Positions 1-64,000 of a DNA stretch of 64,000 nucleotides are shown here, piece after piece. The position numbers were made by a program, and so were the translations under genes. The stretch's first letter is position 1, and each line of letters begins with the position of its first letter. The notes under the pieces are model-generated. The model was not told where the DNA came from and ran no database searches. It saw only the letters and a list, made by a program, of their open reading frames with translations. Origin of the DNA: an uncultured Lachnospiraceae bacterium (lineage in GTDB: Bacteria; Bacillota; Clostridia; Lachnospirales; Lachnospiraceae); assembly GCA_947626285.1 (NCBI GenBank), contig CANQRR010000006.1, positions 1 through 64,000 of the forward strand, in the 5' to 3' direction.

Positions 1-33
1 TCTGGATAAAAATCGGTCATGGAATCGAAAAGT

Positions 34-58
34 GGTGCCGGAGATTATCTCCGGCACC
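34..58. terminator. Hairpin, probable terminator of an upstream gene
   Basis: Positions 34-44 pair perfectly with 48-58 (11 bp) around a 3-nt loop. The following T-rich stretch is weak (agctttgtct), so this may be a terminator for a gene left of the window rather than a strong intrinsic one. Confidence 0.5.
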
Positions 59-77
59 AGCTTTGTCTACAGTCTGA

Positions 78-96
78 CTGAACCAACTTGGTTCAG
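78..96. promoter_or_regulatory. 19-bp perfect palindrome, operator-like
   Basis: CTGAACCAACTTGGTTCAG is a perfect inverted repeat with 9-bp arms around one base. It ends 28 bp before the start codon of the next gene. Its size and symmetry suit a dimeric MarR- or HxlR-type repressor, but no such regulator lies nearby in the window, so the ligand and protein are unknown. Confidence 0.5.
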
Positions 97-124
97 AAAT
101 AATAACTTTTAGGAGGGACTACAT

Positions 125-517
125 ATGGAACGAGTGGTCAAATTTTTAAAGGATGCGGAGGTATATTATCTGGCGACGGTGGATGGAGATCAACCGAGAG
201 TGCGCCCGTTCGGTACGGCGCATGTCTTTGAGGGCAGGCTCTACATTCAGACCGGAAAGGTGAAAGATGTGTCGAAGCAGTTGATGGCGAATCCGAAGGC
301 GGAGATATGCGCGTTCAAGGACGGCGAGTGGATTCGCGTCGCGGGAGAGCTGATCGAAGACGATCGCGTAGAGGCAAGGCAGTCTATGCTCGACGCTTAT
401 CTGTCGCTGCAGAATATGTACGCTGCGGACGACGGCAATACGCAGGTGTTCTATTTCAGGAATGCCACGGCGACCATCAGTGCCTTTACGCATGAGCCGG
501 AGGTTATCCGTTTCTGA
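125..517 (+). CDS. Pyridoxamine 5'-phosphate oxidase-family flavin-binding protein
   Basis: A 130-residue protein with the short split-barrel form of the PNPOx-like family. The N-terminal half carries the typical pattern of a helix, then YYLATVDGDQPRVRPFG, then a strand ending in LYIQTGK and VSKQLMANPKAEIC. Such proteins usually bind FMN or F420-like cofactors and reduce small molecules; the substrate cannot be told from sequence. The start is supported by an AGGAGGG ribosome-binding site 8 bases upstream. A perfect 19-bp palindrome sits just before the gene, so repressor control is likely. It is followed closely by an alpha/beta hydrolase gene and may be co-transcribed with it. The family call is secure; the physiological role is not. 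Confidence 0.85.
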   Translation: MERVVKFLKDAEVYYLATVDGDQPRVRPFGTAHVFEGRLYIQTGKVKDVSKQLMANPKAEICAFKDGEWIRVAGELIEDDRVEARQSMLDAYLSLQNMYAADDGNTQVFYFRNATATISAFTHEPEVIRF

Positions 518-565
518 TGTCGGGGATTGGCGGTTGAAAATATATTTTCTGAGGGGAGTAAAGGT

Positions 566-1174
566 TTGAAAGTTGTTTTCCTTCACGGATTAGGGCAGAC
601 AGCGCGAGATTGGCAGACGGTTATTGATTCCACTTTGCTGCCTAATGTGGATTGCCTGGAGCTTTTTTCACTGACAAAAGGAGATATTACGTATCCGAAT
701 ATTTTAGCAGGATTTGAAAAAAGCTACGAAGATACGACGGATCCGTTTGTGCTCTGCGGGCTTTCTTTCGGTGCAATTCTGGCGTTGGACTATACGATCC
801 GGCATCCGGACAAAGCAGCCGCCCTCATTCTGATCGGCGCGCAGTATAAAGTTCCAACTTTGCTGATCGATCTTCAAAATCTTATATTCCGCCTTATGCC
901 AGGCAAATCCTTTGACAGCATGGGTCTGTCAAAGCGCGACACGATTCGGTTATCACATTCCATGCGATCGTTGGATTTCAGCCATAAGTTGGGCGAAATA
1001 GTCTGTCCGGTAAGCATTGTTTGCGGCGAAAAGGACAATGCAAACCTGAAGGCATCCAGACAACTGAAAGCTTTATTGCCGCATTCAGAGCTGCACATCA
1101 TTCCGGACGCGGGGCATGAAGTCAATAAATCTGCGCCGGAGGCTGTTTCCGACATCATTATGAAATTCATTTGA
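566..1174 (+). CDS. Alpha/beta hydrolase
   Basis: A 202-residue serine hydrolase of the alpha/beta fold. The N-terminus has the oxyanion-type VVFLHGLGQ motif. The nucleophile elbow is GLSFG, the acidic residue is in CGEKDNA and the histidine is in DAGHEVN, so the triad looks complete. I chose the TTG at 566 because it begins directly at the conserved first strand and follows a GAGGGGAG ribosome-binding site; an in-frame TTG at 527 would add 13 residues with no clear site. It is probably in one transcript with the PNPOx-like gene 48 bases upstream. It looks cytoplasmic, with no signal peptide. The substrate (ester, lactone or peptide) is unknown. Confidence 0.75.
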   Translation: MKVVFLHGLGQTARDWQTVIDSTLLPNVDCLELFSLTKGDITYPNILAGFEKSYEDTTDPFVLCGLSFGAILALDYTIRHPDKAAALILIGAQYKVPTLLIDLQNLIFRLMPGKSFDSMGLSKRDTIRLSHSMRSLDFSHKLGEIVCPVSIVCGEKDNANLKASRQLKALLPHSELHIIPDAGHEVNKSAPEAVSDIIMKFI

Positions 1175-1231
1175 TGTCAAGGATTATTCAAGGAAGTTGT
1201 GAAAACGGAGAAATAGGAAAACTGCAAACGC

Positions 1232-1260
1232 TGTGAAGTCCGAAAAACAAGGACTTCACA
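1232..1260. terminator. Covarying 10-bp hairpin with T-run, copy 1
   Basis: Arms 1232-1241 and 1251-1260 pair perfectly over a 9-nt loop and are followed by a T-run. This would end the alpha/beta hydrolase transcript. The same hairpin recurs at 3161-3189 with a compensatory base-pair change, which supports a conserved RNA or DNA structure. Confidence 0.65.
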
Positions 1261-1276
1261 AATTTTTTGAAATTAA

Positions 1277-1303
1277 TTAGCACTCGCCTCTTATTAGCGT
1301 TAA
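1277..1303. promoter_or_regulatory. Decayed CIRCE-like element, copy 1
   Basis: The left arm TTAGCACTC is a perfect CIRCE arm, the spacer is 9 bases, and the right arm TAGCGTTAA matches the consensus at 6 of 9 positions. A TATACT box lies at 1317-1322, but the TTGACA of copy 2 is missing here. A terminator-like hairpin follows at 1330-1362. It looks like a degenerate duplicate of the clpB promoter module. The rest of the 1175-1485 gap shows no gene. Confidence 0.5.
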
Positions 1304-1329
1304 TCGGCCTTTATCTTATACTGTCAAAT

Positions 1330-1366
1330 GCCGCAGAGTCGGATTCCCGGGATTTCTGCGGCTTTA
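1330..1366 (+). terminator. Terminator-like hairpin
   Basis: GCCGCAGA at 1330-1337 pairs with TCTGCGGC at 1355-1362 and is followed by TTTAATT. It lies just after the -10 box of the decayed promoter copy and would stop transcription entering the AT-rich remnant region. Confidence 0.5.
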
Positions 1367-1485
1367 ATTCGAACAATTTATCGGTATGTGATTAGTAGGG
1401 GATTGCAAATAGAGGAAGTGTATGTAATAATGAATTGTACGGATAGAGCGATTTATTTCACTATTGCTTAAAGAGGCGAAGATAG

Positions 1486-1776
1486 ATGCTGAAAAACAAT
1501 ATTGAAGTTGATGAAAAAGAGAAATGTATGTGTAGGAATAATGATTATGTATTGGATGACGAGGTGAAGGAGAAAATTCATCTGTATTTTGAGCAACAGA
1601 CAGCAACGAAGGATGAAAACTTTGCAAATGGCAGATTAGTAAGAAATCTTTATGATGATTTAATTATGAATCATGCACGACGAGTGATAAACACTAAGAA
1701 TCCGGGACGTGAGGAGTTATCTATAATTAAAGCGGAAGACTTTACGTTTGCTGAAAAATATGGAGCAGGAAGATAA
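1486..1776 (+). pseudogene. C-terminal remnant of a SpoVK/CbbX-like AAA ATPase
   Basis: A 96-residue open frame whose middle (FEQQTATKDENFANGRLVRN, then LYDDLIMNHARRV) resembles the C-terminal lid of CbxX/CfqX- and SpoVK-type AAA ATPases, where a conserved ENFGNxRxVRNLF motif precedes a helix and a final IxxEDF motif (here IKAEDF). Walker A, Walker B and sensor 1 are all absent, and no upstream continuation is visible, so this is a fragment of a family normally several hundred residues long. Base composition is AT-rich compared with clpB next door, suggesting transfer. The last 17 bases overlap the start of an HsdM-tail remnant in another frame, so two unrelated decayed ends are fused here. 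It could be expressed as a small protein, but no good ribosome-binding site is seen. Confidence 0.6.
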
Positions 1777-1894
1777 GCAGGAGAAATTTGACATCATAAA
1801 GTTAAATGCGGAGATCGAAGAAATCGCTGCTCATGAGTGAGCGCTGAGGGAAGAAAAAACGAAGATTACTGCGGAAATCGAGGGGAATGTATGA
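1760..1894 (+). pseudogene. hsdM: Remnant of the type I restriction-modification methylase (HsdM) C-terminus
   Basis: Frame 1760-1840 reads through a 26-residue stretch ending IIKLNAEIEEIAAHE, then hits TGA. The same frame continues to 1894 as ALREEKTKITAEIEGNV. Joined, this resembles the alternating charged coiled tail at the end of many HsdM proteins (LNAEIxEIxxxExxLRxxIxxIxxEIEG). The final TGA overlaps the ATG of rhuM as ATGA, the coupling expected within an R-M operon, where rhuM genes are often found. Upstream the frame closes at once (stop at 1724-1726), so the methylase body is gone. The identification rests on a short low-complexity tail and could be coincidence, but the overlap with rhuM supports it. 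Confidence 0.5.
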
Positions 1895-2952
1895 GCAAGA
1901 GGAAAAAAGAGGTCAGCATCGTCAGGTCTTCTGCGGCGGAATATTTGACTTTTATTACGGCAACTGGCGAAAGCGATGTAAATGCAGTCTACTATAATGA
2001 AAACGTTTGGCTCACTCAGAAAATGATGGGGCTACTTTATAATGTGGAAACGCATACGATTAATTATCATTTAAAGAAAATCTTTGCGGACGGTGAGATA
2101 GATGAGGCATCAGTTATTCGAAAATTTCGAATAACTGCCTCCGATGGCAAAAACTATTTGATGAACCACTATAATCTGAGCGCGATCATCGCTGTTGGAA
2201 ATAAAGTTGATTCACCGAGGGCCGTTCAGTTCAGAAAATGGGCGAACCATATCATCGAAGAATATACAGTTAAGGGATTTGCCATGGACGATGAACGTCT
2301 TAAAAATTTTGGGACGATTTTGACAAAAGATTATTTCGAAGAGCAGCTGCAACGTGTTCGAGAAATTCGTTTGTCCGAGCGAAGATTTTATCAAAAGATT
2401 ACAGATATTTATGCTACCAGTGTCGATTATGATTCAAATGCAGCTACCACCCGACTGTTCTTTGCACGGGTACAAAATCAACTACATTGGGCTATTCACG
2501 GAGAAACTGCTGCCGAAGTAATCTATCATCGAGCCGACAGCGAAAAAGAGCATATGGGATTAACAACGTGGAAAGATGCACCAGATGGAAAAATACAAAG
2601 ATTTGATGTTGTGGTTGCAAAAAAATATTTGACAGAGCAGGAGCTTTCCGCTATGGCAAGAATTGTCAATGCATATCTAGATTTGGCAGAAATGCGGGCA
2701 GAAGAAAATATCCCAATGACTATGGAAGATTGGTCGGAGCAGTTTGAAGGAATTCTTCGTTTGAGCAAAAAGGACATTTTAGAGAATGCCGGTAGCATCT
2801 CTGCCCAAATTGCGGAGGAACATGCTTTGAGCGAGTTTGAAAAGTATCGGGTAAAACAGGATAGGCTCTATCAGAGCGACTTTGATCGCGTTTTATTGAG
2901 AGAAAATATAATTGAGGTTTCGGGAAAAGAAAGCGAGGAGGATGACAATTAA
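1891..2952 (+). CDS. rhuM: RhuM family protein
   Basis: A 353-residue protein with the RhuM-family pattern: an N-terminal region with VWLTQKMMGLLY, then THTINYHLKKIFADGEID, then YLMNHYNLSAIIAVGNKVDS and VQFRKWANHIIEEYTVKGFA, followed by a helical C-terminal half. The family is named from a Salmonella pathogenicity-island gene, is widespread on islands and inside type I R-M loci, and has no firmly established biochemical activity. I start it at 1891, where ATG follows AGGGGAAT; an earlier in-frame ATG at 1837 lies inside the HsdM remnant. Length is normal and the frame is intact. No hsdS, hsdR or integrase is next to it, so it appears stranded from a lost R-M operon. The AT-rich composition suggests horizontal origin. 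Confidence 0.8.
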   Translation: MSKRKKEVSIVRSSAAEYLTFITATGESDVNAVYYNENVWLTQKMMGLLYNVETHTINYHLKKIFADGEIDEASVIRKFRITASDGKNYLMNHYNLSAIIAVGNKVDSPRAVQFRKWANHIIEEYTVKGFAMDDERLKNFGTILTKDYFEEQLQRVREIRLSERRFYQKITDIYATSVDYDSNAATTRLFFARVQNQLHWAIHGETAAEVIYHRADSEKEHMGLTTWKDAPDGKIQRFDVVVAKKYLTEQELSAMARIVNAYLDLAEMRAEENIPMTMEDWSEQFEGILRLSKKDILENAGSISAQIAEEHALSEFEKYRVKQDRLYQSDFDRVLLRENIIEVSGKESEEDDN

Positions 2953-3100
2953 AATAATAAAATTTTCATAAAAAGTTTTTAGGAGTGCTGTGATTAAGCG
3001 TTGGGAATTTGTAATTCGTGGAATTTTGTAGTATTAATTTGAAATTTTAGTAATTGGTTTTTCGACAAATATGCCGATATTCTTTGAAGACGTATATGCA

Positions 3101-3120
3101 ATTGGTGTAAAATTGGTGTA
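3101..3120. repeat. Tandem ATTGGTGTA direct repeat
   Basis: ATTGGTGTA occurs at 3101-3109 and again at 3112-3120, an 11-base period. It sits in the AT-rich, gene-free stretch between rhuM and the clpB promoter (2953-3160), where I see no other feature. It could be a regulator half-site pair or part of an island end. Confidence 0.3.
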
Positions 3121-3160
3121 GTAAGCCTAAAAAATGGGGGAAATGAAAAGTTGCGACCGC

Positions 3161-3189
3161 TGTGAAGCCCGCAAATCCTGGGCTTCACA
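3161..3189. terminator. Covarying 10-bp hairpin with T-run, copy 2
   Basis: Arms 3161-3170 and 3180-3189 pair perfectly over a 9-nt loop, followed by AAATTTTTG. Compared with copy 1 (1232-1260), one pair in the stem has changed from T-A to C-G on both sides. It would insulate the clpB promoter from upstream transcription. Confidence 0.6.
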
Positions 3190-3205
3190 AAATTTTTGAA
3201 ATTAA

Positions 3206-3248
3206 TTAGCACTCGTCTCTTGACAGTGCTAACAATGTGTGTTATAGT
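3206..3248 (+). promoter_or_regulatory. clpB promoter overlapped by a CIRCE operator
   Basis: CIRCE spans 3206-3232: TTAGCACTC, 9-base spacer, CAGTGCTAA (one mismatch in the right arm). The -35 TTGACA at 3220-3225 lies inside it, and TATAGT at 3243-3248 follows with a 17-base spacer. HrcA bound to CIRCE would therefore block RNA polymerase directly. No CtsR-type heptad repeat is seen. Confidence 0.88.
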
Positions 3249-3283
3249 GCGGTTGGAACATGGGGAAATGAGGAGGTGGCTTT

Positions 3284-5878
3284 ATGAATTTCAGTAAATT
3301 TACGCAGAAATCAATCGAGGCGGTCAATGATTTGGAGAAGATCGCGATGGAGGCAGGCAATCAGGAGATCGAGCAGGAGCATCTGCTGTACGCGCTGCTG
3401 ACGCAGGAGGAAAGTCTGATCGGCAAGCTGATCGAGAAGATGGAGATTCAGCGTGAATATTTTGAGAATAGAGTCGAGCAGGCGATCAACGCGCGGGTGA
3501 AGGTCTCCGGCGGGAATCCGTATGTGGGGCAGTACCTGAACAAGGTTTTGATCAGCGCGGAGGACGAGGCGAAGCGCATGGGCGATGAGTATGTGTCCGT
3601 GGAGCATTTATTCCTTGCGCTTCTGAACAATCCGAGTCCGTCGATGAAGGAGATATGGAAGGAGTTCGGCATCACGAAGGAGCGTTTCCTTCAGGCGCTC
3701 TCGACGGTGCGCGGCAATCAGCGCGTGACTTCGGACAACCCGGAGGCGACCTACGACACGCTGAATAAATACGGGCAGGACCTCGTCGAGCGGGCGCGCA
3801 AGCAGGAGCTTGACCCGGTGATCGGGCGCGACGCGGAGATCCGCAATGTCATCCGCATTCTGTCGAGGAAGACGAAGAATAATCCGGTGCTGATCGGTGA
3901 GCCGGGCGTCGGCAAGACTGCGGCGGTCGAAGGGCTGGCGCAGAGGATCGTCAAGGGCGATGTGCCGGAGGGCCTGAAGAATAAGAAGATCTTTGCGCTC
4001 GACATGGGCGCGCTTGTGGCGGGCGCGAAGTACCGCGGCGAGTTTGAGGAACGGCTGAAAGCGGTACTCGAAGAGGTGCGCAAGAGCGAGGGCGAGATCA
4101 TTCTCTTCATCGATGAGCTGCATCTGATCGTCGGCGCAGGCAAGACCGAGGGCGCGATGGACGCCGGCAACATGCTCAAGCCGATGCTGGCGCGCGGCGA
4201 GCTGCACTGTATCGGCGCGACGACGCTGGATGAGTATCGCAAATATATCGAGAAAGATCCGGCGCTGGAGAGGAGATTCCAGCCGGTGATGGTAGACGAG
4301 CCGACCGTGGAGGACACGATCTCGATCCTGCGTGGTCTGAAGGAGCGCTATGAGGTGTTCCACGGCGTGAAGATCACGGACAGCGCGTTGGTGGCGGCGG
4401 CTACACTGTCGCACCGCTATATTTCTGATCGGTTCCTGCCGGACAAGGCGATCGACCTCGTGGACGAGGCGTGCGCGTTGATCAAGACGGAACTGGATTC
4501 CCTGCCGACGGAGCTCGATGAGCTGCAGCGCAGGATCATGCAGATGGAGATCGAGGAAGCCGCGCTTAAAAAAGAGACCGATAAACCGAGCCATGAGCGT
4601 CTGGAGACATTGCAGAGGGAGCTGGCTGAGCTGCGCGACGAGTTCAATTCGCAGAAAGCGCAGTGGGACAATGAGAAGAAAGCGGTCGAGAATCTGTCTG
4701 TGCTCCGAGAGCAGATTGAGGCGATGAACAAGGAGATCGAGCTGGCACAGCGCGAGTACGACCTGAACCGTGCGGCGGAGCTGCAGTACGGTGAGCTGCC
4801 GAAGCTTCAGCAGCAGTTGGCGATCGAGGAAGAAAAAGTCAACAGCCGCGAACTGTCGCTCGTGCACGAGAGCGTCACTGAGGAGGAAATTTCGAGAATC
4901 ATTTCCCGCTGGACCGGCATCCCGGTGTCGAAACTGACGCAGGGCGAGCGCGCGAAGATCCTCGCGCTCGACGAGCAGCTGCACAAACGCGTGATCGGGC
5001 AGGACGACGGCGTGGAGAAGGTGACGGAGGCGATCCTGCGCTCGAAGGCCGGGATCAAGGATCCGACCAAGCCGATCGGATCGTTCCTCTTCCTCGGGCC
5101 GACCGGCGTCGGCAAGACCGAGCTCGCGAAGGCGCTCGCGGAGAACCTGTTCGACGATGAACAGAATATGGTGCGGATCGACATGAGCGAGTACATGGAG
5201 AAGCATTCCGTGTCCCGCCTGATCGGAGCGCCTCCCGGATATGTCGGGTACGAGGAGGGTGGTCAGCTTACCGAGGCGGTGCGCCGCAAGCCGTATTCCG
5301 TCGTGCTCTTCGACGAGGTGGAGAAAGCGCATCCGGACGTGTTCAACGTATTGCTGCAGGTGCTCGACGACGGCCGTATCACCGATTCGCAGGGGCGGAC
5401 CGTGGACTTCAAGAACACGATCCTGATCATGACGTCGAACATCGGCTCGCAGTTCCTGCTTGAGGGCATTGAGCCGGACGGCAGTATTCGTCAGGAAGCG
5501 CAGGACATGGTGATGGAACAGCTCCGCGCGAGCTTCCGGCCGGAGTTCCTGAACCGCCTCGACGAGATCATCATGTTCAAGCCGTTGACGAAGGACAACA
5601 TCGGCAATATCATCGATCTGATGGTGGCCGACCTGAACAGGCGCCTTGAGGCCCAGGAAATAAGTCTTCGACTGGACGACGACGCAAAAGACTACATCAT
5701 CGAGGGCGGCTACGATCCGGTCTACGGAGCGCGCCCGCTGAAGCGTTATCTGCAGAAGAATGTGGAGACACTGGCGGCCCGGCTGATCCTCTCCGGAGAG
5801 GTCGGCATGGAGGACACGATCGTGTTCCGCGTGAAGAACGGGAAGCTGACGGCGGAAGTGGAAAAAACGCAGGCGTAA
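3284..5878 (+). CDS. clpB: ATP-dependent disaggregase ClpB
   Basis: An 864-residue Hsp100 chaperone of full family length that rescues aggregated proteins with the DnaK system in the cytoplasm. In order it shows the Clp N-terminal repeat domain (about 1-145), first AAA module with Walker A GEPGVGKT near residue 206, the long middle coiled-coil domain (about 410-520) that separates ClpB from ClpC and ClpA, second AAA module with GPTGVGKT near 605, and the ClpB C-terminal domain. It lacks a ClpP-docking loop that I can recognise. The ATG follows GAGGAGG. A CIRCE element overlapping a strong promoter indicates HrcA heat-shock control. It is transcribed alone or with the small DUF4250 gene 73 bases downstream. 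A long reverse-strand open frame inside it is a composition artefact. Confidence 0.98.
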
Positions 5879-5951
5879 TGTGTGCGCTGTCTTGTGACAG
5901 TCATTTTCAGAAAGAAATCAGATGATAGAAACGGAAAGGCGGATGATGACG

Positions 5952-6128
5952 ATGAATTTACCACAGGATCCGATCATGCTCTTGAGTTATGTGAACACGC
6001 AGCTTCGCGACAACTACGGTACGCTTGACGACTTCTGCGCGAGCGCTGGCATACCGCGCGAGGAGCTGGAGGAAAAGCTGCGCGCGGTAAACTATGAGTA
6101 CGACGAAGAAGAGAATTGTTTCCGCTGA
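5952..6128 (+). CDS. DUF4250 domain protein
   Basis: A 58-residue protein that fits the DUF4250 family of Clostridia: MNLPQDPIMLLSYVNTQLRD, then a central DDFCASAGIPREELEEKL segment that looks like a small helix-turn-helix, and a YEYDEEENCFR end. I start it at 5952 because the conserved MNLP motif is the family N-terminus and a GGAAAGGCGG site precedes it with good spacing; in-frame ATGs at 5922, 5943 and 5946 are alternatives. No function is established for the family; the HTH-like core suggests nucleic-acid binding, which is inference. It lies between clpB and a terminator shared with the converging MATE gene. Confidence 0.8.
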   Translation: MNLPQDPIMLLSYVNTQLRDNYGTLDDFCASAGIPREELEEKLRAVNYEYDEEENCFR

Positions 6129-6204
6129 GACCAGACATATGAGTGTTGATAGTCAGCAATCAGCCTGCGGCCTTAAGCCCTGCCGCGTAAAAAAGGGAAT
6201 AGAA

Positions 6205-6236
6205 AGTCCTCGGAGACCCTACCTCCGGGGACTTTT
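6205..6236. terminator. Bidirectional intrinsic terminator
   Basis: Arms 6205-6215 and 6223-6233 pair over 11 bp (one G-T) with a 7-nt loop. T-rich sequence follows on the plus strand, and on the minus strand the hairpin runs into the run of T opposite the A-tract at 6188-6204. It serves the convergent DUF4250 and MATE genes. Confidence 0.8.
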
Positions 6237-6239
6237 GTC

Positions 6240-7619
6240 TCACATTTCCCCCAGCGGCTGAATTTTCTGGCGGTAGATGCGCCGGAACAGGATCAGCGAT
6301 ACCGCGATCGACATGATCTCGGCGATCGGGAACGCCCACCACACGGCGTCGAGGCCGAAGGTCAGGGCAAGCGCGAGCGCGCAGGGCAGCAGCACCAGCA
6401 GCTGTCGGCAGACGGATACGATCAGACTGTACACGCCGTTGCCGAGCGCCTGAAAGACGGAGCCGATCACGATGCAGAACGGCGCGAACAGGAAGCTGTA
6501 ACTGATCGTGCGCAGCGCCTTGCAGCCAATCGAGAGCATCTCGTCGGACGCCTCGAAGAAGCCGAACAGGACCTCCGGGATCGTCTGGAACGCGAGCAGG
6601 CCGAGCATCATCATGCAGAACGCCGCGACGCAGCCGATCTTGACGGCGTCCGTGATACGCTTCTTCTGCCGCGCGCCGTAGTTGAACGCGATGATCGGCA
6701 CGATGCCGTTGTTCATGCCGAAGACTGGCATGAAGAAGAAGCTCTGGAGCTTGAAGTACACGCCGAACACGGCAGCTGCCGTCGAGGAGAACATCAGCAG
6801 GATCTTGTTCATGCAGAACGTCATGAGCGAGCCGATGGACATCATCAGGATCGAGGGCACGCCGACTATATAGATGGTCTTGACCGTAGGCCAGTGGAAG
6901 CGCATCTTTTTTATGGAAAGCTCGATCTCCTTATTTTTGCGGAAGTTGAAATAAAGCCCGAGGAGCATCGCGACGATCTGGCCGAACACGGTAGCGGCGG
7001 CGGCTCCGGCCACGCCCATCTTCGGGAAACCGAAGTAACCGAAGATCATGATCGGGTCGAAGATGATGTTGATGATCGCTCCGGTGCCCTGCGTGATCAT
7101 TGTGTAGAAGGTTAGACCCGTGGCCTGCAGCAGCCGCTCCATATTTACCTGCATGAAGACGCCGATCGAGAGAATGCAGATGATGCTCATGTACTGGAAG
7201 CCGTATTCACGGATCTGCGGGTCCGGCGTCTGCGCGGCGAAAAACAGGCGCGAGCCGAAGATACCGACCAGCGCGAACACGAAGTAGCTGCAAAGGGTCA
7301 GGAGAATGCTGTTGTTTGCGGCCCTGTTCGCCTGCTCATAATTTTTTTCGCCAAGACTTCTTGAGAGCAGCGCGTTGACGCCGACGCCCGTGCCGGAGGC
7401 CACCGCGATCATCAGGTTCTGGATCGGGAAGGCGAGCGACACCGCTGTAAGGGCGTTCTCATTGACGCGGGAGACGAAGATGCTGTCCACGACATTGTAC
7501 ATCGCCTGCACGAGCATCGAGAGGATCATCGGAAGCGACATCGTGAAAAGCAGCCTTGGGATCGGCATGACGCCCATCTTATTCTCTTCTCTCGGCGTTT
7601 CAGTAAATTCAGTTGCCAT
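6240..7619 (-). CDS. MATE family multidrug/cation efflux transporter
   Basis: A 459-residue polytopic membrane protein with the twelve-helix MATE layout and internal duplication. Diagnostic stretches are the N-terminal LPMILSMLVQAMYNVVDSIF, followed by NALTAVSLAFPIQNL and GTGVGVNALLSRSLGEKN. MATE proteins export organic cations, drugs or flavins in exchange for sodium or protons; the substrate here is unknown. The chosen ATG is at 7619, preceded on the minus strand by AAGGGG; a downstream ATG at residue 15 is possible. It is a single-gene unit ending at a bidirectional terminator. A perfect 15-bp palindrome lies just upstream of its start. A second, distinct MATE gene lies at 44257-45615. Confidence 0.93.
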   Translation of the reverse strand: MATEFTETPREENKMGVMPIPRLLFTMSLPMILSMLVQAMYNVVDSIFVSRVNENALTAVSLAFPIQNLMIAVASGTGVGVNALLSRSLGEKNYEQANRAANNSILLTLCSYFVFALVGIFGSRLFFAAQTPDPQIREYGFQYMSIICILSIGVFMQVNMERLLQATGLTFYTMITQGTGAIINIIFDPIMIFGYFGFPKMGVAGAAAATVFGQIVAMLLGLYFNFRKNKEIELSIKKMRFHWPTVKTIYIVGVPSILMMSIGSLMTFCMNKILLMFSSTAAAVFGVYFKLQSFFFMPVFGMNNGIVPIIAFNYGARQKKRITDAVKIGCVAAFCMMMLGLLAFQTIPEVLFGFFEASDEMLSIGCKALRTISYSFLFAPFCIVIGSVFQALGNGVYSLIVSVCRQLLVLLPCALALALTFGLDAVWWAFPIAEIMSIAVSLILFRRIYRQKIQPLGEM

Positions 7620-7642
7620 ATTATTCGAAGCCCCTTTCTTTA

Positions 7643-7657
7643 TACTATTTAATAGTA
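7643..7657. promoter_or_regulatory. 15-bp palindrome upstream of the MATE gene
   Basis: TACTATTTAATAGTA is a perfect inverted repeat, 24-38 bases before the MATE start. It overlaps a likely -10 region on the minus strand and could be a repressor site, as is common for drug exporters. No regulator gene is adjacent. The rest of 7620-7796 shows nothing else I can name. Confidence 0.35.
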
Positions 7658-7796
7658 GGAAAAATGTCTTAAGAGAAAGATCAGTTGCCGCTCAGATCGG
7701 CCATCGCCGGAATGCCGCCTGAAAAATTGCAGAAAATTATGTAGAATAGCGGCACTTGCTATTGTATAAGGAATAAAAAATATTGTCAATGCTTTC

Positions 7797-7825
7797 TTGA
7801 CAAAGCAGGGACGAGCCGTTATACT
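7797..7825 (+). promoter_or_regulatory. tyrS promoter
   Basis: TTGACA at 7797-7802, a 17-base spacer and TATACT at 7820-7825. Transcription would start near 7832, giving a leader of about 118 bases before tyrS. Confidence 0.85.
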
Positions 7826-7858
7826 TGGGACAAAGCTGTGAAGGGAATACGGGATCTG

Positions 7859-7896
7859 ACTCTCGTCCTTATGAGAAGTAGGGCGGGAGTTTTTTG
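7859..7896 (+). terminator. Attenuator-type terminator in the tyrS leader
   Basis: Arms 7859-7868 and 7881-7890 pair over 10 bp (two G-T) with a 12-nt loop, followed by six T. It lies between promoter and gene. The 3' arm (GCGGGAG, 7883-7889) is also perfectly complementary to CTCCCGC at 7915-7921, allowing an alternative fold. There is no T-box core sequence (AGGGUGGNACCGCG) and the leader before the hairpin is too short for T-box stem I. Confidence 0.65.
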
Positions 7897-7949
7897 CATA
7901 ATAAAACATAGTATCTCCCGCGGAACGAAGACAAGGAGGAAACGGAAAG

Positions 7950-9173
7950 ATGCAGATTTATGACGAGCTGGTGGCTCGCGGGCTGATCGCCCAGGTGACA
8001 GACGAGAAAGAGATCAGAGATTTGGTGAATAACGGCAAGGCGACGTTCTACATCGGCTTCGATCCGACAGCGGACAGCCTGCACGTGGGGCATTTTATGG
8101 CGCTGTGTCTGATGAAGCGCCTGCAGCAGGCCGGGAACAAGCCGATCGCGCTGATCGGCGGCGGCACGGCGATGATCGGAGACCCGTCCGGGCGGACGGA
8201 CATGCGCCAGATGATGACGAAGGAGACGATCCAGCACAACGGCGACTGCTTCAAGAAACAGATGAGCCGCTTCATCGATTTCTCGGACGGGAAGGCGCTG
8301 ATGGTGAACAACGCTGAATGGCTGCTGGATCTGAATTACGTGGACGTGCTGCGCGAGGTGGGCCCGCATTTCTCGGTCAACCGCATGCTGACCGCGGAGT
8401 GCTACAAACAGAGAATGGAGCGGGGGCTTAGCTTCCTCGAGTTCAACTACATGATCATGCAGAGCTACGATTTCTACGCATTGTTCCAGAAGTACGGCTG
8501 CAACATGCAGTTCGGCGGCGACGACCAGTGGAGCAATATGCTCGGCGGCACGGAGCTGATCCGGCGCAAGCTCGGCAAGGACGCCTACGCGATGACGATC
8601 ACGCTGCTCCTCAACTCCGAGGGCAAGAAGATGGGCAAGACGCAGAGCGGCGCCGTGTGGCTTGATCCGAACAAGACGTCCCCGTTTGACTTCTACCAGT
8701 ACTGGAGAAACGTGGCGGACGCGGACGTGCTCAAATGTCTGCGGATGCTGACCTTCCTGCCGCTTGAGCAGATCGACGAGATGGACAAGTGGGAGGGCAG
8801 CCAGCTCAACCAGGCGAAGGAGATCCTGGCCTACGAGCTGACGAGCCTGGTGCACGGCGAGGAAGAGGCGAAGAAGGCGCAGGAGGGCGCGCGCGCGCTG
8901 TTCTCCGGCGGAAATACGGAAAATATGCCGGTCGTAGAGATATCAGAAGCTGATCTGACGGACGGCGCGGTCGATGTGATCTCACTGCTTGTAAAAACCG
9001 GACTTGAAAAGTCGCGTTCGGACGGACGCCGTGCGATTGAGCAGGGCGGCGTGTCCGTGGACGGAGACAAAGTGACGGACGTGAAGGCAGTCGTGGCGGA
9101 AGAGAAGCTCTCCGGCGATGGCATCGTACTGCGCCGCGGAAAGAAGAAGTTCTGCAGAGTGACGCTTGTGTGA
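7950..9173 (+). CDS. tyrS: Tyrosyl-tRNA synthetase
   Basis: A 407-residue class Ic synthetase that charges tRNA-Tyr. The Rossmann core has [15 protein letters not shown], where HVGH (45-48) is the HIGH motif, and KMGKT near 227-231 is the KMSKS loop. [13 protein letters not shown] and the tyrosine-pocket residues around [11 protein letters not shown] are present. The C-terminal 75 residues form an S4-type RNA-binding domain ([19 protein letters not shown]). Length and motif order match the bacterial TyrS form rather than TyrZ, though I did not compare them by alignment. The start follows AAGGAGG. It is a one-gene unit with its own promoter and a terminator-bearing leader, implying regulation by premature termination. 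Confidence 0.97.
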
Positions 9174-9349
9174 CCGCTGATCTGAGTGATAGCAGTATGT
9201 ATTATAACTAAACGGTTTGATGACGTGTGCGGCGCCCGATTCTGATGACAAGGATATACAGGCTGTGTCGCTTTTGGCTCTGACGATAAGGATAAGGGCT
9301 ATGCCGCTTCCGCTTCGGAGACTGCGGCGCGATGGAAGGAGAGAAGGAT

Positions 9350-9919
9350 ATGACAGAGGAGCAGCAGAAAAAGATCAAAAACAGACTTACACTGCTGACA
9401 GTTGGTGTTATCGCGCTGTTGGCGATTCTGCTGATCGTCCTTGTAGCGACAAAGAAGATGAACACCGTCTGGTTTCCAATCGGAGCCGGTGTGATTCTGG
9501 GTCTGTACTGGATCGTCGTTGATGTTTTGCCGGTGATCTGGCTTCACCAGTTCGCGGACAAGACGGATGCGCAGAAACGTTCCTATTATATCTATGCTTT
9601 GATTGACGCGGTCGGTCTGGGCGGCCTGCTCTACTTCATCATGAGCCTGACGAGCATGACCGGCGCTCTGGTCTATGTGGCGAGCGTATTTCTCAAGAAG
9701 CGCTTCCACGACGAATATCTTGGCGTGAGCGAGGAAGAGACGGAGGACGGAGCTGCGGCAGACAAGGCGGGGACGGAGAAGGCGTCTGCAGAGCCGGAGC
9801 TACAGAGCCTGCCGGAGAGTACGCCGGCGGAAGGTGCGGAAGATCAGGCGGAAACATCTTTGGAAGAAGCTGCATCCGACGGGGCAGAGAGTACGGGGGA
9901 GCCGGAGGACGAACCGTAA
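9350..9919 (+). CDS. Membrane protein with acidic C-terminal tail, unrecognised
   Basis: A 189-residue protein I do not recognise. Three or four hydrophobic segments are visible: about 17-38 (LTLLTVGVIALLAILLIVLV), 45-66, 80-99 and 102-118. They are followed by a hydrophilic tail of about 70 residues that is rich in Glu, Ala, Ser and Pro and almost free of basic residues. The tail is probably disordered and cytoplasmic or external, which cannot be settled here. I start it at 9350 since the AAGGAG at 9335-9340 suits that ATG better than the one at 9332. It lies between tyrS and a CE4 deacetylase with no clear shared promoter. The 9174-9349 gap holds no gene. Confidence 0.6.
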   Translation: MTEEQQKKIKNRLTLLTVGVIALLAILLIVLVATKKMNTVWFPIGAGVILGLYWIVVDVLPVIWLHQFADKTDAQKRSYYIYALIDAVGLGGLLYFIMSLTSMTGALVYVASVFLKKRFHDEYLGVSEEETEDGAAADKAGTEKASAEPELQSLPESTPAEGAEDQAETSLEEAASDGAESTGEPEDEP

Positions 9920-9972
9920 CGCATGGAATGCGGACCGCTTTCATATAATGAAAGAAAAACACCGGGTGCGAT

Positions 9973-10842
9973 ATGAGAGCGGATCAAGTCGGGAATGGCG
10001 ATAAAAAAAGATCGGGCCGAAACGGCCTGTTTGCGGGATTTGGAGCCAGAATTGCGCGCTCCCTGTTTTTCTGGGGACTTGCGGCAATTCTGGCCTCTTC
10101 TGCTTATACGGGGATCGTGAAGAACAATTCAGCTGTGGGAGCCGGGGAGAAGATTCCGGCGGCAGTCCAGATGAATGGGAAAAAAGCGAGGACGTCGGAA
10201 AAGGGCATATCGAAGACGGGGTCAAATAACGCGTCAGAGACAGAATCGAATGGCGTATCGGAGACGGAGCCGGGCGATACAGCGGAGCAAAAGCGCGTGG
10301 CGCTGACGTTCGACGATGGACCGCACCCTTTTTATACGGAGGAGCTGCTGGACGGTCTGAAGGAGCGCGGCGCGAAGGCGACCTTTTTCGTGATCGGGAA
10401 AAATATCCCGGGCAACGAGGATGTGATCCGGCGCATGGACGAGGAGGGACATCTGATTGGGAACCATACCTACGACCATGCCAGGATCAGCAAGATGGAC
10501 AGGACGGCCGCCTGCGAGCAGATCGAGAAGACGAGCGCGCTTGTGCGGGAGCTGACCGGAAAAGACACGGAATTTGTCCGCCCGCCGTTCGGGGAGTGGA
10601 AGAAGGACCTGGAATGCTCTTTTGTGATGATCCCGGTGCTCTGGGACGTTGATCCGAAGGACTGGACGACGAAGAACGTGTCGGACATCGTGCGGCGGGT
10701 GCTGGAGGACGTGCAGGATGGCGACATCATTCTCCTGCACGATTATTACAAGTCTTCTGTGGAGGCGGCACTTCAGATCGTGGACGCGCTCCAAGGGAAA
10801 GGATATGAGTTTGTGACGGTCGACGAGTTGATTCTGGAGTAA
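9973..10842 (+). CDS. Membrane-anchored polysaccharide deacetylase (CE4, NodB domain)
   Basis: A 289-residue CE4 enzyme. An N-terminal hydrophobic segment (about 29-48) acts as a signal anchor, followed by a Ser/Thr/Glu-rich stalk to about 105 and the NodB domain. All CE4 motifs are intact: LTFDDGPHPF with catalytic base D114 and metal ligand D115, GNHTYDHA with ligands H165 and H169, RPPFGEW, and the late ILLHDYY. Such enzymes remove N- or O-acetyl groups from peptidoglycan (PgdA/PdaA-like) or other glycans outside the cell; which one is not evident. The start lacks a strong ribosome-binding site. It is one of three CE4 proteins in the window and the only secreted one with intact catalytic motifs. 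Confidence 0.88.
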   Translation: MRADQVGNGDKKRSGRNGLFAGFGARIARSLFFWGLAAILASSAYTGIVKNNSAVGAGEKIPAAVQMNGKKARTSEKGISKTGSNNASETESNGVSETEPGDTAEQKRVALTFDDGPHPFYTEELLDGLKERGAKATFFVIGKNIPGNEDVIRRMDEEGHLIGNHTYDHARISKMDRTAACEQIEKTSALVRELTGKDTEFVRPPFGEWKKDLECSFVMIPVLWDVDPKDWTTKNVSDIVRRVLEDVQDGDIILLHDYYKSSVEAALQIVDALQGKGYEFVTVDELILE

Positions 10843-11005
10843 GAAAGATTTTTATGTGTCACGAAATTGTCTCGCAAAATATTGATTAATCGTGTATAAT
10901 ACAAGTAAATAGTTTTTTTGTGACCGAACAGGCTGCGGGAAAGTGGATGTCATCCCGCGTTCGTGATAGGGGTATGTCGCCAGGGATGGGCGGCAGAGTG
11001 AGGCT

Positions 11006-12202
11006 ATGGCGGTAAAGGTACAGTTATTCGGAAAATTTACAATCACAGACGGTCGAAAGTCGATCAATGAGGAGACGCTGCACTCGAAGAAGCTCACGCG
11101 CATGCTGGCGTACATCATCGTCAACCGGGATTCCGTTCTGTCGCATCAGCGCCTGATCGAGGTGTTTTGGGAGGACGACACAAGACGCCCCGAGGGGGCT
11201 CTAAAGAATCTTATGTACCGGCTGCGCACGATCATGAAAGAGCTTGGCGACGAGCAGTACATATGCACGTTTCAGGGAGCGTACCAGTGGAATCCTGAGA
11301 TTCCGGTTGAGACAGATTATGAACGTTTTGAGGCGCTGGCTGAGAAGGTGCATGGATCGAGAAGAGATGGGGAGACAAAAAGACTCTGCGAGGAGGCGAT
11401 TGCCTGCTATCAGGGCAATATTTCTGTGCGGATCGCAGAGGAGCCGTGGATCCTTTCAAAGACGATCTGGTATCAGTCGCTTTACATGGACATCGTCAAG
11501 ACGCTGTGCGCGATCTATAAGGAAGAGGAAAAATGGAACCTCCTGGAGCAGCTCTGCAATCAGGCGCTTGCAGTGGAGGCATACGATGAGGAGATCCACT
11601 GCCGGATGCTTGAAAGCCTGCGCGGGCAGAAAAAGTACAAGCTTGCCGCAGCGCACTATGAGAGAGCTGCCAAGCTTTTTTACAACAATATGGGGATCCG
11701 GCTTTCCGGACGGATCCGGGAGATTTATCAGAGTCTGCTGCGCGAGAGTGGGGGTTCCACTTCAAGCATTGCCGCTCTGGTCGAAGAGACGAGAGAGCAC
11801 GAGGATCCGAAGGGAGCGTATCTGTGCGAGTATTCCGTATTCCGGCAGATTTATCGCGTGGAGGCGCGTCGGGTCACGCGGCTGGGAATCGCAGTGTACC
11901 TCCTTATGCTGACTGTGCAGCCAAAGAGCGGCGGTTTTGCGGAGGAGAGTGGAGAGACTATGCTCGGGAAGGCAGTGGACGCACTCGAAAAAGTGATCTG
12001 TGCTTCTCTCCGCGCGGGCGATGTGATCTCCCGCTACAGCCCGACGCAGTTCATCATAATCCTGCCGACCTGCTCCTACGAGTCCGGGACAGGCGTGGCA
12101 GAGCGGATCCGCAAGAATTTCCGGAAATCTGCGGAAAAGTATCGTTGCGACATCGCGTATGAACTGGCTGAGCTCTCCGCGGTCGATGTGAACCGACACT
12201 GA
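11006..12202 (+). CDS. BTAD (SARP-like) transcriptional regulator with degenerate GGDEF-like domain
   Basis: A 398-residue protein. Residues 1-95 form an OmpR-type winged helix as found in SARP regulators (VQLFGKFTITDGRKSI at the start, then the recognition region ALKNLMYRLRTIMKEL). Residues 100-240 match the bacterial transcriptional activation domain, a TPR-like helical bundle (YAW-like QGAYQWNPEIPVETDYERFE, then repeated helices). The last 120 residues resemble a diguanylate cyclase fold (LRAGDVISRYSPTQFIIILP), but the signature GGDEF is replaced by SPTQF, so no cyclase activity is expected. The fold call for this third part is inference. It has no signal peptide. A TATAAT box lies upstream near 10896. 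Its targets are unknown; the two downstream genes are candidates. Confidence 0.75.
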   Translation: MAVKVQLFGKFTITDGRKSINEETLHSKKLTRMLAYIIVNRDSVLSHQRLIEVFWEDDTRRPEGALKNLMYRLRTIMKELGDEQYICTFQGAYQWNPEIPVETDYERFEALAEKVHGSRRDGETKRLCEEAIACYQGNISVRIAEEPWILSKTIWYQSLYMDIVKTLCAIYKEEEKWNLLEQLCNQALAVEAYDEEIHCRMLESLRGQKKYKLAAAHYERAAKLFYNNMGIRLSGRIREIYQSLLRESGGSTSSIAALVEETREHEDPKGAYLCEYSVFRQIYRVEARRVTRLGIAVYLLMLTVQPKSGGFAEESGETMLGKAVDALEKVICASLRAGDVISRYSPTQFIIILPTCSYESGTGVAERIRKNFRKSAEKYRCDIAYELAELSAVDVNRH

Positions 12203-12344
12203 GAACGAAAACTGTTTCACAGTCGCATACCCGTGCATAAAATGTGCAAGACTCTCGGGATGGAGGGACTTGCACTCTTTGTTTTCGCAACATGCAGACC
12301 CGGGCATATAATAAATAGAACGATAATCGCTTGTGAGGTAAGAG

Positions 12345-12854
12345 ATGAATCTCGAGATGAGAGAGTGCAGGGCATGTGATACGCAGGAGCAAAGCGTCCG
12401 GGCTCCGGAGCCGTATACAGAGGAGAGGGAGCAGTTGTATCTGGCGATCCCGCGCGGAGGGCAAGGTATGGAGGAGATGCAGGAGGAGGAACGGGATCTC
12501 CGCAGGCTGCAATCCATGTATCCCGCCGCTGCGAAGCTGCTGCTGCCTTATGTCGAAGAGGAGTGCGATAAGATGGAATACGAAGGGAGCCCGATGTATG
12601 ACGAATGTCCGGATCGGACGACGATATACCGCATCGGGGAGCGCATCTTCGGGCAGGTGAAAGACCGGTTTCCGGAAGAAGCCAGGCAGGAGTCGGAGGA
12701 AGTGCTGGCGATGCAGTATCGGGATCCGGATGGATACGGAAGAAGTCCGGTACGGGATCTTGCGCGGGTGCTTTTGCTGCAGGAAATGCATCATCGGAGA
12801 AGACGACACGCCGCAGTCCGGAGCGCGGCTGCATTTGCCATTTCCGCCGGTTAG
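12345..12854 (+). CDS. Conserved-looking hypothetical protein
   Basis: A 169-residue, strongly charged, Glu/Arg-rich protein that I do not recognise. The central segment (RDLRRLQSMYPAAAKLLLPY followed by VEEECDKMEYEGSPMYDECP) is compact and cysteine-containing and looks like a small helical domain; the last 20 residues are Arg/His-rich. No signal peptide or membrane segment is present. A TATAAT box at 12307-12312 with a TTCGCA-like -35 lies 33 bases upstream, and a GAGGTAAG site precedes the ATG. It sits between the BTAD regulator and a large secreted protein and may be linked to them in function, but the sequence gives no direct evidence. Confidence 0.6.
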   Translation: MNLEMRECRACDTQEQSVRAPEPYTEEREQLYLAIPRGGQGMEEMQEEERDLRRLQSMYPAAAKLLLPYVEEECDKMEYEGSPMYDECPDRTTIYRIGERIFGQVKDRFPEEARQESEEVLAMQYRDPDGYGRSPVRDLARVLLLQEMHHRRRRHAAVRSAAAFAISAG

Positions 12855-12906
12855 TGGTATAGTGTAGATAAATGAGCAAAAATACCTTGGGACGGAGCGT
12901 ATTCTT

Positions 12907-15381
12907 ATGCATGATACGATAGCTCGGATAAAGAATATCATAGTGCGGGCGGTTGTTCTGAGCGTGGTCTTTGTCGTCGCGCTGATCAGCTTCAGCCGCA
13001 TGATCAACCAGACCGCGCCAAGCACGGCGGAAGCCATGGAGAGTTCGACGTTTCCTCTTGTCTATATGTGCAAAAACGGCGTCAACTACAACTGTCTGCA
13101 CGGATATACGCAGGAGATGGACGTGGAATATATCCGCGACACGGTGACGGTGCTCTCGGATGACCATCTGCTGGATATTCGGATCCAGCCCTTCGGCACG
13201 AACATTGAGAGTGTATCCTATGAGGTGCTGACGCTGGACGGTCTGGATTCACTCGAGAATACGAACGTGATCCGTATGGAAGAGCAGGACGGATACATTG
13301 CCGCGACGCTTCAGCTCCAGAACCAGATGCTGTTGGAGCAAGAGTATATTCTTAAGCTGCAGGTGACCGTGGGAGGCAGAGACATTTATTTTTATACGAG
13401 GCTGCTTTTGGAGGACGGGCTTCATCTGGACGCGTATCTCGACTTTGTGAGCGGATTCTATGAGAAATGCGTCTATAAGACGGATCAGAACGCGCTTGGC
13501 GCGGTCGTGGAGCCGGACGAGTCGACGGGACAGTCGCAAACGCTTGCCTCGATGAACATTCACGATACAGTCGCGCAGCTGATGTGGGGCGAGCTGAATC
13601 CGCAGATCTACTATAAGCCTACGCCGAGCCTTGTGGATATCAATGGGACGACGGCGTCCTTTGTCTTGGAGTACCGTATCTCCGCGGTAAATCAGCAGGG
13701 TGTGAACGAAGTGTACAACGTGAATGAATTTTACCGTTTGCGCTATACGGACACGCGTATCTTCCTGCTGGACTTCACGCGCACGACGGACGAGGTGTTT
13801 CAGACAGAAGGTACGATGCTGCAGCCGGAGGGGATCTGTCTCGGTATCACGGATCCGAATGTGGAGTACGCGTTTGACGAGCAGAAAAAAGTGGTTGCCT
13901 TTGTGCAGGAGAATGAGCTGTGGGCTTATCGGGTGAACGGCGGACAGCTTGTGCGCGTGTTTGGCTTCCCGCAGCAGGAGAACATGGATTACCGTGACTT
14001 CTACGCGCGCAACAATATCAAGATCCTGCGCGTGGACGAGTCCGGGGATATCTGGTTTGCGGTGTCCGGTTACATGAACCGCGGCAGGCGGGAAGGCCAG
14101 AACGGAATCGGCATCTATTTCTACGAGGAAGCATCCTCCACGGTGGAGGAGATTCTGTTTGTCGAGACGATGGAGGCCTACGATATGCTGAAGCTGGACA
14201 TCGATGCGCTCGCCTATGTCACAAACGACCGCTCCGCCTGCTACATCCTTCTGGAGGGTATTGTCTACCGGATCGATCTCAGGCAGCGGGAATACACGCA
14301 CGTGATCGACGGCGTGAAGACCGGCTGCTTTATAAGCTCTGAGTCAAATCGTTATTTCAGCTGGCTCAAAGAAGGTGAACGATATCGCTCGCAGACGCTC
14401 TATACGATGGACTTTGAAAGCGGCTCGGTCCGTGAGGTGACTTGTAGGGAAGACGAGAGGATACGGCCGGTGGCGTATATGGGCGAAGATCTGGTGTATG
14501 GGCTGGCGCTCGCCTCGGATATCATCGATCTGGACGAGGGAAGCGAGACATTTCCGATGTATCAGCTCGTGATCGTGAATGGGGACGGCGAACAGCTGAT
14601 GACCTATGAAGCGCCGCAGGCATATGTGACACAGGCAGAGCAGGTCAATCATGTCCTGAAGCTGACCAGGGTGGTTAAGACCGGTCTGGGCTACGCGGAG
14701 ACATTGGAGGACCAGATCGTGGGAATGAATACAGAGGAGGATGTAGTCTATGGTGTTGCGACGCAGGAAGAGGGGGCAAAACAGACGACGATCCTGCTGC
14801 GCGTCGGGACAGGCATTACGGATGAGAATCCGCAGGTGGTGACAAGCCGCGTTCTGGTACATGACGATCAGCGCGAGATTGAGATCCCCGGAAACACAGA
14901 GCGGGAGAAATTGTATTATGTTTATGCAGGCGGCAGCATGGAGAGCATGTGGCCGACGGCTGCGGAGGCGATCCGCCGGGCGGACGAGAAGGTGGGCGTA
15001 GTCATCAACCACGCCAAGGAGTTTGTCTGGGAGCGAGGCAACCGCGCGGAATCCAGCAAGATTAAGGTGGAAAACATACCGGAAGTCGTGACAAGCGGGA
15101 CGATGGACATCGAGACGCTGGAGGCGGCGCTTGGCAAGGATGTAGTCAATTTGAGCGGCTGTACGCTGGAGCAGGTGCTGTATTTCGTTGGACAGGGACA
15201 GCCGGTGCTGGCGGCGACGCCGGACGGAGTCGTCATCATTACCGGATATGATGACTTCGGCAACACGATCCTGCTCAAGCCGGGCGAGACAGAGACCTAT
15301 TTCTACGGTCCGCAGGATAGCAAGACGTTGTTCGAGCAGGCAGGGAATCGCTTCGTATCGTATCTGAAAACGGATTTGTAG
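12907..15381 (+). CDS. Large membrane-anchored protein, propeller-like with C39-like tail
   Basis: An 824-residue protein with one N-terminal transmembrane helix (about 10-32) and a large extracellular part. Residues 60-300 are beta-rich with no family I can name. Residues 310-640 show repeated short strands with turns (EQKKVVAFVQENELWAYRVN, IWFAVSGYMN, CYILLEGIVYRID) typical of a beta-propeller. The last 140 residues resemble a papain-like C39 peptidase fold (QGQPVLAATPDGVVIITGYD, then ILLKPGETETYFY), but the usual catalytic histidine before the VVIITGYDD strand is absent and no convincing catalytic cysteine is seen. It may be a substrate-binding pseudopeptidase. There is a TATAGT box at about 12857 in the short gap upstream. 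Domain assignments are inference from pattern only. Confidence 0.65.
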   Translation: MHDTIARIKNIIVRAVVLSVVFVVALISFSRMINQTAPSTAEAMESSTFPLVYMCKNGVNYNCLHGYTQEMDVEYIRDTVTVLSDDHLLDIRIQPFGTNIESVSYEVLTLDGLDSLENTNVIRMEEQDGYIAATLQLQNQMLLEQEYILKLQVTVGGRDIYFYTRLLLEDGLHLDAYLDFVSGFYEKCVYKTDQNALGAVVEPDESTGQSQTLASMNIHDTVAQLMWGELNPQIYYKPTPSLVDINGTTASFVLEYRISAVNQQGVNEVYNVNEFYRLRYTDTRIFLLDFTRTTDEVFQTEGTMLQPEGICLGITDPNVEYAFDEQKKVVAFVQENELWAYRVNGGQLVRVFGFPQQENMDYRDFYARNNIKILRVDESGDIWFAVSGYMNRGRREGQNGIGIYFYEEASSTVEEILFVETMEAYDMLKLDIDALAYVTNDRSACYILLEGIVYRIDLRQREYTHVIDGVKTGCFISSESNRYFSWLKEGERYRSQTLYTMDFESGSVREVTCREDERIRPVAYMGEDLVYGLALASDIIDLDEGSETFPMYQLVIVNGDGEQLMTYEAPQAYVTQAEQVNHVLKLTRVVKTGLGYAETLEDQIVGMNTEEDVVYGVATQEEGAKQTTILLRVGTGITDENPQVVTSRVLVHDDQREIEIPGNTEREKLYYVYAGGSMESMWPTAAEAIRRADEKVGVVINHAKEFVWERGNRAESSKIKVENIPEVVTSGTMDIETLEAALGKDVVNLSGCTLEQVLYFVGQGQPVLAATPDGVVIITGYDDFGNTILLKPGETETYFYGPQDSKTLFEQAGNRFVSYLKTDL

Positions 15382-15542
15382 AAGCGCCAAAAAATGTCGC
15401 GCAATTACAGAGATATATCTGAAAATTTTGAAGAAGATTTTGCAGATTATATGTTCGAAAACGTGAAACGAGTGTAAATCTGCACAAATTTTAAAAAGGC
15501 TGTTCCGTTTGAAGTGACATAAAGCGACAGAAAATTTGCAGT

Positions 15543-15614
15543 TTATCCACATTCGTTGAAGACGGAAATTCCGAAAAAGCGTACTTATACACCAAGTTAT
15601 CCACATTGTCCACA
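15543..15614 (+). other. Cluster of four DnaA-box-like sites
   Basis: Within the 534-base gene-free stretch 15382-15915, TTATCCACA occurs at 15543-15551 and 15597-15605 (both perfect to the TTATNCACA consensus). Near matches TTATACACC (15585-15593) and TTGTCCACA (15606-15614) lie between and beside them, all in one orientation. AT-rich sequence flanks the cluster. No dnaA, dnaN or other origin gene is nearby, so this looks like a DnaA-box cluster for titration or regulation rather than oriC. A TTGACA at 15718-15723 is the only other feature I see in the gap. Confidence 0.6.
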
Positions 15615-15841
15615 AAAAAAGCAAACACACAATTGGTTTACATAGTTTTTTTCAAGAACGAACGTTTTGTGGAAACTGATAAAATCGGACAGACTCATGA
15701 AAAGTTCCTCTGAGGGCTTGACAAACAAGTTTTGTTGTATATTTCGAGAAAAGTCAGAATAATCAGAATAGACTGCCTTGCAGATGCAACTTAAGGCATA
15801 AAGATTTCAGAAGAAAGAAATACCTGCAAAGAAAAAATAAG

Positions 15842-15871
15842 GCTCCCGCAGAATATGAATCCTGCGGGAGC
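15842..15871 (-). terminator. Intrinsic terminator of the NlpC/P60 gene
   Basis: GCTCCCGCAG (15842-15851) pairs perfectly with 15862-15871 over a 10-nt loop. On the minus strand it is followed by a T-run opposite the A-rich stretch at 15828-15840. Confidence 0.9.
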
Positions 15872-15915
15872 TGTTCTTATGCTGCCATGATAATACAGCC
15901 GAATCTCTGGGATCG

Positions 15916-17901
15916 TTATGACCAGTACCGTACGACGCCGATTGGTTTCTGATAATCGTAATCCGAGATTTTGATTCCGCCCAGCGGGTATGGCTGGGAG
16001 TTGCTCGCGTGTACGATCTGTCCGTTGCCCATGTAGATACCGACATGTGAGGCATAATTGTTGGCACCGTAGAAGATGAGGTCGCCGGGCAATAAATTCT
16101 CGACCTTACTGTAATCTACCGGAATAGCTTTCTTGTATCCCTGATTGATGTAAGCGGTGGAAGGTCCTTTCATCTGATCGTCTGCCACGCGCATCAACTT
16201 GATGCCAAACTGTGCAAACACCTGCACTGTGAAACCGGAACAGTCCACGCCGGTCGTGAGGTTGTTGCCGCCATACACATAAGGATTGCCGATAAACTGC
16301 ACCGCGTAATTGACGATCTGGCTGCCTACGGAATTGCCTGCGATCACGATGGTATTTTCAGCAGTGATCGTACCTGAAGAGTCGATCGTATAATATTTTG
16401 CGCCGACTGCAATGGTGGTGGAGACCGCGAGATCCCCGCCCGGATAGAAGTAATACTTCTTGTTGTCGAGCGTCTGGAGTCCGGTCACTGCCGCGCCGGT
16501 GCTGTCAAAATAGTAGCTCTTTCCGTCCACAGTCTGCCAGCCGGTGGCCATGACACCCTGAGCAGTGAAGTAGTATTTCTTGCCATCCTTGGTCTGCCAG
16601 CCGCCTCCCTTGGGCACATCCTTGGTCCTGGCGCCGTCCGCGCCGACGTAATACTCGCCGACCCACTGGTTCTTCGCCATCACGCCGTTGCTCAGAAAAT
16701 AGTAGTATTTGGACTTCAGCTTCACCCAGGTGTTCACCGCGGCCGAACCGTCTTTCTTGAAGTAGTAAGTGTTGCCGTTCACGGTCTTCTTTTTGTTGGC
16801 GATCTTGATGCAAGTCTTTTTCTTGAAGAAGTAAATGGAGCCGTCAATGTTCTGCAGCCCGGTCGCCAGAGCGCCGCTGGCGGTGGCATAATACTTCTTC
16901 CCGGAGAGCCAGGTATTTTTGCTCAGCTTGCCCTTGCTGTTGAGATAGTAGCGCGTAGAGCCGTCTTTTATAAAGCCGGTCTTTCTGGCGCCGGTTTTGG
17001 GGTCAAAATAGTAAGTTGTATTTTTGATCGTCACCCATCCGGAAGCTCTTACTCCGGAATCCAGCACATAGTACTTTTTATTGTCGATCCATTTGTTTTT
17101 CTGTACAGCGCCGTTGACGCAGTAGTAATATGCCTTCTTGTATTTGAGCCAGCCGCTGCGTCCCTTGCCGGTAGAATCAAACAGATAGGTCTTTCCATTG
17201 ATGTCAACACGACCGGTGGCGGCAGCACCGTTGCTGAGGAGGTATTTCCCATCCTTCCATGCGTTGGTGAGAAGCGCGCCGTCAGACTTTGCATAGTAAT
17301 ACTTCTTTTTGACCTTGAACCAGCCTTTCTGCAACGCGCCGGTAGAGGGATTCAAATAGTAGATGTTGCCGTTGAGATAGATCTGTCCGGTGACTTTCGT
17401 ACCGTCAGCGTTGTAATAGTACTTTTTTCCGCCCTTGGTGACCCAGCCGCCGCCAATCTGGACTGTGCCGATGACGAGTCCGTCCGGTCCGATCTGTTTG
17501 CCGTCGATCACGGTGTTCACGGCCATGGATCCGTCCGCCTGATAGTAATACTTCCCGTGCCAGGTGTTCGTGAGAAGCGCGCCGCCGTAGGTCGTGGAGG
17601 CGTAGTAGGTCTTTCCGTCGGGCGCGACGAATTGACCGAACTGGAGCTGACCGTCTGCATTAAAAAAGTACTTCAGATTCTGAATCACCTGGAAGCCGGT
17701 CTGCATGATGCCCTTCTCATTGAAATAATAGGTATAGTCTCCGATCTTCTGTAAGCCCGTCAAATAGCCGGGCTGTGCATCCTGCGTGTACATTTTCCCG
17801 TTCGCAGTGTCTGTCCAGGCGGCGTTTGCGGAAGCAGCAGGAAAGGCTGCGACAAGCATCCCGGTCACAGAGAGAAGTAGAAGTGTTTTGTGTTTTTTCA
17901 T
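15916..17901 (-). CDS. Secreted NlpC/P60 peptidase with cell-wall-binding repeats
   Basis: A 661-residue secreted protein. A signal peptide (about 1-27, ending ASANA) is followed by more than twenty wall-binding repeats of about 20 residues with the YYY/DG/GW pattern typical of the CW_binding_1 or glucan-binding type, spanning about 30-520. The C-terminal 130 residues form an NlpC/P60 cysteine peptidase with C554 in DCSGF, H619 in ASHVGIY and H631 in IVHAS, a complete triad. Such enzymes cut D-Glu-DAP or related bonds in peptidoglycan, acting in wall turnover or cell separation. It is monocistronic, ending at a strong terminator. Repeat number is high for the family. A second repeat protein with a different catalytic end is at 36724. 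Confidence 0.92.
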   Translation of the reverse strand: MKKHKTLLLLSVTGMLVAAFPAASANAAWTDTANGKMYTQDAQPGYLTGLQKIGDYTYYFNEKGIMQTGFQVIQNLKYFFNADGQLQFGQFVAPDGKTYYASTTYGGALLTNTWHGKYYYQADGSMAVNTVIDGKQIGPDGLVIGTVQIGGGWVTKGGKKYYYNADGTKVTGQIYLNGNIYYLNPSTGALQKGWFKVKKKYYYAKSDGALLTNAWKDGKYLLSNGAAATGRVDINGKTYLFDSTGKGRSGWLKYKKAYYYCVNGAVQKNKWIDNKKYYVLDSGVRASGWVTIKNTTYYFDPKTGARKTGFIKDGSTRYYLNSKGKLSKNTWLSGKKYYATASGALATGLQNIDGSIYFFKKKTCIKIANKKKTVNGNTYYFKKDGSAAVNTWVKLKSKYYYFLSNGVMAKNQWVGEYYVGADGARTKDVPKGGGWQTKDGKKYYFTAQGVMATGWQTVDGKSYYFDSTGAAVTGLQTLDNKKYYFYPGGDLAVSTTIAVGAKYYTIDSSGTITAENTIVIAGNSVGSQIVNYAVQFIGNPYVYGGNNLTTGVDCSGFTVQVFAQFGIKLMRVADDQMKGPSTAYINQGYKKAIPVDYSKVENLLPGDLIFYGANNYASHVGIYMGNGQIVHASNSQPYPLGGIKISDYDYQKPIGVVRYWS

Positions 17902-18016
17902 AGATGATTACCCCTTACTATCAAGCTGTAAAAATTACAATTTGATTAAATCCTTTTTAAAATATTATCCGATATTTAACAGAAAGTCAATAACTTGACA
18001 ACAAAAAGTGTAAAAA

Positions 18017-18059
18017 AATGCTGTGAAAGCATCACAAAAATGACACATTTCACAGCATT
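18017..18059 (-). terminator. Intrinsic terminator of the GH94 gene
   Basis: Arms 18017-18028 and 18048-18059 pair perfectly over 12 bp with a 19-nt loop. On the minus strand a run of seven T follows. Confidence 0.9.
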
Positions 18060-18089
18060 GATTTTTAAAATACACGGTTCGGCAGAGGA

Positions 18090-20525
18090 CTAACCCATGA
18101 CAACCGTAACCTTATAAGATTTCTTGCCTTCCTCGAACGGAACGACGCAGCCGGGCACTTCCTTGCCGTCCACGATCAGATTCTTCACGCCTTTCTCGAC
18201 GCCGTCCGGATTCTGCACCTCGATCTCATAGTCCGCGCCGCGGAACTTACGCGTCAGCTTGAAGTCTCCGAAGCCCTTCGGCACGCACGGGTCGATGCCG
18301 AGGCCGTCGTACTGCGGCTGTACGCCGAGGATGTGCTGGGAGACGTTGACGAAGGTCCACGCCGCCGTACCGGTCAGCCAGCTGTTTTTCGCCTGGCCGT
18401 GGTAGTAGGCGTCGCGGCCCGCCACCATCTGGGAGTAGACGTACGGCTCGGTGCAGTGGATCTCGCTGATGTCCTCCAGATAAGCCGGGCAGGTCTTGCG
18501 GTAGATCTCAAACGCGCGGCTGCCGCGCCCGACGACGGTCTCCGCGATGGATACCCACGGATTGTTGTGGCAGAAGATGCCAGCGTTCTCCTTGTATCCC
18601 GGCGGATAAGAGGAGATCTCGCCTAGGTTCAGGTAATACTTCGTGTAGGCCGGCTGCAGGATCATGATGCCGTACTTGGTATCGAGGCGCTCCTTGACGG
18701 AATCCAGAGCTTTGACTGCAAGGCCCTCCTCGACGCCGATGCCCGCCAGCACGCAGAAACCCTGCGGCTCGATATAGATCTGGCCCTCCTCGCACTCTTT
18801 GGAACCGACCTTCTGAGAGGATGCGTCGTACGCGCGGACGAACCATTCGCCGTCCCAGCCCGCGGTGATCGTGGCCTGGTACATCTCGTCCACATGCTTC
18901 AGCGCCTCAGCAGCCTTGTCTGACTCACCGCGCAGCTCACAGAGCTTCGCGTACTCGCGGCCGTACTTGACGTACATGCCGGCGATAAACACGGACTCAG
19001 CCACCGGACCCTCGGACGGGCCTGTCGTCTGGAAGGACTCGCCCGGCGTGTCGGAGAAGCAGTTGAGGTTCAGGCAGTCGTTCCAGTCTGCGCGTCCGAT
19101 GAGCGGCAGGCCGTGCGGTCCCTTGTGCGTCGTAATATAGTTGAAGGAACGGGTCAGGTGCTCAAAGAGCGGAGCAGCCTTGGACTCGTCGTTGTCGAAC
19201 GGAACCATCTCGTCGAGGATCGACATATCGCCGCTTTCCTTAATATAAGCAGCCGTGCCCGCGATCAGCCAGAGAGGATCGTCGTTGAAACCACTGCCGA
19301 TGTCGAGATTGCCCTTCTTCGTGAGCGGCTGGTACTGATGGTACGCGCTGCCGTCCTCGAACTGCGTGGAGGCGATGTCGATGATACGCTCTCTCGCGCG
19401 GTCCGGGATCAGATGCACGAAGCCGAGCAGATCCTGGCAGGAATCGCGGAAGCCCATGCCGCGGCCGGTGCCGGATTCATAATAGGAAGCGGAACGGGAC
19501 ATGTTGAAGGTTACCATGCACTGGTACTGGTTCCAGATGTTCACCATGCGGTCGAGCTTCTCGTCGGAGGACTTGACCGTGTACTTCGCGAGCAGCTCGT
19601 TCCAGTAGTCGTTCAGCGCCTTGAACGCTTCCGCCACCTGCTCCGTCGTCTGGAAGCGGGAGAGCAGCGCCTGCGCCGGGCGCTTGTTGATGACGTTCGG
19701 CGCTTCAAACTTCTCGTCCTGCGGGTTCTCCGCGTAGCCGAGCACGAAGACGAAGCTCTTGCTCTCGCCCGGAGCCAGCGTCACATCGATCTGATGGCTC
19801 GCGATCGGGTACCAGCCGCTCGCGACGGAGCCGGTGCACTTGCCGCTCTCTACGACGACCGGATTAGCCGCCGGACGGTAAGCGCCCAGGAACGCGTCCC
19901 TGCTCGTGTCGAAGCCGTCCACCGGCGTGTTGACCGAGAAGTAGGAATAGTGATTCCGACGCTCGCGGTACTCGGTCTTGTGGTAGATCGTGGAGCCGAT
20001 CACCTCGACCTCGCCGGTGCTCAAGTTCCTCTGATAGTTCGTCATGTCGTCCGTCGCGTTCCAGAGACAGAACTCCACGTAGGAGAAGATCTGGAACTTT
20101 TTCTCGGCGTCCGTGTCGTTCGTCACGGTGAGCTGGTTGACCTCGCAGGTCGCGTCGAACGGAACGAAGTTCAGCAGATCGGCTTTCAGGCCGTTTTTCG
20201 TGGAAGTAAAGCGGGAATAGCCGATGCCGTGGCGGCACTCGTAGCTGTCGAGCTCGGTCTGCGTCGGCTGCCAGCCGGGATTCCATACGGTGCCATTCTC
20301 TTTAATATAGTAGTATTTGCCGTTGGAATCGTACGGAACGTCGTTGTAGCGGTAGCGCGTGATACGCAGCAGCTTCGCGTCCTTGTAGAAGCTGTAGCCG
20401 CCGCAGGTGTTGGACACCAGGGAAAAGAAATCGTTGCTGCCAAGGTAATTGATCCAGGGCAGCGGGGTCTTGGGTGTGGTGATGACGTACTCTTTGTGCG
20501 CGTCGTCGAAATAACCAAATTTCAT
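18090..20525 (-). CDS. Cellobiose phosphorylase (GH94)
   Basis: An 811-residue cytoplasmic enzyme that splits cellobiose with phosphate into glucose 1-phosphate and glucose, saving one ATP per disaccharide. The N-terminal [20 protein letters not shown], then [20 protein letters not shown], is typical of cellobiose phosphorylases, as is the overall length. The (alpha/alpha)6 catalytic domain carries [12 protein letters not shown] with the general acid D483 or D480 (the DWND pair). [14 protein letters not shown] and the phosphate-site pattern later in the chain are present. No signal peptide. The gene has its own minus-strand promoter at 20600-20628 and an operator in its leader, and it diverges from a LacI regulator. 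Cellodextrin phosphorylase is less likely, since that family is longer. Confidence 0.93.
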
Positions 20526-20560
20526 AGCTGTTCTCCTTTTATGTATGTGTGCTTTGTAAA

Positions 20561-20573
20561 GAAAACGTTTACG
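20561..20573. promoter_or_regulatory. LacI operator 1 (GH94 leader)
   Basis: GAAAACGTTTACG; on the minus strand it reads CGTAAACGTTTTC, sharing the TAAACGTTTTC core with operator 2. It lies about 20-32 bases downstream of the predicted GH94 start point, a roadblock position. Confidence 0.75.
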
Positions 20574-20599
20574 TGGCTCGGACGAGCCTTAATGCATTC

Positions 20600-20628
20600 A
20601 GTATATCCTATTTTTATATGGAAATCAA
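20600..20628 (-). promoter_or_regulatory. GH94 promoter
   Basis: On the minus strand, TTGATT (20628-20623), a 17-base spacer and TATACT (20605-20600). The leader is about 70 bases and contains operator 1. Confidence 0.7.
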
Positions 20629-20735
20629 TAGAAAGGAAATCGAAAAAATTAGGTAGAAATAGACAAAAAAGAAAGCCGAAAATTAGACAAAACGGAAAAT
20701 ATGTGCATGAAAGGCGGCAAAAGGCAAAGAAAGCA

Positions 20736-20788
20736 TTGAGTTTTTGACGGGCTTATACTATAATAAGACACTGACTTAAACGTTTTCG
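20736..20788 (+). promoter_or_regulatory. lacI-family gene promoter with operator 2
   Basis: TTGAGT at 20736-20741, 17-base spacer, TATAAT at 20759-20764. TTAAACGTTTTCG follows at 20776-20788, right over the predicted start region, implying autorepression. Confidence 0.75.
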
Positions 20789-20831
20789 CACAAGAAGCAG
20801 ACACTACATATTATATAATGGAGAAGATACT

Positions 20832-21848
20832 ATGGTTTCGATGAAGGACGTGGCAAAGGCGTGCGGCGTTTCGGTGGCGACGGTCAGCAAGGCGCTGAAC
20901 GGCTACAGCGACGTCGGACAGGAGAAGCGCCGGGAGATCAAGGAGACTGCCAGGCGCATGGGTTATCTGCCGAACCTGTCGGCGCGCGCGCTGAAGACGA
21001 AGCGCACGTACAATCTGGGGATCCTGTTCGCGGATGAAGCGCAGAGCGGCCTGACGCACGACTATTTCAGCAGCATCATCGAGAGCTTCAAGGTGACGGC
21101 GGAGGCGAAGGGCTACGACATCACCTTCGTGAACAGCAACATGTCCCGGTCAAGTCTTGGCAGGGGCTACTATGAGCGCTGCCGGTACCGCGGGCTGGAG
21201 GGCATCGTGATTGCGTGCATCGATTTCTACACGCCGGAGACGCAGGATCTGATCCGCAGCGATCTGCCGGTCGTCACGATCGACTACGTGTTTGACGGCC
21301 GGACCTCGGTGGCCTCGGACAATGTGCGCGGAATGCGGGAGCTGATGGAGTACATCTGCGGAAAGGGACACCGGAAGATCGCGTACATTCACGGCTTTGA
21401 TTCCTCGACGACGCGGGACAGGCTCACCAGTTTTTACCGGGTGCTCTCGGATCACGGGATCGAGCCGTCGGAGGAGTATGTGCGGCAGGCGGCGTACCGC
21501 GACACGGTGGAGACGCAGCGCCAGACGGGCGAACTCCTGGATCTGCCGGATCCGCCGACGTGCATCATCTGCCCGGACGATTTCTCGGCGCTCGGCTGTA
21601 TCCGGGCGGTGCAGGCGAGAGGCCTTCGGATCCCGGAGGACGTATCGGTCGTCGGCTACGACGGGATCACGCTCTCCCAGGTGCTCGAGCCTCGGCTGAC
21701 TACGGTTCGCCAGGACACGCGGGTGATCGGACGGCGGGCGGCGGAGGAGCTGATCAGCCTGATCGAGAATCCCAGGACCACGCTGGCGGAGAAGATTTTG
21801 GTGCCGGGCGAGCTGGTGCCGGGCGAATCGGTGAAAGCGCTGGTTTAG
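20832..21848 (+). CDS. LacI family transcriptional regulator
   Basis: A 338-residue repressor with an N-terminal LacI helix-turn-helix (VSMKDVAKACGVSVATVSKALNG, residues 2-24) and hinge helix (LSARALKTKRTYNLGILF), followed by a periplasmic-binding-protein-type effector domain with typical SVVGYDGITLSQVLEPRLTT near the end. Three near-identical operators, in its own leader, in the divergent GH94 leader and before the downstream binding-protein gene, indicate that it controls the whole locus. The effector is likely cellobiose or a related beta-glucoside or phosphorylated product; this is inference from its neighbours. The start is the ATG at 20832; a weak purine-rich site (GGAGAAG) precedes it. 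Confidence 0.95.
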   Translation: MVSMKDVAKACGVSVATVSKALNGYSDVGQEKRREIKETARRMGYLPNLSARALKTKRTYNLGILFADEAQSGLTHDYFSSIIESFKVTAEAKGYDITFVNSNMSRSSLGRGYYERCRYRGLEGIVIACIDFYTPETQDLIRSDLPVVTIDYVFDGRTSVASDNVRGMRELMEYICGKGHRKIAYIHGFDSSTTRDRLTSFYRVLSDHGIEPSEEYVRQAAYRDTVETQRQTGELLDLPDPPTCIICPDDFSALGCIRAVQARGLRIPEDVSVVGYDGITLSQVLEPRLTTVRQDTRVIGRRAAEELISLIENPRTTLAEKILVPGELVPGESVKALV

Positions 21849-21976
21849 ACATATTGAACAAAACGGATATTGCCCGAAAAACAGGGCAAAACCGGCTGTG
21901 AAAAAGTAACTTTTCTACATTTTTGGGACAAGAATTGTGAAATATGTCAAAATGTATAAAAGGGACAAATTTTCTA

Positions 21977-22026
21977 TTGAAATATTGCACAATCTGATGT
22001 ATATTTAGTGCAGTTAAACGATTTCG
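21977..22026 (+). promoter_or_regulatory. Promoter and LacI operator 3 of the importer operon
   Basis: TTGAAA at 21977-21982, 17-base spacer, TATATT at 22000-22005. TTAAACGATTTCG at 22014-22026 differs from operator 2 at one base and covers the expected start point. A pair of GGGACAA words lies upstream (about 21926 and 21962). Confidence 0.75.
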
Positions 22027-22094
22027 TGAGAAATTCGCTGTAACTGTAACTAATTACATAAAGCTTTACAACAAATTCAAGGAGGAAAACAAGA

Positions 22095-23438
22095 ATGAAA
22101 AGAAAAGCTTTATCCATGATCCTGGCGACCGCTATGGTTGCTGCGACCATCGTTCCGGCTACGGCTGTGAACGCAGAAGAGGAAGGCAAAGTCCTCAACA
22201 TCCGTGTATGGAATACTGAGTTCCAGGAGAGACTGGTAGACCACTATCCGGGATACGAGAAGGTTGACGACACACATGGCAAGATCGGTGATGTTGACGT
22301 AGTATGGAACGTTACCCCGACCACAGACAACGCTTACCAGAACGCTCTGGACGAGGGTCTGCTGGCTCAGGCTGACGCCGCTGCAGATGACAAGATCGAT
22401 ATGTTCCTGGTTGAGGCTGACTACATCCTGAAGTATACGGATTCTGAGTTCGCTCTTCCGGTTGCAGACCTTGGCATTACGGACGAGGATACCGCGAATC
22501 AGTATCAGTACGTAAAAGATCTGGCGACAGATCCGGACGGCGTTCTGAAGGGCCTTTCCTGGCAGGCAGCTCCGGCGGCTCTTATCTATAGAAGAGACAT
22601 CGCTAAGGAAGTGCTCGGATCTGACGATCCGGAGACCGTTCAGACTGCAGTAGCTGACTGGGATACGTTCCTGGCTACGGCTGCTACGATGAAAGAGGCT
22701 GGCTACAAGATGACCGCTGGCGCGGCTGACAGCTTCCGTGTATTCTCTGACAATGTTTCCAGCAAGTGGGTCGAGGATGGCAAGATCAACATCGACGAGA
22801 ACATCATGAACTGGGTGAACATGTCCAAAGAGATGGTTGACAACGGCTACACCACGACGGCAGGTCTGTGGAGCGATGACTGGAGCAAGGGCTTCTACGA
22901 GGATGGCGATGTATTCTGCTACTTCGGACCGGCTTGGTTCTTCGACTTCTCCATGGCTGGCGACGCTGAAGGCAGCGTTGGTATCAACGGCGGCTGGGCA
23001 GTTACAAAGGGCCCGCAGGCGTTCTCCTGGGGCGGCACATGGATCTGCGGCGCGGCTGGCACGGACAATGCGACGCTCGTTGCTGACATTATGAAGAAGC
23101 TTACCTGCGATGCAGACGTTATGAAAGAGATCGCTACTGTAAAGGGTGACTTCGTGAACAACACGACCGTTATGGAAGAGCTTGCTGCGGACGACAGCTT
23201 CGGCGATGCGATCCTTGGTGGGCAGAACCCGATCCCGATCTTCCTCGAGGGCATCAGCACGATCGACAGAAGCAACATCTGCAACTACGATCAGGGCTGC
23301 ACAGAGAGCTTCCAGACCGCTATGAACAACTACTTCGACGGCAATGCTACTCTTGAAGAGGCGATTGACCTGTTCAACACCTCCGTACTTGAGAAGTATC
23401 CGGAGCTGACTGCGGCGGATGTTCCGGCTGTGGAGTAA
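22095..23438 (+). CDS. Sugar ABC transporter substrate-binding protein
   Basis: A 447-residue extracytoplasmic binding protein of the family-1 (MalE-like) type. It has an N-terminal signal peptide (about 1-27, ending AVNAEE), then LNIRVWNTEFQERLVDHYPG and a typical two-lobe pattern with an aromatic-rich ligand face (GPAWFFDFSMAG, GGWAVTKGPQAFSWGGTWIC). There is no lipobox cysteine, so lipid anchoring as usually seen in Gram-positives is not predicted. It is the first gene of a binding protein-permease-permease operon under LacI operator 3. With GH94 next door the ligand is probably cellobiose or cello-oligosaccharides (inference). The codon use is strongly biased, consistent with high expression. 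AAGGAGG precedes the ATG. Confidence 0.92.
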   Translation: MKRKALSMILATAMVAATIVPATAVNAEEEGKVLNIRVWNTEFQERLVDHYPGYEKVDDTHGKIGDVDVVWNVTPTTDNAYQNALDEGLLAQADAAADDKIDMFLVEADYILKYTDSEFALPVADLGITDEDTANQYQYVKDLATDPDGVLKGLSWQAAPAALIYRRDIAKEVLGSDDPETVQTAVADWDTFLATAATMKEAGYKMTAGAADSFRVFSDNVSSKWVEDGKINIDENIMNWVNMSKEMVDNGYTTTAGLWSDDWSKGFYEDGDVFCYFGPAWFFDFSMAGDAEGSVGINGGWAVTKGPQAFSWGGTWICGAAGTDNATLVADIMKKLTCDADVMKEIATVKGDFVNNTTVMEELAADDSFGDAILGGQNPIPIFLEGISTIDRSNICNYDQGCTESFQTAMNNYFDGNATLEEAIDLFNTSVLEKYPELTAADVPAVE

Positions 23439-23487
23439 GCATACGAAGATAACTTCAGACACAAGTCTTAAGTGAAATGGTGAAAGG

Positions 23488-23518
23488 GCCATGCCTGCTC
23501 AGGCAGGCATGGCTTCTT
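23488..23518 (+). terminator. Attenuating hairpin between binding-protein and permease genes
   Basis: An 11-bp perfect stem (23488-23498 with 23503-23513) with a 4-nt loop and only a weak T-run. It probably stabilises the binding-protein mRNA or reduces permease expression. The 23439-23672 gap has no gene. Confidence 0.65.
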
Positions 23519-23672
23519 TGACAAAGTAATATTTGCAGAGTTTCCTGCTGTATCAGTGCTGCAGAGCTGGCATCAGTTTTCCTGTGCCGGGGGCATTTTC
23601 TATTTTTGAAAAGCAGGAAGTGCAGAGATTTGCTGCGAGCTTTGCAGGAAAGGAAAAAGAGGGAGGCATACT

Positions 23673-24575
23673 ATGAAGCAGAAAAAAAGCAAAGTAGTAA
23701 GCTACAACAAATGGGGTTATATCTTTCTGATCCCGTTTACGGTCACTTATATCATCTTTTCTTTGATTCCGTTGATCTCAACGGTCTACAACAGCTTTTT
23801 TGAAAACTATCGCTCCGGTCTGACACAGATCGGCCCGAATTTTGTCGGGCTTGCGAATTTCCAGGCGCTGCTCTCGAACGGTGAGCTGCTGACCTATTTC
23901 ACGAACACAATGATCATGTGGATCCTGGGCTTTATCCCGCAGATCCTCCTGTCGCTGCTGCTGGGCGCGTGGTTCTCCGATCCGCAGCTTCGTCTGAAGG
24001 CGGCAGGCTTCTTCAAGAGCGTGATCTATCTGCCGAACCTGATCATGGCTTCGGCGTTTGCCATGTTGTTCTTCACGCTGTTCGCGGACACCGGCCCTAT
24101 CAACTCGATCCTCATCAAGATCGGTATCGGACAGGTTCGCTTCATGACGAATGTCTGGACTGTGAGAGGGCTCGTGGCGTTCATGAACCTGCTGATGTGG
24201 TTTGGTAACACGACGATCCTTCTGATGGCCGGCATGCTCGGCATCGATACGGCGCTGTTTGAGGCGGCGCAGGTGGACGGCGCCACCAGCACAGACGTCT
24301 TCTTCAAGATCACGCTGCCGCTGCTGCGCCCGATCCTGATCTACGTGATGATCACTTCCCTGATCGGCGGTCTTCAGATGTTCGATGTGCCGCAGATCTT
24401 GACGAACGGCACCGGCGACCCGATGCGTTCCTCGATGACGCTGATCATGTTCCTGAACAAGCATCTGTTCAGCAAGAACTACGGTATGGGCGGCGCGCTC
24501 TCCGTGCTGATGTTCTTCATCACCGGTATCCTGAGTTTGATCGTCTTCAAGATGACGAACACCAAGGTCGAGTAA
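23673..24575 (+). CDS. Sugar ABC transporter permease (MalF-like)
   Basis: A 300-residue inner-membrane permease with six predicted transmembrane helices. The MalF-type start (YNKWGYIFLIPFTVTYIIFS) and the EAA loop, here LFEAAQVDGATSTDVFFKIT, which docks the ATPase, are both clear. It pairs with the MalG-like permease 15 bases downstream. GGGAGG precedes the ATG. No ATP-binding subunit lies in the operon, so a shared MsmX/MsmK-type ATPase is expected elsewhere. Likely substrate is a cello-oligosaccharide, from context. Confidence 0.94.
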   Translation: MKQKKSKVVSYNKWGYIFLIPFTVTYIIFSLIPLISTVYNSFFENYRSGLTQIGPNFVGLANFQALLSNGELLTYFTNTMIMWILGFIPQILLSLLLGAWFSDPQLRLKAAGFFKSVIYLPNLIMASAFAMLFFTLFADTGPINSILIKIGIGQVRFMTNVWTVRGLVAFMNLLMWFGNTTILLMAGMLGIDTALFEAAQVDGATSTDVFFKITLPLLRPILIYVMITSLIGGLQMFDVPQILTNGTGDPMRSSMTLIMFLNKHLFSKNYGMGGALSVLMFFITGILSLIVFKMTNTKVE

Positions 24576-24590
24576 AGGAGGAGGACGCAT

Positions 24591-25445
24591 ATGAGAGAGA
24601 GGAAAGAAAGAGGTCTTGGCATCAAGGCCAGACGAGTCATCGCTTATATCACGCTGATCATCGTCACGTTTTTCTGCCTGTTCTGGTTCTACGTACTCTT
24701 CGTGAACGCGACCAGATCGAAAGGCGAGCTGGCGAAGGGCTTTACACCGATCCCCAGCAAATATCTGATCACAAACTGGATCGGCGTGCTCCACGGAACG
24801 CTTCCGATCGTACAGGGTCTGATCAACAGTGCGGTCATCGCCACCCTGAGCGGCGCGCTCGGCGTGTACTTCTCGACGATGACGGCGTACGCGCTGCACG
24901 CGTACAACTTCAAGTTCCGCAAGGCGATCTTCACCTACATTCTGATGATCATGATGATCCCGTCGCAGGTGACGGCGCTTGGTTTCTATCAGTTATTGCT
25001 GAACATGAAGCTGATCAACAGCTTCATCCCGCTGATCATTCCGTCGATCGCGGCTCCGGTGACCTTCTACTATATGAAGCAGTTCATGGAGAGCAACCTG
25101 CCGCTGTCTCTCGTGGAGGCGGCTCGTATCGACGGCTCGGGTGAATTCAACACGTTTAACAAGGTCGTGCTTCCGCTGATGAAGCCGGCGCTGGCCGTGC
25201 AGATGATCTTCGCGTTTGTGGGAAGCTGGAACAACTACTTCATTCCGGCGTTGATCTTGAGCGACGACAAGAAGAAGACGCTCCCGATCCTGATCGCGCA
25301 GTTGCGTAGCGCGGACTTCCTGAAGTTCGATATGGGCCAGGTGTACGTGATGATCGCATTCTCGATCCTGCCGGTTATCGTGGTGTACATTTTCCTGTCC
25401 CGCTTCATCGTGGGCGGTGTCGCCGCGGGCAGTGTGAAGGGCTGA
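24591..25445 (+). CDS. Sugar ABC transporter permease (MalG-like)
   Basis: A 284-residue permease with six transmembrane helices and the MalG-type EAA loop SLVEAARIDGSGEFNTFNKV. The C-terminal VGGVAAGSVKG end is characteristic of this family. It forms the heterodimeric channel with the preceding permease; spacing of 15 bases and a GGAGGAGG site indicate translational linkage. The operon ends at a strong terminator at 25480-25506. Confidence 0.94.
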   Translation: MRERKERGLGIKARRVIAYITLIIVTFFCLFWFYVLFVNATRSKGELAKGFTPIPSKYLITNWIGVLHGTLPIVQGLINSAVIATLSGALGVYFSTMTAYALHAYNFKFRKAIFTYILMIMMIPSQVTALGFYQLLLNMKLINSFIPLIIPSIAAPVTFYYMKQFMESNLPLSLVEAARIDGSGEFNTFNKVVLPLMKPALAVQMIFAFVGSWNNYFIPALILSDDKKKTLPILIAQLRSADFLKFDMGQVYVMIAFSILPVIVVYIFLSRFIVGGVAAGSVKG

Positions 25446-25479
25446 TCGGTATTTACAGATTTACAGAGAGAAACAATTT

Positions 25480-25506
25480 GGGCTGCCGTATGGCAGCCCA
25501 TTTTTT
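25480..25506 (+). terminator. Intrinsic terminator of the first importer operon
   Basis: GGGCTGCC (25480-25487), loop GTAT, GGCAGCCC (25492-25499), then six T. Confidence 0.93.
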
Positions 25507-25530
25507 CAAACAGTGATTAAATTAAGAAAA

Positions 25531-25544
25531 CACCGCCCCCGGTG
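25531..25544 (-). terminator. Probable terminator of tRNA-Lys
   Basis: On the minus strand CACCG-GGGG-CGGTG is followed by TTTTCTT. It lies about 30 bases beyond the tRNA 3' end. Confidence 0.55.
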
Positions 25545-25573
25545 CTCATTCGTCATCGAAAACAGTGTTTCAG

Positions 25574-25646
25574 TGCGCGATCAGGGGCTCGAACCCTGGA
25601 CACCCTGATTAAGAGTCAGGTGCTCTACCAACTGAGCTAATCGCGC
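25574..25646 (-). tRNA. tRNA-Lys(CUU)
   Basis: A 73-base cloverleaf on the minus strand. Acceptor arms GCGCGAT (25646-25640) and ATCGCGC pair fully, the D arm contains AGTTGGTAGA, the anticodon stem CCTGA/TCAGG encloses loop CTCTTAA with anticodon CTT, and the T arm contains GGTTCGAGCC (loop TTCGAGC). The CCA end is not encoded. It decodes AAG. It is a solitary tRNA gene between an importer operon and an AI-2E transporter gene. Confidence 0.96.
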
Positions 25647-25762
25647 GTCCTTTATAAACAAAAGCTATTATAATACATGACCTCTCAAATTGCAATCCAT
25701 AATTTATACTTTTTTTATATTTTAATTTCAGCTTTTTTAGTTTTTTTTCACAATTATAATAC

Positions 25763-25791
25763 TTGAATCCTGTCCGGAAATCCTCTATACT
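25763..25791 (+). promoter_or_regulatory. Promoter of the AI-2E family transporter gene
   Basis: TTGAAT at 25763-25768, 17-base spacer, TATACT at 25786-25791. This promoter overlaps an in-frame TTG that would otherwise extend the protein, which argues for the downstream start at 25838. Confidence 0.85.
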
Positions 25792-25837
25792 GAATTTTAT
25801 CCAATTATTGTCTCAGATATGCAGAGAGGTGACCGCC

Positions 25838-27064
25838 ATGGATCAGAATCCGGCGCCGAAGAAGCAGCGCTTCATCAAGAACAATCAATATTTCACGATC
25901 TGTATTTATGCCGGCGTCATGGTGCTCATTGCGGCGATCATCTTCAAATGCGTCATTGATATCGACAAGACTAAGGCGTGGCTGAGGCAGGTCATCGGTA
26001 TGCTCTCGCCCTTTATCCTGGGCGCGCTGCTCGCCTATGTGCTCAACCCGATGATGCACATGTTTTACCGCGGCATCGGCAGGCTCTGCGATCGACTGCA
26101 TTTCAAATTAAAGCATGGGCTGCACACGGTCCTCGCGATCTTGATCACCTATGTGATCGTGGTCGGCTTCGTCGTGCTCACCCTGCTGTATGTCTTCCCG
26201 GAGATCGCCAAGAACCTCGTGGATTTTGTCAATTATCTGCCGACTGCCTACAGGACGGTGCTGGATATGCTCTCCCGCCTGCAGAAGCGTTTTCCGAACC
26301 TTGATATCAGTATGATTCGGGATTATCTCGCCGACGCGATGCCGGAGTTCGCCTCGTATCTGCAGAATTTTGCGACCAACATGGTGCCGGCACTCTACAC
26401 GATCTCAATGTCGATCGTCGACTGGGTCGTCAATCTGTTCATCACCCTGATCGTATCGGTCTACATGCTGTACGATAAACGCCGCATCATGCACGCCTCC
26501 TGGCGCATGATCTACGCGTTTCTCCCAAAGAAATACATTTCCGCGTGCCAGGAGATCCTCGCTGAGTGCAACCGGCTGTTCAGCAGCTTTGTGGTCGGCA
26601 AGTTCATCGACTCTCTGATCATCGGGGTTCTCTGTTTTATTCTGATGACGATCCTGCAGCTGCCGTACGCGCTGCTGATCAGCCTTATCGTCGGCGTTAC
26701 GAACATGATACCGTATTTCGGTCCGTTCATCGGAGCGGCGCCGGGTATTCTGATCATCCTGTTCATCAGCCCGCTTCAGGCGTTCATCTTCGCTGTCATG
26801 ATCTTTTGCCTGCAGCAGTTCGACGGGCTGATCCTGGGTCCGAAGATCCTCGGGGATTCCATAGGCTTAAAGCCGCTGTGGATCATCTTCGCGATCACGA
26901 TCGGCGGCAAACTCGCCGGGCTCATCGGTATGTTCCTCGGCGTTCCGGTGGTCGCGATCCTCAGCTATCTCTTCGATCTGTATCTCGCGCACCGTTTGAC
27001 GCGAAAAGAGATCTCTGACGAAATGGTAGAGAGCGTATTGCAAAAAATGGAGCTGGACGATTAG
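25838..27064 (+). CDS. AI-2E family transporter
   Basis: A 408-residue membrane protein of the AI-2E (TqsA/YdiK/PerM) family. About eight hydrophobic segments are visible, with the central region of YLPTAYRTVLDMLSRLQKRF between helices and the conserved late block YALLISLIVGVTNMIPYFGP, GPKILGDSIGLKPLWIIFAI and GMFLGVPVVAILSYLFDLYL. Members export autoinducer-2 or act as sodium/proton or other antiporters; function cannot be assigned by sequence. I start it at 25838, after GAGAGGTGA, because the upstream in-frame TTG lies in the promoter -35. It is monocistronic. No terminator hairpin is obvious after the stop. Confidence 0.92.
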   Translation: MDQNPAPKKQRFIKNNQYFTICIYAGVMVLIAAIIFKCVIDIDKTKAWLRQVIGMLSPFILGALLAYVLNPMMHMFYRGIGRLCDRLHFKLKHGLHTVLAILITYVIVVGFVVLTLLYVFPEIAKNLVDFVNYLPTAYRTVLDMLSRLQKRFPNLDISMIRDYLADAMPEFASYLQNFATNMVPALYTISMSIVDWVVNLFITLIVSVYMLYDKRRIMHASWRMIYAFLPKKYISACQEILAECNRLFSSFVVGKFIDSLIIGVLCFILMTILQLPYALLISLIVGVTNMIPYFGPFIGAAPGILIILFISPLQAFIFAVMIFCLQQFDGLILGPKILGDSIGLKPLWIIFAITIGGKLAGLIGMFLGVPVVAILSYLFDLYLAHRLTRKEISDEMVESVLQKMELDD

Positions 27065-27094
27065 GTCCGGCTCCTGTTTGATGTGATCGCCTTA

Positions 27095-27259
27095 TTATCT
27101 CTGTCTGCATTTGTTTTTGTTGGTTTTTCCGCGCCCTATATTTTCCAGAATTTTTTTCACTTCCTCAAGGGAGCGCGAAATCTGTAATACCTTTCTCTGC
27201 ACGTCCGGCCGATCGTAGGTGAGCCGGTACAGCTTTTTCTGAATTCCGCTTCTTCGCAT
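27095..27259 (-). CDS. Small basic protein, uncertain
   Basis: A 54-residue minus-strand frame beginning MRRSGIQKKLYRLTYDRPDV, then QRKVLQISRSLEEVKKILEN, and ending in a Lys/Arg-rich tail. A GGAG lies 6 bases before the ATG. The central part looks like an amphipathic helix. It sits downstream of trmB on the same strand, in an otherwise gene-free 360-base gap (27065-27424). I do not recognise it; it may be a real small protein or chance. The remainder of the gap shows nothing I can name. Confidence 0.3.
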   Translation of the reverse strand: MRRSGIQKKLYRLTYDRPDVQRKVLQISRSLEEVKKILENIGRGKTNKNKCRQR

Positions 27260-27424
27260 AACGATCTCCGACAGGCCGCTGTCCGTTCGCCATGTCCAAA
27301 AGCCGGCAGCGGCGCAAAACTTTCTGTCACAACATATTATGCAGAGGATTCCGGGATGTCACACGCGATACGCGAACTCGTCGTCGGTGCGGATCTGCGC
27401 GCTCAGGCATACGCCGGAACCGGA

Positions 27425-28087
27425 TCATTCTGTCGGTTTTCGCCGGCTCAGTACCAGCTTGCAGATCGGATTGCCCTGTGAGGAAAAGCGCTCTTCATAT
27501 TCGGTCATAATGTTTCCCCGCATCATCACTTCGTCGTGATGCAGGTCAAACGTACACTGTTCCACGGTCCACCCGGCGGCCTCCGCCTCCGTGAGCGCGA
27601 ACTCAAACAGCGACCGGTTGTCCGTCTTGAATTCCACGCGGCCGTCCGGAGAGAGGACGCGGTCGTAACGCGCCAGAAATTCCCGGCTCGGTAGACGGCG
27701 CTTCGCGTGGCGGTCCTTTGGCCACGGATCGGAAAAGTTCAGATAGATCCCGGCGACCTCGCCTTCGCCGAATACCTCGGTCAGATCCTCCGCCTCCATG
27801 CGCAGGAACAGCAGGTTGGTAAGCTGTTCGTTCTCGCCGCGTTTCTCCAGCGCGCGCAGAAGCACGCTCGAATATTTCTCGATCCCCACAAAATTGCGGT
27901 CCGGATGGCGCAGCGCCAACTCTGTGATGAAGCGCCCTTTCCCCATGCCGATCTCCAGGTGCAGGGGGCGGTCATTCCCGAATACTTCGTTCCAGTGCCC
28001 CTTTTTCTCGCGCATCACATCTTCGTGCACCACGTATTCACTTGCGGCGATCGCCTCCCGGGAACCAGGGATGTTTCGAAGTCTCAT
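27425..28087 (-). CDS. trmB: tRNA (guanine-N7-)-methyltransferase
   Basis: A 220-residue SAM-dependent methyltransferase that makes m7G at position 46 of tRNAs. The SAM motif is LEIGMGKGRFITELA, followed by NFVGIEKY and the family-specific LNFSDPWPKDRHAKRRL, which carries catalytic and tRNA-binding residues. FKTDNRSLFEFALTEAEAAGW is the typical late motif. The length is standard and no extra domain is present. It ends 30 bases after the GH5 gene upstream on the same strand, so both may share a transcript. Confidence 0.96.
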   Translation of the reverse strand: MRLRNIPGSREAIAASEYVVHEDVMREKKGHWNEVFGNDRPLHLEIGMGKGRFITELALRHPDRNFVGIEKYSSVLLRALEKRGENEQLTNLLFLRMEAEDLTEVFGEGEVAGIYLNFSDPWPKDRHAKRRLPSREFLARYDRVLSPDGRVEFKTDNRSLFEFALTEAEAAGWTVEQCTFDLHHDEVMMRGNIMTEYEERFSSQGNPICKLVLSRRKPTE

Positions 28088-28117
28088 GTCGTCCTCTCTC
28101 TGGCCTGTGTGATCCGG

Positions 28118-29158
28118 CTACAGCCTCTTCACCAACTCATCCAGCACCTCTGCGTAGTGCTCGTCCACCAGGCCGAAATCCTTATTCTTATAATTCCACA
28201 GCGCCCGGCCGATGCCGAACTTCTCAAACACGGAGTGGATGTCGTCGAACCAACGCACGGTGTCCGGCAGGGGCGCCAGGTCGATCACGCCGTACTCCCC
28301 GCAGTAGAGCGGGACATTCATTTTATCGGCGTACGCGACGGCCTCCGCAAACATCTTTTCAAACAGTACCGCGCCGGAGTCCTGCGGGTCGATGAAGTCC
28401 TCGCAGACCGCGTCCACGCGCGCCTGCTCGACCTTGTTTCCGATGATGCGGAACTCGGCGGCGGTCTGCGGATAGCCGGTGCGGAAATCGCGGGGCATAT
28501 CCTTCACCCAGTACGCTCCCTGGTGCGTGAACATCAGCGGCGCGTAGCAGTGGAAATTGTAAACGATGTGGTCGTCGTAGGGCGCGTCGAGATCCGGCAC
28601 GTTCGCGACGCTGTTGTAGCAGACGCCGCCGATCAGGATGTAATTGTCCGGCGCGATGCCGCGGATCGTCTCGACCGTGCGGCGGGCGATTCCGTTCCAA
28701 ATCTCGCCCATCTCCGGATTCACGATCTCGTTAAGCAGCTCGAACGCGGCAATGTCAGCGTCCTTCGCGTAGCGGCGGGCAAGCTCTTTCCACAGGTGAA
28801 GGAAGCTGTCCTGCAGTTCCTGGCTGTGGAAAAACGCGTCCGGATCCAGAATCTCATTTGTGTCGAACATGTAGCCTTTCGTCTTGTGTACGTCGAGAAT
28901 GATGTTCAGCCCGCACTCCCGGCACCAGGCGATGCAGCGGTCGATGAGCGCAAAGCCGTCCTCGATAAACGTGTCGTCCTCATTCATGACGATGTCATAG
29001 TCGATCGGCAGCCGCACATGGTCGAGCCCCCAGCCGGCGATGCGCGCAAGGTCTTTCTTTGTGATAAACGTCTCAAAATGCTCCTTTTCGCGGCTGACGC
29101 ACTGGGAGATCCATCCGCCCAGATTGACGCCCCGCTGAAATCCTTCAAATTTTCGCAT
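28118..29158 (-). CDS. Intracellular glycoside hydrolase family 5
   Basis: A 346-residue TIM-barrel beta-glycosidase without a signal peptide, so cytoplasmic. The acid/base is E144 in FELLNEIV and the nucleophile is E288 in YCGEYGV. The N-terminal RGVNLGGWIS and HVRLPIDYD are typical GH5 strand motifs. Intracellular GH5 enzymes of this form act on short beta-1,4 or beta-1,3 gluco-oligosaccharides or glucosides; exact specificity is not visible. It has its own promoter (29234-29262, minus strand), downstream of the AraC gene. It fits the adjacent importer and GH3 enzyme as an oligosaccharide-processing enzyme. Confidence 0.9.
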   Translation of the reverse strand: MRKFEGFQRGVNLGGWISQCVSREKEHFETFITKKDLARIAGWGLDHVRLPIDYDIVMNEDDTFIEDGFALIDRCIAWCRECGLNIILDVHKTKGYMFDTNEILDPDAFFHSQELQDSFLHLWKELARRYAKDADIAAFELLNEIVNPEMGEIWNGIARRTVETIRGIAPDNYILIGGVCYNSVANVPDLDAPYDDHIVYNFHCYAPLMFTHQGAYWVKDMPRDFRTGYPQTAAEFRIIGNKVEQARVDAVCEDFIDPQDSGAVLFEKMFAEAVAYADKMNVPLYCGEYGVIDLAPLPDTVRWFDDIHSVFEKFGIGRALWNYKNKDFGLVDEHYAEVLDELVKRL

Positions 29159-29233
29159 GTATAAAACCCTCCCTGCAGGAATCGGCGGTCCGGCGATGAC
29201 GATCGGCCGGACCTGTCTGTGATAGCTGGGTCT

Positions 29234-29262
29234 ATTTTACAATCACCGGAGAGAAAAAGCAA
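29234..29262 (-). promoter_or_regulatory. GH5 promoter and leader hairpin
   Basis: On the minus strand TTGCTT (29262-29257), 17-base spacer, TAAAAT (29239-29234). A perfect 8-bp hairpin (29187-29194 with 29206-29213) lies in the leader without a T-run. Confidence 0.65.
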
Positions 29263-29274
29263 TGCATTTTGTTC

Positions 29275-30147
29275 TTATACATAATCAAAATTCCCGTCGT
29301 ACATCCTGCGCAGCTCGGTCGGCGTGCAGCCGGTCAGCTGCTTGAACATCCGCAGGAACGAGGAGAGGTTGGAGAAGCCGCACTGCAGCGCCACCTCAAG
29401 CACGGAGTAATCCTTGTTCACGAGCAGATTCTTCGCGTGCGCGATGCGCTTCTGATTCAGGTATTTGTAAAAAGAAGTGTCCGCGTACTGCTTGAATAGC
29501 CGCGTGAAATGATACTTGGAGAAACCGGCCAGCGCGGCGACCTCCTCGAGGGTGAGCTGCTCGGCGAAGTGGTCGTTGATGTAGTCGCAGATGAAGAGAA
29601 ATTTGTCCATGTACTCCTTCTGCTTGTCGTTTTTCGCCTCGAAGTGCTGCTGCGTGATCTCGGCCTGGCAGCGGCCCACCAGCACCAGGATCTCGATAAA
29701 TTTGGAAGCGATGCAGGATTCCGCGTACAGCGGCTGGCTGAAATATTCGTCCCGGATATCCAGCATGAGCTGGCGCACCCGGGCGTGGATCTGCGGATAT
29801 TCCTCCGGCGTGATCAGGATCGCCGGGCTGATCATGGAGATGATCATATTCGCCTCTTTGCTGTTGACCAGCGTGAGGCCGGGCTGGAAGATGATGCGCA
29901 CGCCCTTTGGCGGGGCGAAGAGCTCGTGCACTATGCCGGGGCACACGATCAGGATATCGCCCTCGCGCAGATTGAATTCCTTGTCCCCGCAGACGGCGCG
30001 GTAAGTGCTCTCCGTCGGCATGATCAGCTCGAACGGCGTGTGCCAGTGCGGCGGATAGTTCTCATATTCGTCGTTGTTGTAGAGCTGAAGCTGCATATTC
30101 TTTTTGTAATTGACGGTCTCGTGCAGGCCGCTCAGACTCTCGATCAA
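29275..30147 (-). CDS. AraC family transcriptional regulator
   Basis: A 290-residue regulator. The N-terminal cupin-like sensor includes YPPHWHTPFELIMPTESTYR and EGDILIVCPGIVHELF. The C-terminal 100 residues carry two helix-turn-helix motifs (LTLEEVAALAGFSKYHFTRL and SVLEVALQCGFSNLSSFLRM), typical of AraC/XylS activators. I start it at the TTG at 30147, after GGGAGG with 8-base spacing; the open frame continues upstream to 30243 but that part overlaps its own promoter. It diverges from a sugar importer operon whose promoter region has three spaced AGCAAT repeats. It probably activates that operon in response to an oligosaccharide. Confidence 0.92.
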   Translation of the reverse strand: MIESLSGLHETVNYKKNMQLQLYNNDEYENYPPHWHTPFELIMPTESTYRAVCGDKEFNLREGDILIVCPGIVHELFAPPKGVRIIFQPGLTLVNSKEANMIISMISPAILITPEEYPQIHARVRQLMLDIRDEYFSQPLYAESCIASKFIEILVLVGRCQAEITQQHFEAKNDKQKEYMDKFLFICDYINDHFAEQLTLEEVAALAGFSKYHFTRLFKQYADTSFYKYLNQKRIAHAKNLLVNKDYSVLEVALQCGFSNLSSFLRMFKQLTGCTPTELRRMYDGNFDYV

Positions 30148-30214
30148 GAAGATCGCCTCCCATTTATTGACATTTTTTGAATTATGAGAAATTGCGATAA
30201 GCATAATTTTCTTC

Positions 30215-30243
30215 ACTATACCAAAAGCGACAAAAAAACTCAA
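30215..30243 (-). promoter_or_regulatory. araC-family gene promoter
   Basis: On the minus strand TTGAGT (30243-30238), 17-base spacer, TATAGT (30220-30215). It fixes the transcript start near 30208, ruling out a start codon at 30243. Confidence 0.8.
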
Positions 30244-30364
30244 TATGATTTTGCCAAATCGTCATTTTAGGGAAAGCAGCGGAAAAGACACTGTCAAAAT
30301 GAATAAAAAATAACTTGAAAAACTGGACATTTCTAACAATTAAAAAAATCCGGGGAAATATTAG

Positions 30365-30427
30365 AGCAATAATTTGGAGACAGATAGCAATAATTAAAAA
30401 GAAATAGCAATCGGATTCTGCTATAGT
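30365..30427 (+). promoter_or_regulatory. Importer operon promoter with three AGCAAT direct repeats
   Basis: AGCAAT occurs at 30365-30370, 30386-30391 and 30406-30411, 21 and 20 bases apart; the first two extend to AGCAATAATT. TATAGT at 30422-30427 is the -10, with no good -35 at the expected place (about 30399-30404). This is the layout of an activator-dependent AraC-type promoter. Confidence 0.65.
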
Positions 30428-30473
30428 GTATTACACAGAAACTTGTAAAAAAATTCAAAAGGAGGAATTTGAA

Positions 30474-31766
30474 ATGAGAATGAAAAAATGGATCTCAGTC
30501 GCTTTGACGGCAGCCATGGTTGGCAGCATGACGGTAGCAGCGCTTCCGGTACAGGCGGATGAGCCGGTAGAGATCACCTGGATGTTCTGGGATGACCTCG
30601 AGGCAACCACAGACACGACTTCCCTCGGCTATGCGGACGTTATCAATCGTTTCAACACCGAGTATGAGGGACAGTACCACGTAACTCCGATCACCACGAA
30701 CCTTGAGGAGTACGACGGAAAGCTCAACGCTCTGATCGCGGCGGGCGACACACCGGATCTTTACATCTGTAACCCGGGCCCGAACATGGACGTATACGTA
30801 GAGGCGGGCGCTGCGGCGGACCTCACCGACATCCTTCAGAATCAGGAAGCGGACTGGTACGCGACATTCACGGACGGTATCTTCGACAGAATGACCTACG
30901 ACGGAAAGATCATGGGCATCCCGACCTGCTTCCAGGCGGCATGCGTATTCTACAACACTGAGCTGTTCGAGCAGGCAGGCGTAGAGGTTCCGACTACATA
31001 TGATGAGCTGCTCACGGTTTGCCAGACCCTTCAGGATGCGGGCATTACCCCGATCAGCTGCTCCGCCGGCACGGCATGGTGCCTGTCGATGATCGCAGGT
31101 TATCTGTGTGACCGCCAGGGCGCGGACCTTGAGGCGATCGCGAACCACGAGGCGAACTGGACGGACGATGTGTTCGTACAGGCAGCTACGAAGCTTCAGG
31201 AGCTCTCCAAGTACTTCCAGCCGACCGCGGCAGGCGACTCCAACGATCAGGCTACGGCAGCGTTCTACAACGAAGAGGCTGCTATGCTCGTTCAGGGTTC
31301 CTGGGTTATCGGCCAGATGAACGGCGCGAGCGACACGATCGAAGACAAGTGCGGCGTGTTCCAGTTCCCGGCGATCGAGGGCGGCGCGGATCCGAACCGT
31401 ACGATCGTTAAGACGGACAACCTGCTGATGAGCTCCACGACCGAGCATCAGGATGCGGTGATCGCTCTGATGAAGATGTTCACGGATGAGACGGCTCAGA
31501 AGTACATGGCAGAGGTTGCCGGCAAGTTCCCGATCAACAAGAACGTTGAGATCGACTACGACGTAGCTCCGGCTCAGCTGAAATATGTGCAGGACATCAT
31601 GGCTCAGGCGACCGGTACCCTCGGATTCTACAATGAGTCCCTGGATTCCGTAGAGGCGGGCGACTGCTTCGACAACGCGATGGTTGACGTATTCCTTGGG
31701 AATGCGGAGCCGGCGGATGCTCTGCAGTCTGTACAGGATTTCTACGAGAGCAACGTTTGGGAGTAA
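30474..31766 (+). CDS. Sugar ABC transporter substrate-binding protein
   Basis: A 430-residue family-1 binding protein. The signal peptide (about 1-28) ends LPVQADE and has no lipobox cysteine. After it VEITWMFWDDLEATTDTTSL begins the first lobe; NPGPNMDVYVEAGAAADLTD and MGIPTCFQAACVFYNTELFE are typical of oligosaccharide binders. I start it at 30474, where AAAGGAGG precedes the ATG with good spacing; the frame extends upstream but through the promoter region. First gene of a second binding protein-permease-permease operon, divergent from the AraC regulator. The substrate is probably a beta-linked oligosaccharide, given the GH5, GH3 and CE4 genes around it. Confidence 0.93.
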   Translation: MRMKKWISVALTAAMVGSMTVAALPVQADEPVEITWMFWDDLEATTDTTSLGYADVINRFNTEYEGQYHVTPITTNLEEYDGKLNALIAAGDTPDLYICNPGPNMDVYVEAGAAADLTDILQNQEADWYATFTDGIFDRMTYDGKIMGIPTCFQAACVFYNTELFEQAGVEVPTTYDELLTVCQTLQDAGITPISCSAGTAWCLSMIAGYLCDRQGADLEAIANHEANWTDDVFVQAATKLQELSKYFQPTAAGDSNDQATAAFYNEEAAMLVQGSWVIGQMNGASDTIEDKCGVFQFPAIEGGADPNRTIVKTDNLLMSSTTEHQDAVIALMKMFTDETAQKYMAEVAGKFPINKNVEIDYDVAPAQLKYVQDIMAQATGTLGFYNESLDSVEAGDCFDNAMVDVFLGNAEPADALQSVQDFYESNVWE

Positions 31767-31806
31767 GTCGAATAAAAAGACAGCCATAATGAATTAGTGG
31801 CGTAGG

Positions 31807-31853
31807 AGCCGCTGCAGAACAGGCGTGAAAGGTTCTTTCTGCAGCGGCTTTCT
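31807..31853 (+). terminator. Attenuating hairpin between binding-protein and permease genes
   Basis: A perfect 13-bp stem (31807-31819 with 31837-31849) with a 17-nt loop and a short T-rich end. The position matches the hairpin in the first importer operon (23488-23513). Confidence 0.7.
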
Positions 31854-31874
31854 TAAACAAAAAAGGAGAATGTT

Positions 31875-32762
31875 ATGGATAAGATATTACGGAATAAAAA
31901 GGCGATCTGCATCTTTATCGCCCCGGCGCTGATCATGTTCGTGCTGATTCTGATAATTCCTATGTTCCAGATGATCTACTATTCTTTCTGCGACTACGCG
32001 GCTTTGACGCCGCCGACCTTTGTGGGACTTAAGAATTACCAGAACCTGTTCTTCAAGGACAGCACATTCAAGATCGCGCTGAAGAACTCTATCTTCTTTA
32101 TGATCTTTTCCGCGGTCACGCAGCAGATCATCGGTCTTCTGCTGGCGGTGCTGCTGACGAATATCCCGAAGGGGCGCAACGTGTTCAAGAACATCTACTA
32201 CCTGCCATGCGTCCTCTCCTCGGCAGCCCTCGGTCTTCTGTGGGCGTTCCTGTTCAACCCGAGGATCGGTATCAACCAGCTTCTGGCGAAGTTCGGCATC
32301 GAGGGACCGCTCTGGCTGATGGATTCCAAGGGCTTCATCGTGCTCCCGATGTGGGTCATCGCGTTCGTGGCGCTGTGGCAGTACGTCGGACAGAACATGA
32401 TGCTCTACATGGCGCAGATCACCGGCATTTCACGGGAAGTCTACGAGGCGTCCTACATCGACGGGGCTTCGAAAGTGAAATCGTTCCGCTATATCACGCT
32501 TCCGCTCGTGAAACCGATGATGGTGACTTCGCTGTCGCTGAACTGCATCGGTTCGCTGAAATTCTTCGACCTGGTCTACAACATGACGCAGGGCGGACCG
32601 AACCACCGCACAGAGGTCCTTGCGACCGAGCTCTACGCGGAGGGTTTCAACTACTTCAAGTACGGCTACGCGAGCGCGATCTCCGTGATCCTTCTCGTGT
32701 TCTGCCTGCTTGTGACACTGTTGGTCAAGAGAGTCATCAAAGTGGAAACTTATGAAGGATAG
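31875..32762 (+). CDS. Sugar ABC transporter permease (MalF/UgpA-like)
   Basis: A 295-residue permease with six transmembrane helices. The start (KAICIFIAPALIMFVLILII) and EAA loop (VYEASYIDGASKVKSFRYIT) are typical. AAAAGGAG precedes the ATG. It pairs with the MalG-like permease 12 bases downstream. The importer has no ATPase of its own in this cluster. Confidence 0.94.
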   Translation: MDKILRNKKAICIFIAPALIMFVLILIIPMFQMIYYSFCDYAALTPPTFVGLKNYQNLFFKDSTFKIALKNSIFFMIFSAVTQQIIGLLLAVLLTNIPKGRNVFKNIYYLPCVLSSAALGLLWAFLFNPRIGINQLLAKFGIEGPLWLMDSKGFIVLPMWVIAFVALWQYVGQNMMLYMAQITGISREVYEASYIDGASKVKSFRYITLPLVKPMMVTSLSLNCIGSLKFFDLVYNMTQGGPNHRTEVLATELYAEGFNYFKYGYASAISVILLVFCLLVTLLVKRVIKVETYEG

Positions 32763-32774
32763 GAGGGCGGATCG

Positions 32775-33626
32775 ATGAATAACAATGTAAGTAAGAAAAA
32801 GAAACCGATCAGTCCGGTTATCGTATTGATCTACATACTGCTGGTTCTGCTGGCGGTGCTCTATCTGGCTCCGCTGCTCTGGATGCTTCTGGTTTCCGTG
32901 AAGGACAATCCGGAGCTGATGAAGGCTCCGTTCGGTTTCCCGCAGATGATCCACTGGAACAACTACGCGGAGGCGTGGACGCTCGGCAAGCTGGGCATTG
33001 CGCTGCTGAACTCGGTGCTCGTCTGCGGCGTGACGCTCCTTGTGAGCCTGTTCTTTGGTTCGATGGCGGCGTTCGCGATAGGGCGGATGCGCTGGAAGCT
33101 CTCTGAGGCGACCGGGACTTTTTTCCTGATCGGTATGATGGTGCCGGTGCACTGTATCCTGATCCCGCTGTTTGTACGCTTCTCGCACATGGGACTGACG
33201 AATTCGCGCTTCGGACTGATGCTTCCGTACATCACGTTCTCGCTCCCGATGACGATCTTTCTGATGACCGGCTTCTTTAAGTCGATTCCGGGAGAGCTCT
33301 TCGAGTCGGCGGCGATCGACGGCTGCGGCATCTACCGCTGCTTCTTCCAGATCGCGCTGCCGCTGGCGCGCACGGGCTTCTTCGTATCCGGCCTGATGAC
33401 CTTCATCAACAACTGGAACGAGCTGCTTCTGGCGATGGTCTTCATCTCCGACCCGGCGAAGAAGACACTGCCGGTCACGCTGACCTACTTTGTGGGACCG
33501 TACGCGACGAACTATGTGCAGATGTTTGCGGCGATCATCATAGCGATCGCACCGACAGTTATCGTATACTGTATGTTCAGTAACCAGATCGTCGAAGGTC
33601 TGACGACGGGTGCGGTGAAAGGCTGA
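32775..33626 (+). CDS. Sugar ABC transporter permease (MalG-like)
   Basis: A 283-residue permease with six helices. The EAA loop is LFESAAIDGCGIYRCFFQIA, and the C-terminus VEGLTTGAVKG is the usual MalG-type ending. A GGAGGG site precedes the ATG. A partial terminator (33659-33696) separates it from the GH3 gene, which may thus be expressed at a lower level from the same transcript. Confidence 0.94.
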   Translation: MNNNVSKKKKPISPVIVLIYILLVLLAVLYLAPLLWMLLVSVKDNPELMKAPFGFPQMIHWNNYAEAWTLGKLGIALLNSVLVCGVTLLVSLFFGSMAAFAIGRMRWKLSEATGTFFLIGMMVPVHCILIPLFVRFSHMGLTNSRFGLMLPYITFSLPMTIFLMTGFFKSIPGELFESAAIDGCGIYRCFFQIALPLARTGFFVSGLMTFINNWNELLLAMVFISDPAKKTLPVTLTYFVGPYATNYVQMFAAIIIAIAPTVIVYCMFSNQIVEGLTTGAVKG

Positions 33627-33658
33627 GGAAGCCTGCGCCCTCTGATATGTCTGACAGA

Positions 33659-33700
33659 AGCCGATCCGATGCGGGATTATGCCGTGAGGGTCGGCTTTTC
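33659..33700 (+). terminator. Intrinsic terminator after the second importer
   Basis: AGCCGATCC (33659-33667) pairs with GGGTCGGCT (33688-33696; one G-T) across a 20-nt loop and is followed by TTTTC. No promoter is obvious before the GH3 gene, so read-through is likely. Confidence 0.7.
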
Positions 33701-33743
33701 TTAAACACGGAACCGTAAAAATCAATCAAAACAGGAGACGAAA

Positions 33744-35879
33744 ATGAAAAGAGAAGAGGCGAGAAAAAAGGCGGAGGCGCTTGTCGCGCAGATGACACTG
33801 GAAGAGAAGGCAAGCCAGCTTCGATACGACGCGCCCGCGATTAGGCGGCTTGGCATTCCCGCTTACAACTGGTGGAACGAAGGGCTCCACGGCGTGGCGC
33901 GCGCCGGACAGGCGACGGTATTCCCGCAGGCGATCGGCGTCGGGGCGACGTTCGATGAAGAGCTTGTGGGCGAGATCGCGGACGTGATCGCGACGGAGGG
34001 ACGCGCCAAGTACAACGCGTACTCTGCGCAGGAGGACCGTGATATCTACAAGGGGCTGACTTTCTGGTCCCCGAACGTCAACATCTTCCGCGATCCCCGC
34101 TGGGGGCGCGGACATGAGACCTACGGAGAGGACCCGTATCTGACGAGCCGTCTCGGCGTGGCTTTCGTGAAAGGGCTGCAGGGAGACGGAGAGACGATGA
34201 AGGCGGCGGCGTGCGCCAAGCATTTTGCTGTGCATTCCGGACCGGAGGGAATCCGCCACGAATTTAACGCGGAGGCGACGCCGAAGGACATGGGCGAGAC
34301 CTACCTGCCGGCGTTCCGGGCGCTGGTCGAGGAGGCGGGCGTGGAGGCCGTGATGGGCGCGTACAACCGCACGAATGGCGAGCCCTGCTGCGGCAGCCCG
34401 ACGCTCCAGAAAAAACTGCGTGGCGAGTGGGGATTCCAGGGACACTTCGTCTCCGACTGCTGGGCGATCCGCGATTTCCACGAGCACCATATGGTGACTT
34501 CGTCCGCGAAGGAGTCCGCGGCGCTGGCGATCAACAACGGCTGCGACCTGAACTGCGGAAATACCTATCTTCATATATTAAACGCCTATAAGAGCGGGCT
34601 GGTCACGGAGGAGACGATCACGGAATCCGCCGTGCGCCTGTTCACGACGCGCTATATGCTCGGGTTGTTCGACGGCAGCGAGTACGACGCGATCCCCTAC
34701 GAGGAGGTCGAGTCGAAGGAGCATCTGGCGCTGGCGAAGAAGGCGGCGCTGGAGAGCGTCGTGCTGTTGAAAAACGACGGCGTCCTGCCGCTTAAGAAAG
34801 ACAAACTGAAGACTGTGGGCGTCATCGGGCCGAACGCGAACAGCCGCGTGGCGCTGGTGGGCAACTACCACGGTACGGCGTCCCGCTATGTGACGATCCA
34901 GGAGGGACTGCAGGATTATCTGGGCGATGACGTGCGTGTGCTCACGACGCCGGGCTGCGAGCTCTTCCGCGACCGCACGGAGAACCTGGCGTTTGCGGGG
35001 GACCGTCTCTCTGAGGCGAAGATCGTCGCCGCGCACAGCGACGTGGTGATCCTCTGCGTGGGGCTGGATGAGACGCTCGAGGGCGAAGAGGGCGACACGG
35101 GCAACAGCTACGCGTCCGGGGACAAGCCGGATCTGTTGCTCCCGCAGGTGCAGCGCGACCTGATGGAGGCGGTCGCTTCCACGGGCACGCCGACCGTGCT
35201 CTGTGTGATGACGGGCAGCGACGTGGATCTGGGTTATGCGACGGAGCATTTCGGCGCGATCCTGCAGGTCTGGTATCCGGGCGCGCAGGGCGGAAGCGCG
35301 GTGGCGGAGCTTCTGTTCGGGGACGTCTCCCCGTCCGGCAAGCTTCCGGTCACGTTCTATGAGTCGCTGGATGAGCTGCCCGATTTTGAGGATTACTCAA
35401 TGCAGGGCAGGACTTATCGCTATATGAGCGGGAAAGCGCAGTATCCGTTCGGTTACGGGTTGACTTACGGAGACGTCTGTGTGAAGAGCGCAGAGATCGC
35501 CGCGGACAATGGAAAGAGCAGCGCGGCTGACTGCGCGTCCGACGCATGCGCGGCTCCGGTACATATGAACATAACCGTGGAAAACGCGGGCAGCGTTCCC
35601 ACGGAGGAAGTGATCCAGATTTATGTCAAATGTCTGGATTCGGAGTTTGCGCCGAAGAATCCGTCGCTTGCCGCGTTTCGGAGAGTGCGCGTGGAGGCAG
35701 GAGAGACGAAGACGCTGACGCTCGAGATCCCCCGGCAGGCGCTCACCGTTGTGGATGAGGCGGGCTGCCGCAAAGTGGATGGACGGAAATTTGTATTCTA
35801 CGCGGGCTGTTCCCAACCGGATGCGCGAAGCTGCGAGCTGACGGGCCATACGACGGCGGAGGTGTGCTATGAGCTTTAG
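33744..35879 (+). CDS. Glycoside hydrolase family 3 (beta-glucosidase or beta-xylosidase)
   Basis: A 711-residue GH3 enzyme without a signal peptide. Order: N-terminal TIM barrel with YNWWNEGLHGVARAG and NIFRDPRWGRGHETYGEDPY, nucleophile D238 in FVSDCWAIRDF, then the alpha/beta sandwich domain and a C-terminal fibronectin-III-like domain (NITVENAGSVPTEEVIQIYV). The WWNExLHGVA and SDCWA forms occur in both xylosidase- and glucosidase-type GH3 enzymes; I lean to a xylosidase-like member but this is uncertain. It acts on imported oligosaccharides. Its stop overlaps the start of the CE4 gene by 11 bases, so the two are translationally coupled. Confidence 0.92.
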   Translation: MKREEARKKAEALVAQMTLEEKASQLRYDAPAIRRLGIPAYNWWNEGLHGVARAGQATVFPQAIGVGATFDEELVGEIADVIATEGRAKYNAYSAQEDRDIYKGLTFWSPNVNIFRDPRWGRGHETYGEDPYLTSRLGVAFVKGLQGDGETMKAAACAKHFAVHSGPEGIRHEFNAEATPKDMGETYLPAFRALVEEAGVEAVMGAYNRTNGEPCCGSPTLQKKLRGEWGFQGHFVSDCWAIRDFHEHHMVTSSAKESAALAINNGCDLNCGNTYLHILNAYKSGLVTEETITESAVRLFTTRYMLGLFDGSEYDAIPYEEVESKEHLALAKKAALESVVLLKNDGVLPLKKDKLKTVGVIGPNANSRVALVGNYHGTASRYVTIQEGLQDYLGDDVRVLTTPGCELFRDRTENLAFAGDRLSEAKIVAAHSDVVILCVGLDETLEGEEGDTGNSYASGDKPDLLLPQVQRDLMEAVASTGTPTVLCVMTGSDVDLGYATEHFGAILQVWYPGAQGGSAVAELLFGDVSPSGKLPVTFYESLDELPDFEDYSMQGRTYRYMSGKAQYPFGYGLTYGDVCVKSAEIAADNGKSSAADCASDACAAPVHMNITVENAGSVPTEEVIQIYVKCLDSEFAPKNPSLAAFRRVRVEAGETKTLTLEIPRQALTVVDEAGCRKVDGRKFVFYAGCSQPDARSCELTGHTTAEVCYEL

Positions 35880-36639
35880 ATTGTTTTATCCGGAGTTTAA
35901 GAACAAAGCGCTGACATTCAGCTACGACGACGGGCAGGTCTTTGACCGGAGACTCGTGGAGATCTTTAACCGCTACGGGTTGAAAGCGACGTTCCATCTG
36001 AATTCCGGGATACTGGACAGCGAGGGATTTTTGACAAAAGAGGAGTTGTCGACTCTGTTCGAGAGACACGAGATCGCGTGCCACGGCGTGCTGCACGAAT
36101 TTCCGACACATCTGGCGCAGGAGCGGCTGGTACGGGAATTCTATCAGGACCGTCTGACGCTCGAGGAGTGCACAGGCCGGATCATCCGCGGCTGTTCCTA
36201 TGCGTACGGCGAGTATGACGAGCGGGTGGTAAACACGTTGAAGACGCTTGGCTTTGCGTACTGCAGGACTGTAGATTCGACCGGCAACTTCAGCGTCCCA
36301 CGGGATTTCCTGAGGTGGACGCCGAGCTGCCACCACAACGACGCGTTCGGGGAGATGGCGGATCGTTTCCTGAATACACCGCATTTCAGTCGGCTCTCAC
36401 TGTTCTATGTGTGGGGACATAGTTTTGAATTCGACCGCGAGCATACCTGGGACGCGATGGAAGCGTTCTGCGAGCGCATGCATGGACAGGCGGACGTCTG
36501 GTATACGACGAACATTGATTATGTGGATTATATGAACGCGGCGAGGGGGCTGCTGTTCAGCGCGGACGGCACGCGCGTTCAGAATCTGTCATCGATTCCG
36601 GTCTACGCGGAGATTGACGGAGAGCCGCGGATCCTCTGA
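35869..36639 (+). CDS. Intracellular polysaccharide deacetylase-like protein (CE4)
   Basis: A 256-residue NodB-like protein without a signal peptide. LTFSYDDGQVFD supplies D20 and D21, and CHGVLHEF supplies H72 and H76, so the metal site is complete. SYAYGEYDERVVNTLKTLGF and YVWGHSFEFD are later family motifs. The start overlaps the end of the GH3 gene, pointing to coupled expression and one pathway. A cytoplasmic CE4 next to a GH3 and importer suggests removal of acetyl groups from imported oligosaccharides, for example acetyl-xylo-oligosaccharides; that is inference. Some members of this subgroup are annotated only as 'polysaccharide deacetylase family'. Confidence 0.85.
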   Translation: MSFRLFYPEFKNKALTFSYDDGQVFDRRLVEIFNRYGLKATFHLNSGILDSEGFLTKEELSTLFERHEIACHGVLHEFPTHLAQERLVREFYQDRLTLEECTGRIIRGCSYAYGEYDERVVNTLKTLGFAYCRTVDSTGNFSVPRDFLRWTPSCHHNDAFGEMADRFLNTPHFSRLSLFYVWGHSFEFDREHTWDAMEAFCERMHGQADVWYTTNIDYVDYMNAARGLLFSADGTRVQNLSSIPVYAEIDGEPRIL

Positions 36640-36660
36640 GAAAAAGACAGATTTTTATCC

Positions 36661-36688
36661 TTGAGTTTGCCGGGAAACGTGCTATAAT
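36661..36688 (+). promoter_or_regulatory. Promoter of the transglutaminase-like wall protein gene
   Basis: TTGAGT at 36661-36666, 16-base spacer, TATAAT at 36683-36688, followed by GGGGGAG before the ATG. Confidence 0.75.
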
Positions 36689-36723
36689 GAGGAAAACCGT
36701 GGTTTTACAAAGGGGGAGATACT

Positions 36724-38244
36724 ATGAAGGGATGGAAGAGGATTCTTGTGCTGGCGCTTTGCCTTTGCCTGATCCAGTTTCCTGCGATGTCGGGCGCGTC
36801 GATCGTCGCGCAGGCTGCCGGAAAGTCGGGGCTTTTTAAGGAAGGCGGGAAGTTCTACTATTATTCCAACGACAAGAAGGTCGTAAACAGCTGGAAAAAG
36901 GTCAAGGTAAAGATCGGCGGAAAGAATGTAAAGTACAGCTTCTATTTCGGAAGCGATGGGGCGGCCTACGCGGGCAGCACGAACGCGGACGGGATTCTGA
37001 CGCTTGCGAAAAAGAAGATAAGTGGGAAGACCTACGGATTTGACCAGCTTGGACATATGCTCACGGGAGTCTATGTCAGCAAAGGCCAGTTCTACGTGTT
37101 CAATTCCGGGACGGGTGTTTTTGACAAGAAAAGCTCAAAGAAGCTGCGGGCGGCGGCGAAAGAAGGGACCGCGTACGCGACGCTGATCGACCTTCTCGCC
37201 AAGCTTGGATATACTCCGCAGGAGGTAAAGCAGGGACTGTCGACCAACTATGGGAACGGCACTGGGAGCATTTACGTCTACACGGGCTTTGATGTACATG
37301 TATTCAAGGACGCCGCGACCGGTAAAATGACGATCATGACCGTGATGGCGACGCCTCTGGCAAACGTGAACGCGCAGCAGGGGACCGAGACGGAGACGAG
37401 CACGGAGGTTCAGGCAGTCGATTCGCTGCTGCGGAAGGAGGGCGGCAAGTATTACTGCTACAACAGCCAGGGCGAGAAGGTAAAGAACGAGTGGAGAACG
37501 ATAGGGAACTATCGCTATTATTTCAAGGCGGACGGAAGCGCGCAGACAGGCGTCGCGAAGATTGACGGGAAGCTCTATCTGTTCAACAAGAAAGCCCGTC
37601 TGGTGCAGGGCACGAAGACCAGCTTTGTGACGAGCGGAAAGAAAAAATATCTCGTGGCGAAGGATGGGTCTGTCTACACCGGATGGATCGTGTTCGACAA
37701 CGCGCTGTACTACGCTAACTCCAAGGGCGTGCTGAAGCGGAGCAAGACCTACAGCGGGATCACTTTCGACAGCACGGGCAAGGCTAAGAGTAGCGTTGCG
37801 ACGAATCTGAAGATCACGACGATGGAGGTCGTCGCGTCCATCACCAACGGCACGATGACGAAAGAGCAGAAGCTCAAGGCGTGCTGGGATTATGTCGTGA
37901 GCGATAAGCGCTTCACCTACTATCAGCGCACGCCGGACTTCAAGAAGAAGGGCTGGCAGAGGCAGGAGGCGTTGACGATGCTGAACACACGCGCGGGCAG
38001 CAGCTACGGTCTCGCATGCGCGTTCGCGGCGCTGGCGAGCGAAGTGGGGTACAGTCCGAATGTAGTCGCCGGCAAGGTGAGCAGCAAGAGTCAGGCCGGA
38101 GACGGCATGTCGGGGCATTGCTGGGTGATCATCGATCAGAAATACTACGATCCGGGCGCCCAGTTCAGAGGCTGGTGGTCCGGCGTGTACGGACTTGCCA
38201 GCTATGACATCAAGAATGTGATCCAGTATAAGGTGAAATTTTAA
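36724..38244 (+). CDS. Secreted protein with wall-binding repeats and transglutaminase-like domain
   Basis: A 506-residue protein with a signal peptide (about 1-33), wall-binding type repeats interspersed through about 35-355 (YYYSNDKKVVNSWKK, YRYYFKADGSAQTGVAKIDG, YTGWIVFDNALYYANSKGVL), and a C-terminal transglutaminase-like cysteine domain. C432 lies in YGLACAFAALASEVGY, H465 in SGHCWVII and D476 in KYYDPG, forming the usual triad. Such domains hydrolyse or rearrange amide bonds; a role at the cell wall is probable. A Glu/Thr-rich linker lies near residue 222. Single-gene unit with a clear promoter. It shares repeat type with the NlpC/P60 protein at 15916. Confidence 0.88.
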   Translation: MKGWKRILVLALCLCLIQFPAMSGASIVAQAAGKSGLFKEGGKFYYYSNDKKVVNSWKKVKVKIGGKNVKYSFYFGSDGAAYAGSTNADGILTLAKKKISGKTYGFDQLGHMLTGVYVSKGQFYVFNSGTGVFDKKSSKKLRAAAKEGTAYATLIDLLAKLGYTPQEVKQGLSTNYGNGTGSIYVYTGFDVHVFKDAATGKMTIMTVMATPLANVNAQQGTETETSTEVQAVDSLLRKEGGKYYCYNSQGEKVKNEWRTIGNYRYYFKADGSAQTGVAKIDGKLYLFNKKARLVQGTKTSFVTSGKKKYLVAKDGSVYTGWIVFDNALYYANSKGVLKRSKTYSGITFDSTGKAKSSVATNLKITTMEVVASITNGTMTKEQKLKACWDYVVSDKRFTYYQRTPDFKKKGWQRQEALTMLNTRAGSSYGLACAFAALASEVGYSPNVVAGKVSSKSQAGDGMSGHCWVIIDQKYYDPGAQFRGWWSGVYGLASYDIKNVIQYKVKF

Positions 38245-38266
38245 GAAGGGTGCCAAGGCACCCTTC
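38245..38266. terminator. Terminator-like hairpin between convergent genes
   Basis: GAAGGGTGCC and GGCACCCTTC pair perfectly over a 2-nt spacer. T-runs are weak on both sides. It separates the convergent wall protein and degV genes. Confidence 0.6.
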
Positions 38267-38279
38267 CGAAAGAAACGTC

Positions 38280-39176
38280 TTATTGATATTTGTGAAGAAG
38301 CTCCTCCGGGAGCTTTTTTGCTATCGCGATCGCGATCGATCCGTCCCCGATGTGGCAGGAGACACTCAGGGACAGCGGGTCGCACATCAGCGGCGCGTGG
38401 CCAGGATAATGCGCCTCTACCTCCTCCTTCCAGGAGTTGACTTCAGTCAGGTCCGTCCCGGAATAGGCCAGCATGACGTTGAATTCAGAGCCGTCCTCCG
38501 GGGAATGGAAGCGTTCCGTGATATCCTTGTGAATGGCTTCAAGCATCGTGGTGCGCGCGGCTTTCATCGTGCGGCTCTTCGCGTAGGCGTCGAGCTTGTC
38601 GCCCTGGATCTGCAGCACCGGCTTTAAGCGCAGCAGCGTGCCGAGCGCGGCGGCGGCAGGCGTGATCCGGCCTCCTTTTTTGAGATAGTACAGGGTATTC
38701 AGCGTGATGTAGATGCTGGAATCCGCAGCCGTGTCCACCAGATATTTCGCGATCTCCGCGCCGCCCCAGCCCGCGTCCGCGAGCGCTTTCGCTTCGATGG
38801 CGCACTGCTTCTGGGTGATGGAGATACGGCGGTTGTCCACGACGAACACCTTTCCATCGTAATCCTGCGCGAGCGCCTGCGCGGCACTGCACGAGCCGCT
38901 TAAGCCGCTGGACATCGGAATGTGAACGATCTCCTCATAGTCCTTCAGAAGCTTGTCCCATAGCTCCGTCACGTCATTTAAGGACGGCATGGAAGTGGAG
39001 ATGTTTGAGTCGTTCTTTAAATGCAGGTAAAATTCCTCCTGCGTCAGAGTGATATCCTCGTAATAAAGTTCATCGTTGATGAAGAACGGCATCGGCAGGA
39101 CGTAGATTCCCAGCTCGTCGCTCTGGGCCCTTGTGATGCCGCTGTTGCTGTCTGTGACGATCGCCACTTTTTTCAT
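38280..39176 (-). CDS. DegV family fatty-acid-binding protein
   Basis: A 298-residue DegV/EDD-fold protein. The N-terminus VAIVTDSNSGITRAQSDELG, the STSMPSLNDVTE motif and the HIPMSSGLSGSCSAAQALAQ ligand loop are characteristic. Family members bind a single fatty acid (FakB) and present it to the kinase FakA for phospholipid synthesis; no fakA is in this window. The start is the ATG at 39176 after GAGGAG (minus strand). Cytoplasmic. Single gene between convergent and same-strand neighbours. Confidence 0.94.
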   Translation of the reverse strand: MKKVAIVTDSNSGITRAQSDELGIYVLPMPFFINDELYYEDITLTQEEFYLHLKNDSNISTSMPSLNDVTELWDKLLKDYEEIVHIPMSSGLSGSCSAAQALAQDYDGKVFVVDNRRISITQKQCAIEAKALADAGWGGAEIAKYLVDTAADSSIYITLNTLYYLKKGGRITPAAAALGTLLRLKPVLQIQGDKLDAYAKSRTMKAARTTMLEAIHKDITERFHSPEDGSEFNVMLAYSGTDLTEVNSWKEEVEAHYPGHAPLMCDPLSLSVSCHIGDGSIAIAIAKKLPEELLHKYQ

Positions 39177-39240
39177 AATGGTCTCCTCTTTTTCACAATT
39201 GAATTTTTTTCATTATAAAGGGTAGCGCGTAAAATGTCAA

Positions 39241-39768
39241 TTATGCCATTGCGCGGGCGAGGACGACGCACGCGGCGATCCCGGCGAAGGTGGAAAGCAG
39301 AGCGCCGGGGAGGGTATGACGCGTTTTCCTGATGCCGGCGGTCATGAAGTAGAGGCTCATCGTGTAAAAGATGGTCTCAGTGCAGCACATCATCAGCGAG
39401 GCGATCAGTCCGACCGAGGAGTCCGTGCCGTATTCCTTGTAGACGTCCAGCAGAAGGCCGGTCGCCGCGCTCGAGGAGAACATGCGCAGCAGCGCGAGGG
39501 GTACGAGGGCGGCGGGAAAGGCGGCTCTGGAAGCCGCCCGTTCGAGCAGCGACGCCAAAAGATCCAGAAAGCCGGAGGCGCGCAGCACGCCGGCGGCCAC
39601 CATCAGCCCAATCAGGGTGGGAACGATCCGGACGACGGTCTGCAGCCCCTCTTTCGCGCCGCGGATGAAGCTGTCGTAGACCGGCACCTTCGCGAGCAGC
39701 CCGTACCCGATCACGTAGAAGATCAGGAAGGGGATCATGAATTGTGACAAATATAAAATGAACTGCAT
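39241..39768 (-). CDS. spmB: Spore maturation protein B
   Basis: A 175-residue membrane protein with about five hydrophobic segments and the nucleoside-recognition-type gate motif. LIGLMVAAGVLRASGFLDLL and PLALLRMFSSSAATGLLLDV are distinctive of SpmB. In Bacillus SpmA and SpmB act together in spore core dehydration. I start it at 39768, 6 bases after AAGGAG; the frame extends upstream to 39813 without a site. It follows the DUF885 gene by 29 bases and probably shares its transcript. spmA is not adjacent, unlike the usual order. It implies a spore-forming lineage. Confidence 0.9.
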   Translation of the reverse strand: MQFILYLSQFMIPFLIFYVIGYGLLAKVPVYDSFIRGAKEGLQTVVRIVPTLIGLMVAAGVLRASGFLDLLASLLERAASRAAFPAALVPLALLRMFSSSAATGLLLDVYKEYGTDSSVGLIASLMMCCTETIFYTMSLYFMTAGIRKTRHTLPGALLSTFAGIAACVVLARAMA

Positions 39769-39797
39769 CGCGTGCTCCTTATGTTTGTCATATAAAA

Positions 39798-41927
39798 TTA
39801 TGAGGCGGAACACAGCAATCGCTTCCGCAGGATATAGAACGGCGCGGGGCCGGTCTCGAGCACGAGGCGGTGGAACTCCTTCAGGGAGAAGCGCTCCCCC
39901 TGCGCCTGCTTCAGCTCATCGCGCAGAGAGCAGAAGTTCAGGCAGCCCACGTAATATTGCAGATAGTTCGCCGGGGCTTCGAGGATCGTACGGTACAGCG
40001 TTTCCGCTGTGTCGCCCCCGAAGCCGAGCTGCTCTAGGAACGCCCTGACCTGGTCGAGCGAGTAGCCGCGGTAGTGGATGCCGATGTCGAGCAGGGAGGC
40101 GAGGCCGAGCGTGAAGGAGCGGTTTCGCTGCGACAGGGCGGCGAGTGCCGGATCGTCCTCCCAGAGCGAGTAGGCATACATTTCGACATAGGTGGCCCAG
40201 CCCTCCGTATATCCGCCGACGTCGAGCAGATTTCGCAGCAGATCCGGCTCCTGCGCGCTGAAGTAGACGGATTGGAACAGATGCCCCGGATACCCCTCGT
40301 GCGCGAGCGTCGTAAAGAGTTCGAGGTCGCTGTAATTGCTCGCCGGGTTGATATAGATGACATTATTTGTATAGTCGTCGATCGTGGGCGACAGATAAAA
40401 GGCGGGACTTAAGTAATCCTGCAGGGATTCGTGGACGTACTTGACCTGGCAGGATACGGCCGGGAGCAGCGGAAAATCCTGCGTGACTTTTTCGCGCAGA
40501 TCCTCAAGCATCGCGGCGGGATCACCGGAGGCTCCGGTTCTTATGTCGGTACCTACGCTGTTTCCGGAAGCTGTGTCCATGCCGCCGGCATCAGACATTT
40601 CATCGGCGATGACGCTCTCCGAAGCCGGGATCGTGTCTGCCGAAGCGCTGTCGACATCCGCAGATGCATTGCGGGATTGCTTTTTCACACTGCCGATCCC
40701 GGTGATGACCGCATCCCACGCTTTGAGCGTCTGTTCCGGCAGTCCGGCCTGCCCGGCCGAACCCGCCGTAAGGCTGCTCCATGCCTCAACCGTGGACGCA
40801 GGTTCACTTTCGTTTTCCGCCGCGCTGTCCTCCCAGGTGCCTTTCGCACTATTTCCAGCGTTAATTTCCGGGCGCTTCATCAGCTCGCGGATCGCTGTGA
40901 AATCTTCCACCATCTGTACTTTTACGGCCTCCTCGATCTCCTCGATCGAACGGTCGTCGCCGACGGTGGTCTTGACGAGCCAGCGGTAATATTCTTTTCC
41001 TTTCGGATAGTAGCAAAGTCCCTGATCGTTCGTCCCGCTTTCGCAGAAGCGTTCAAGCGCTTTTATCATGGTCTCGTAGGCCGGGATCACATAGCCGTTC
41101 AGGATTGACTGATTGCGGTTTTTGTAAGCAATTTTTTCGTCTGTGGTCAGGTTTTTCACGGCGTCGATCTTCTCATTGAAGATTTCGATCAGGTAGTTGG
41201 ATCCGGGATCTTCGATGAACTCTCTGCACTGGCTTATGACCTCCTTTGCGCAGGCGTCGCTCATGAAGAGCCCTTCCTCGGATTTCGCCTGTTCAAACGC
41301 CAGGATGGACGAGAAATAGTCCGGGACCTGGGAGAGAAGCGTCAGGTAGTCCTCAATGTCGTCTCTGGTCCGGAACGTATACTCCGCGAGCAGGACCGGA
41401 AGCTGCGCCTGAATGCCGAGCGTGGGACCAAGCGGTTCGTCGTAGAGCAGGTAATCGGCTCCTTCCAGCTCAGTTTCCAGACAGTCCCGGAAAATGTCGA
41501 AGGTGAGCTGATGCTTTTCGGAGAGCTTTTCATAGTCAAACGTCTCCAGCGTGTTCAGATAATTTTCCGCTGACGTGAGAGACTTCTTTCGCGCCCCGAG
41601 GCTGCCGTTCCCGAGCGTCACCTGTTTCTTGTCAAGCTTGTAGGCCGCGGGATCGGCGACCACATAGTGCCGGTTCAGCGTGTTGCTGTCCAGCTCCTCA
41701 CGAAAGACCTGCTCCGTAAAGCGCTCGAATTTCCGGTCTTCGGAGAACAGGAAAGCAGGGAAAGAGTGGGCGACGCACAGCCGCGCCACCAGAAAAAGCA
41801 AAACACATGCGAGCGCCGGAATGATAAGGAAGGAAAGCTTCCCGGCTCCGCCGCTTATTGCATTTTGCTTTTCTGTCTTCGCATTGTCTGCGGTTTGTGA
41901 ATTGGTAAGGGATCGTACGGTGAACAT
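39798..41927 (-). CDS. Membrane-anchored DUF885 family (M32-like) peptidase
   Basis: A 709-residue protein with a cytoplasmic N-terminus of about 30 residues, one transmembrane helix (KLSFLIIPALACVLLFLVAR) and an extracellular DUF885 domain. The zinc motif is TLAHEGYPGHLFQ (HExxxH type), followed by a GWATYVEMYAYSL helix and YLQYYVGCLNF near the end. A Ser/Ala/Glu-rich, low-complexity segment of about 100 residues (near 40540-40860) is inserted in the middle of the domain. I start it at 41927, 8 bases after GGAG; the frame extends to 42161 but over the divergent metG region. Peptidase activity is likely but the substrate is not known. Confidence 0.85.
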   Translation of the reverse strand: MFTVRSLTNSQTADNAKTEKQNAISGGAGKLSFLIIPALACVLLFLVARLCVAHSFPAFLFSEDRKFERFTEQVFREELDSNTLNRHYVVADPAAYKLDKKQVTLGNGSLGARKKSLTSAENYLNTLETFDYEKLSEKHQLTFDIFRDCLETELEGADYLLYDEPLGPTLGIQAQLPVLLAEYTFRTRDDIEDYLTLLSQVPDYFSSILAFEQAKSEEGLFMSDACAKEVISQCREFIEDPGSNYLIEIFNEKIDAVKNLTTDEKIAYKNRNQSILNGYVIPAYETMIKALERFCESGTNDQGLCYYPKGKEYYRWLVKTTVGDDRSIEEIEEAVKVQMVEDFTAIRELMKRPEINAGNSAKGTWEDSAAENESEPASTVEAWSSLTAGSAGQAGLPEQTLKAWDAVITGIGSVKKQSRNASADVDSASADTIPASESVIADEMSDAGGMDTASGNSVGTDIRTGASGDPAAMLEDLREKVTQDFPLLPAVSCQVKYVHESLQDYLSPAFYLSPTIDDYTNNVIYINPASNYSDLELFTTLAHEGYPGHLFQSVYFSAQEPDLLRNLLDVGGYTEGWATYVEMYAYSLWEDDPALAALSQRNRSFTLGLASLLDIGIHYRGYSLDQVRAFLEQLGFGGDTAETLYRTILEAPANYLQYYVGCLNFCSLRDELKQAQGERFSLKEFHRLVLETGPAPFYILRKRLLCSAS

Positions 41928-41988
41928 AAAACTTGCTCCGGGACATTCTCTTGGAACAAGTTTATGACGGGAAAAAAAGGAACATGCC

Positions 41989-42017
41989 TTGACAGTCAAA
42001 TTCCGTTGTGGTAAGTT
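41989..42017 (+). promoter_or_regulatory. metG promoter (probable)
   Basis: TTGACA at 41989-41994 and TAAGTT at 42012-42017 with a 17-base spacer. The -10 match is weak. Confidence 0.5.
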
Positions 42018-42065
42018 AGAGAACAGAATAACCCGGTGACGAAAAGAAGTGGCAGATTGATGCGT

Positions 42066-42098
42066 CCGTCTTCTTGTATAAGGAAGATGGGTTTTTTT
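42066..42098 (+). terminator. Attenuator-type terminator in the metG leader
   Basis: CCGTCTTCTT (42066-42075), loop GTATA, AGGAAGATGG (42081-42090), with two G-T pairs, followed by G and seven T. It lies between promoter and gene, as in tyrS. No T-box or SAM-riboswitch core is recognised. Confidence 0.65.
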
Positions 42099-42115
42099 AT
42101 TAAGGAGGAACAGAC

Positions 42116-44158
42116 ATGAGCAAACCGAAATATTATATGACGACGGCGATCGCTTACACATCGGGCAAGCCGCACATCGGCAACACCTACGAGATCGTGC
42201 TCGCGGACAGCATTGCGCGCTTCCGCAGGGCGCAGGGCTACGACGTGTTTTTCCAGACCGGCACCGACGAACACGGTCAGAAGATTGAGCTGAAGGCTGC
42301 CGAGGCGGGCGTCACGCCGAAGGAGTTCGTGGACAATGTGGCAGGTGAGATCCGCCGCATCTGGGATCTGATGAACACGTCCTACGACAAATTCATCCGT
42401 ACGACCGATGCGGATCACGAGCGCCAGATCCAGAAGATGTTTAAGAAATTTTACGATCAGGGCGACATCTACAAAAGTGCGTACGAGGGGATGTACTGTA
42501 CGCCCTGTGAGTCCTTCTGGACTGAGTCTCAGCTCGTGGACGGCAAGTGCCCGGACTGCGGGCGCGAGGTGAAGCCCGCGAGGGAAGAAGCGTACTTCTT
42601 CAAGATGAGCAAGTATGCGGACCGCCTGATCGAGCACATCAACACGCACCCGGAATTCATTCAGCCGGTGTCGCGCAAGAATGAGATGATGAACAACTTC
42701 CTGCTCCCGGGCCTGCAGGACCTCTGCGTGTCCCGCACCTCGTTCAAGTGGGGCATCCCGGTGACTTTCGACGAGAAGCACGTCGTCTACGTCTGGCTGG
42801 ACGCGCTCTCGAACTACATCACCGGTATCGGCTACGACTGCGACGGAGAGAGCTCGGAGCAGTTCAAGAAAAACTGGCCGGCGGACCTGCATCTGATCGG
42901 CAAGGACATCATCCGCTTCCACACGATCTACTGGCCGATCTTCCTGATGGCGCTCGGGCTGCCGCTGCCGAAGCAGGTGTTCGGACACCCGTGGCTGCTG
43001 CAAGGCGACGGCAAGATGAGCAAGTCGAAAGGCAATGTGCTCTACGCGGATGATCTCGTGGACGTCTTCGGCGTGGACGCCGTGCGCTACTTCGTGCTGC
43101 ACGAGATGCCGTTCGACAACGACGGCGTGATCTCCTGGGAGCTGATGGTGGAGCGCGTGAATTCCGACCTTGCGAACACGCTGGGCAACCTCGTGAACCG
43201 CACGATCTCCATGACGAACAAATATTTCGGCGGCGTGGTGGAGAACCGCGGCGCGGCGGAACCGGTCGACGAGGAGCTGAAGGCGCTGGCGCTGGCGGTG
43301 CCGGGCACGGTGAGCAGGAAGATGGACGATCTGCGCGTCGCGGACGCGATCACCGAGATCTTCACATTGTTCAAGCGCTGCAATAAATATATTGACGAGA
43401 CGATGCCGTGGGCGCTCGCGAAGGACGAGACGAAGCAGGACCGCCTCGCGACCGTCCTCTACAACCTGACCGAATGCATCTCAATCGGCGCGTCTTTGCT
43501 CGAAGCGTTTATGCCGGAGACTTCAGAGAAGATCCTCGCGCAGCTGAACGCGCGCAAGCGTTCGCTTGACGAGATGGCGCAGTATGGCCTGTACGAATCC
43601 GGTATAAAGGTGACGGAAAAGCCGGAGATCCTCTTCGCGCGTCTCGATCTGAAGGAGGTTTTGGCGAAGGCGGAGGAGATCGCGAAGGCGCAGGCCGCGC
43701 AGAACGCGGCGGAGGAGGCTGCGAAAGGCGGCGCGGACGGACAGAAAAAGGACGCGGGTGCTGAAAAGTGCGCTTGCGATCATGCCGCGGATGCAGATGA
43801 GGCAGAGGCCGTAATTGACTTGGAGCCGAAGGCGGAGATCACTTACGACGACTTCGCGAAGCTGCAGTTCCAGGTGGGCGAGATCATCGCCTGCGAGGAG
43901 GTGCCGAAGTCGCGCAAGCTGCTCTGCTCACAGGTGAAGATCGGCAGCCAGGTGCGCCAGATCGTGTCTGGCATCAAGGCGCACTACACGGCGGAGGAGA
44001 TGGTCGGCAAGAAGGTTATGGTGCTGACGAACCTGAAGCCTGCCACGCTCGCGGGTGTGAAATCGGAAGGCATGATTCTCTGCGCGGAGGATGCGGACGG
44101 CAAACTTTCCCTGGTGGTGCCGGAGCGCGCGATGCCGGCCGGGGCGGAGATCTGCTGA
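42116..44158 (+). CDS. metG: Methionyl-tRNA synthetase
   Basis: A 680-residue class Ia synthetase. HIGN at 20-23 is the HIGH motif; KMSKS at 300-304; a zinc knuckle of four cysteines (C128, C131, C145, C148) gives the one-zinc form. The anticodon-binding helical domain follows (about 365-520), then an Ala/Glu/Lys-rich linker (about 520-570), and a C-terminal EMAP/Trbp111-type tRNA-binding domain (ITYDDFAKLQFQVGEI to the end) that dimerises the enzyme. AAGGAGG precedes the ATG. It diverges from the DUF885 gene. A terminator in its leader suggests regulation by attenuation. Confidence 0.97.
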   Translation: MSKPKYYMTTAIAYTSGKPHIGNTYEIVLADSIARFRRAQGYDVFFQTGTDEHGQKIELKAAEAGVTPKEFVDNVAGEIRRIWDLMNTSYDKFIRTTDADHERQIQKMFKKFYDQGDIYKSAYEGMYCTPCESFWTESQLVDGKCPDCGREVKPAREEAYFFKMSKYADRLIEHINTHPEFIQPVSRKNEMMNNFLLPGLQDLCVSRTSFKWGIPVTFDEKHVVYVWLDALSNYITGIGYDCDGESSEQFKKNWPADLHLIGKDIIRFHTIYWPIFLMALGLPLPKQVFGHPWLLQGDGKMSKSKGNVLYADDLVDVFGVDAVRYFVLHEMPFDNDGVISWELMVERVNSDLANTLGNLVNRTISMTNKYFGGVVENRGAAEPVDEELKALALAVPGTVSRKMDDLRVADAITEIFTLFKRCNKYIDETMPWALAKDETKQDRLATVLYNLTECISIGASLLEAFMPETSEKILAQLNARKRSLDEMAQYGLYESGIKVTEKPEILFARLDLKEVLAKAEEIAKAQAAQNAAEEAAKGGADGQKKDAGAEKCACDHAADADEAEAVIDLEPKAEITYDDFAKLQFQVGEIIACEEVPKSRKLLCSQVKIGSQVRQIVSGIKAHYTAEEMVGKKVMVLTNLKPATLAGVKSEGMILCAEDADGKLSLVVPERAMPAGAEIC

Positions 44159-44256
44159 GTCCATGTTCCTTTCACATGGAATGCGCGGTTCGGGTGTGTA
44201 CGCGACTGCGATGCAATGAATCCTATATACAAACGCATCGAATGGAGCTGATCCGT

Positions 44257-45615
44257 ATGGACAGAAATGAAGTTCAATATAAGAAAATGACAGAACAGCC
44301 GGTCTCCCGGCTGATTCTGTCTCTCGCGGTGCCGACGATCATCAGCATGATGGTCACCGGCATTTATAATACCGCGGATACATACTTTGTATCGCAGCTC
44401 GGGACCAGCGCGTCCGGAGCGGTGGGAATCGTGATGTCCCTGATGGGCCTGATCCAGTCGTCCGGTTTTTTGATCGGTATGGGCGCCGGGAGCTGGATGT
44501 CGCGGCTTCTGGGCGAAAAGAAAGATCAGGAGGCGTCCCAGGTGGCGGCCAGCGGTTTCTACTGTTCGCTCGTCTTCGGCCTGCTGATCGCGGTGCTCGG
44601 AACGGTCTTTCTGCATCCCATCGTAAAGCTGCTGGGCGCAACAGAGACGATACAGCCTTACGCGATGGATTACGCGCGGTATATCCTGTACGCCGCGCCG
44701 TTTCTGATTGCTTCGCTGACCCTGAACAAGATGCTGTGCGCGGAGGGCAAGGCGCGGTTTGCGATGATTGGGATCGCATCAGGCGGCATTCTGAACATCA
44801 TACTCGATCCGATCTTTATCTTTACGTTTCATCTGGGGATCGCCGGGGCTGCGATCGCCACGGCGCTGAGCCAGGTCTTCGGATTTCTGGTGCTTCTGTA
44901 CATGTTCGTGAGCGGACGGACGATTGCGAAGTTGGGGATCCGCTTTGCGGCGCGGACTCCGCGGCGCTATGTGCAGATCATGAAGTTCGGACTGCCGTCG
45001 TTTTTCCGGCAGGGACTTGCCAGCGTGGCGATGATCGCGCTGAACATACAGGCCGCGCAGTATGGGGACGCGGCGGTGTCCGCGATGGCGATCGTGGGAA
45101 AGGTATTCATGCTGATCTTCTCGGCGGTCATCGGTTTCGGGCAGGGCTATCAGCCTGTGGCCGGGTACAACTACGGCGCGAAGATCTACGACCGCGTGAA
45201 ACGGGCGTTTCTTTTCATGACCTGCGGGGCGACGGCTTTCATAGCCGTGGCCGCCGTGGCCGGTTATCTGACTGCGCCGCAGATCATACGGCTGTTTATC
45301 GACAGCGACCCGGAGGTCATCCGCATCGGCACGGCGACCATGCGCCTGCAATGTCTCGCGCTGCCGCTGCAGCCGCTGACGGTCTGCTGTAATATGACGT
45401 TTCAGAGCCTTGGGAAGTCTGCTGTCGCCACATTCCTGGCTTCGGCGAGGCAGGGCTATGTGTTCCTGCCGCTGATCCTTCTCCTGCCGCGGCTGATCGG
45501 GCTGCCCGGCGTGGAGCTGGCGCAGCCGATCGCGGACGCAGTCACGTTTTTTATCTGCATCCCGTTCGTGGTGTCGTTCTTCAGGGAGTTGAACAAAAAC
45601 GGCGCCCAAGCTTGA
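44257..45615 (+). CDS. MATE family efflux transporter
   Basis: A 452-residue, twelve-helix MATE protein. LILSLAVPTIISMMVTGIYN followed by TADTYFVSQLGTSASGAVGI is the typical first-helix region, and GMGAGSWMSRLLGEKKDQEA follows. I start it at 44257, where GGAG lies 9 bases upstream; the frame extends to 44176 without support. It starts 99 bases after metG and could be co-transcribed with it. It differs clearly from the MATE gene at 6240 in sequence. Substrate unknown. It has the GFGQGYQPVAGYNYGA motif common in DinF/NorM-like MATE proteins of Firmicutes. Confidence 0.93.
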   Translation: MDRNEVQYKKMTEQPVSRLILSLAVPTIISMMVTGIYNTADTYFVSQLGTSASGAVGIVMSLMGLIQSSGFLIGMGAGSWMSRLLGEKKDQEASQVAASGFYCSLVFGLLIAVLGTVFLHPIVKLLGATETIQPYAMDYARYILYAAPFLIASLTLNKMLCAEGKARFAMIGIASGGILNIILDPIFIFTFHLGIAGAAIATALSQVFGFLVLLYMFVSGRTIAKLGIRFAARTPRRYVQIMKFGLPSFFRQGLASVAMIALNIQAAQYGDAAVSAMAIVGKVFMLIFSAVIGFGQGYQPVAGYNYGAKIYDRVKRAFLFMTCGATAFIAVAAVAGYLTAPQIIRLFIDSDPEVIRIGTATMRLQCLALPLQPLTVCCNMTFQSLGKSAVATFLASARQGYVFLPLILLLPRLIGLPGVELAQPIADAVTFFICIPFVVSFFRELNKNGAQA

Positions 45616-45724
45616 CACTATGCGGGATATTTCCTAAAATGAATCGGGAATTTGCCGCTTATAAAAACAGATAGATTTGAGGTCTCAGGACAAAAATTTG
45701 ATCGAAGGAGGAACAGAAAACAGT

Positions 45725-47134
45725 ATGGAACGGAAAAATGCATGGACGACTTACAGTGAGGAGCAGCTTCTGGAGCTTAGGAAGCTCACAGACGCCTACA
45801 AGGCGTTTCTGGACGCCGGAAAGACGGAGCGCGAGTGCGTGAAGGAGGCTGTGAAGCTCGCCGAGGCGCAGGGCTATGTGCGCATTGACAAAGCGCGGAA
45901 GGACGGAAAGAAGCTTACGGCGGGAGATAAGGTCTACGCAGTGTGTATGGGGAAAATGATGGCGCTGTTCCACATCGGCGAGAAGCCGCTCGAGGAGGGT
46001 ATGCGCATCCTCGGGGCGCACGTCGACTCTCCGCGCCTGGATCTGAAGCAGAACCCGCTGTATGAGGACACGGATCTGGCGTATCTGGACACGCATTATT
46101 ACGGCGGCGTGAAGAAATATCAGTGGGTGACGATCCCGCTCGCGATCCACGGCGTCGTCGCGAAGAAGGACGGAACTCTGGTCGACGTCTGCATCGGTGA
46201 GAAGGAAGACGACCCGGTCGTCTTCGTCTCGGATCTTCTGATCCACCTTGCCGGGGAGCAGTTGGAGAAGAAGGCGCGCCTCGTCATTGAGGGTGAGAAT
46301 CTCGATATCCTGATCGGGAGCCGTCCGGCTCCGGAAAAGGACGGAAAAGCGGAGGAAGAGGAGAAGAAGCAGAAGGAGGCCGTGAAGGCAAATATTCTGG
46401 CGATCCTCGAGGAGAAATATGGGATGGAAGAGGAGGATTTCCTCTCCGCGGAGCTGGAGATCGTCCCGGCGGACAAGGCAAGGGATTGCGGACTTGACCG
46501 CAGCATGATTCTCTCCTATGGGCAGGACGACCGCGTCTGCGCGTACACTTCGCTCGCGGCGCAGCTCGACACGCAGACGCAGGCGTACACCTGTTGCTGT
46601 CTGCTCGTGGACAAGGAGGAGATCGGCAGCGTCGGCGCGACCGGGATGCAGTCCAGATTCTTTGAGAACACGGTGGCGGAGCTCATGGAGCTTACCGGGG
46701 CATACAGCGAGCTTGGGCTGCGCAGGTGCTTGAGTTCCTGCCGCATGCTCTCGTCGGACGTGAGCGCGGCGTTTGATCCGCTGTACGCGTCCTATTTTGA
46801 GAAGCGCAACAGCGCATACTTTGGCAAGGGTCTGGTGTTCAACAAATACACCGGCTCCCGCGGAAAGAGCGGAAGCAACGACGCGAACGCGGAGTATATG
46901 GCGAAGATCCGCGCGATCTTCGACCGGCACGGGGTAGCGTTCCAGACCGCGGAGCTCGGCAAGGTGGACGTCGGCGGCGGCGGAACGATTGCGTACATCT
47001 CCGCGCTGTACGGGATGGAGGTCATTGACAGCGGCGTCGCGGTGCTGAACATGCACGCGCCGATGGAGGTCACGAGCAAAGCGGACGTCTACGAGGCGTA
47101 CCGCGGTTACAAGGCGTTTTTACAGGAAGCATAG
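45725..47134 (+). CDS. M18 family aminopeptidase
   Basis: A 469-residue cytoplasmic zinc aminopeptidase of the M18 (aspartyl aminopeptidase) family. The metal-binding motif GAHVDSPRLDL, the catalytic VDKEEIGSVGATGMQS and the late VGGGGTIAYISALYGMEVID and MHAPMEVTSKADVYEAYRGY are all present. It releases N-terminal residues, usually acidic, and forms large tetrahedral or dodecameric particles in the family. I start it at 45725; the AAGGAGGA site is 13-20 bases upstream, longer than ideal. An acidic Glu/Lys-rich insert (near 46340-46380) is present in the middle. Single-gene unit. Confidence 0.92.
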   Translation: MERKNAWTTYSEEQLLELRKLTDAYKAFLDAGKTERECVKEAVKLAEAQGYVRIDKARKDGKKLTAGDKVYAVCMGKMMALFHIGEKPLEEGMRILGAHVDSPRLDLKQNPLYEDTDLAYLDTHYYGGVKKYQWVTIPLAIHGVVAKKDGTLVDVCIGEKEDDPVVFVSDLLIHLAGEQLEKKARLVIEGENLDILIGSRPAPEKDGKAEEEEKKQKEAVKANILAILEEKYGMEEEDFLSAELEIVPADKARDCGLDRSMILSYGQDDRVCAYTSLAAQLDTQTQAYTCCCLLVDKEEIGSVGATGMQSRFFENTVAELMELTGAYSELGLRRCLSSCRMLSSDVSAAFDPLYASYFEKRNSAYFGKGLVFNKYTGSRGKSGSNDANAEYMAKIRAIFDRHGVAFQTAELGKVDVGGGGTIAYISALYGMEVIDSGVAVLNMHAPMEVTSKADVYEAYRGYKAFLQEA

Positions 47135-47194
47135 TATATCCGGAAGAAGCCGCAAGGTTAGTTAAGGCAACATAAAGTTAGTCTGTGTTACATC

Positions 47195-47223
47195 TTGACA
47201 AGAACTCGGGCAGCTGATATTCT
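47195..47223 (+). promoter_or_regulatory. Promoter of the NiCo-riboswitch/CDF transcript
   Basis: TTGACA at 47195-47200, 17-base spacer, TATTCT at 47218-47223, giving a start near 47230 and a leader of about 170 bases. Confidence 0.75.
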
Positions 47224-47260
47224 TTTAGAAATATTTGTGTTGCATTATGACTACAGTATA

Positions 47261-47338
47261 AACTGAGCAGGCAAACGGCAGGAGCCGTCTGGCCGGGTCT
47301 TCACGGACAGTGGATGAGAGAGCATCTGCGGGACAGTA
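47261..47338 (+). ncRNA. NiCo (czcD) riboswitch aptamer
   Basis: The conserved blocks ACTGAGCAGGCAA (47262-47274), GGCCGGG (47291-47297), ACAG (47307-47310) and GGGACAGT (47330-47337) occur in the order and spacing of the NiCo class. P1 is ACTG/CAGT, P2 is ACGGC/GCCGT around AGGA, and P4 pairs GTGGATG with CATCTGC (two G-T). The class binds Co2+ and Ni2+ and turns on exporters. The next gene is a cation exporter. Confidence 0.88.
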
Positions 47339-47368
47339 AATGATGAGTGTTCCGCAGATGCTTTTTAT
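47321..47368 (+). terminator. Riboswitch-controlled terminator
   Basis: AGCATCTGCGG (47321-47331) pairs with CCGCAGATGCT (47352-47362) and is followed by T5. The 5' arm overlaps the aptamer's P4 3' strand and GGGACAG, so ligand binding should prevent termination. Confidence 0.88.
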
Positions 47369-47398
47369 TTCATATGATACAGAGACAAGGGGATCGGT

Positions 47399-48301
47399 AT
47401 GGGGAAGTTAAGAGTGAAGGAAAAGAATATCAGCGCGATGGAGCAGACGGCCATGCGCGTGTCGAGACTCAGCATCGCGGTGAATCTGCTGCTCTCTGTC
47501 GCGAAGCTGGCGGCCGGGATCCTAGCATCCTCCGGCGCGATGATCTCCGACGCGGTCCACTCCGCTTCGGATGTGTTCAGCACGATCCTTGTCATGGTGG
47601 GGATCCGCCTTTCGGGAAAGGAGGCGGACCGGGAGCATCCGTACGGGCATGAACGCATGGAGTGTGTCGCGGCGATCCTGCTCGCGGCGGTGCTCGCGGT
47701 CACCGGCTGGGAGATTGGGCTGTCCGGACTTAAGAAGATCATAGCCGGACATTATGAGGAGATTGCGATTCCCGGCGTTCTGGCGCTGGCGGCGGCTGTG
47801 GTCTCTGTCGTGGTCAAAGAGGGGATGTACTGGTACACGCGGTTTTACGCGAAGAAGATTAACTCTTCCGCGCTCATGGCGGACGCCTGGCATCACCGCT
47901 CCGACTCGCTCTCGTCAGTCGGCGCGTTTGTCGGCATTCTTTGCGCGCGCCTGGGATTTCCGGTGATGGACCCGATCGCGAGCGTTGTGATCTGTCTGTT
48001 CATCTTGAAGGCGGCGTACGATATCTTCCGGGACGCAATCGACAAGATGCTGGACACGGCCTGCGATCCGGAGCTGGAGGCGCAGCTGCGGGAGTTTGTG
48101 CTGAGACAGCAGGGCGTGCAGGGCGTCGATCTGCTGCGCACGAGGACATTCGGCAGCAGGATCTACGTGGACGTCGACATCACAGCAGACGGGAACATGA
48201 CGCTGCGCGAGGCGCACGGGATCGCGGAGCGCGTGCACGAGGGGATTGAGAAGGAGTTCGATCAGGTGAAGCACATCATGGTACATGTGAACCCGTGCTG
48301 A
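47399..48301 (+). CDS. Cation diffusion facilitator, cobalt/nickel exporter
   Basis: A 300-residue CDF transporter with six transmembrane helices and a C-terminal cytoplasmic domain. The metal site motifs are SGAMISDAVHSASDVFSTIL in helix II and ALMADAWHHRSDSLSSVGAF in helix V (HxxxD form on both sides, with D-x3-H in the first). YGHERMECVAAILLA follows helix II. The C-terminal domain is FGSRIYVDVDITADGNMTLR, and LREAHGIAERVHEGIEKEF follows. The NiCo riboswitch and its terminator upstream point to Co2+ and Ni2+ as the substrates exported, rather than zinc or manganese. AAGGGG precedes the ATG. Confidence 0.94.
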   Translation: MGKLRVKEKNISAMEQTAMRVSRLSIAVNLLLSVAKLAAGILASSGAMISDAVHSASDVFSTILVMVGIRLSGKEADREHPYGHERMECVAAILLAAVLAVTGWEIGLSGLKKIIAGHYEEIAIPGVLALAAAVVSVVVKEGMYWYTRFYAKKINSSALMADAWHHRSDSLSSVGAFVGILCARLGFPVMDPIASVVICLFILKAAYDIFRDAIDKMLDTACDPELEAQLREFVLRQQGVQGVDLLRTRTFGSRIYVDVDITADGNMTLREAHGIAERVHEGIEKEFDQVKHIMVHVNPC

Positions 48302-48408
48302 GACGAAGAGACTCCGGAGCTTCGCGCACAGTGCGCCTGGTGCGGATCCTTTTTAAGGGACAGGAAATGAATTTGTAACAAAAAGTAAGAAACCGCAGGC
48401 ATGGACAA

Positions 48409-48439
48409 TTGCATGTTCGACCCGGGATTTTCATATAGT
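48409..48439 (+). promoter_or_regulatory. Promoter of the degenerate CE4 gene
   Basis: TTGCAT at 48409-48414 and TATAGT at 48434-48439 with a 19-base spacer, longer than usual. Confidence 0.5.
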
Positions 48440-48470
48440 TTAGGTAAGAACACCCGGGGCGGATCTGAAC

Positions 48471-49208
48471 ATGATGGAGAAAGAAATTTATTTTGCGTGG
48501 TACCGTTTGAGGGGACTGGGCCTGGTGTGCTTGTGTTCCTTCGTATTTTTTTTCGGAGCGTATCTGGCGAACCAAAGAAGCATCGCGGTGAGCGGGCCGG
48601 CGGGCGCGCAGACCATGCCGGTCGACTGCGTAAAACGTGACGACAACAAACTGGCGTTGAGCTTTGACGTGACGGGAGGATGCGGCAGCGTGCAGGTGCT
48701 TTTGAATATTCTGGAGAAATATGGGGCGAAGGCGACGTTTTTCGTGACGGAGAGTTGGATGGACGCGCATCCGGAGGAGGCGAAGCGCATCGTGAGCGAC
48801 GGGCACGACCTCGGATGCCGCGGTACGGATCGCGAGAGTATGGCGGGCCTGCCGAAAGAGGAGATGAAAAAGACTTTGCGCTCAGCTCAGGACAGGGCGA
48901 AAGCGCTGACCGGAGCCAGGATGGGTCTGTTTCGCGCGCCGTACGGGGAGTACGACAGCGCGCTGATCGGGGCGGCGACTGCCGAAGGGCTCCTGCCCGT
49001 CCGCTGGAGCGTGGACTCGGAGGACTGGAAGGATTACGGGGTCGAATCCATCGTAAAGAAGGTGACGGAACATCCGGATCTGGGCGCCGGAGCGATCATC
49101 CGGATGCATGGCGGCGCCAGCCACACGGCCCATGCGCTGGAGTCGATCGTTACAAAACTCCAGGCGCAAGGCTATGAGCTGACGCCGGTCTCAAAGCTGG
49201 TCAAATAA
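48471..49208 (+). CDS. PdaB-like polysaccharide deacetylase homologue, metal site lost
   Basis: A 245-residue NodB-fold protein with an N-terminal transmembrane segment (about 15-33). The first motif reads LSFDVTGGCG (65-70) where active CE4 enzymes have FDDGP; the second reads LGCRGTDR (114-121) where GNHxxxH is expected, so two histidine ligands and one aspartate are missing. FRAPYGEYD and IIRMHGG remain. The closest relative in form is PdaB/YlxY of spore formers. No deacetylase activity is predicted; a binding or signalling role is possible. The start may be 48471 or 48474. It ends 16 bases before the convergent DUF5722 gene. Confidence 0.8.
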   Translation: MMEKEIYFAWYRLRGLGLVCLCSFVFFFGAYLANQRSIAVSGPAGAQTMPVDCVKRDDNKLALSFDVTGGCGSVQVLLNILEKYGAKATFFVTESWMDAHPEEAKRIVSDGHDLGCRGTDRESMAGLPKEEMKKTLRSAQDRAKALTGARMGLFRAPYGEYDSALIGAATAEGLLPVRWSVDSEDWKDYGVESIVKKVTEHPDLGAGAIIRMHGGASHTAHALESIVTKLQAQGYELTPVSKLVK

Positions 49209-49223
49209 TATTTGCGTTTCTTT

Positions 49224-51344
49224 TTAATTTCCGCGCACCGGGTAGTTCATGCGCAGATAGGCATCTTTTTTCCAGCCGCCGCTTACCGGGGATACGAGAA
49301 CCTGGATCTTCTTCACGGATTTCCGGTATTTCCAGTTCGCAAGCGAGACGCCGAGATTTATCGCGCTGTCGCACGGGACGACGTAGCTGCACTCAAGGAT
49401 GTGCTTGCCGCTGTAGAAATGTACGCTGACCTGCGCCATCCCTGCGTCCGCTCCGTGCAGATACAGCGTCGTGTAGAAACAGGGATGATCCGTAAACTTT
49501 ATCTTACTGCCGAATGACTGGGAGAAACCCCAGAGGCTGTTGCGGTTTCTGCTGCTGTTGTGGTTTACGGTAAGGCTCGCCGCGTCGCCTGTGCTGGACG
49601 AGACGGCGCCGTAAGCGCCCCAGTTCCGGGCGAGGTCAGCCGCTTGCTGATAGGCGGCGACAGGCACCAGCTGGCCGGACGCAAAGGTGTATTTTTCATA
49701 CAGTTTTTTCTTGAATCCGGGGATTACCTTTTTCCATTTGCTGATGCCGATAACGGCGCGCGCGTCGGCGGTGATGCTGTTTCCGAGGTTGGTATCCATG
49801 TACTTGAATACCTGCCAGGAGTCCTTCTTTGTGTTGGCCCATTCGGGAAGACTGCTGGAGGGATCGGTCGTCCAGAGCCCGAGATTGAGTCCCTGGTCGA
49901 TCTCCACCTGATGGTCGACATGACGGTTCATGATAAAGGAGTCGATCATGCTGTTTGCCTCTGTCAGATAATAGCTGTAGGCGATCGCGGCCGACTGTTC
50001 TTTCTGGGCGTCGGCTCCGGAGGAGCGCACGGAAGTATACCCCTGCTCGGAGAGGATGATGCGCGTCTTGGATCCATAGTTTTTCTTGATAAAGGAAGTC
50101 AGGACGCTGATGTTTTTCATGCTGATGACAGGAGAGGACAGCGCCTGTTTCGCCTGCCCGTTCACATCCGCCCAGAAGCGCGGCTCCGTCAGAGGAGAGC
50201 CGTAGGGGTGGAACGCCAGGTTCCAGTTGATGTTGCCCTGCTTCTTGAGCTGGGAGGCAAAGGTCGTCAGCATCTCGCGGGATGTGAAGCTCCCGCCCAC
50301 GCGGGTGTTCCACAGGTGGTCGAGCGAGATGTAGACGCGGGCGTTGGAGTAGATGCTCGTCATTGTGTTGTATGTCATGCGGAACGCGTCCGCGTAGACC
50401 TGGGCGTACTGCTTCAGAGACAGTGCCCCGGCGTAGTTGTAGACGCTGTAATTGTTGACCTCGTTTCCGACGATCCAGTTGACAATGCGGCCGTGCTCCG
50501 CCGCATCGGAGCCGTACCGTGTTCCAAGGAAGGAGAGCGTCGCCTGCAGTTCTTCCCTTGCGGAAGCATTCGCCGTGTTCCACGCGTAGAAGCTGTGACC
50601 AGCAACGCACCCCGACGGATAGATCAGGGATTTGAGATCGTCGCGCCAGCCCAGCAGAAGAATCGCGCTCACCGTGACGTTGTTCTCCTTCAGCGCGGTC
50701 AGCTGAGCGTCGTAGCTGTTGACGAGCGCCTTGCGGAACCAGTAGGTCTTCCCGTGGTAGTCATACGGGTAGGAGAAGGTGTTGTTCTGCTCGGCGGGGG
50801 ACGAGATCAGCTCGGAAAATACGATATTCATCGCGGAATGCTGAATGTTCAGATCGATCGCGTCCTCGAGCATATTGGCGCTCACCTGCAGTCCCTTCTT
50901 GGAGACTGCCTTCGGAAACGCGTATTTGTACTTCGCGGCCTTTTTGGGATTGGATATGTAGCGCGCGTTGCTGACGATCTTGTACGCGCCGCCTTTCTTT
51001 TCCGCGATTACGAAACGGGAGTACAGAAGGGTGGACTCCGTCGCGTTGCCCAGCTTGACGGAGAAGTTCATCTTCTTCGCCTTTTTCGCGGAGGCAAGAG
51101 GCACGGTGCCCGGCCCGATCCCGGAGTCGGAAAAAGAGAGCGCGAACAGATAGCATTTCTGGCCGCTGATCTTTTTGGTGTTGGAAACAGAAGCTTTGAC
51201 CTTGACCTTGTTGGCCTTCGCCAGACTGCAGCTGGTGATCTTGGCGGGTTTGTCGGCCGCCAGAGCGGAGACAGGCGTCAGCGCCAGGGCCAGCAGGAAA
51301 AAGACAGACAGAAAGAACCCTTGGTATTTCTTTGTGAATCGCAT
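49224..51344 (-). CDS. Secreted DUF5722 domain protein, glycosidase-like
   Basis: A 706-residue secreted protein with a signal peptide (about 1-29, ending SALAADK). A beta-rich region (about 30-140) precedes a DUF5722 domain that looks like a TIM barrel. ILLLGWRDDLKSLIYPSGCV, VNWIVGNEVNNYSVYNYAGA (candidate acid/base Glu) and RIILSEQGYTSVRS (candidate nucleophile Glu) fit a retaining clan-A glycosidase arrangement, but no activity is established for this family as far as I know. The last 130 residues are beta-sandwich-like. I start it at 51344, after an AGGGGGGG site; the frame extends to 51479 without support. No terminator is obvious at its 3' end. Confidence 0.8.
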   Translation of the reverse strand: MRFTKKYQGFFLSVFFLLALALTPVSALAADKPAKITSCSLAKANKVKVKASVSNTKKISGQKCYLFALSFSDSGIGPGTVPLASAKKAKKMNFSVKLGNATESTLLYSRFVIAEKKGGAYKIVSNARYISNPKKAAKYKYAFPKAVSKKGLQVSANMLEDAIDLNIQHSAMNIVFSELISSPAEQNNTFSYPYDYHGKTYWFRKALVNSYDAQLTALKENNVTVSAILLLGWRDDLKSLIYPSGCVAGHSFYAWNTANASAREELQATLSFLGTRYGSDAAEHGRIVNWIVGNEVNNYSVYNYAGALSLKQYAQVYADAFRMTYNTMTSIYSNARVYISLDHLWNTRVGGSFTSREMLTTFASQLKKQGNINWNLAFHPYGSPLTEPRFWADVNGQAKQALSSPVISMKNISVLTSFIKKNYGSKTRIILSEQGYTSVRSSGADAQKEQSAAIAYSYYLTEANSMIDSFIMNRHVDHQVEIDQGLNLGLWTTDPSSSLPEWANTKKDSWQVFKYMDTNLGNSITADARAVIGISKWKKVIPGFKKKLYEKYTFASGQLVPVAAYQQAADLARNWGAYGAVSSSTGDAASLTVNHNSSRNRNSLWGFSQSFGSKIKFTDHPCFYTTLYLHGADAGMAQVSVHFYSGKHILECSYVVPCDSAINLGVSLANWKYRKSVKKIQVLVSPVSGGWKKDAYLRMNYPVRGN

Positions 51345-51428
51345 AATAACCCCCCCTAAACATTTATCCCCTGAGTAATTGCATAACTTTATTCTAGCAT
51401 TGTTTCCGGTTTCTGTAAATGGAGAAAC

Positions 51429-51457
51429 TTGCAGAAAGAAAAAAGTTATGTTATGAT
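51429..51457 (+). promoter_or_regulatory. Citrate synthase promoter
   Basis: TTGCAG at 51429-51434, 17-base spacer, TATGAT at 51452-51457. Confidence 0.65.
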
Positions 51458-51505
51458 TTAATCTACTTATAACGGACAACTGTGAAGAAAAAAGGAGGCT
51501 GCTGA

Positions 51506-52846
51506 ATGGGATATGAGAAGAACATAATGGATTACGCAGGAAAAAAGGAAGAATTATGCAGAAAGAATGATCAGATCTCAGATCATCTGTTTCAGGAATA
51601 TGGGGTGTACCGCGGACTCAGGGATCAAAACGGCAAGGGCGTCGTGACGGGCCTGACCAGCATCTCGAAGATCGTCTCTTTTCAGGATGTGGACGGAGTC
51701 AAGACGCCGTGCGACGGCCAGCTCTGGTACCGGGGTTATCCGGTGCAGCATCTCGTGCAGGAGCTGGACCGGGACAGCTTTGGCTTTGAGTCTACGGCAT
51801 ATCTGCTGCTGTTCGGGGAGAAGCCGAACGCGCAGGAGCTGCTGGAGTTCCGCCAGATCCTTGCGGAAGGTCGGGATCTGCCGACAAATTTCACCAGGGA
51901 CGTGATCATGAAGGCGCCGAGCCGCGACATCATGAATTCCATGATCCGCAGCATCCTGACGCTGGCGTCCTACGACGACCGGGCGACGGACACGGAGCTC
52001 GGGAACAGCCTTCGGCAGTGCATCCAGCTCATCAGCGTGTTTCCGCTTCTCGCGGTGTACGGATATCACGCCTACAACCACTACGAACATAATGACAGTA
52101 TGTACATTCATCGTCCGGATCACGCGCTCTCCACGGCGGAAAATCTCCTGATGATGCTTCGCCCGGACCGCTCGTATACGAAGCTCGAGGCGAAGGTGCT
52201 CGACATTGCGCTGATGCTGCACATGGAGCATGGCGGGGGCAATAACTCCACTTTCACGACGCGCGTCGTGACGTCCTCCGGCTCCGATACCTACTCGGCG
52301 ATCGCGGCGGCGATGTCGTCGCTGAAGGGGCCGAAGCACGGCGGCGCGAACATCAAAGTGATGGAGATGATGGAGGATATCCGCAGCCATGTGCACAATT
52401 TTGAAGATAAAGATGAGGTCGAGGCGTATCTGGCTAAATTGCTCGACGGAGAGGCCTTTGACCGAAAGGGTCTGATCTACGGAATGGGGCACGCGGTGTA
52501 TTCTCTCTCTGATCCTCGTGAGCGTATCTTCAAGGGATTTGTGGAGATGCTCGCGGCTGAGAAGCACCGTGAGGTCGACATGGCGCTGTACAATAATATT
52601 GAGGAGATCGCGCCGAAGCTGATTGCGAAGAAGCGCAAGATCTTTAAAGGCGTCAGCCCGAACGTCGACTTTTACAGCGGCTTTGTCTACCAGATGCTGA
52701 ATATTCCGGTAGAGCTTTACACGCCGATCTTCGCGATCGCGCGTATCGTCGGCTGGAGCGCGCACCGGATCGAGGAGCTGGTCGGCATGAGCAAGATCAT
52801 TCGTCCGGCGTATCTGAGCGTGATGAAAGAGAAAGAGGCGCTGTGA
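51506..52846 (+). CDS. gltA: Citrate synthase
   Basis: A 446-residue enzyme joining oxaloacetate and acetyl-CoA. All three catalytic residues are present: H278 in GPKHGGAN, H329 in GMGHAVY and D388 in NVDFYSGF. ESTAYLLLFGEKPNAQELLE and the LHMEHGGGNNSTFTTRVVTS block are typical of clostridial citrate synthases of this type. The start follows AAGGAGG. It is the only TCA-type gene in the window, with no aconitase or isocitrate dehydrogenase adjacent; it probably supplies glutamate synthesis. A 2-methylcitrate synthase role cannot be excluded by sequence alone. DUF554 follows 53 bases downstream. Confidence 0.93.
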   Translation: MGYEKNIMDYAGKKEELCRKNDQISDHLFQEYGVYRGLRDQNGKGVVTGLTSISKIVSFQDVDGVKTPCDGQLWYRGYPVQHLVQELDRDSFGFESTAYLLLFGEKPNAQELLEFRQILAEGRDLPTNFTRDVIMKAPSRDIMNSMIRSILTLASYDDRATDTELGNSLRQCIQLISVFPLLAVYGYHAYNHYEHNDSMYIHRPDHALSTAENLLMMLRPDRSYTKLEAKVLDIALMLHMEHGGGNNSTFTTRVVTSSGSDTYSAIAAAMSSLKGPKHGGANIKVMEMMEDIRSHVHNFEDKDEVEAYLAKLLDGEAFDRKGLIYGMGHAVYSLSDPRERIFKGFVEMLAAEKHREVDMALYNNIEEIAPKLIAKKRKIFKGVSPNVDFYSGFVYQMLNIPVELYTPIFAIARIVGWSAHRIEELVGMSKIIRPAYLSVMKEKEAL

Positions 52847-52899
52847 TCCATCCGCCCCGCGGCACAGGATCATGACAGAAGAGAGGACATACGTTTGAA

Positions 52900-53580
52900 A
52901 TGCTTGGAACGATTGTAAATACAGGGACGATCCTGACGGGCAGCGTGCTCGGGAGCGTCCTGCGCAAAGGCATCAAGGAGAAATATCAGAACGCGCTTTA
53001 CACGGCGATGGGGCTGGCGGCCACGGTGCTCGGAATCAACGCCGTCGTCAGCAACATGGCAAAGAGCAAATACCCGGTGCTGTTCATCGTCAGCCTCGCG
53101 GCCGGCAGCCTGATCGGCACGATCATTAACATCGACGCGAAATTCCAGGGACTGGTCGGGAAATACTCCAAGTCCAATCTGGGGCAGGGGCTCTCGACGG
53201 GCATCCTGTTGTATTGCATCGGGACGCTCTCGATCCTGGGTCCCGTGATGAGCGCGCTGCACGGGGACAACACCTATCTGTTCACAAACGCGACGCTCGA
53301 CTTTGTCACGTCGACCGTGCTGGCGTCCACCTACGGCATAGGCATGGCGTTTGCCGCGCCGGTCCTGTTCTGCTGGCAGGGAGCGATCTATCTGGTCGCC
53401 CGCCATCTCTCCGGGTCGTTTTTTTCGGAGGACATGATCGCGGAGCTCTGCATCGTCGGCGGGGTGCTGATCTTCAGTTCCGGGCTCGGCATTCTGAAGA
53501 TCAAGGACTGCAAGGCGCTCAACATGCTGCCGGCGCTGGCCGTGCCGATCCTGTTTTTTGTGATAAAAAGTTTGCTGTGA
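52900..53580 (+). CDS. DUF554 family membrane protein
   Basis: A 226-residue integral membrane protein of the DUF554 (YdfK-like) family. The N-terminus MLGTIVNTGTILTGSVLGSV, the LGQGLSTGILLYCIGTLSIL segment and the FVTSTVLASTYGIGMAFAAP segment are family hallmarks; about six hydrophobic segments are present. Function unknown. The ATG has a weak ribosome-binding site (GAGAGGAC, about 12 bases upstream). It may be co-transcribed with citrate synthase upstream, 53 bases away. Confidence 0.88.
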   Translation: MLGTIVNTGTILTGSVLGSVLRKGIKEKYQNALYTAMGLAATVLGINAVVSNMAKSKYPVLFIVSLAAGSLIGTIINIDAKFQGLVGKYSKSNLGQGLSTGILLYCIGTLSILGPVMSALHGDNTYLFTNATLDFVTSTVLASTYGIGMAFAAPVLFCWQGAIYLVARHLSGSFFSEDMIAELCIVGGVLIFSSGLGILKIKDCKALNMLPALAVPILFFVIKSLL

Positions 53581-53678
53581 CGGAAATGGTTTTTTCTGTA
53601 ACGGAATGAAAGATCATTGCGACGCAGCGGATATGGCGGGATGGTCACGGTTTGCCCGCGACGGAAGGAGAAGATGAG

Positions 53679-55181
53679 ATGGAACGCAGATATAAAAGAA
53701 AGGGATTGCTTTGGCTGGGCAGCTTTGTGCTGATCCTGATTCTGGGATTTGCGACGCTGACCTGTACGGCGGGCGCGACGCCGGTCTCCGAGAACGGGGC
53801 GCTTTCAGTCCGGGGAACACATATCGTGAATGCGCGGGGAAACACCTTCCAGATCAAGGGTGTCAGCACGCACGGGCTCGCCTGGTTCCCGGAGTATGTG
53901 TCCAAGGCGGCGTTTCAGGATCTGCGCGACAACTGGGGCGCGAACACGGTCCGGCTTGCCATGTACACGGCGGAGTACGGCGGATACTGTTCGGGCGGCG
54001 ATCAGGCTGCCTTAAAGGCAAAGATCGACGAGGGCGTGAAAGCGGCGACCGATCTCGGCATGTACGTGATTATCGACTGGCATATCCTGAATGATAACAA
54101 TCAGCCGTTCGGCCCTGCGGGACAGAATGCCGCGATCGGATTTTTTACGGAGATGGCGGGCAAATACAGGAATCACAACAATGTGCTCTACGAGATCTGC
54201 AATGAGCCGACCAGCGCGAATGGGGGAAGCTGGGGCAACATCAAGGCCTACGCGAATGCGGTGATCGGGGCGATCCGCCAGATCGACGGCGACGCGATCA
54301 TCATCGTGGGCACGCCTACCTGGTCGCAGGATGTGGATGTGGCGGCGCAGAGTCCGCTCTCCGGGGGCAATCTGGTGTACGCCCTGCATTTCTATGCGGG
54401 GACGCACAAGGAATCCTACCGGCAGAAGGCCGCGACGGCGATACAGGCCGGATTGCCTCTGCTTGTGAGCGAATTCGGCATCTCCGACGCGTCCGGAAAC
54501 GGTTCTCTGAACACTTCGGAGGGCAATAAATGGATCAGCTTTCTGAACCAGCATGGGATCGGCTACGTGGCGTGGAATCTCTCCAACAAGAACGAGTCCA
54601 GCGCGCTTTTGAAGAGCAGCGTGAAAAAGACCTCCGGCTGGAGCCTGTCGAATCTGAGCAAGTCCGGGAAGTGGCTGGTGAAGAAATACGGCGGAAAGCT
54701 TTCGGGGAAAGCCGCGGATACATCGACAAAAAAGAAGAGTTCCAAGAAGACGACGACTGCCAAAAAGACAACGTCGAAAAAGACGACGGCCAAGAAGACA
54801 ACGGAGAAAACAACAAAGAAAACAAGCGCCAAGACGTCTTCCAAGACGGTGAAGGCGACGGCAAAGAATGCCAAGGCGAGCGTACAGGTGACCGGCTCTT
54901 GGTTTGACGGGCAGCGCTATTATACGCAGTACAAGCTGACAGTTAAAAACAAGAGTAAGAATAAGCTCTCCGGCTGGAAGGTGAAAGTGAAGTTTCAAAA
55001 CGCGGTCCAGCAGTCCGGCGACTGGAACGGCAAATATACATTTAAGAGCAATACGATCGTCATCAAGCCGGTATCCTACAATAAGAAGATCGCCGCGAAA
55101 AAGTCTGTGACGGACATCGGGTTTATCGTGAGTTCGGCGGTGCCGGATAACAAAGTAGTGTCGGCGAAGGTTGTAAAGTAG
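53679..55181 (+). CDS. Secreted GH5 cellulase with CBM2-like domain
   Basis: A 500-residue extracellular enzyme. A signal/anchor helix (about 9-30) precedes a GH5 barrel (about 38-340) with acid/base E176 in YEICNEPTS and nucleophile E265 in LVSEFGISD, typical of GH5_2 endoglucanases. A Lys/Thr-rich linker (about 337-395) with repeated KTTxKK words follows, then a C-terminal domain (YTQYKLTVKNKSKNKLSGWK, VTDIGFIVSS) resembling CBM2, which binds cellulose. I start it at 53679, 8 bases after GGAAGGAG; the frame extends to 53652. It would attack cellulose or beta-glucan outside the cell and feed the importers. The strongly basic linker is unusual. Confidence 0.9.
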   Translation: MERRYKRKGLLWLGSFVLILILGFATLTCTAGATPVSENGALSVRGTHIVNARGNTFQIKGVSTHGLAWFPEYVSKAAFQDLRDNWGANTVRLAMYTAEYGGYCSGGDQAALKAKIDEGVKAATDLGMYVIIDWHILNDNNQPFGPAGQNAAIGFFTEMAGKYRNHNNVLYEICNEPTSANGGSWGNIKAYANAVIGAIRQIDGDAIIIVGTPTWSQDVDVAAQSPLSGGNLVYALHFYAGTHKESYRQKAATAIQAGLPLLVSEFGISDASGNGSLNTSEGNKWISFLNQHGIGYVAWNLSNKNESSALLKSSVKKTSGWSLSNLSKSGKWLVKKYGGKLSGKAADTSTKKKSSKKTTTAKKTTSKKTTAKKTTEKTTKKTSAKTSSKTVKATAKNAKASVQVTGSWFDGQRYYTQYKLTVKNKSKNKLSGWKVKVKFQNAVQQSGDWNGKYTFKSNTIVIKPVSYNKKIAAKKSVTDIGFIVSSAVPDNKVVSAKVVK

Positions 55182-55198
55182 GAATCTTAAGGCTAAGG

Positions 55199-56575
55199 TC
55201 AGGAAACTGTGGAAAAAGGAAGCGAGACAGTGAAGGTCGCCCCTCCGCCCGGCGTGTCGGAGAGGGCGATCTTTCCGTGATGAAGGCGCGCGATCTCCTG
55301 CGCGATGCACAGACCCAGGCCGAAGTGCGACTTGTCCGTGCGGGAGCGGTCGAGCCGGTGAAAGCGCTCGAAGACCGCCTCTTTCTGATTGTCCGGGATG
55401 CCGGGGCCGTTGTCGCTGACGGTGATGCGTAGACAGCCTGTACGTTTTTTATATTTAGGCTTTGCGGTTCCTGTAATCGTTTGTCCGGAGCGTGAGCAAT
55501 TGTTAGGAGCGGTTTGATGGTCAAAGGACAGCGCGAGACGGACCAGGCCGCCGGACGGGGTGTAGGAGAACGCATTCTCGATCAGGATCGAGAGGAGCTG
55601 GCGGATGCGTTCCTCGTCACAGACACAGTGCGGCACGGGGTCGTCGGGCAGCGAGATTTCCCAGCGCAGACCGCGGGAGGCCGCCACGGGCTCAAACTGT
55701 TCCCAGACCTGCAGAAGCAGCGTGTCCGCTTCGACCTCAGAGGGACGGATCGACCAGCTGTGATTATCTGCGCCCGCGAGCTGCAGCATGTCTGTGATGA
55801 GCCGGGACATTCGGTTTCCTTCGGAATCGATCACGTCGAGAAAATGAGAATTGTTCTCCATCGCGCCGTTTCGGACGGCGGCGACATTGCTCAAGATCAC
55901 GGTGAGCGGCGAGCGCAGCTCATGTGAGGCAGATGCGACAAACTGCATCTGCTTTTTTCTGTTCTCAATGAGCGGTCGGAGCATGCGCTTCGTGAAACAC
56001 CAGAAGAAGACGCCGAGCAGCGCGAGCGCGGCAAGGTCTGCGAGCAGAAACGCAAGGCGCTGCCGCAGAATACGTTTCTCCATTTGAGAGAGCGGCTGCA
56101 GCACGGTGACGCCGATGTATCCGTTGTCGCGAGGGATCAGGCCGACGGAGGCGTTGTAATGTTCTCTGCCGTAGGTCAGGGGAAATTCCTCGTAGCGCGT
56201 CAATACACTGAGCGTGCCGGGATCCTGCAGATCAAGGCCGTAGGTTTCAAGCGCCTTTGTTCCCGCCGCGGCCCACAGCTCTTCGGGAACGGCCGCCTCA
56301 TCCAACTCCTGAAAAAAGAGCGGCGTGCCGTTGTCGGTAATCCGCAGGAAGAACTGATGGTTGTGCTCCATCTGCCGGACCCAGGTGTGGGACAGGGAGA
56401 TCTGCTGTTCCAGGTTGTGGTACATCGTGTCGAGGCTCGCGAGGAAGGAAGAATGTTCCTGAGCGCGGATGACAGATTCGGAGATGTACAGGCAAATACA
56501 CGAAAGGACCGCGAGGACAAGCGCGGTGATCGCGACGCACAGGGCGGTGAGCTGGAGGTGGAGTTTGCGGAACAT
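55199..56575 (-). CDS. Sensor histidine kinase
   Basis: A 458-residue membrane kinase with helices at about 11-32 and 173-194 enclosing an extracytoplasmic sensor of about 140 residues. A short HAMP-like segment leads to the HisKA box ASHELRSPLTVI with H218, then HATPase_c motifs (N box IENAFSYTPSGG, G1 DNGPGIPD, G2 GLGLCIAQE). The extracellular part has no named fold that I recognise. It partners the response regulator 12 bases upstream in the same operon. Its promoter is shared as a mirror image with the divergent binding-protein fusion, so that protein may be its input or output. Confidence 0.92.
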   Translation of the reverse strand: MFRKLHLQLTALCVAITALVLAVLSCICLYISESVIRAQEHSSFLASLDTMYHNLEQQISLSHTWVRQMEHNHQFFLRITDNGTPLFFQELDEAAVPEELWAAAGTKALETYGLDLQDPGTLSVLTRYEEFPLTYGREHYNASVGLIPRDNGYIGVTVLQPLSQMEKRILRQRLAFLLADLAALALLGVFFWCFTKRMLRPLIENRKKQMQFVASASHELRSPLTVILSNVAAVRNGAMENNSHFLDVIDSEGNRMSRLITDMLQLAGADNHSWSIRPSEVEADTLLLQVWEQFEPVAASRGLRWEISLPDDPVPHCVCDEERIRQLLSILIENAFSYTPSGGLVRLALSFDHQTAPNNCSRSGQTITGTAKPKYKKRTGCLRITVSDNGPGIPDNQKEAVFERFHRLDRSRTDKSHFGLGLCIAQEIARLHHGKIALSDTPGGGATFTVSLPFSTVS

Positions 56576-56587
56576 AGGCGGGCTCCT

Positions 56588-57265
56588 TTAAGTATTAGAG
56601 TGTAGCTGGTACCCGACGCCGCGCACGGTGCGAAGCTCGACGGTGCTGCCGACGGAGTGAAGGCGGCGGCGCAGGAAGTGGATGTAGTTGTCGAGGTTGC
56701 CTTCCTCGATGTCGGCGTCGGGACCCCAGACGCGCAGCAGGATCGTTGCGCGGGGAATCGTCTGCCCGGTGTTCTGCAGAAAGAGCAGGAACAGGTCGCC
56801 TTCGCGGCGCGAGAGCGTGCAGCTGCGATCTCTGCATTGCAGAAGATTCTGTTCCGGCCGGTAAGTGAGGTCTCCGAAGGCAAGCCCGCGCGCTTCGGTC
56901 AGACGCTGCGGACGGCGGCTGATGCAGCGGATGCGCGCCATCAGTTCCTCAAACGCGAACGGTTTGACGATGTAGTCGTCCGCCCCGCAGTCTAGCCCGT
57001 CGATCCGCTCGTCGAGGCTGCCGAGTGCCGTCAGAAAGATGACAGGAACATTCACATGCTGCTTCCGGGCGAGCCGCAGCACTTTCATGCCGTCCATCTC
57101 GGGCAGCATGCGGTCTAAGAGCACCAGGTCGTGCGCGTTTTCCAGAAGATAAAACAGCCCCTCTTCGCCGTCGTGCGAGACCGTCACATCAAAGCCCTGC
57201 TGTTCCAACATGGATTGCAGCGAGCAGCATAGTTCCTTGTCGTCCTCGATCAGCAGTATGCGCAT
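56588..57265 (-). CDS. OmpR-family response regulator
   Basis: A 225-residue regulator. The receiver domain (1-120) has phospho-acceptor D51 in LVLLDRMLP, the acidic pair EDD at 7-9 and the conserved Lys in VKPFAFEELMARI. The winged-helix output domain (about 128-225) carries the CTLSRREGDLFLLFLQNTGQ and LDNYIHFLRRRLHSVGSTVE blocks. First gene of the two-gene operon with the kinase. It likely binds the TTAGAG direct repeats in both divergent promoters (57333-57349 and 57376-57392), regulating itself and the importer-like operon. Confidence 0.94.
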   Translation of the reverse strand: MRILLIEDDKELCCSLQSMLEQQGFDVTVSHDGEEGLFYLLENAHDLVLLDRMLPEMDGMKVLRLARKQHVNVPVIFLTALGSLDERIDGLDCGADDYIVKPFAFEELMARIRCISRRPQRLTEARGLAFGDLTYRPEQNLLQCRDRSCTLSRREGDLFLLFLQNTGQTIPRATILLRVWGPDADIEEGNLDNYIHFLRRRLHSVGSTVELRTVRGVGYQLHSNT

Positions 57266-57316
57266 GTCGTCGCCTCCCCTTTCCGTTTGTCTGTCTGAAT
57301 ACGATAATACTTTATC

Positions 57317-57349
57317 AGTATAACATAATAGTCTCTAAACTTTCTATAA
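57317..57349 (-). promoter_or_regulatory. Two-component operon promoter with regulator direct repeats
   Basis: On the minus strand TTATAG (57349-57344), 5 bases, TTAGAG (57338-57333), 10 bases, TATACT (57322-57317). It matches the opposite-strand promoter at 57376-57408 in every spacing. Confidence 0.75.
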
Positions 57350-57375
57350 AATGCAAAAAACAATTTTCCCCGAAC

Positions 57376-57408
57376 TTAGAGCAAATTTAGAGACAGGTAG
57401 ATTACACT
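57376..57408 (+). promoter_or_regulatory. Binding-protein operon promoter with regulator direct repeats
   Basis: TTAGAG (57376-57381), 5 bases, TTAGAG (57387-57392), 10 bases, TACACT (57403-57408). The 11-base repeat period is typical of OmpR-family binding sites; no -35 is present beyond the repeats. Confidence 0.78.
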
Positions 57409-57446
57409 GACTGAGAAAATGAAAACATTCAACAGGAGGTCGGGAT

Positions 57447-59786
57447 ATGGATAAGAAAAGAAGGGGTTTTTGGAAAAAGTGGTGCGCGGGCATTTCCGCG
57501 GTCTGCCTCGCGGTGACCGGGGCGCTCGCGGGCGGCCTGCCGGGAGGTATCGTCCGGAGTTTGCCTGATGGTCTGGCGGAAGCTCTGCCTGCGGAGCTGG
57601 CCGGGAATGTGCCGGGGAGCGTGGCGCACGCCGAGGAAGGCGACGTTGCGATGGGGCGTTACCTTGAGTCGGAGCTTGCCATGCCGGCGGAGGATTTCGG
57701 ACCTCTGGACATCGTGCGGACAGCGGAAGGAACGCTGCGGATGCTCGGGGTGGGCGACAACGGCTATACGATCTGGGACAGCGCGGACGGCGGCGTGAGC
57801 TGGGAGCAGACCGGCGCATTTCCGGAGGAATACGCGAAGAAGTTGTTCTATGATATTGACCTAAACCCCATGGGCGGGGGAGTCGCATCGGGATACGAAG
57901 CAGCTGAGGAGAGCGAATTACAGAATTATCTGATCGCGTTTGACGCGCAGGGCAATGTGACGGCGAGGCGGGATGCCGACAGTTCTTATACAATGGATTT
58001 TGCGCAGGACGGGAAGCTGATCGGGATGGAACCAGGGGGCGACGTCCTGGTGTTTGACCCGGAGACCGTAGAGAGCGGCAGCACGATCGCCAGCGGCGCG
58101 GATATGATCGGAACTTGCGGGGAGGAAGCGCTGGTACTCATGGCGTCGCAGCTGCAGCGCTACGACATCGCGAGCGGTGAACCGCTTGCGCGCGACGAGC
58201 CGCTTGAGGAGGCGCTGTACGCGGGAGGTCCGTCCAGAGGCATGTATACGATCTCGTCGACCACGTCTGTGCCGATTGTGATGGCGGAGGATGAGGAAGG
58301 ACGGCTGTACTACGGCACAGGGGACGGAATCTTCGCGCATGCGATGGACGGAAGTATCGTGGAACAGGTCGTGGACGGCACTCTGGGGACACTTGCATCA
58401 CCGTCGACCTTTCTCTGCGCGATGGCGGTAGCGGATCAGTGTTTCTATCTGGTTTGTTTCGATGACGCGGAACACAAGCTGCTGAAATATGAGTATTCCG
58501 CGGATACCCCGAGCGTACCGCAGAAGGAGTTAACGATCTATTCGCTGACGGAGCAGAGCGAGCTCCGGGAGGCGATCACGCTGTTCCAGAAAAAGTATCC
58601 GGATATTTATGTGAATTATGAGATCGGCATGAGCGGGGAGGACGGCGTGACAGCCTCCGACGCGCTGCGCACGCTGAACACGGAGATTCTGGCGGGCAGC
58701 GGTCCGGATGTTCTTGTGCTGGACAGCTTGCCGGTCGACAGCTATGCAGAACAGGGACTTTTGACGGATCTGAGCGGAATCGTCGCCGAGCTGCGGGACA
58801 GTGAAGGACTGATGGACAATGTGCTCGGCGCGTATGAGCAGGACGGCGCGTTCTATGCGCTTCCGCAGCGTTTCGGCATCGTGATGGCGGCGGGAAAGCC
58901 GGAACTCATAAGCGGCATCGACGGCTTTGACGCGATCGAGGCGCTTGCCGCGCGGCAGGGGACGATCTCGTCGTTTACTATTTTTTTCCTCCCGCAGCTT
59001 CTCTACCGCGTCAGTGCCGGCGCATGGAAGAATGAGGACGGAACGCTGGATCAGGAGAAACTGGCGCAGTACGTACACGCGGTCAGACAGATCACGGAGA
59101 CATGGAAGGCGAACGCGTCACAGGAGGAAGTGGAAAAACTGGGTATGCTTCAGCAGGACGAAATGTACGACTGGAATGCGGAGGAACAGATGTTGGGAAT
59201 GAAGGGCGACGACCTGATGTATTCCATTATGGATCTGCTTATGGGCGATTGTGCGTTCTATCCGGGCGCGCTGTATCGGATAACGGATTACTGCGGCCTG
59301 ACCTCCGTAAATAAACAAAACGGCGACTGCGCGGTGGCACTGCCGAATCTGTCGGAGGAAAAATTCTTTGTTCCGTGCGGATTGCTCGGCATTCTGGGCA
59401 CGTCAAAGGAGCCGGAACAGGCGGTGGAGCTTGTGAAGTTCCTGCTCTCGGCGGAGACGCAAAAGCAGATATCCAGCGATGGTTTCCCGCTGAACCGGAC
59501 TGCGCTGGAAGACCGGATCAATACGGATTCGCTCGGGGACGGTTTTGGAGTTTACAGCGGCGATGAGGAAGGAAATATGTTTGGTCTTGAGTATGAGTGG
59601 CCGACGGATGTGGAGCGTGAAGCGCTGATGGCGATGGCGCAGCAGGTGAGCGTGCCGGTCGAGACGGAGCGCGTGCAGCAGGACGTGGTGATCGAGGAGA
59701 TGCAGCGCTGCCTGAGCGGGGAGACGAGCGAGGACGAGGCAGTGAACGCGATCATGCAGCGGATCAACCTGTATCTGGCGGAGTAA
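57447..59786 (+). CDS. Propeller-solute-binding-protein fusion
   Basis: A 779-residue secreted or anchored protein with a signal segment (about 1-30, then a Gly/Pro-rich stretch to about 60 ending SVAHAEEG). Residues 65-360 show repeated short strands with DG turns (TLRMLGVGDNGYTIWDSADG, GRLYYGTGDGIFAHAMDGSI) like a beta-propeller. Residues 361-779 form a family-1 solute-binding protein: KELTIYSLTEQSELREAITL, GSGPDVLVLDSLPVDSYAEQ, then VELVKFLLSAETQKQISSDG. No lipobox cysteine is seen at the signal end. It leads an operon with two permeases and is controlled by the divergent two-component promoter. I know no characterised protein with this order. Ligand unknown. Confidence 0.82.
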   Translation: MDKKRRGFWKKWCAGISAVCLAVTGALAGGLPGGIVRSLPDGLAEALPAELAGNVPGSVAHAEEGDVAMGRYLESELAMPAEDFGPLDIVRTAEGTLRMLGVGDNGYTIWDSADGGVSWEQTGAFPEEYAKKLFYDIDLNPMGGGVASGYEAAEESELQNYLIAFDAQGNVTARRDADSSYTMDFAQDGKLIGMEPGGDVLVFDPETVESGSTIASGADMIGTCGEEALVLMASQLQRYDIASGEPLARDEPLEEALYAGGPSRGMYTISSTTSVPIVMAEDEEGRLYYGTGDGIFAHAMDGSIVEQVVDGTLGTLASPSTFLCAMAVADQCFYLVCFDDAEHKLLKYEYSADTPSVPQKELTIYSLTEQSELREAITLFQKKYPDIYVNYEIGMSGEDGVTASDALRTLNTEILAGSGPDVLVLDSLPVDSYAEQGLLTDLSGIVAELRDSEGLMDNVLGAYEQDGAFYALPQRFGIVMAAGKPELISGIDGFDAIEALAARQGTISSFTIFFLPQLLYRVSAGAWKNEDGTLDQEKLAQYVHAVRQITETWKANASQEEVEKLGMLQQDEMYDWNAEEQMLGMKGDDLMYSIMDLLMGDCAFYPGALYRITDYCGLTSVNKQNGDCAVALPNLSEEKFFVPCGLLGILGTSKEPEQAVELVKFLLSAETQKQISSDGFPLNRTALEDRINTDSLGDGFGVYSGDEEGNMFGLEYEWPTDVEREALMAMAQQVSVPVETERVQQDVVIEEMQRCLSGETSEDEAVNAIMQRINLYLAE

Positions 59787-59934
59787 ACCAAACGCCGCAT
59801 GAAAAAGCCGCAAGTTCGATCGGTGCGGCGGATGGATTCATGGGAACGTTTGACATGATCGCAGTGAAAACATGGGGAGTCAGTATAAAGACAGAAGATC
59901 GTGAGACGAAAGGCAGTTTGGGAAGGAAACATAG

Positions 59935-60801
59935 ATGCGGCGGAGGCGGGAGAAAAAGAAGGACAAACGAAAGAAGGATTTTGCGGGAGTTTTGTTCCTA
60001 TTGCCCGGTTTCGCCGGGGTCGTCTGCTTCACGCTGCTGCCGTTCGCGGAGGTGATAAAGAGATCCTTTCAGAGTGCGGTCACGGCGAAGTGGGTCGGCT
60101 GGACGAATTACATGACGGTATTCACAAACACGGCGTTCCGGATGGCGGCGATGAACACGCTGCGCTTCACCAGCGTCTGCATTCCACTGCTGGTGGCGCT
60201 CTCGCTTGTGCTTGCGGTCGTCCTGCAGAAGCTGCGCGCCGGGAAGAACCTGCTCAAGAGTATGCTTCTGATCCCGGTAGCGGTGCCTGCCGCATCCGTC
60301 GTGCTCGTCTGGAAGGTGTTGTTCCATTCAAACGGGCTGCTCAACGGCCTGCTTCTGAAGCTCGGCGCGCAGAAGGTCGGCTGGATGACAAGCGGCGCGG
60401 CGTTCTCAGTGTTGGTCGTCAGCTACCTCTGGAAGAACCTCGGCTACGACATGATCCTGTGGCTGGCCGGACTTGCCGGGATTCCGGAAGACATCTACGA
60501 GGCGGCGCGCGTCGACGGGGCGGGCGAGTGGAAGTGTTTCACGCGGATAACGATCCCGAATCTTCTGCCGTCCCTGTACACGATCACGGTGCTGTCCTTC
60601 CTCAACTCGTTTAAAGTGTTCCGCGAGGCGTGGCTGGTCGCCGGGGATTACCCGCACCAGAGCATGTACCTGCTTCAGCACCTCTACAACAACTGGTTCC
60701 GCGAGTTGTCCTTCGACAAGATCTCGGCGGCCGCGGTCGTCAACGCGATCGTGGTGCTGGCGCTGATCCTCGTGCTGAGGCGAAGCTGGGAGAGGGAGTA
60801 G
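59935..60801 (+). CDS. Sugar-type ABC transporter permease (MalF-like)
   Basis: A 288-residue permease with six hydrophobic segments and an EAA loop, IYEAARVDGAGEWKCFTRIT. The N-terminus is strikingly basic (Arg/Lys in most of the first 17 positions) before the first helix FAGVLFLLPGFAGVVCFTLL. GGAAGG lies before the ATG. It follows the propeller-binding-protein gene by 148 bases. The operon has no ATPase up to the window end. Confidence 0.9.
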   Translation: MRRRREKKKDKRKKDFAGVLFLLPGFAGVVCFTLLPFAEVIKRSFQSAVTAKWVGWTNYMTVFTNTAFRMAAMNTLRFTSVCIPLLVALSLVLAVVLQKLRAGKNLLKSMLLIPVAVPAASVVLVWKVLFHSNGLLNGLLLKLGAQKVGWMTSGAAFSVLVVSYLWKNLGYDMILWLAGLAGIPEDIYEAARVDGAGEWKCFTRITIPNLLPSLYTITVLSFLNSFKVFREAWLVAGDYPHQSMYLLQHLYNNWFRELSFDKISAAAVVNAIVVLALILVLRRSWERE

Positions 60802-61050
60802 AAAGGATGCTATACAGCTATACTTTGGAAAAGTGAAAAAGGGCGCAAACAGTATCGGAGGGGCGGACGGATAAAGTCTGATATGACATGAAAAACAAAA
60901 AAATATGTAAAGCAGTGTATGGAAAGTGGATGAAGAGCAGACGAACGGAATTGGAAAACAGGCAATTAGACAATTTTGAAAGAAAGGGTCTAGCAAACAA
61001 CCGGCATTAGGAACGGCAATCAGAGAATTATGAAAGAAAAGGAGCAGCGG

Positions 61051-61902
61051 ATGACAAAAAAATTTGTGAGGGGAATTACATACCTGCCGCTGATCCTGCT
61101 GGCCGGGGTCATCTGCTTTCCGATGCTGTTCGCAGCGACGGGTGTGTTCATGCAGCAGTGGGAGCTGGAGGATTATCTGGCTCCGGTGCTCGCGGGCGCG
61201 GATGGGATGGCGAGCTGGCCGCTGCTGCCGCACGCGCCGACTCTGCGTTCGCTCGTGGAACTTTTGTTAGACTCACCACAGTTCTTCGTGATGTTCTGGA
61301 ATTCTCTGAAGATTTCTCTGTGCATCCTGATCGGACAGACAGTGTTCGGCGTCCCGGCGGCGTGGGGACTGGCGCGGTTTGAGTTTCCGGGGAAGCAGGC
61401 GGTTCTTCTGTTGTATATCGTGTTGATGCTCATGCCGTTTCAGGTGCTGATGTTGCCGCAGTATCTCGTGCTGGATCGATTCCGCTTGCTGGACACGCAC
61501 GCGGCGGTGATCCTGCCGGCCGTGTTCTCGACGTTCCCGGTGTTCATCATGTACCGCTTCTTCTGTGGGATCCCGGAGGCGATCCTCGAGGCGGCGCGCA
61601 TCGACGGGGCGGGGCATTTGCAGATTTTTTTTCGGATCGGGATTCCGCTCGGGGCGGCGGGCATCGTGTCCTCCGGCATTCTGGGTTTTCTGGAATCGTG
61701 GAACATGATCGAGCAGCCGATGACGTTTCTGAAGACAAAATCGCTCTGGCCGCTGTCGCTGTTTTTGCCGGAGATCGGATTGGCGGAGGTTGGGCTGGGA
61801 TTCGCGGCGGCGTTTATGATGCTGGTGCCGGCGCTGCTTCTGTTTCTGAGCGGGCAGGAGTATCTGGAGCAGGGCATAGCGGCGGCCGCGTTGAAGGAAT
61901 AA
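61051..61902 (+). CDS. Sugar-type ABC transporter permease (MalG-like)
   Basis: A 283-residue permease with six helices and an EAA loop, ILEAARIDGAGHLQIFFRIG. It ends LEQGIAAAALKE, like MalG-type permeases. I start it at 61051, since AAAAGGAG lies 6 bases upstream; the frame extends to 61030. It is separated from the preceding permease by about 250 bases of AT-rich sequence (60802-61050) without an evident gene, longer than usual for such pairs. Confidence 0.9.
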   Translation: MTKKFVRGITYLPLILLAGVICFPMLFAATGVFMQQWELEDYLAPVLAGADGMASWPLLPHAPTLRSLVELLLDSPQFFVMFWNSLKISLCILIGQTVFGVPAAWGLARFEFPGKQAVLLLYIVLMLMPFQVLMLPQYLVLDRFRLLDTHAAVILPAVFSTFPVFIMYRFFCGIPEAILEAARIDGAGHLQIFFRIGIPLGAAGIVSSGILGFLESWNMIEQPMTFLKTKSLWPLSLFLPEIGLAEVGLGFAAAFMMLVPALLLFLSGQEYLEQGIAAAALKE

Positions 61903-61941
61903 AGTAAGAATGGTTAAAGAAGGAGTAATTTGCTACAGGAG

Positions 61942-61977
61942 AATTTGGAGAGTTTGGAGAGCTTGGAGAGTTCGGAG
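61942..61977 (+). repeat. Four tandem 9-bp repeats
   Basis: Units aatttggag, agtttggag, agcttggag and agttcggag (61942-61977). They lie in frame with the next gene and would encode Leu-Glu-Ser triplets if a TTG at 61930 is used as start. Confidence 0.7.
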
Positions 61978-61998
61978 AGCAGACGGGAGGGGAGCAGT

Positions 61999-64000
61999 AT
62001 GAAGAATGGAAAACTGGTGCGGATCACAGCAATATTTTTTGCGCTCATGCTGTGCTTCACGATCCTGTCGCGCGCGGCGGATCAGCTGAGCGTCGCGGTG
62101 GTGAAGACGGAGCGGCCGCAGAATCAGATGATTGAGCACGTGGTGAAAGCGTCGGGGAGAGTTGTGCAGAATCAGGAGCTGGCGGTGACGACGCTGCCGG
62201 ACCAGCGCGTGACGGCGATCTATGTGCGCGAAGGACAGCGTGTGGCGAAGGGAGACCTGCTCTTTGAAGTCGATACAACGCTGCTTGAGGAGAAGATTCT
62301 GGACCAGCAGCAGGAGATGGAGAAACAGGAGCTGCTGGTGAAGGACGCGAAGAGTCAGAAGGAAGTCAGCGCTCAGCAGAGAGCAAATTCGCAGGCGCAG
62401 GCTGCGGAACAGTATTCGCTGTCGACCAGGCAGGCCGGAGTACAGCTTTCACGGGCGAAGCAGCAGCTGGACGAGGCGAAGAAGAAGCTAAAGAAATTCA
62501 GAAAGTCTGCGGAATCCGGAAAGTCCAGTGGAAGTGAGAAAAAGGATTCCGAAGTTGAGGACGCGCTTTTGCAGGCGCTGCAGGAGAAGACGGACGCCTA
62601 TGTCGCGGCGCAGGGGGAGTTGCGCGCGCTGGAATGGGAGATTGAGAACGCGGTCTACATGGCGAAGCAGGACGCGATGGCAGGAACGACAGCCGGAACA
62701 ACATCCGGGATGACAGCAGGAGCAGTGCAGGGAGCGACGTCCGGGACGGGATCCGGGGATGCGGCGGAGGCGACTTTGACAATGGAAGAAAAAACATTTA
62801 CAGGGTCAGCGGAAGACGTGGATGAAGCAGGAACGTCGACGGACACAGGGGAAGGGGCGGAAGTCACGCCGCAGGAGGTTGATGAGGGAGATGCTGAGAT
62901 CGTGCCGGAGACGGTCTGCGAAGATGAGACGTTTGCCGACGATGCAATCGTTGATTCGATCAGCGCGTTGCCGGGAGATGAGATTGATCTGGATCTGGAG
63001 ATTGAGAGTGTGAGCAGTGAGAGCACAGATGAGCAGGGAATGGGTGACGGTAGTACAGGGGATCTGGGCGTAAATGTCAGTGGAGGAATTGATCTGGGTG
63101 GCAATGATGGAGAAGAAACTGATACGGACGCTGGAATCGGAAATGTGGCGGATTCGGATCTTGACGTGAGCGGGAGTCCCGTTGGTTCCGATCTGAATGC
63201 AAATATCAAGGATGCGGGCGATCTGTATGCCGGAGAGTTGATCGTGGATGATGTTCAGGATGCGGTTCTCCCGCGGATGCCCACGCCGGAAGAGTTGACG
63301 CAGATTGAGCAGACGGTGCGCGCGAATTACAGCGGGCAGCTGGCGGAGGCACAGCAAAAGCTGAGCGACGCGCAGGCGGAGAAGGAAGCTGCGGAAGCGG
63401 CGCTTGTGAAGTACCAGCAGGAGCAGCTGGCAGCGGACAATTCGGAGAACGCTCAAACTGCGCAGCAACTGGCGGAGGCTGTGAAGGCTGCACAGCAGCT
63501 GTACGAGGACGCGGCGCTCGCGGCGAACGAGGCGGCGGTGACTTCGGGCAGGGCGGTGGCGACGGCGAACATTGCCGACCCCTCAAACAGTTCGGACCGC
63601 ATGAACGAGATCACCTACGAACAGATGGAGCTGACGCTTGAAAAACTGGAGGGGTTGAAGAAGGCGAAGGGAAAAGTCTGCGCGGAGGCGGACGGCCTGA
63701 TCACGAAGATCAACGTGATGACCGGGGAGAAGACGTTGGATACGACCGCTCTTCTGATGGCGGATCTGTCGAAAGGGTACCGGTTCACGGCGGACATCAC
63801 GAAGGAACAACAGAAATACATCGGCACGGGCGACCTGGTCAGTTTAAGTTCCGGGGACGGCAAACAGAAGCTGGAGGAGCTGCCGGTGGAGTCGGTTGCG
63901 GCGGATGAGAGCGACGAGAACATTTATCATGTGACGGTTCAGCTCCCGGAGGACAGCTTTGCGATCGGCGCGACGGTGAACCTGGATTTCAGCCGGAAGT
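61999..64000 (+). CDS. Membrane-fusion (HlyD/adaptor) protein, partial at window end
   Basis: At least 667 residues; the frame is open at the window end. One transmembrane helix (about 8-27) leads to a first half-lipoyl motif (VTAIYVREGQRVAKGDLLFE), a coiled coil (about 95-223), a 200-residue acidic, Gly/Thr/Asp-rich low-complexity stretch (about 223-423), a returning coiled coil (about 425-530), a second half-lipoyl motif (KGKVCAEADGLITKINVMTG) and a beta-barrel region. This is the layout of an ABC efflux adaptor. I list ATG 61999, preceded by GGGAGGGGAG, but TTG 61930 with AAGGAG is also in frame and adds MLQENLESLESLESSESRRE and a few residues. Partner genes probably lie to the right. Confidence 0.82.
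   Translation, partial: MKNGKLVRITAIFFALMLCFTILSRAADQLSVAVVKTERPQNQMIEHVVKASGRVVQNQELAVTTLPDQRVTAIYVREGQRVAKGDLLFEVDTTLLEEKILDQQQEMEKQELLVKDAKSQKEVSAQQRANSQAQAAEQYSLSTRQAGVQLSRAKQQLDEAKKKLKKFRKSAESGKSSGSEKKDSEVEDALLQALQEKTDAYVAAQGELRALEWEIENAVYMAKQDAMAGTTAGTTSGMTAGAVQGATSGTGSGDAAEATLTMEEKTFTGSAEDVDEAGTSTDTGEGAEVTPQEVDEGDAEIVPETVCEDETFADDAIVDSISALPGDEIDLDLEIESVSSESTDEQGMGDGSTGDLGVNVSGGIDLGGNDGEETDTDAGIGNVADSDLDVSGSPVGSDLNANIKDAGDLYAGELIVDDVQDAVLPRMPTPEELTQIEQTVRANYSGQLAEAQQKLSDAQAEKEAAEAALVKYQQEQLAADNSENAQTAQQLAEAVKAAQQLYEDAALAANEAAVTSGRAVATANIADPSNSSDRMNEITYEQMELTLEKLEGLKKAKGKVCAEADGLITKINVMTGEKTLDTTALLMADLSKGYRFTADITKEQQKYIGTGDLVSLSSGDGKQKLEELPVESVAADESDENIYHVTVQLPEDSFAIGATVNLDFSRK

Follow-up and report, generated by a model that had tools for sequence, protein, structure and literature searches.

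The DNA between a two-component system and a transport operon on this contig raises the question of which regulator acts on the two divergent promoters that it contains, and whether these form one joint device or two separate ones. We approached it by comparing the 64,000-nucleotide stretch analysed here (the window) with the rest of its genome and with genomes related at the level of genus, family and order. An earlier note on this DNA had described the same architecture on both strands, a hexamer repeat followed by a -10 element, and its letters and spacings are exactly as given there (Table 1). The two units, each 33 bases long, lie head to head with 26 bases between them; both operators contain a direct hexamer repeat of 11-base period, as in OmpR-type tandem-repeat operators, and in both the downstream hexamer stands 10 bases from the -10 element, which is the CiaR-type layout.

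Two probable operator-promoter units and their flanking genes

Table 1. Positions of the operator-promoter units, their elements and the neighbouring genes (RR, response regulator; HK, histidine kinase).
Feature	Position	Strand	Family or basis
RR-side unit, TTATAG-aaagt-TTAGAG-actattatgt-TATACT	57349-57317	minus	
Upstream half-site TTATAG, RR-side operator	57344-57349	minus	sequence
Downstream half-site TTAGAG, RR-side operator	57333-57338	minus	11 bases from TTATAG
-10 element TATACT, TG-extended (TGTTATACT), RR-HK operon promoter	57317-57322	minus	sequence and promoter scan
Binding-protein-side unit, TTAGAG-caaat-TTAGAG-acaggtagat-TACACT	57376-57408	plus	
Upstream half-site TTAGAG, binding-protein-side operator	57376-57381	plus	sequence
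Downstream half-site TTAGAG, binding-protein-side operator	57387-57392	plus	11 bases from first TTAGAG
-10 element TACACT, binding-protein operon promoter	57403-57408	plus	sequence
Sensor HK, 458 aa, HisKA and HATPase_c	55199-56575	minus	Pfam
RR, 225 aa, receiver and winged-helix output domain, OmpR/PhoB type	56588-57265	minus	PF00072, PF00486
Binding protein, 779 aa, SBP_bac_1 domain from about residue 360	57447-59786	plus	PF01547
Permease 1 (BPD_transp_1)	59935-60801	plus	PF00528
Permease 2 (BPD_transp_1)	61030-61902	plus	PF00528
HlyD/RND-adaptor-like protein	61999-64000, on to contig position 64257	plus	Biotin_lipoyl_2, RND_mfp
Membrane protein, 423 aa, after the adaptor gene	contig 64314-65585, beyond the window		no family match

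The RR matches both of its domain families above cut-off (PF00072, E 6.1e-27; PF00486, E 3.3e-15) and aligns over its full length with solved OmpR/PhoB regulators; its receiver residues E7, D8, D51, T79 and K101, which we take to be the acidic pair (E7/D8), the phospho-acceptor aspartate, and the threonine and lysine of the receiver, are the same in all 20 RRs aligned. The HK appears to carry an outer domain of about 130 residues, placed by eye from two hydrophobic stretches, for which a scan of 15 homologues gave no convincing Pfam match, and the best 25 of 98 NCBIfam models for the RR and the best 25 of 71 for the HK all score under their cut-offs. GGAGG at 57435-57439 precedes the binding-protein start and GGGGAGG, read leftward at 57279-57273, the RR start; the leaders would be about 32 bases long on the binding-protein side and about 45 on the RR side. 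Convergent with the HK gene lies that of a GH5 cellulase with a CBM2 domain (53652-55181), a homologue of which is found at the same place in loci L101 and L103.

The plus operon runs from the binding protein through both permeases and the adaptor to the membrane protein and contains a CUT1-like importer set (PF01547 with two PF00528). Pfam recognised no ATPase gene among these five genes, and none was seen by eye among the ORFs of at least 120 residues up to contig position 78000. The adaptor matches Biotin_lipoyl_2 barely above the cut-off, and RND_mfp at E 3.5e-11 yet below it. The binding protein had been described as a fusion, a reading that is clear for its C-terminal solute-binding domain but not for the N-terminal half, where only weak PQQ/BNR propeller-type matches were obtained, in few homologues (PQQ_2 in 2 of 18, best E 4.8e-5). 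Among relatives with TTAGAG-type sites, the importer-type permeases are 70-96% identical and share an operon with the HlyD/RND-like adaptor and the membrane protein that matches no family; with no ATPase gene recognised, this make-up of the transporter is possibly unusual. The binding proteins diverge much more than the permeases, and loci L035, L036 and L108 have two fused binding-protein copies near a single permease set.

The pattern TTAnAG-N5-TTAGAG-N10-TAnACT has two exact matches in the whole assembly (3,731,860 bases, 147 contigs, 97.6% complete), both at this locus, and a reversed-pattern control has none in the same assembly. With up to three mismatches the genome yields 22 matches versus 52 for the reversed control, which leaves the remaining 20 within background; the window itself holds two such matches versus 0.10 expected, and 0 of 100 dinucleotide shuffles reach two or more. 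These counts, together with conservation in relatives, uphold the earlier claim that identical spacing on opposite strands is unlikely by chance. The contrary explanation, by which the repeats are accidental or simply part of an A+T-rich divergent promoter region that the relatives share through recent ancestry, gains from the fact that the pattern was defined after the sequence had been viewed, which leaves rarity alone as weak evidence, and from the shared descent of the relatives; independent evidence comes from conservation in those relatives.

A profile of 35 sites from this and related genomes ranks the two units first and second in the genome, at 33.0 and 27.9 bits, with 150 scored among 814 first-look candidates. 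The third match (19.6 bits) precedes a gene read by eye as ribF-like and is probably due to chance, and one of 15.2 bits sits between genes read by eye as trk-like. With no convincing third site among the 150 of 814 candidates scored, a wider regulon was rejected.

Conservation in the genus and the family

Of the 98 genomes searched, 52 contain the binding protein at E<=0.001, and this search gave 30 loci (L003-L032, L003 being the window itself), in 16 of which, the window's included, the RR and binding-protein genes are divergent. A pattern search of these 16 recovered both sites in ten, the binding-protein-side site only in three and neither in three; the last three have weaker sites by a position matrix built from these same sites. 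With a held-out matrix, trained solely on 12 sites from six close loci, 24 of 26 remoter regions upstream of RR and binding-protein genes outscore all of their 300 dinucleotide shuffles, the two misses being binding-protein homologues of 28-29% identity; L010, L017, L025, L030 and L006 (a near-copy of L005) stood outside both training and test. In these six loci, none of the 12 hexamer columns varies on either side, whereas of the 45 columns just upstream two are invariant for the binding protein and four for the RR, the sites having been located by a pattern that fixes most hexamer letters and that six of six loci matched. The upstream half-site of the RR side reads TTATAG in the closest loci and TTAAAG, TTACAG or TTAGAG in remoter ones.

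The 5- and 10-base spacings, on whose persistence in close relatives the earlier note had let its reading depend, are kept there, while the gap between the operators varies: 26 bases in the window, it spans 24 to 489 in 12 other measured loci (L005/L006 and L029/L030 are near-copies among the 13). The two units are therefore independent, and cooperation across the mirror image, a term that suggests one joint unit, was rejected as a requirement. In six of the 12 other loci the gap is at least 320 bases, and in five of these six the extra DNA holds a small holin-like ORF (it is unmatched in G028). These ORFs, of 26-27 residues, hydrophobic and placed between both promoters of five close relatives, lie at L004:4167-4244 (-), L005:1017-1094 (+), L007:4263-4343 (-), L008:1652-1732 (-) and L114:2824-2901 (+); the two that were scanned match Hol_Tox just below the cut-off, and the insert is possibly a type I toxin-antitoxin unit. 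Rfam gave no match for two relatives carrying the inserted segment, and the Hol_Tox-like ORF pattern is absent from the window. Loci with the insert keep both operators intact, one on each side.

At the family level, at least 49 of 299 genomes have an RR homologue at E<=1e-58; the survey comprised 92 RRs and 90 distinct upstream regions, after removal of one near-identical region (91 to 90) and with L107 left out as a repeat of L100. TTAnAG pairs at a spacer of 5 are present on the RR strand of 62 of the 90 regions, versus 2.7 in shuffles, and on the opposite strand of 45, versus 3.1, and each of the other spacers from 0 to 15 accounts for at most 15 regions. A -10-like TA...T follows 10 bases beyond the pair in 57 of 65 cases on the RR strand and 35 of 60 on the opposite strand. 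The concentration at spacer 5, unmatched at other spacers, together with the held-out matrix, the contrast between hexamer and flank columns and the expectation of only 0.10 matches in the window, tells against chance or inherited A+T-rich DNA, whose probability we put close to nil.

The binding-protein side was examined in 60 family loci outside the genus set, 42 with a divergent binding-protein gene in the fetched flank and 18 without. A reverse-strand site scoring at least 11.5 is present in 26 of 42 of the former and 0 of 18 of the latter (Fisher p 2.5e-6, although the loci are related by descent, so that counts and p-values overstate independence), and the contrast persists at thresholds of 12 (20/42 vs 0/18) and 12.5 (15/42 vs 0/18); at 11.5, RR-side sites are found in only 28 of 42 and 13 of 18. 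We consider this the clearest indication that the binding-protein side is controlled through such sites. Coordinate control of the binding-protein operon, as the earlier note had predicted, is favoured by this contrast and by the separate copies of the site that accompany displaced pieces of the operon.

Such pieces are seen among genus genomes. The full order of binding protein, permease, permease, adaptor and membrane protein, with HK-RR divergent, is found in L113, L114, L115, L116 and L118, and in the sister locus L112 the operon opens with the permeases and closes with the binding protein. A separate contig carries permease 2, adaptor and membrane protein in G012 and G025, where permease 2 comes first and has a site of its own, as does the adaptor gene of G002. 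The RR of G016 and that of G011 are kilobases from the binding protein, yet keep their site, and so does the RR of G009, a genome in which the binding protein was not found.

Across 47 genus genomes, the motif profile matches in at least 29 (E<=0.01) and an RR of at least 64% identity is present in 28; the two co-occur in at least 27 of these 28 genomes, and the motif is found in at least 2 of the 19 others, all counts from genome-wide searches being lower bounds since misses are possible. Profile sites were drawn from 22 of the 28 RR genomes, the window's own included, for which the result is not independent; of the six outside training, five have the motif (G043 is a near-copy of training genome G041 and G026 of G036, and the G025 match is weak), and the sixth, G037, misses it and has a weaker site by position matrix (L013). 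G002 combines the motif with a kinase fragment and G018 has a weak motif match, an RR of this group being found in neither. Upstream of the 28 RRs themselves, the score of a matrix trained on some of them exceeds 20 in 21, is weak in two, and reveals no site in four, the remaining RR having too short an upstream sequence.

In G006, G007, G029 and G046, the RR lies on a different contig from the binding-protein gene, has no binding-protein gene in its fetched flanks and no site upstream, and the binding-protein genes still have sites, partly with up to four in-phase repeats. The autoregulation predicted by the earlier note is favoured by the comparison, the RR-side site being kept in relatives, but in this clade autoregulation looks to have been lost, judging by the upstream DNA. 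Before the binding-protein genes of loci L020, L024 and L028 stand as many as four TTTAGAGA-like half-sites, phased at 11 bases, and the RRs of these genomes are encoded on other contigs and lack a site.

Half-site letters and the recognition helix

Half-site letters and recognition-helix residues were tallied for 91 RRs with enough upstream DNA. TTAGAG accompanies N193 with R200 in 52 of 62 RRs (eight without a site, two other), and N193 with K200 in 4 of 13 (eight without a site, one TTAGAA, in L166). All four with N193 and N200 have TTAGAC. The 11 with T193 have TTAAAG, TTTAAG or TTTGAG in ten cases and no site in one, and TTAGAG in none; as TTAAAG is also one half of some N193 sites, beside TTAGAG, the T193 class is defined by its lack of TTAGAG. 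Exceptions occur: TTAGAG stands with S193 in L174 and L198, a residue that one of the 91 RRs has, and the site of L154 (T193, N200) is weak, its second half, TTTGAG, still ending in G, against the residue-200 rule. Genomes G003, G012 and G043 each hold a TTAGAG-type RR together with a 52%-identical TTAGAC-type RR.

An order-level set of at least 32 RR matches, from which six already used and two without a locus were left out, gave 24 further RRs. TTAGAG was predicted for the 17 with N193 and R or K at 200, of which 12 agree, three disagree (TTAGAA in L195 and L196, only a poor site in L188) and two have no site; for the other seven, whose residues differ, the rule makes no prediction. The 24 include no further RR with T193 or N200, so the set covers the common class only. 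Upstream of one order-level RR with alanine at 193 (L202) stands TTTCAG-N5-TTTCAG-N10-TATAAT (score 11), with the same spacing and a different half-site. On the tree, residue 193 differs in two independent pairs on well supported branches (five on the best tree), and the sites change concordantly in nearly all and oppositely in none, numbers too few for significance; of two pairs for residue 200, one agrees and one has no difference.

Our hypothesis is that the half-site letters vary with the recognition helix, with few independent changes behind it and with exceptions. A broader proposal, which we hold as tentative and somewhat doubtful, is of a family-wide module whose operators have diversified with the helix, residue 193 setting base 4 (Asn for G; Thr, or Val as in CiaR, for A) and residue 200 helping to set base 6 (Arg or Lys for G, Asn for C), so that a one-base change would insulate the paralogues of G003, G012 and G043 at fixed spacing and layout.

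These comparisons also bear on whether both operons answer to a different regulator, be it an OmpR-type paralogue of this RR or a one-component protein. The genome has 51 RR-like candidates at a first look and OmpR-type operators resemble one another, but the sole two strong genome sites found adjoin this two-component system, the motif and this RR co-occur across genomes, and the half-site letters appear to track this RR's helix, all of which makes a different regulator very improbable. As originally proposed, the RR encoded beside the sites is the regulator that co-occurrence and helix covariation favour, and the operators are very probably docking sites for the bacterium's own RR.

A candidate circuit and its relation to known systems

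We consider it highly likely, from the sequence comparisons above, that a tandem RR dimer occupies the -35 position of each unit and that the phosphorylated RR activates both promoters, that of the RR-HK operon and that of the transport operon. This is the best explanation because the sites are exact and rare, both spacings are conserved, the sites are linked to the RR and transport genes, and the helix covaries with the half-site. The HK would phosphorylate the RR, a step we presume to be needed, and a head-to-tail RR dimer would bind each tandem repeat, filling the -35 position, where the downstream half-site stands 10 bases from the -10 element, and contacting RNA polymerase in lieu of a -35 box. 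Leftward, the RR would activate its own RR-HK operon in a positive feedback, and rightward the operon of binding protein, two permeases and adaptor, with the two operators acting independently of one another; the kinase signal is presumably linked to the ligand of the binding protein.

The promoters themselves differ. The RR-side promoter joins its extended -10 (TGTTATACT) to a -35-like TAGAAA at 18 bases (9 of 12 positions overall) and may have some basal activity; the binding-protein-side promoter, at whose TACACT the promoter scan reported no sigma-70-like pair, has no extended -10 and no -35-like hexamer, and should therefore depend more on the RR. Of the 35 profile sites, 23 have an extended -10, and the best TTGACA match at the -35 position averages no higher than in shuffles; it reaches 4 of 6 in nine sites (15% of shuffles do as well or better) and 5 or 6 in none.

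Activation has been assumed so far, and the same RR could instead repress one or both promoters, a negative autoregulation in which the bound repeat blocks polymerase near the -10 element. That binding beside a -10 element can block polymerase too, that the RR-side promoter might fire unaided on its extended -10 and TAGAAA, and that nine of 35 sites retain a 4/6 match at -35 would all fit repression. CiaR-activated promoters, however, are laid out in this way, their repeat ending 10 bases before the -10 element, and an average -35 match no better than in shuffles points the same way, so that we regard repression as unlikely and retain activation as the preferred reading.

Both the parts and the plan of this circuit have precedents. 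An 11-base direct repeat at the -35 position is characteristic of PhoB with its pho box and of class-II OmpR/PhoB activators, and the placing of a two-component system beside a divergent transporter operon, each side having its own sites, is a general design. The present RR has the receiver and winged helix of PhoB-type activators in common with them and differs in half-site, signal and target genes; from the divergent design at large it differs in its binding protein and two permeases with a HlyD-like adaptor, an ATPase gene not being seen in the operon.

The closest likeness in spacing is to the CiaRH system of Streptococcus, whose CiaR-activated promoters read TTTAAG-N5-TTTAAG-N10-TATAAT (PMC3091779), with the same 5-base hexamer spacing and 10-base distance to the -10 element as here. 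S. pneumoniae has 15 CiaR promoters, some driving small RNAs (PMC3091779), whereas two strong sites were found in our genome. CiaR combines the half-site TTTAAG with the helix VVEVYVSKVRKKL, and the present RR TTAGAG with GNLDNYIHFLRRRL, which places these sites outside the CiaR regulon proper; in our own alignment of the published helix, CiaR has Val at the N193 position and Lys at the R200 position. M. tuberculosis PhoP binds as a tandem head-to-tail dimer to direct repeats of 11-base period, with three and four repeats bound still better (PMC4832192). The 11-base direct repeat is the same as here, and the multi-repeat binding compares with the four-half-site arrays of L020, L024 and L028; PhoP differs in its seven-base TCACAGC motif and unrelated regulon. 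A search of the full-text literature, judged on titles and abstract openings and with most subscription journals outside its reach, found no publication on this system.

Comparison of related genomes thus links an uncharacterised gut-bacterial kinase-regulator pair to a DNA code and a small regulon of its own, with its RR as the likely regulator, and the same wiring, itself of a classic design, recurs in many related genomes; the search for the same repeat beside this kinase-regulator pair, which the earlier note had suggested, did find it there. The paralogous pairs are natural variants of RR helix and operator at fixed geometry and are suited to the question of how OmpR-family regulators change their DNA specificity without cross-talk. 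The transporter would be expected to have its expression set by a sensor kinase of its own, a link that may aid the search for its substrate.
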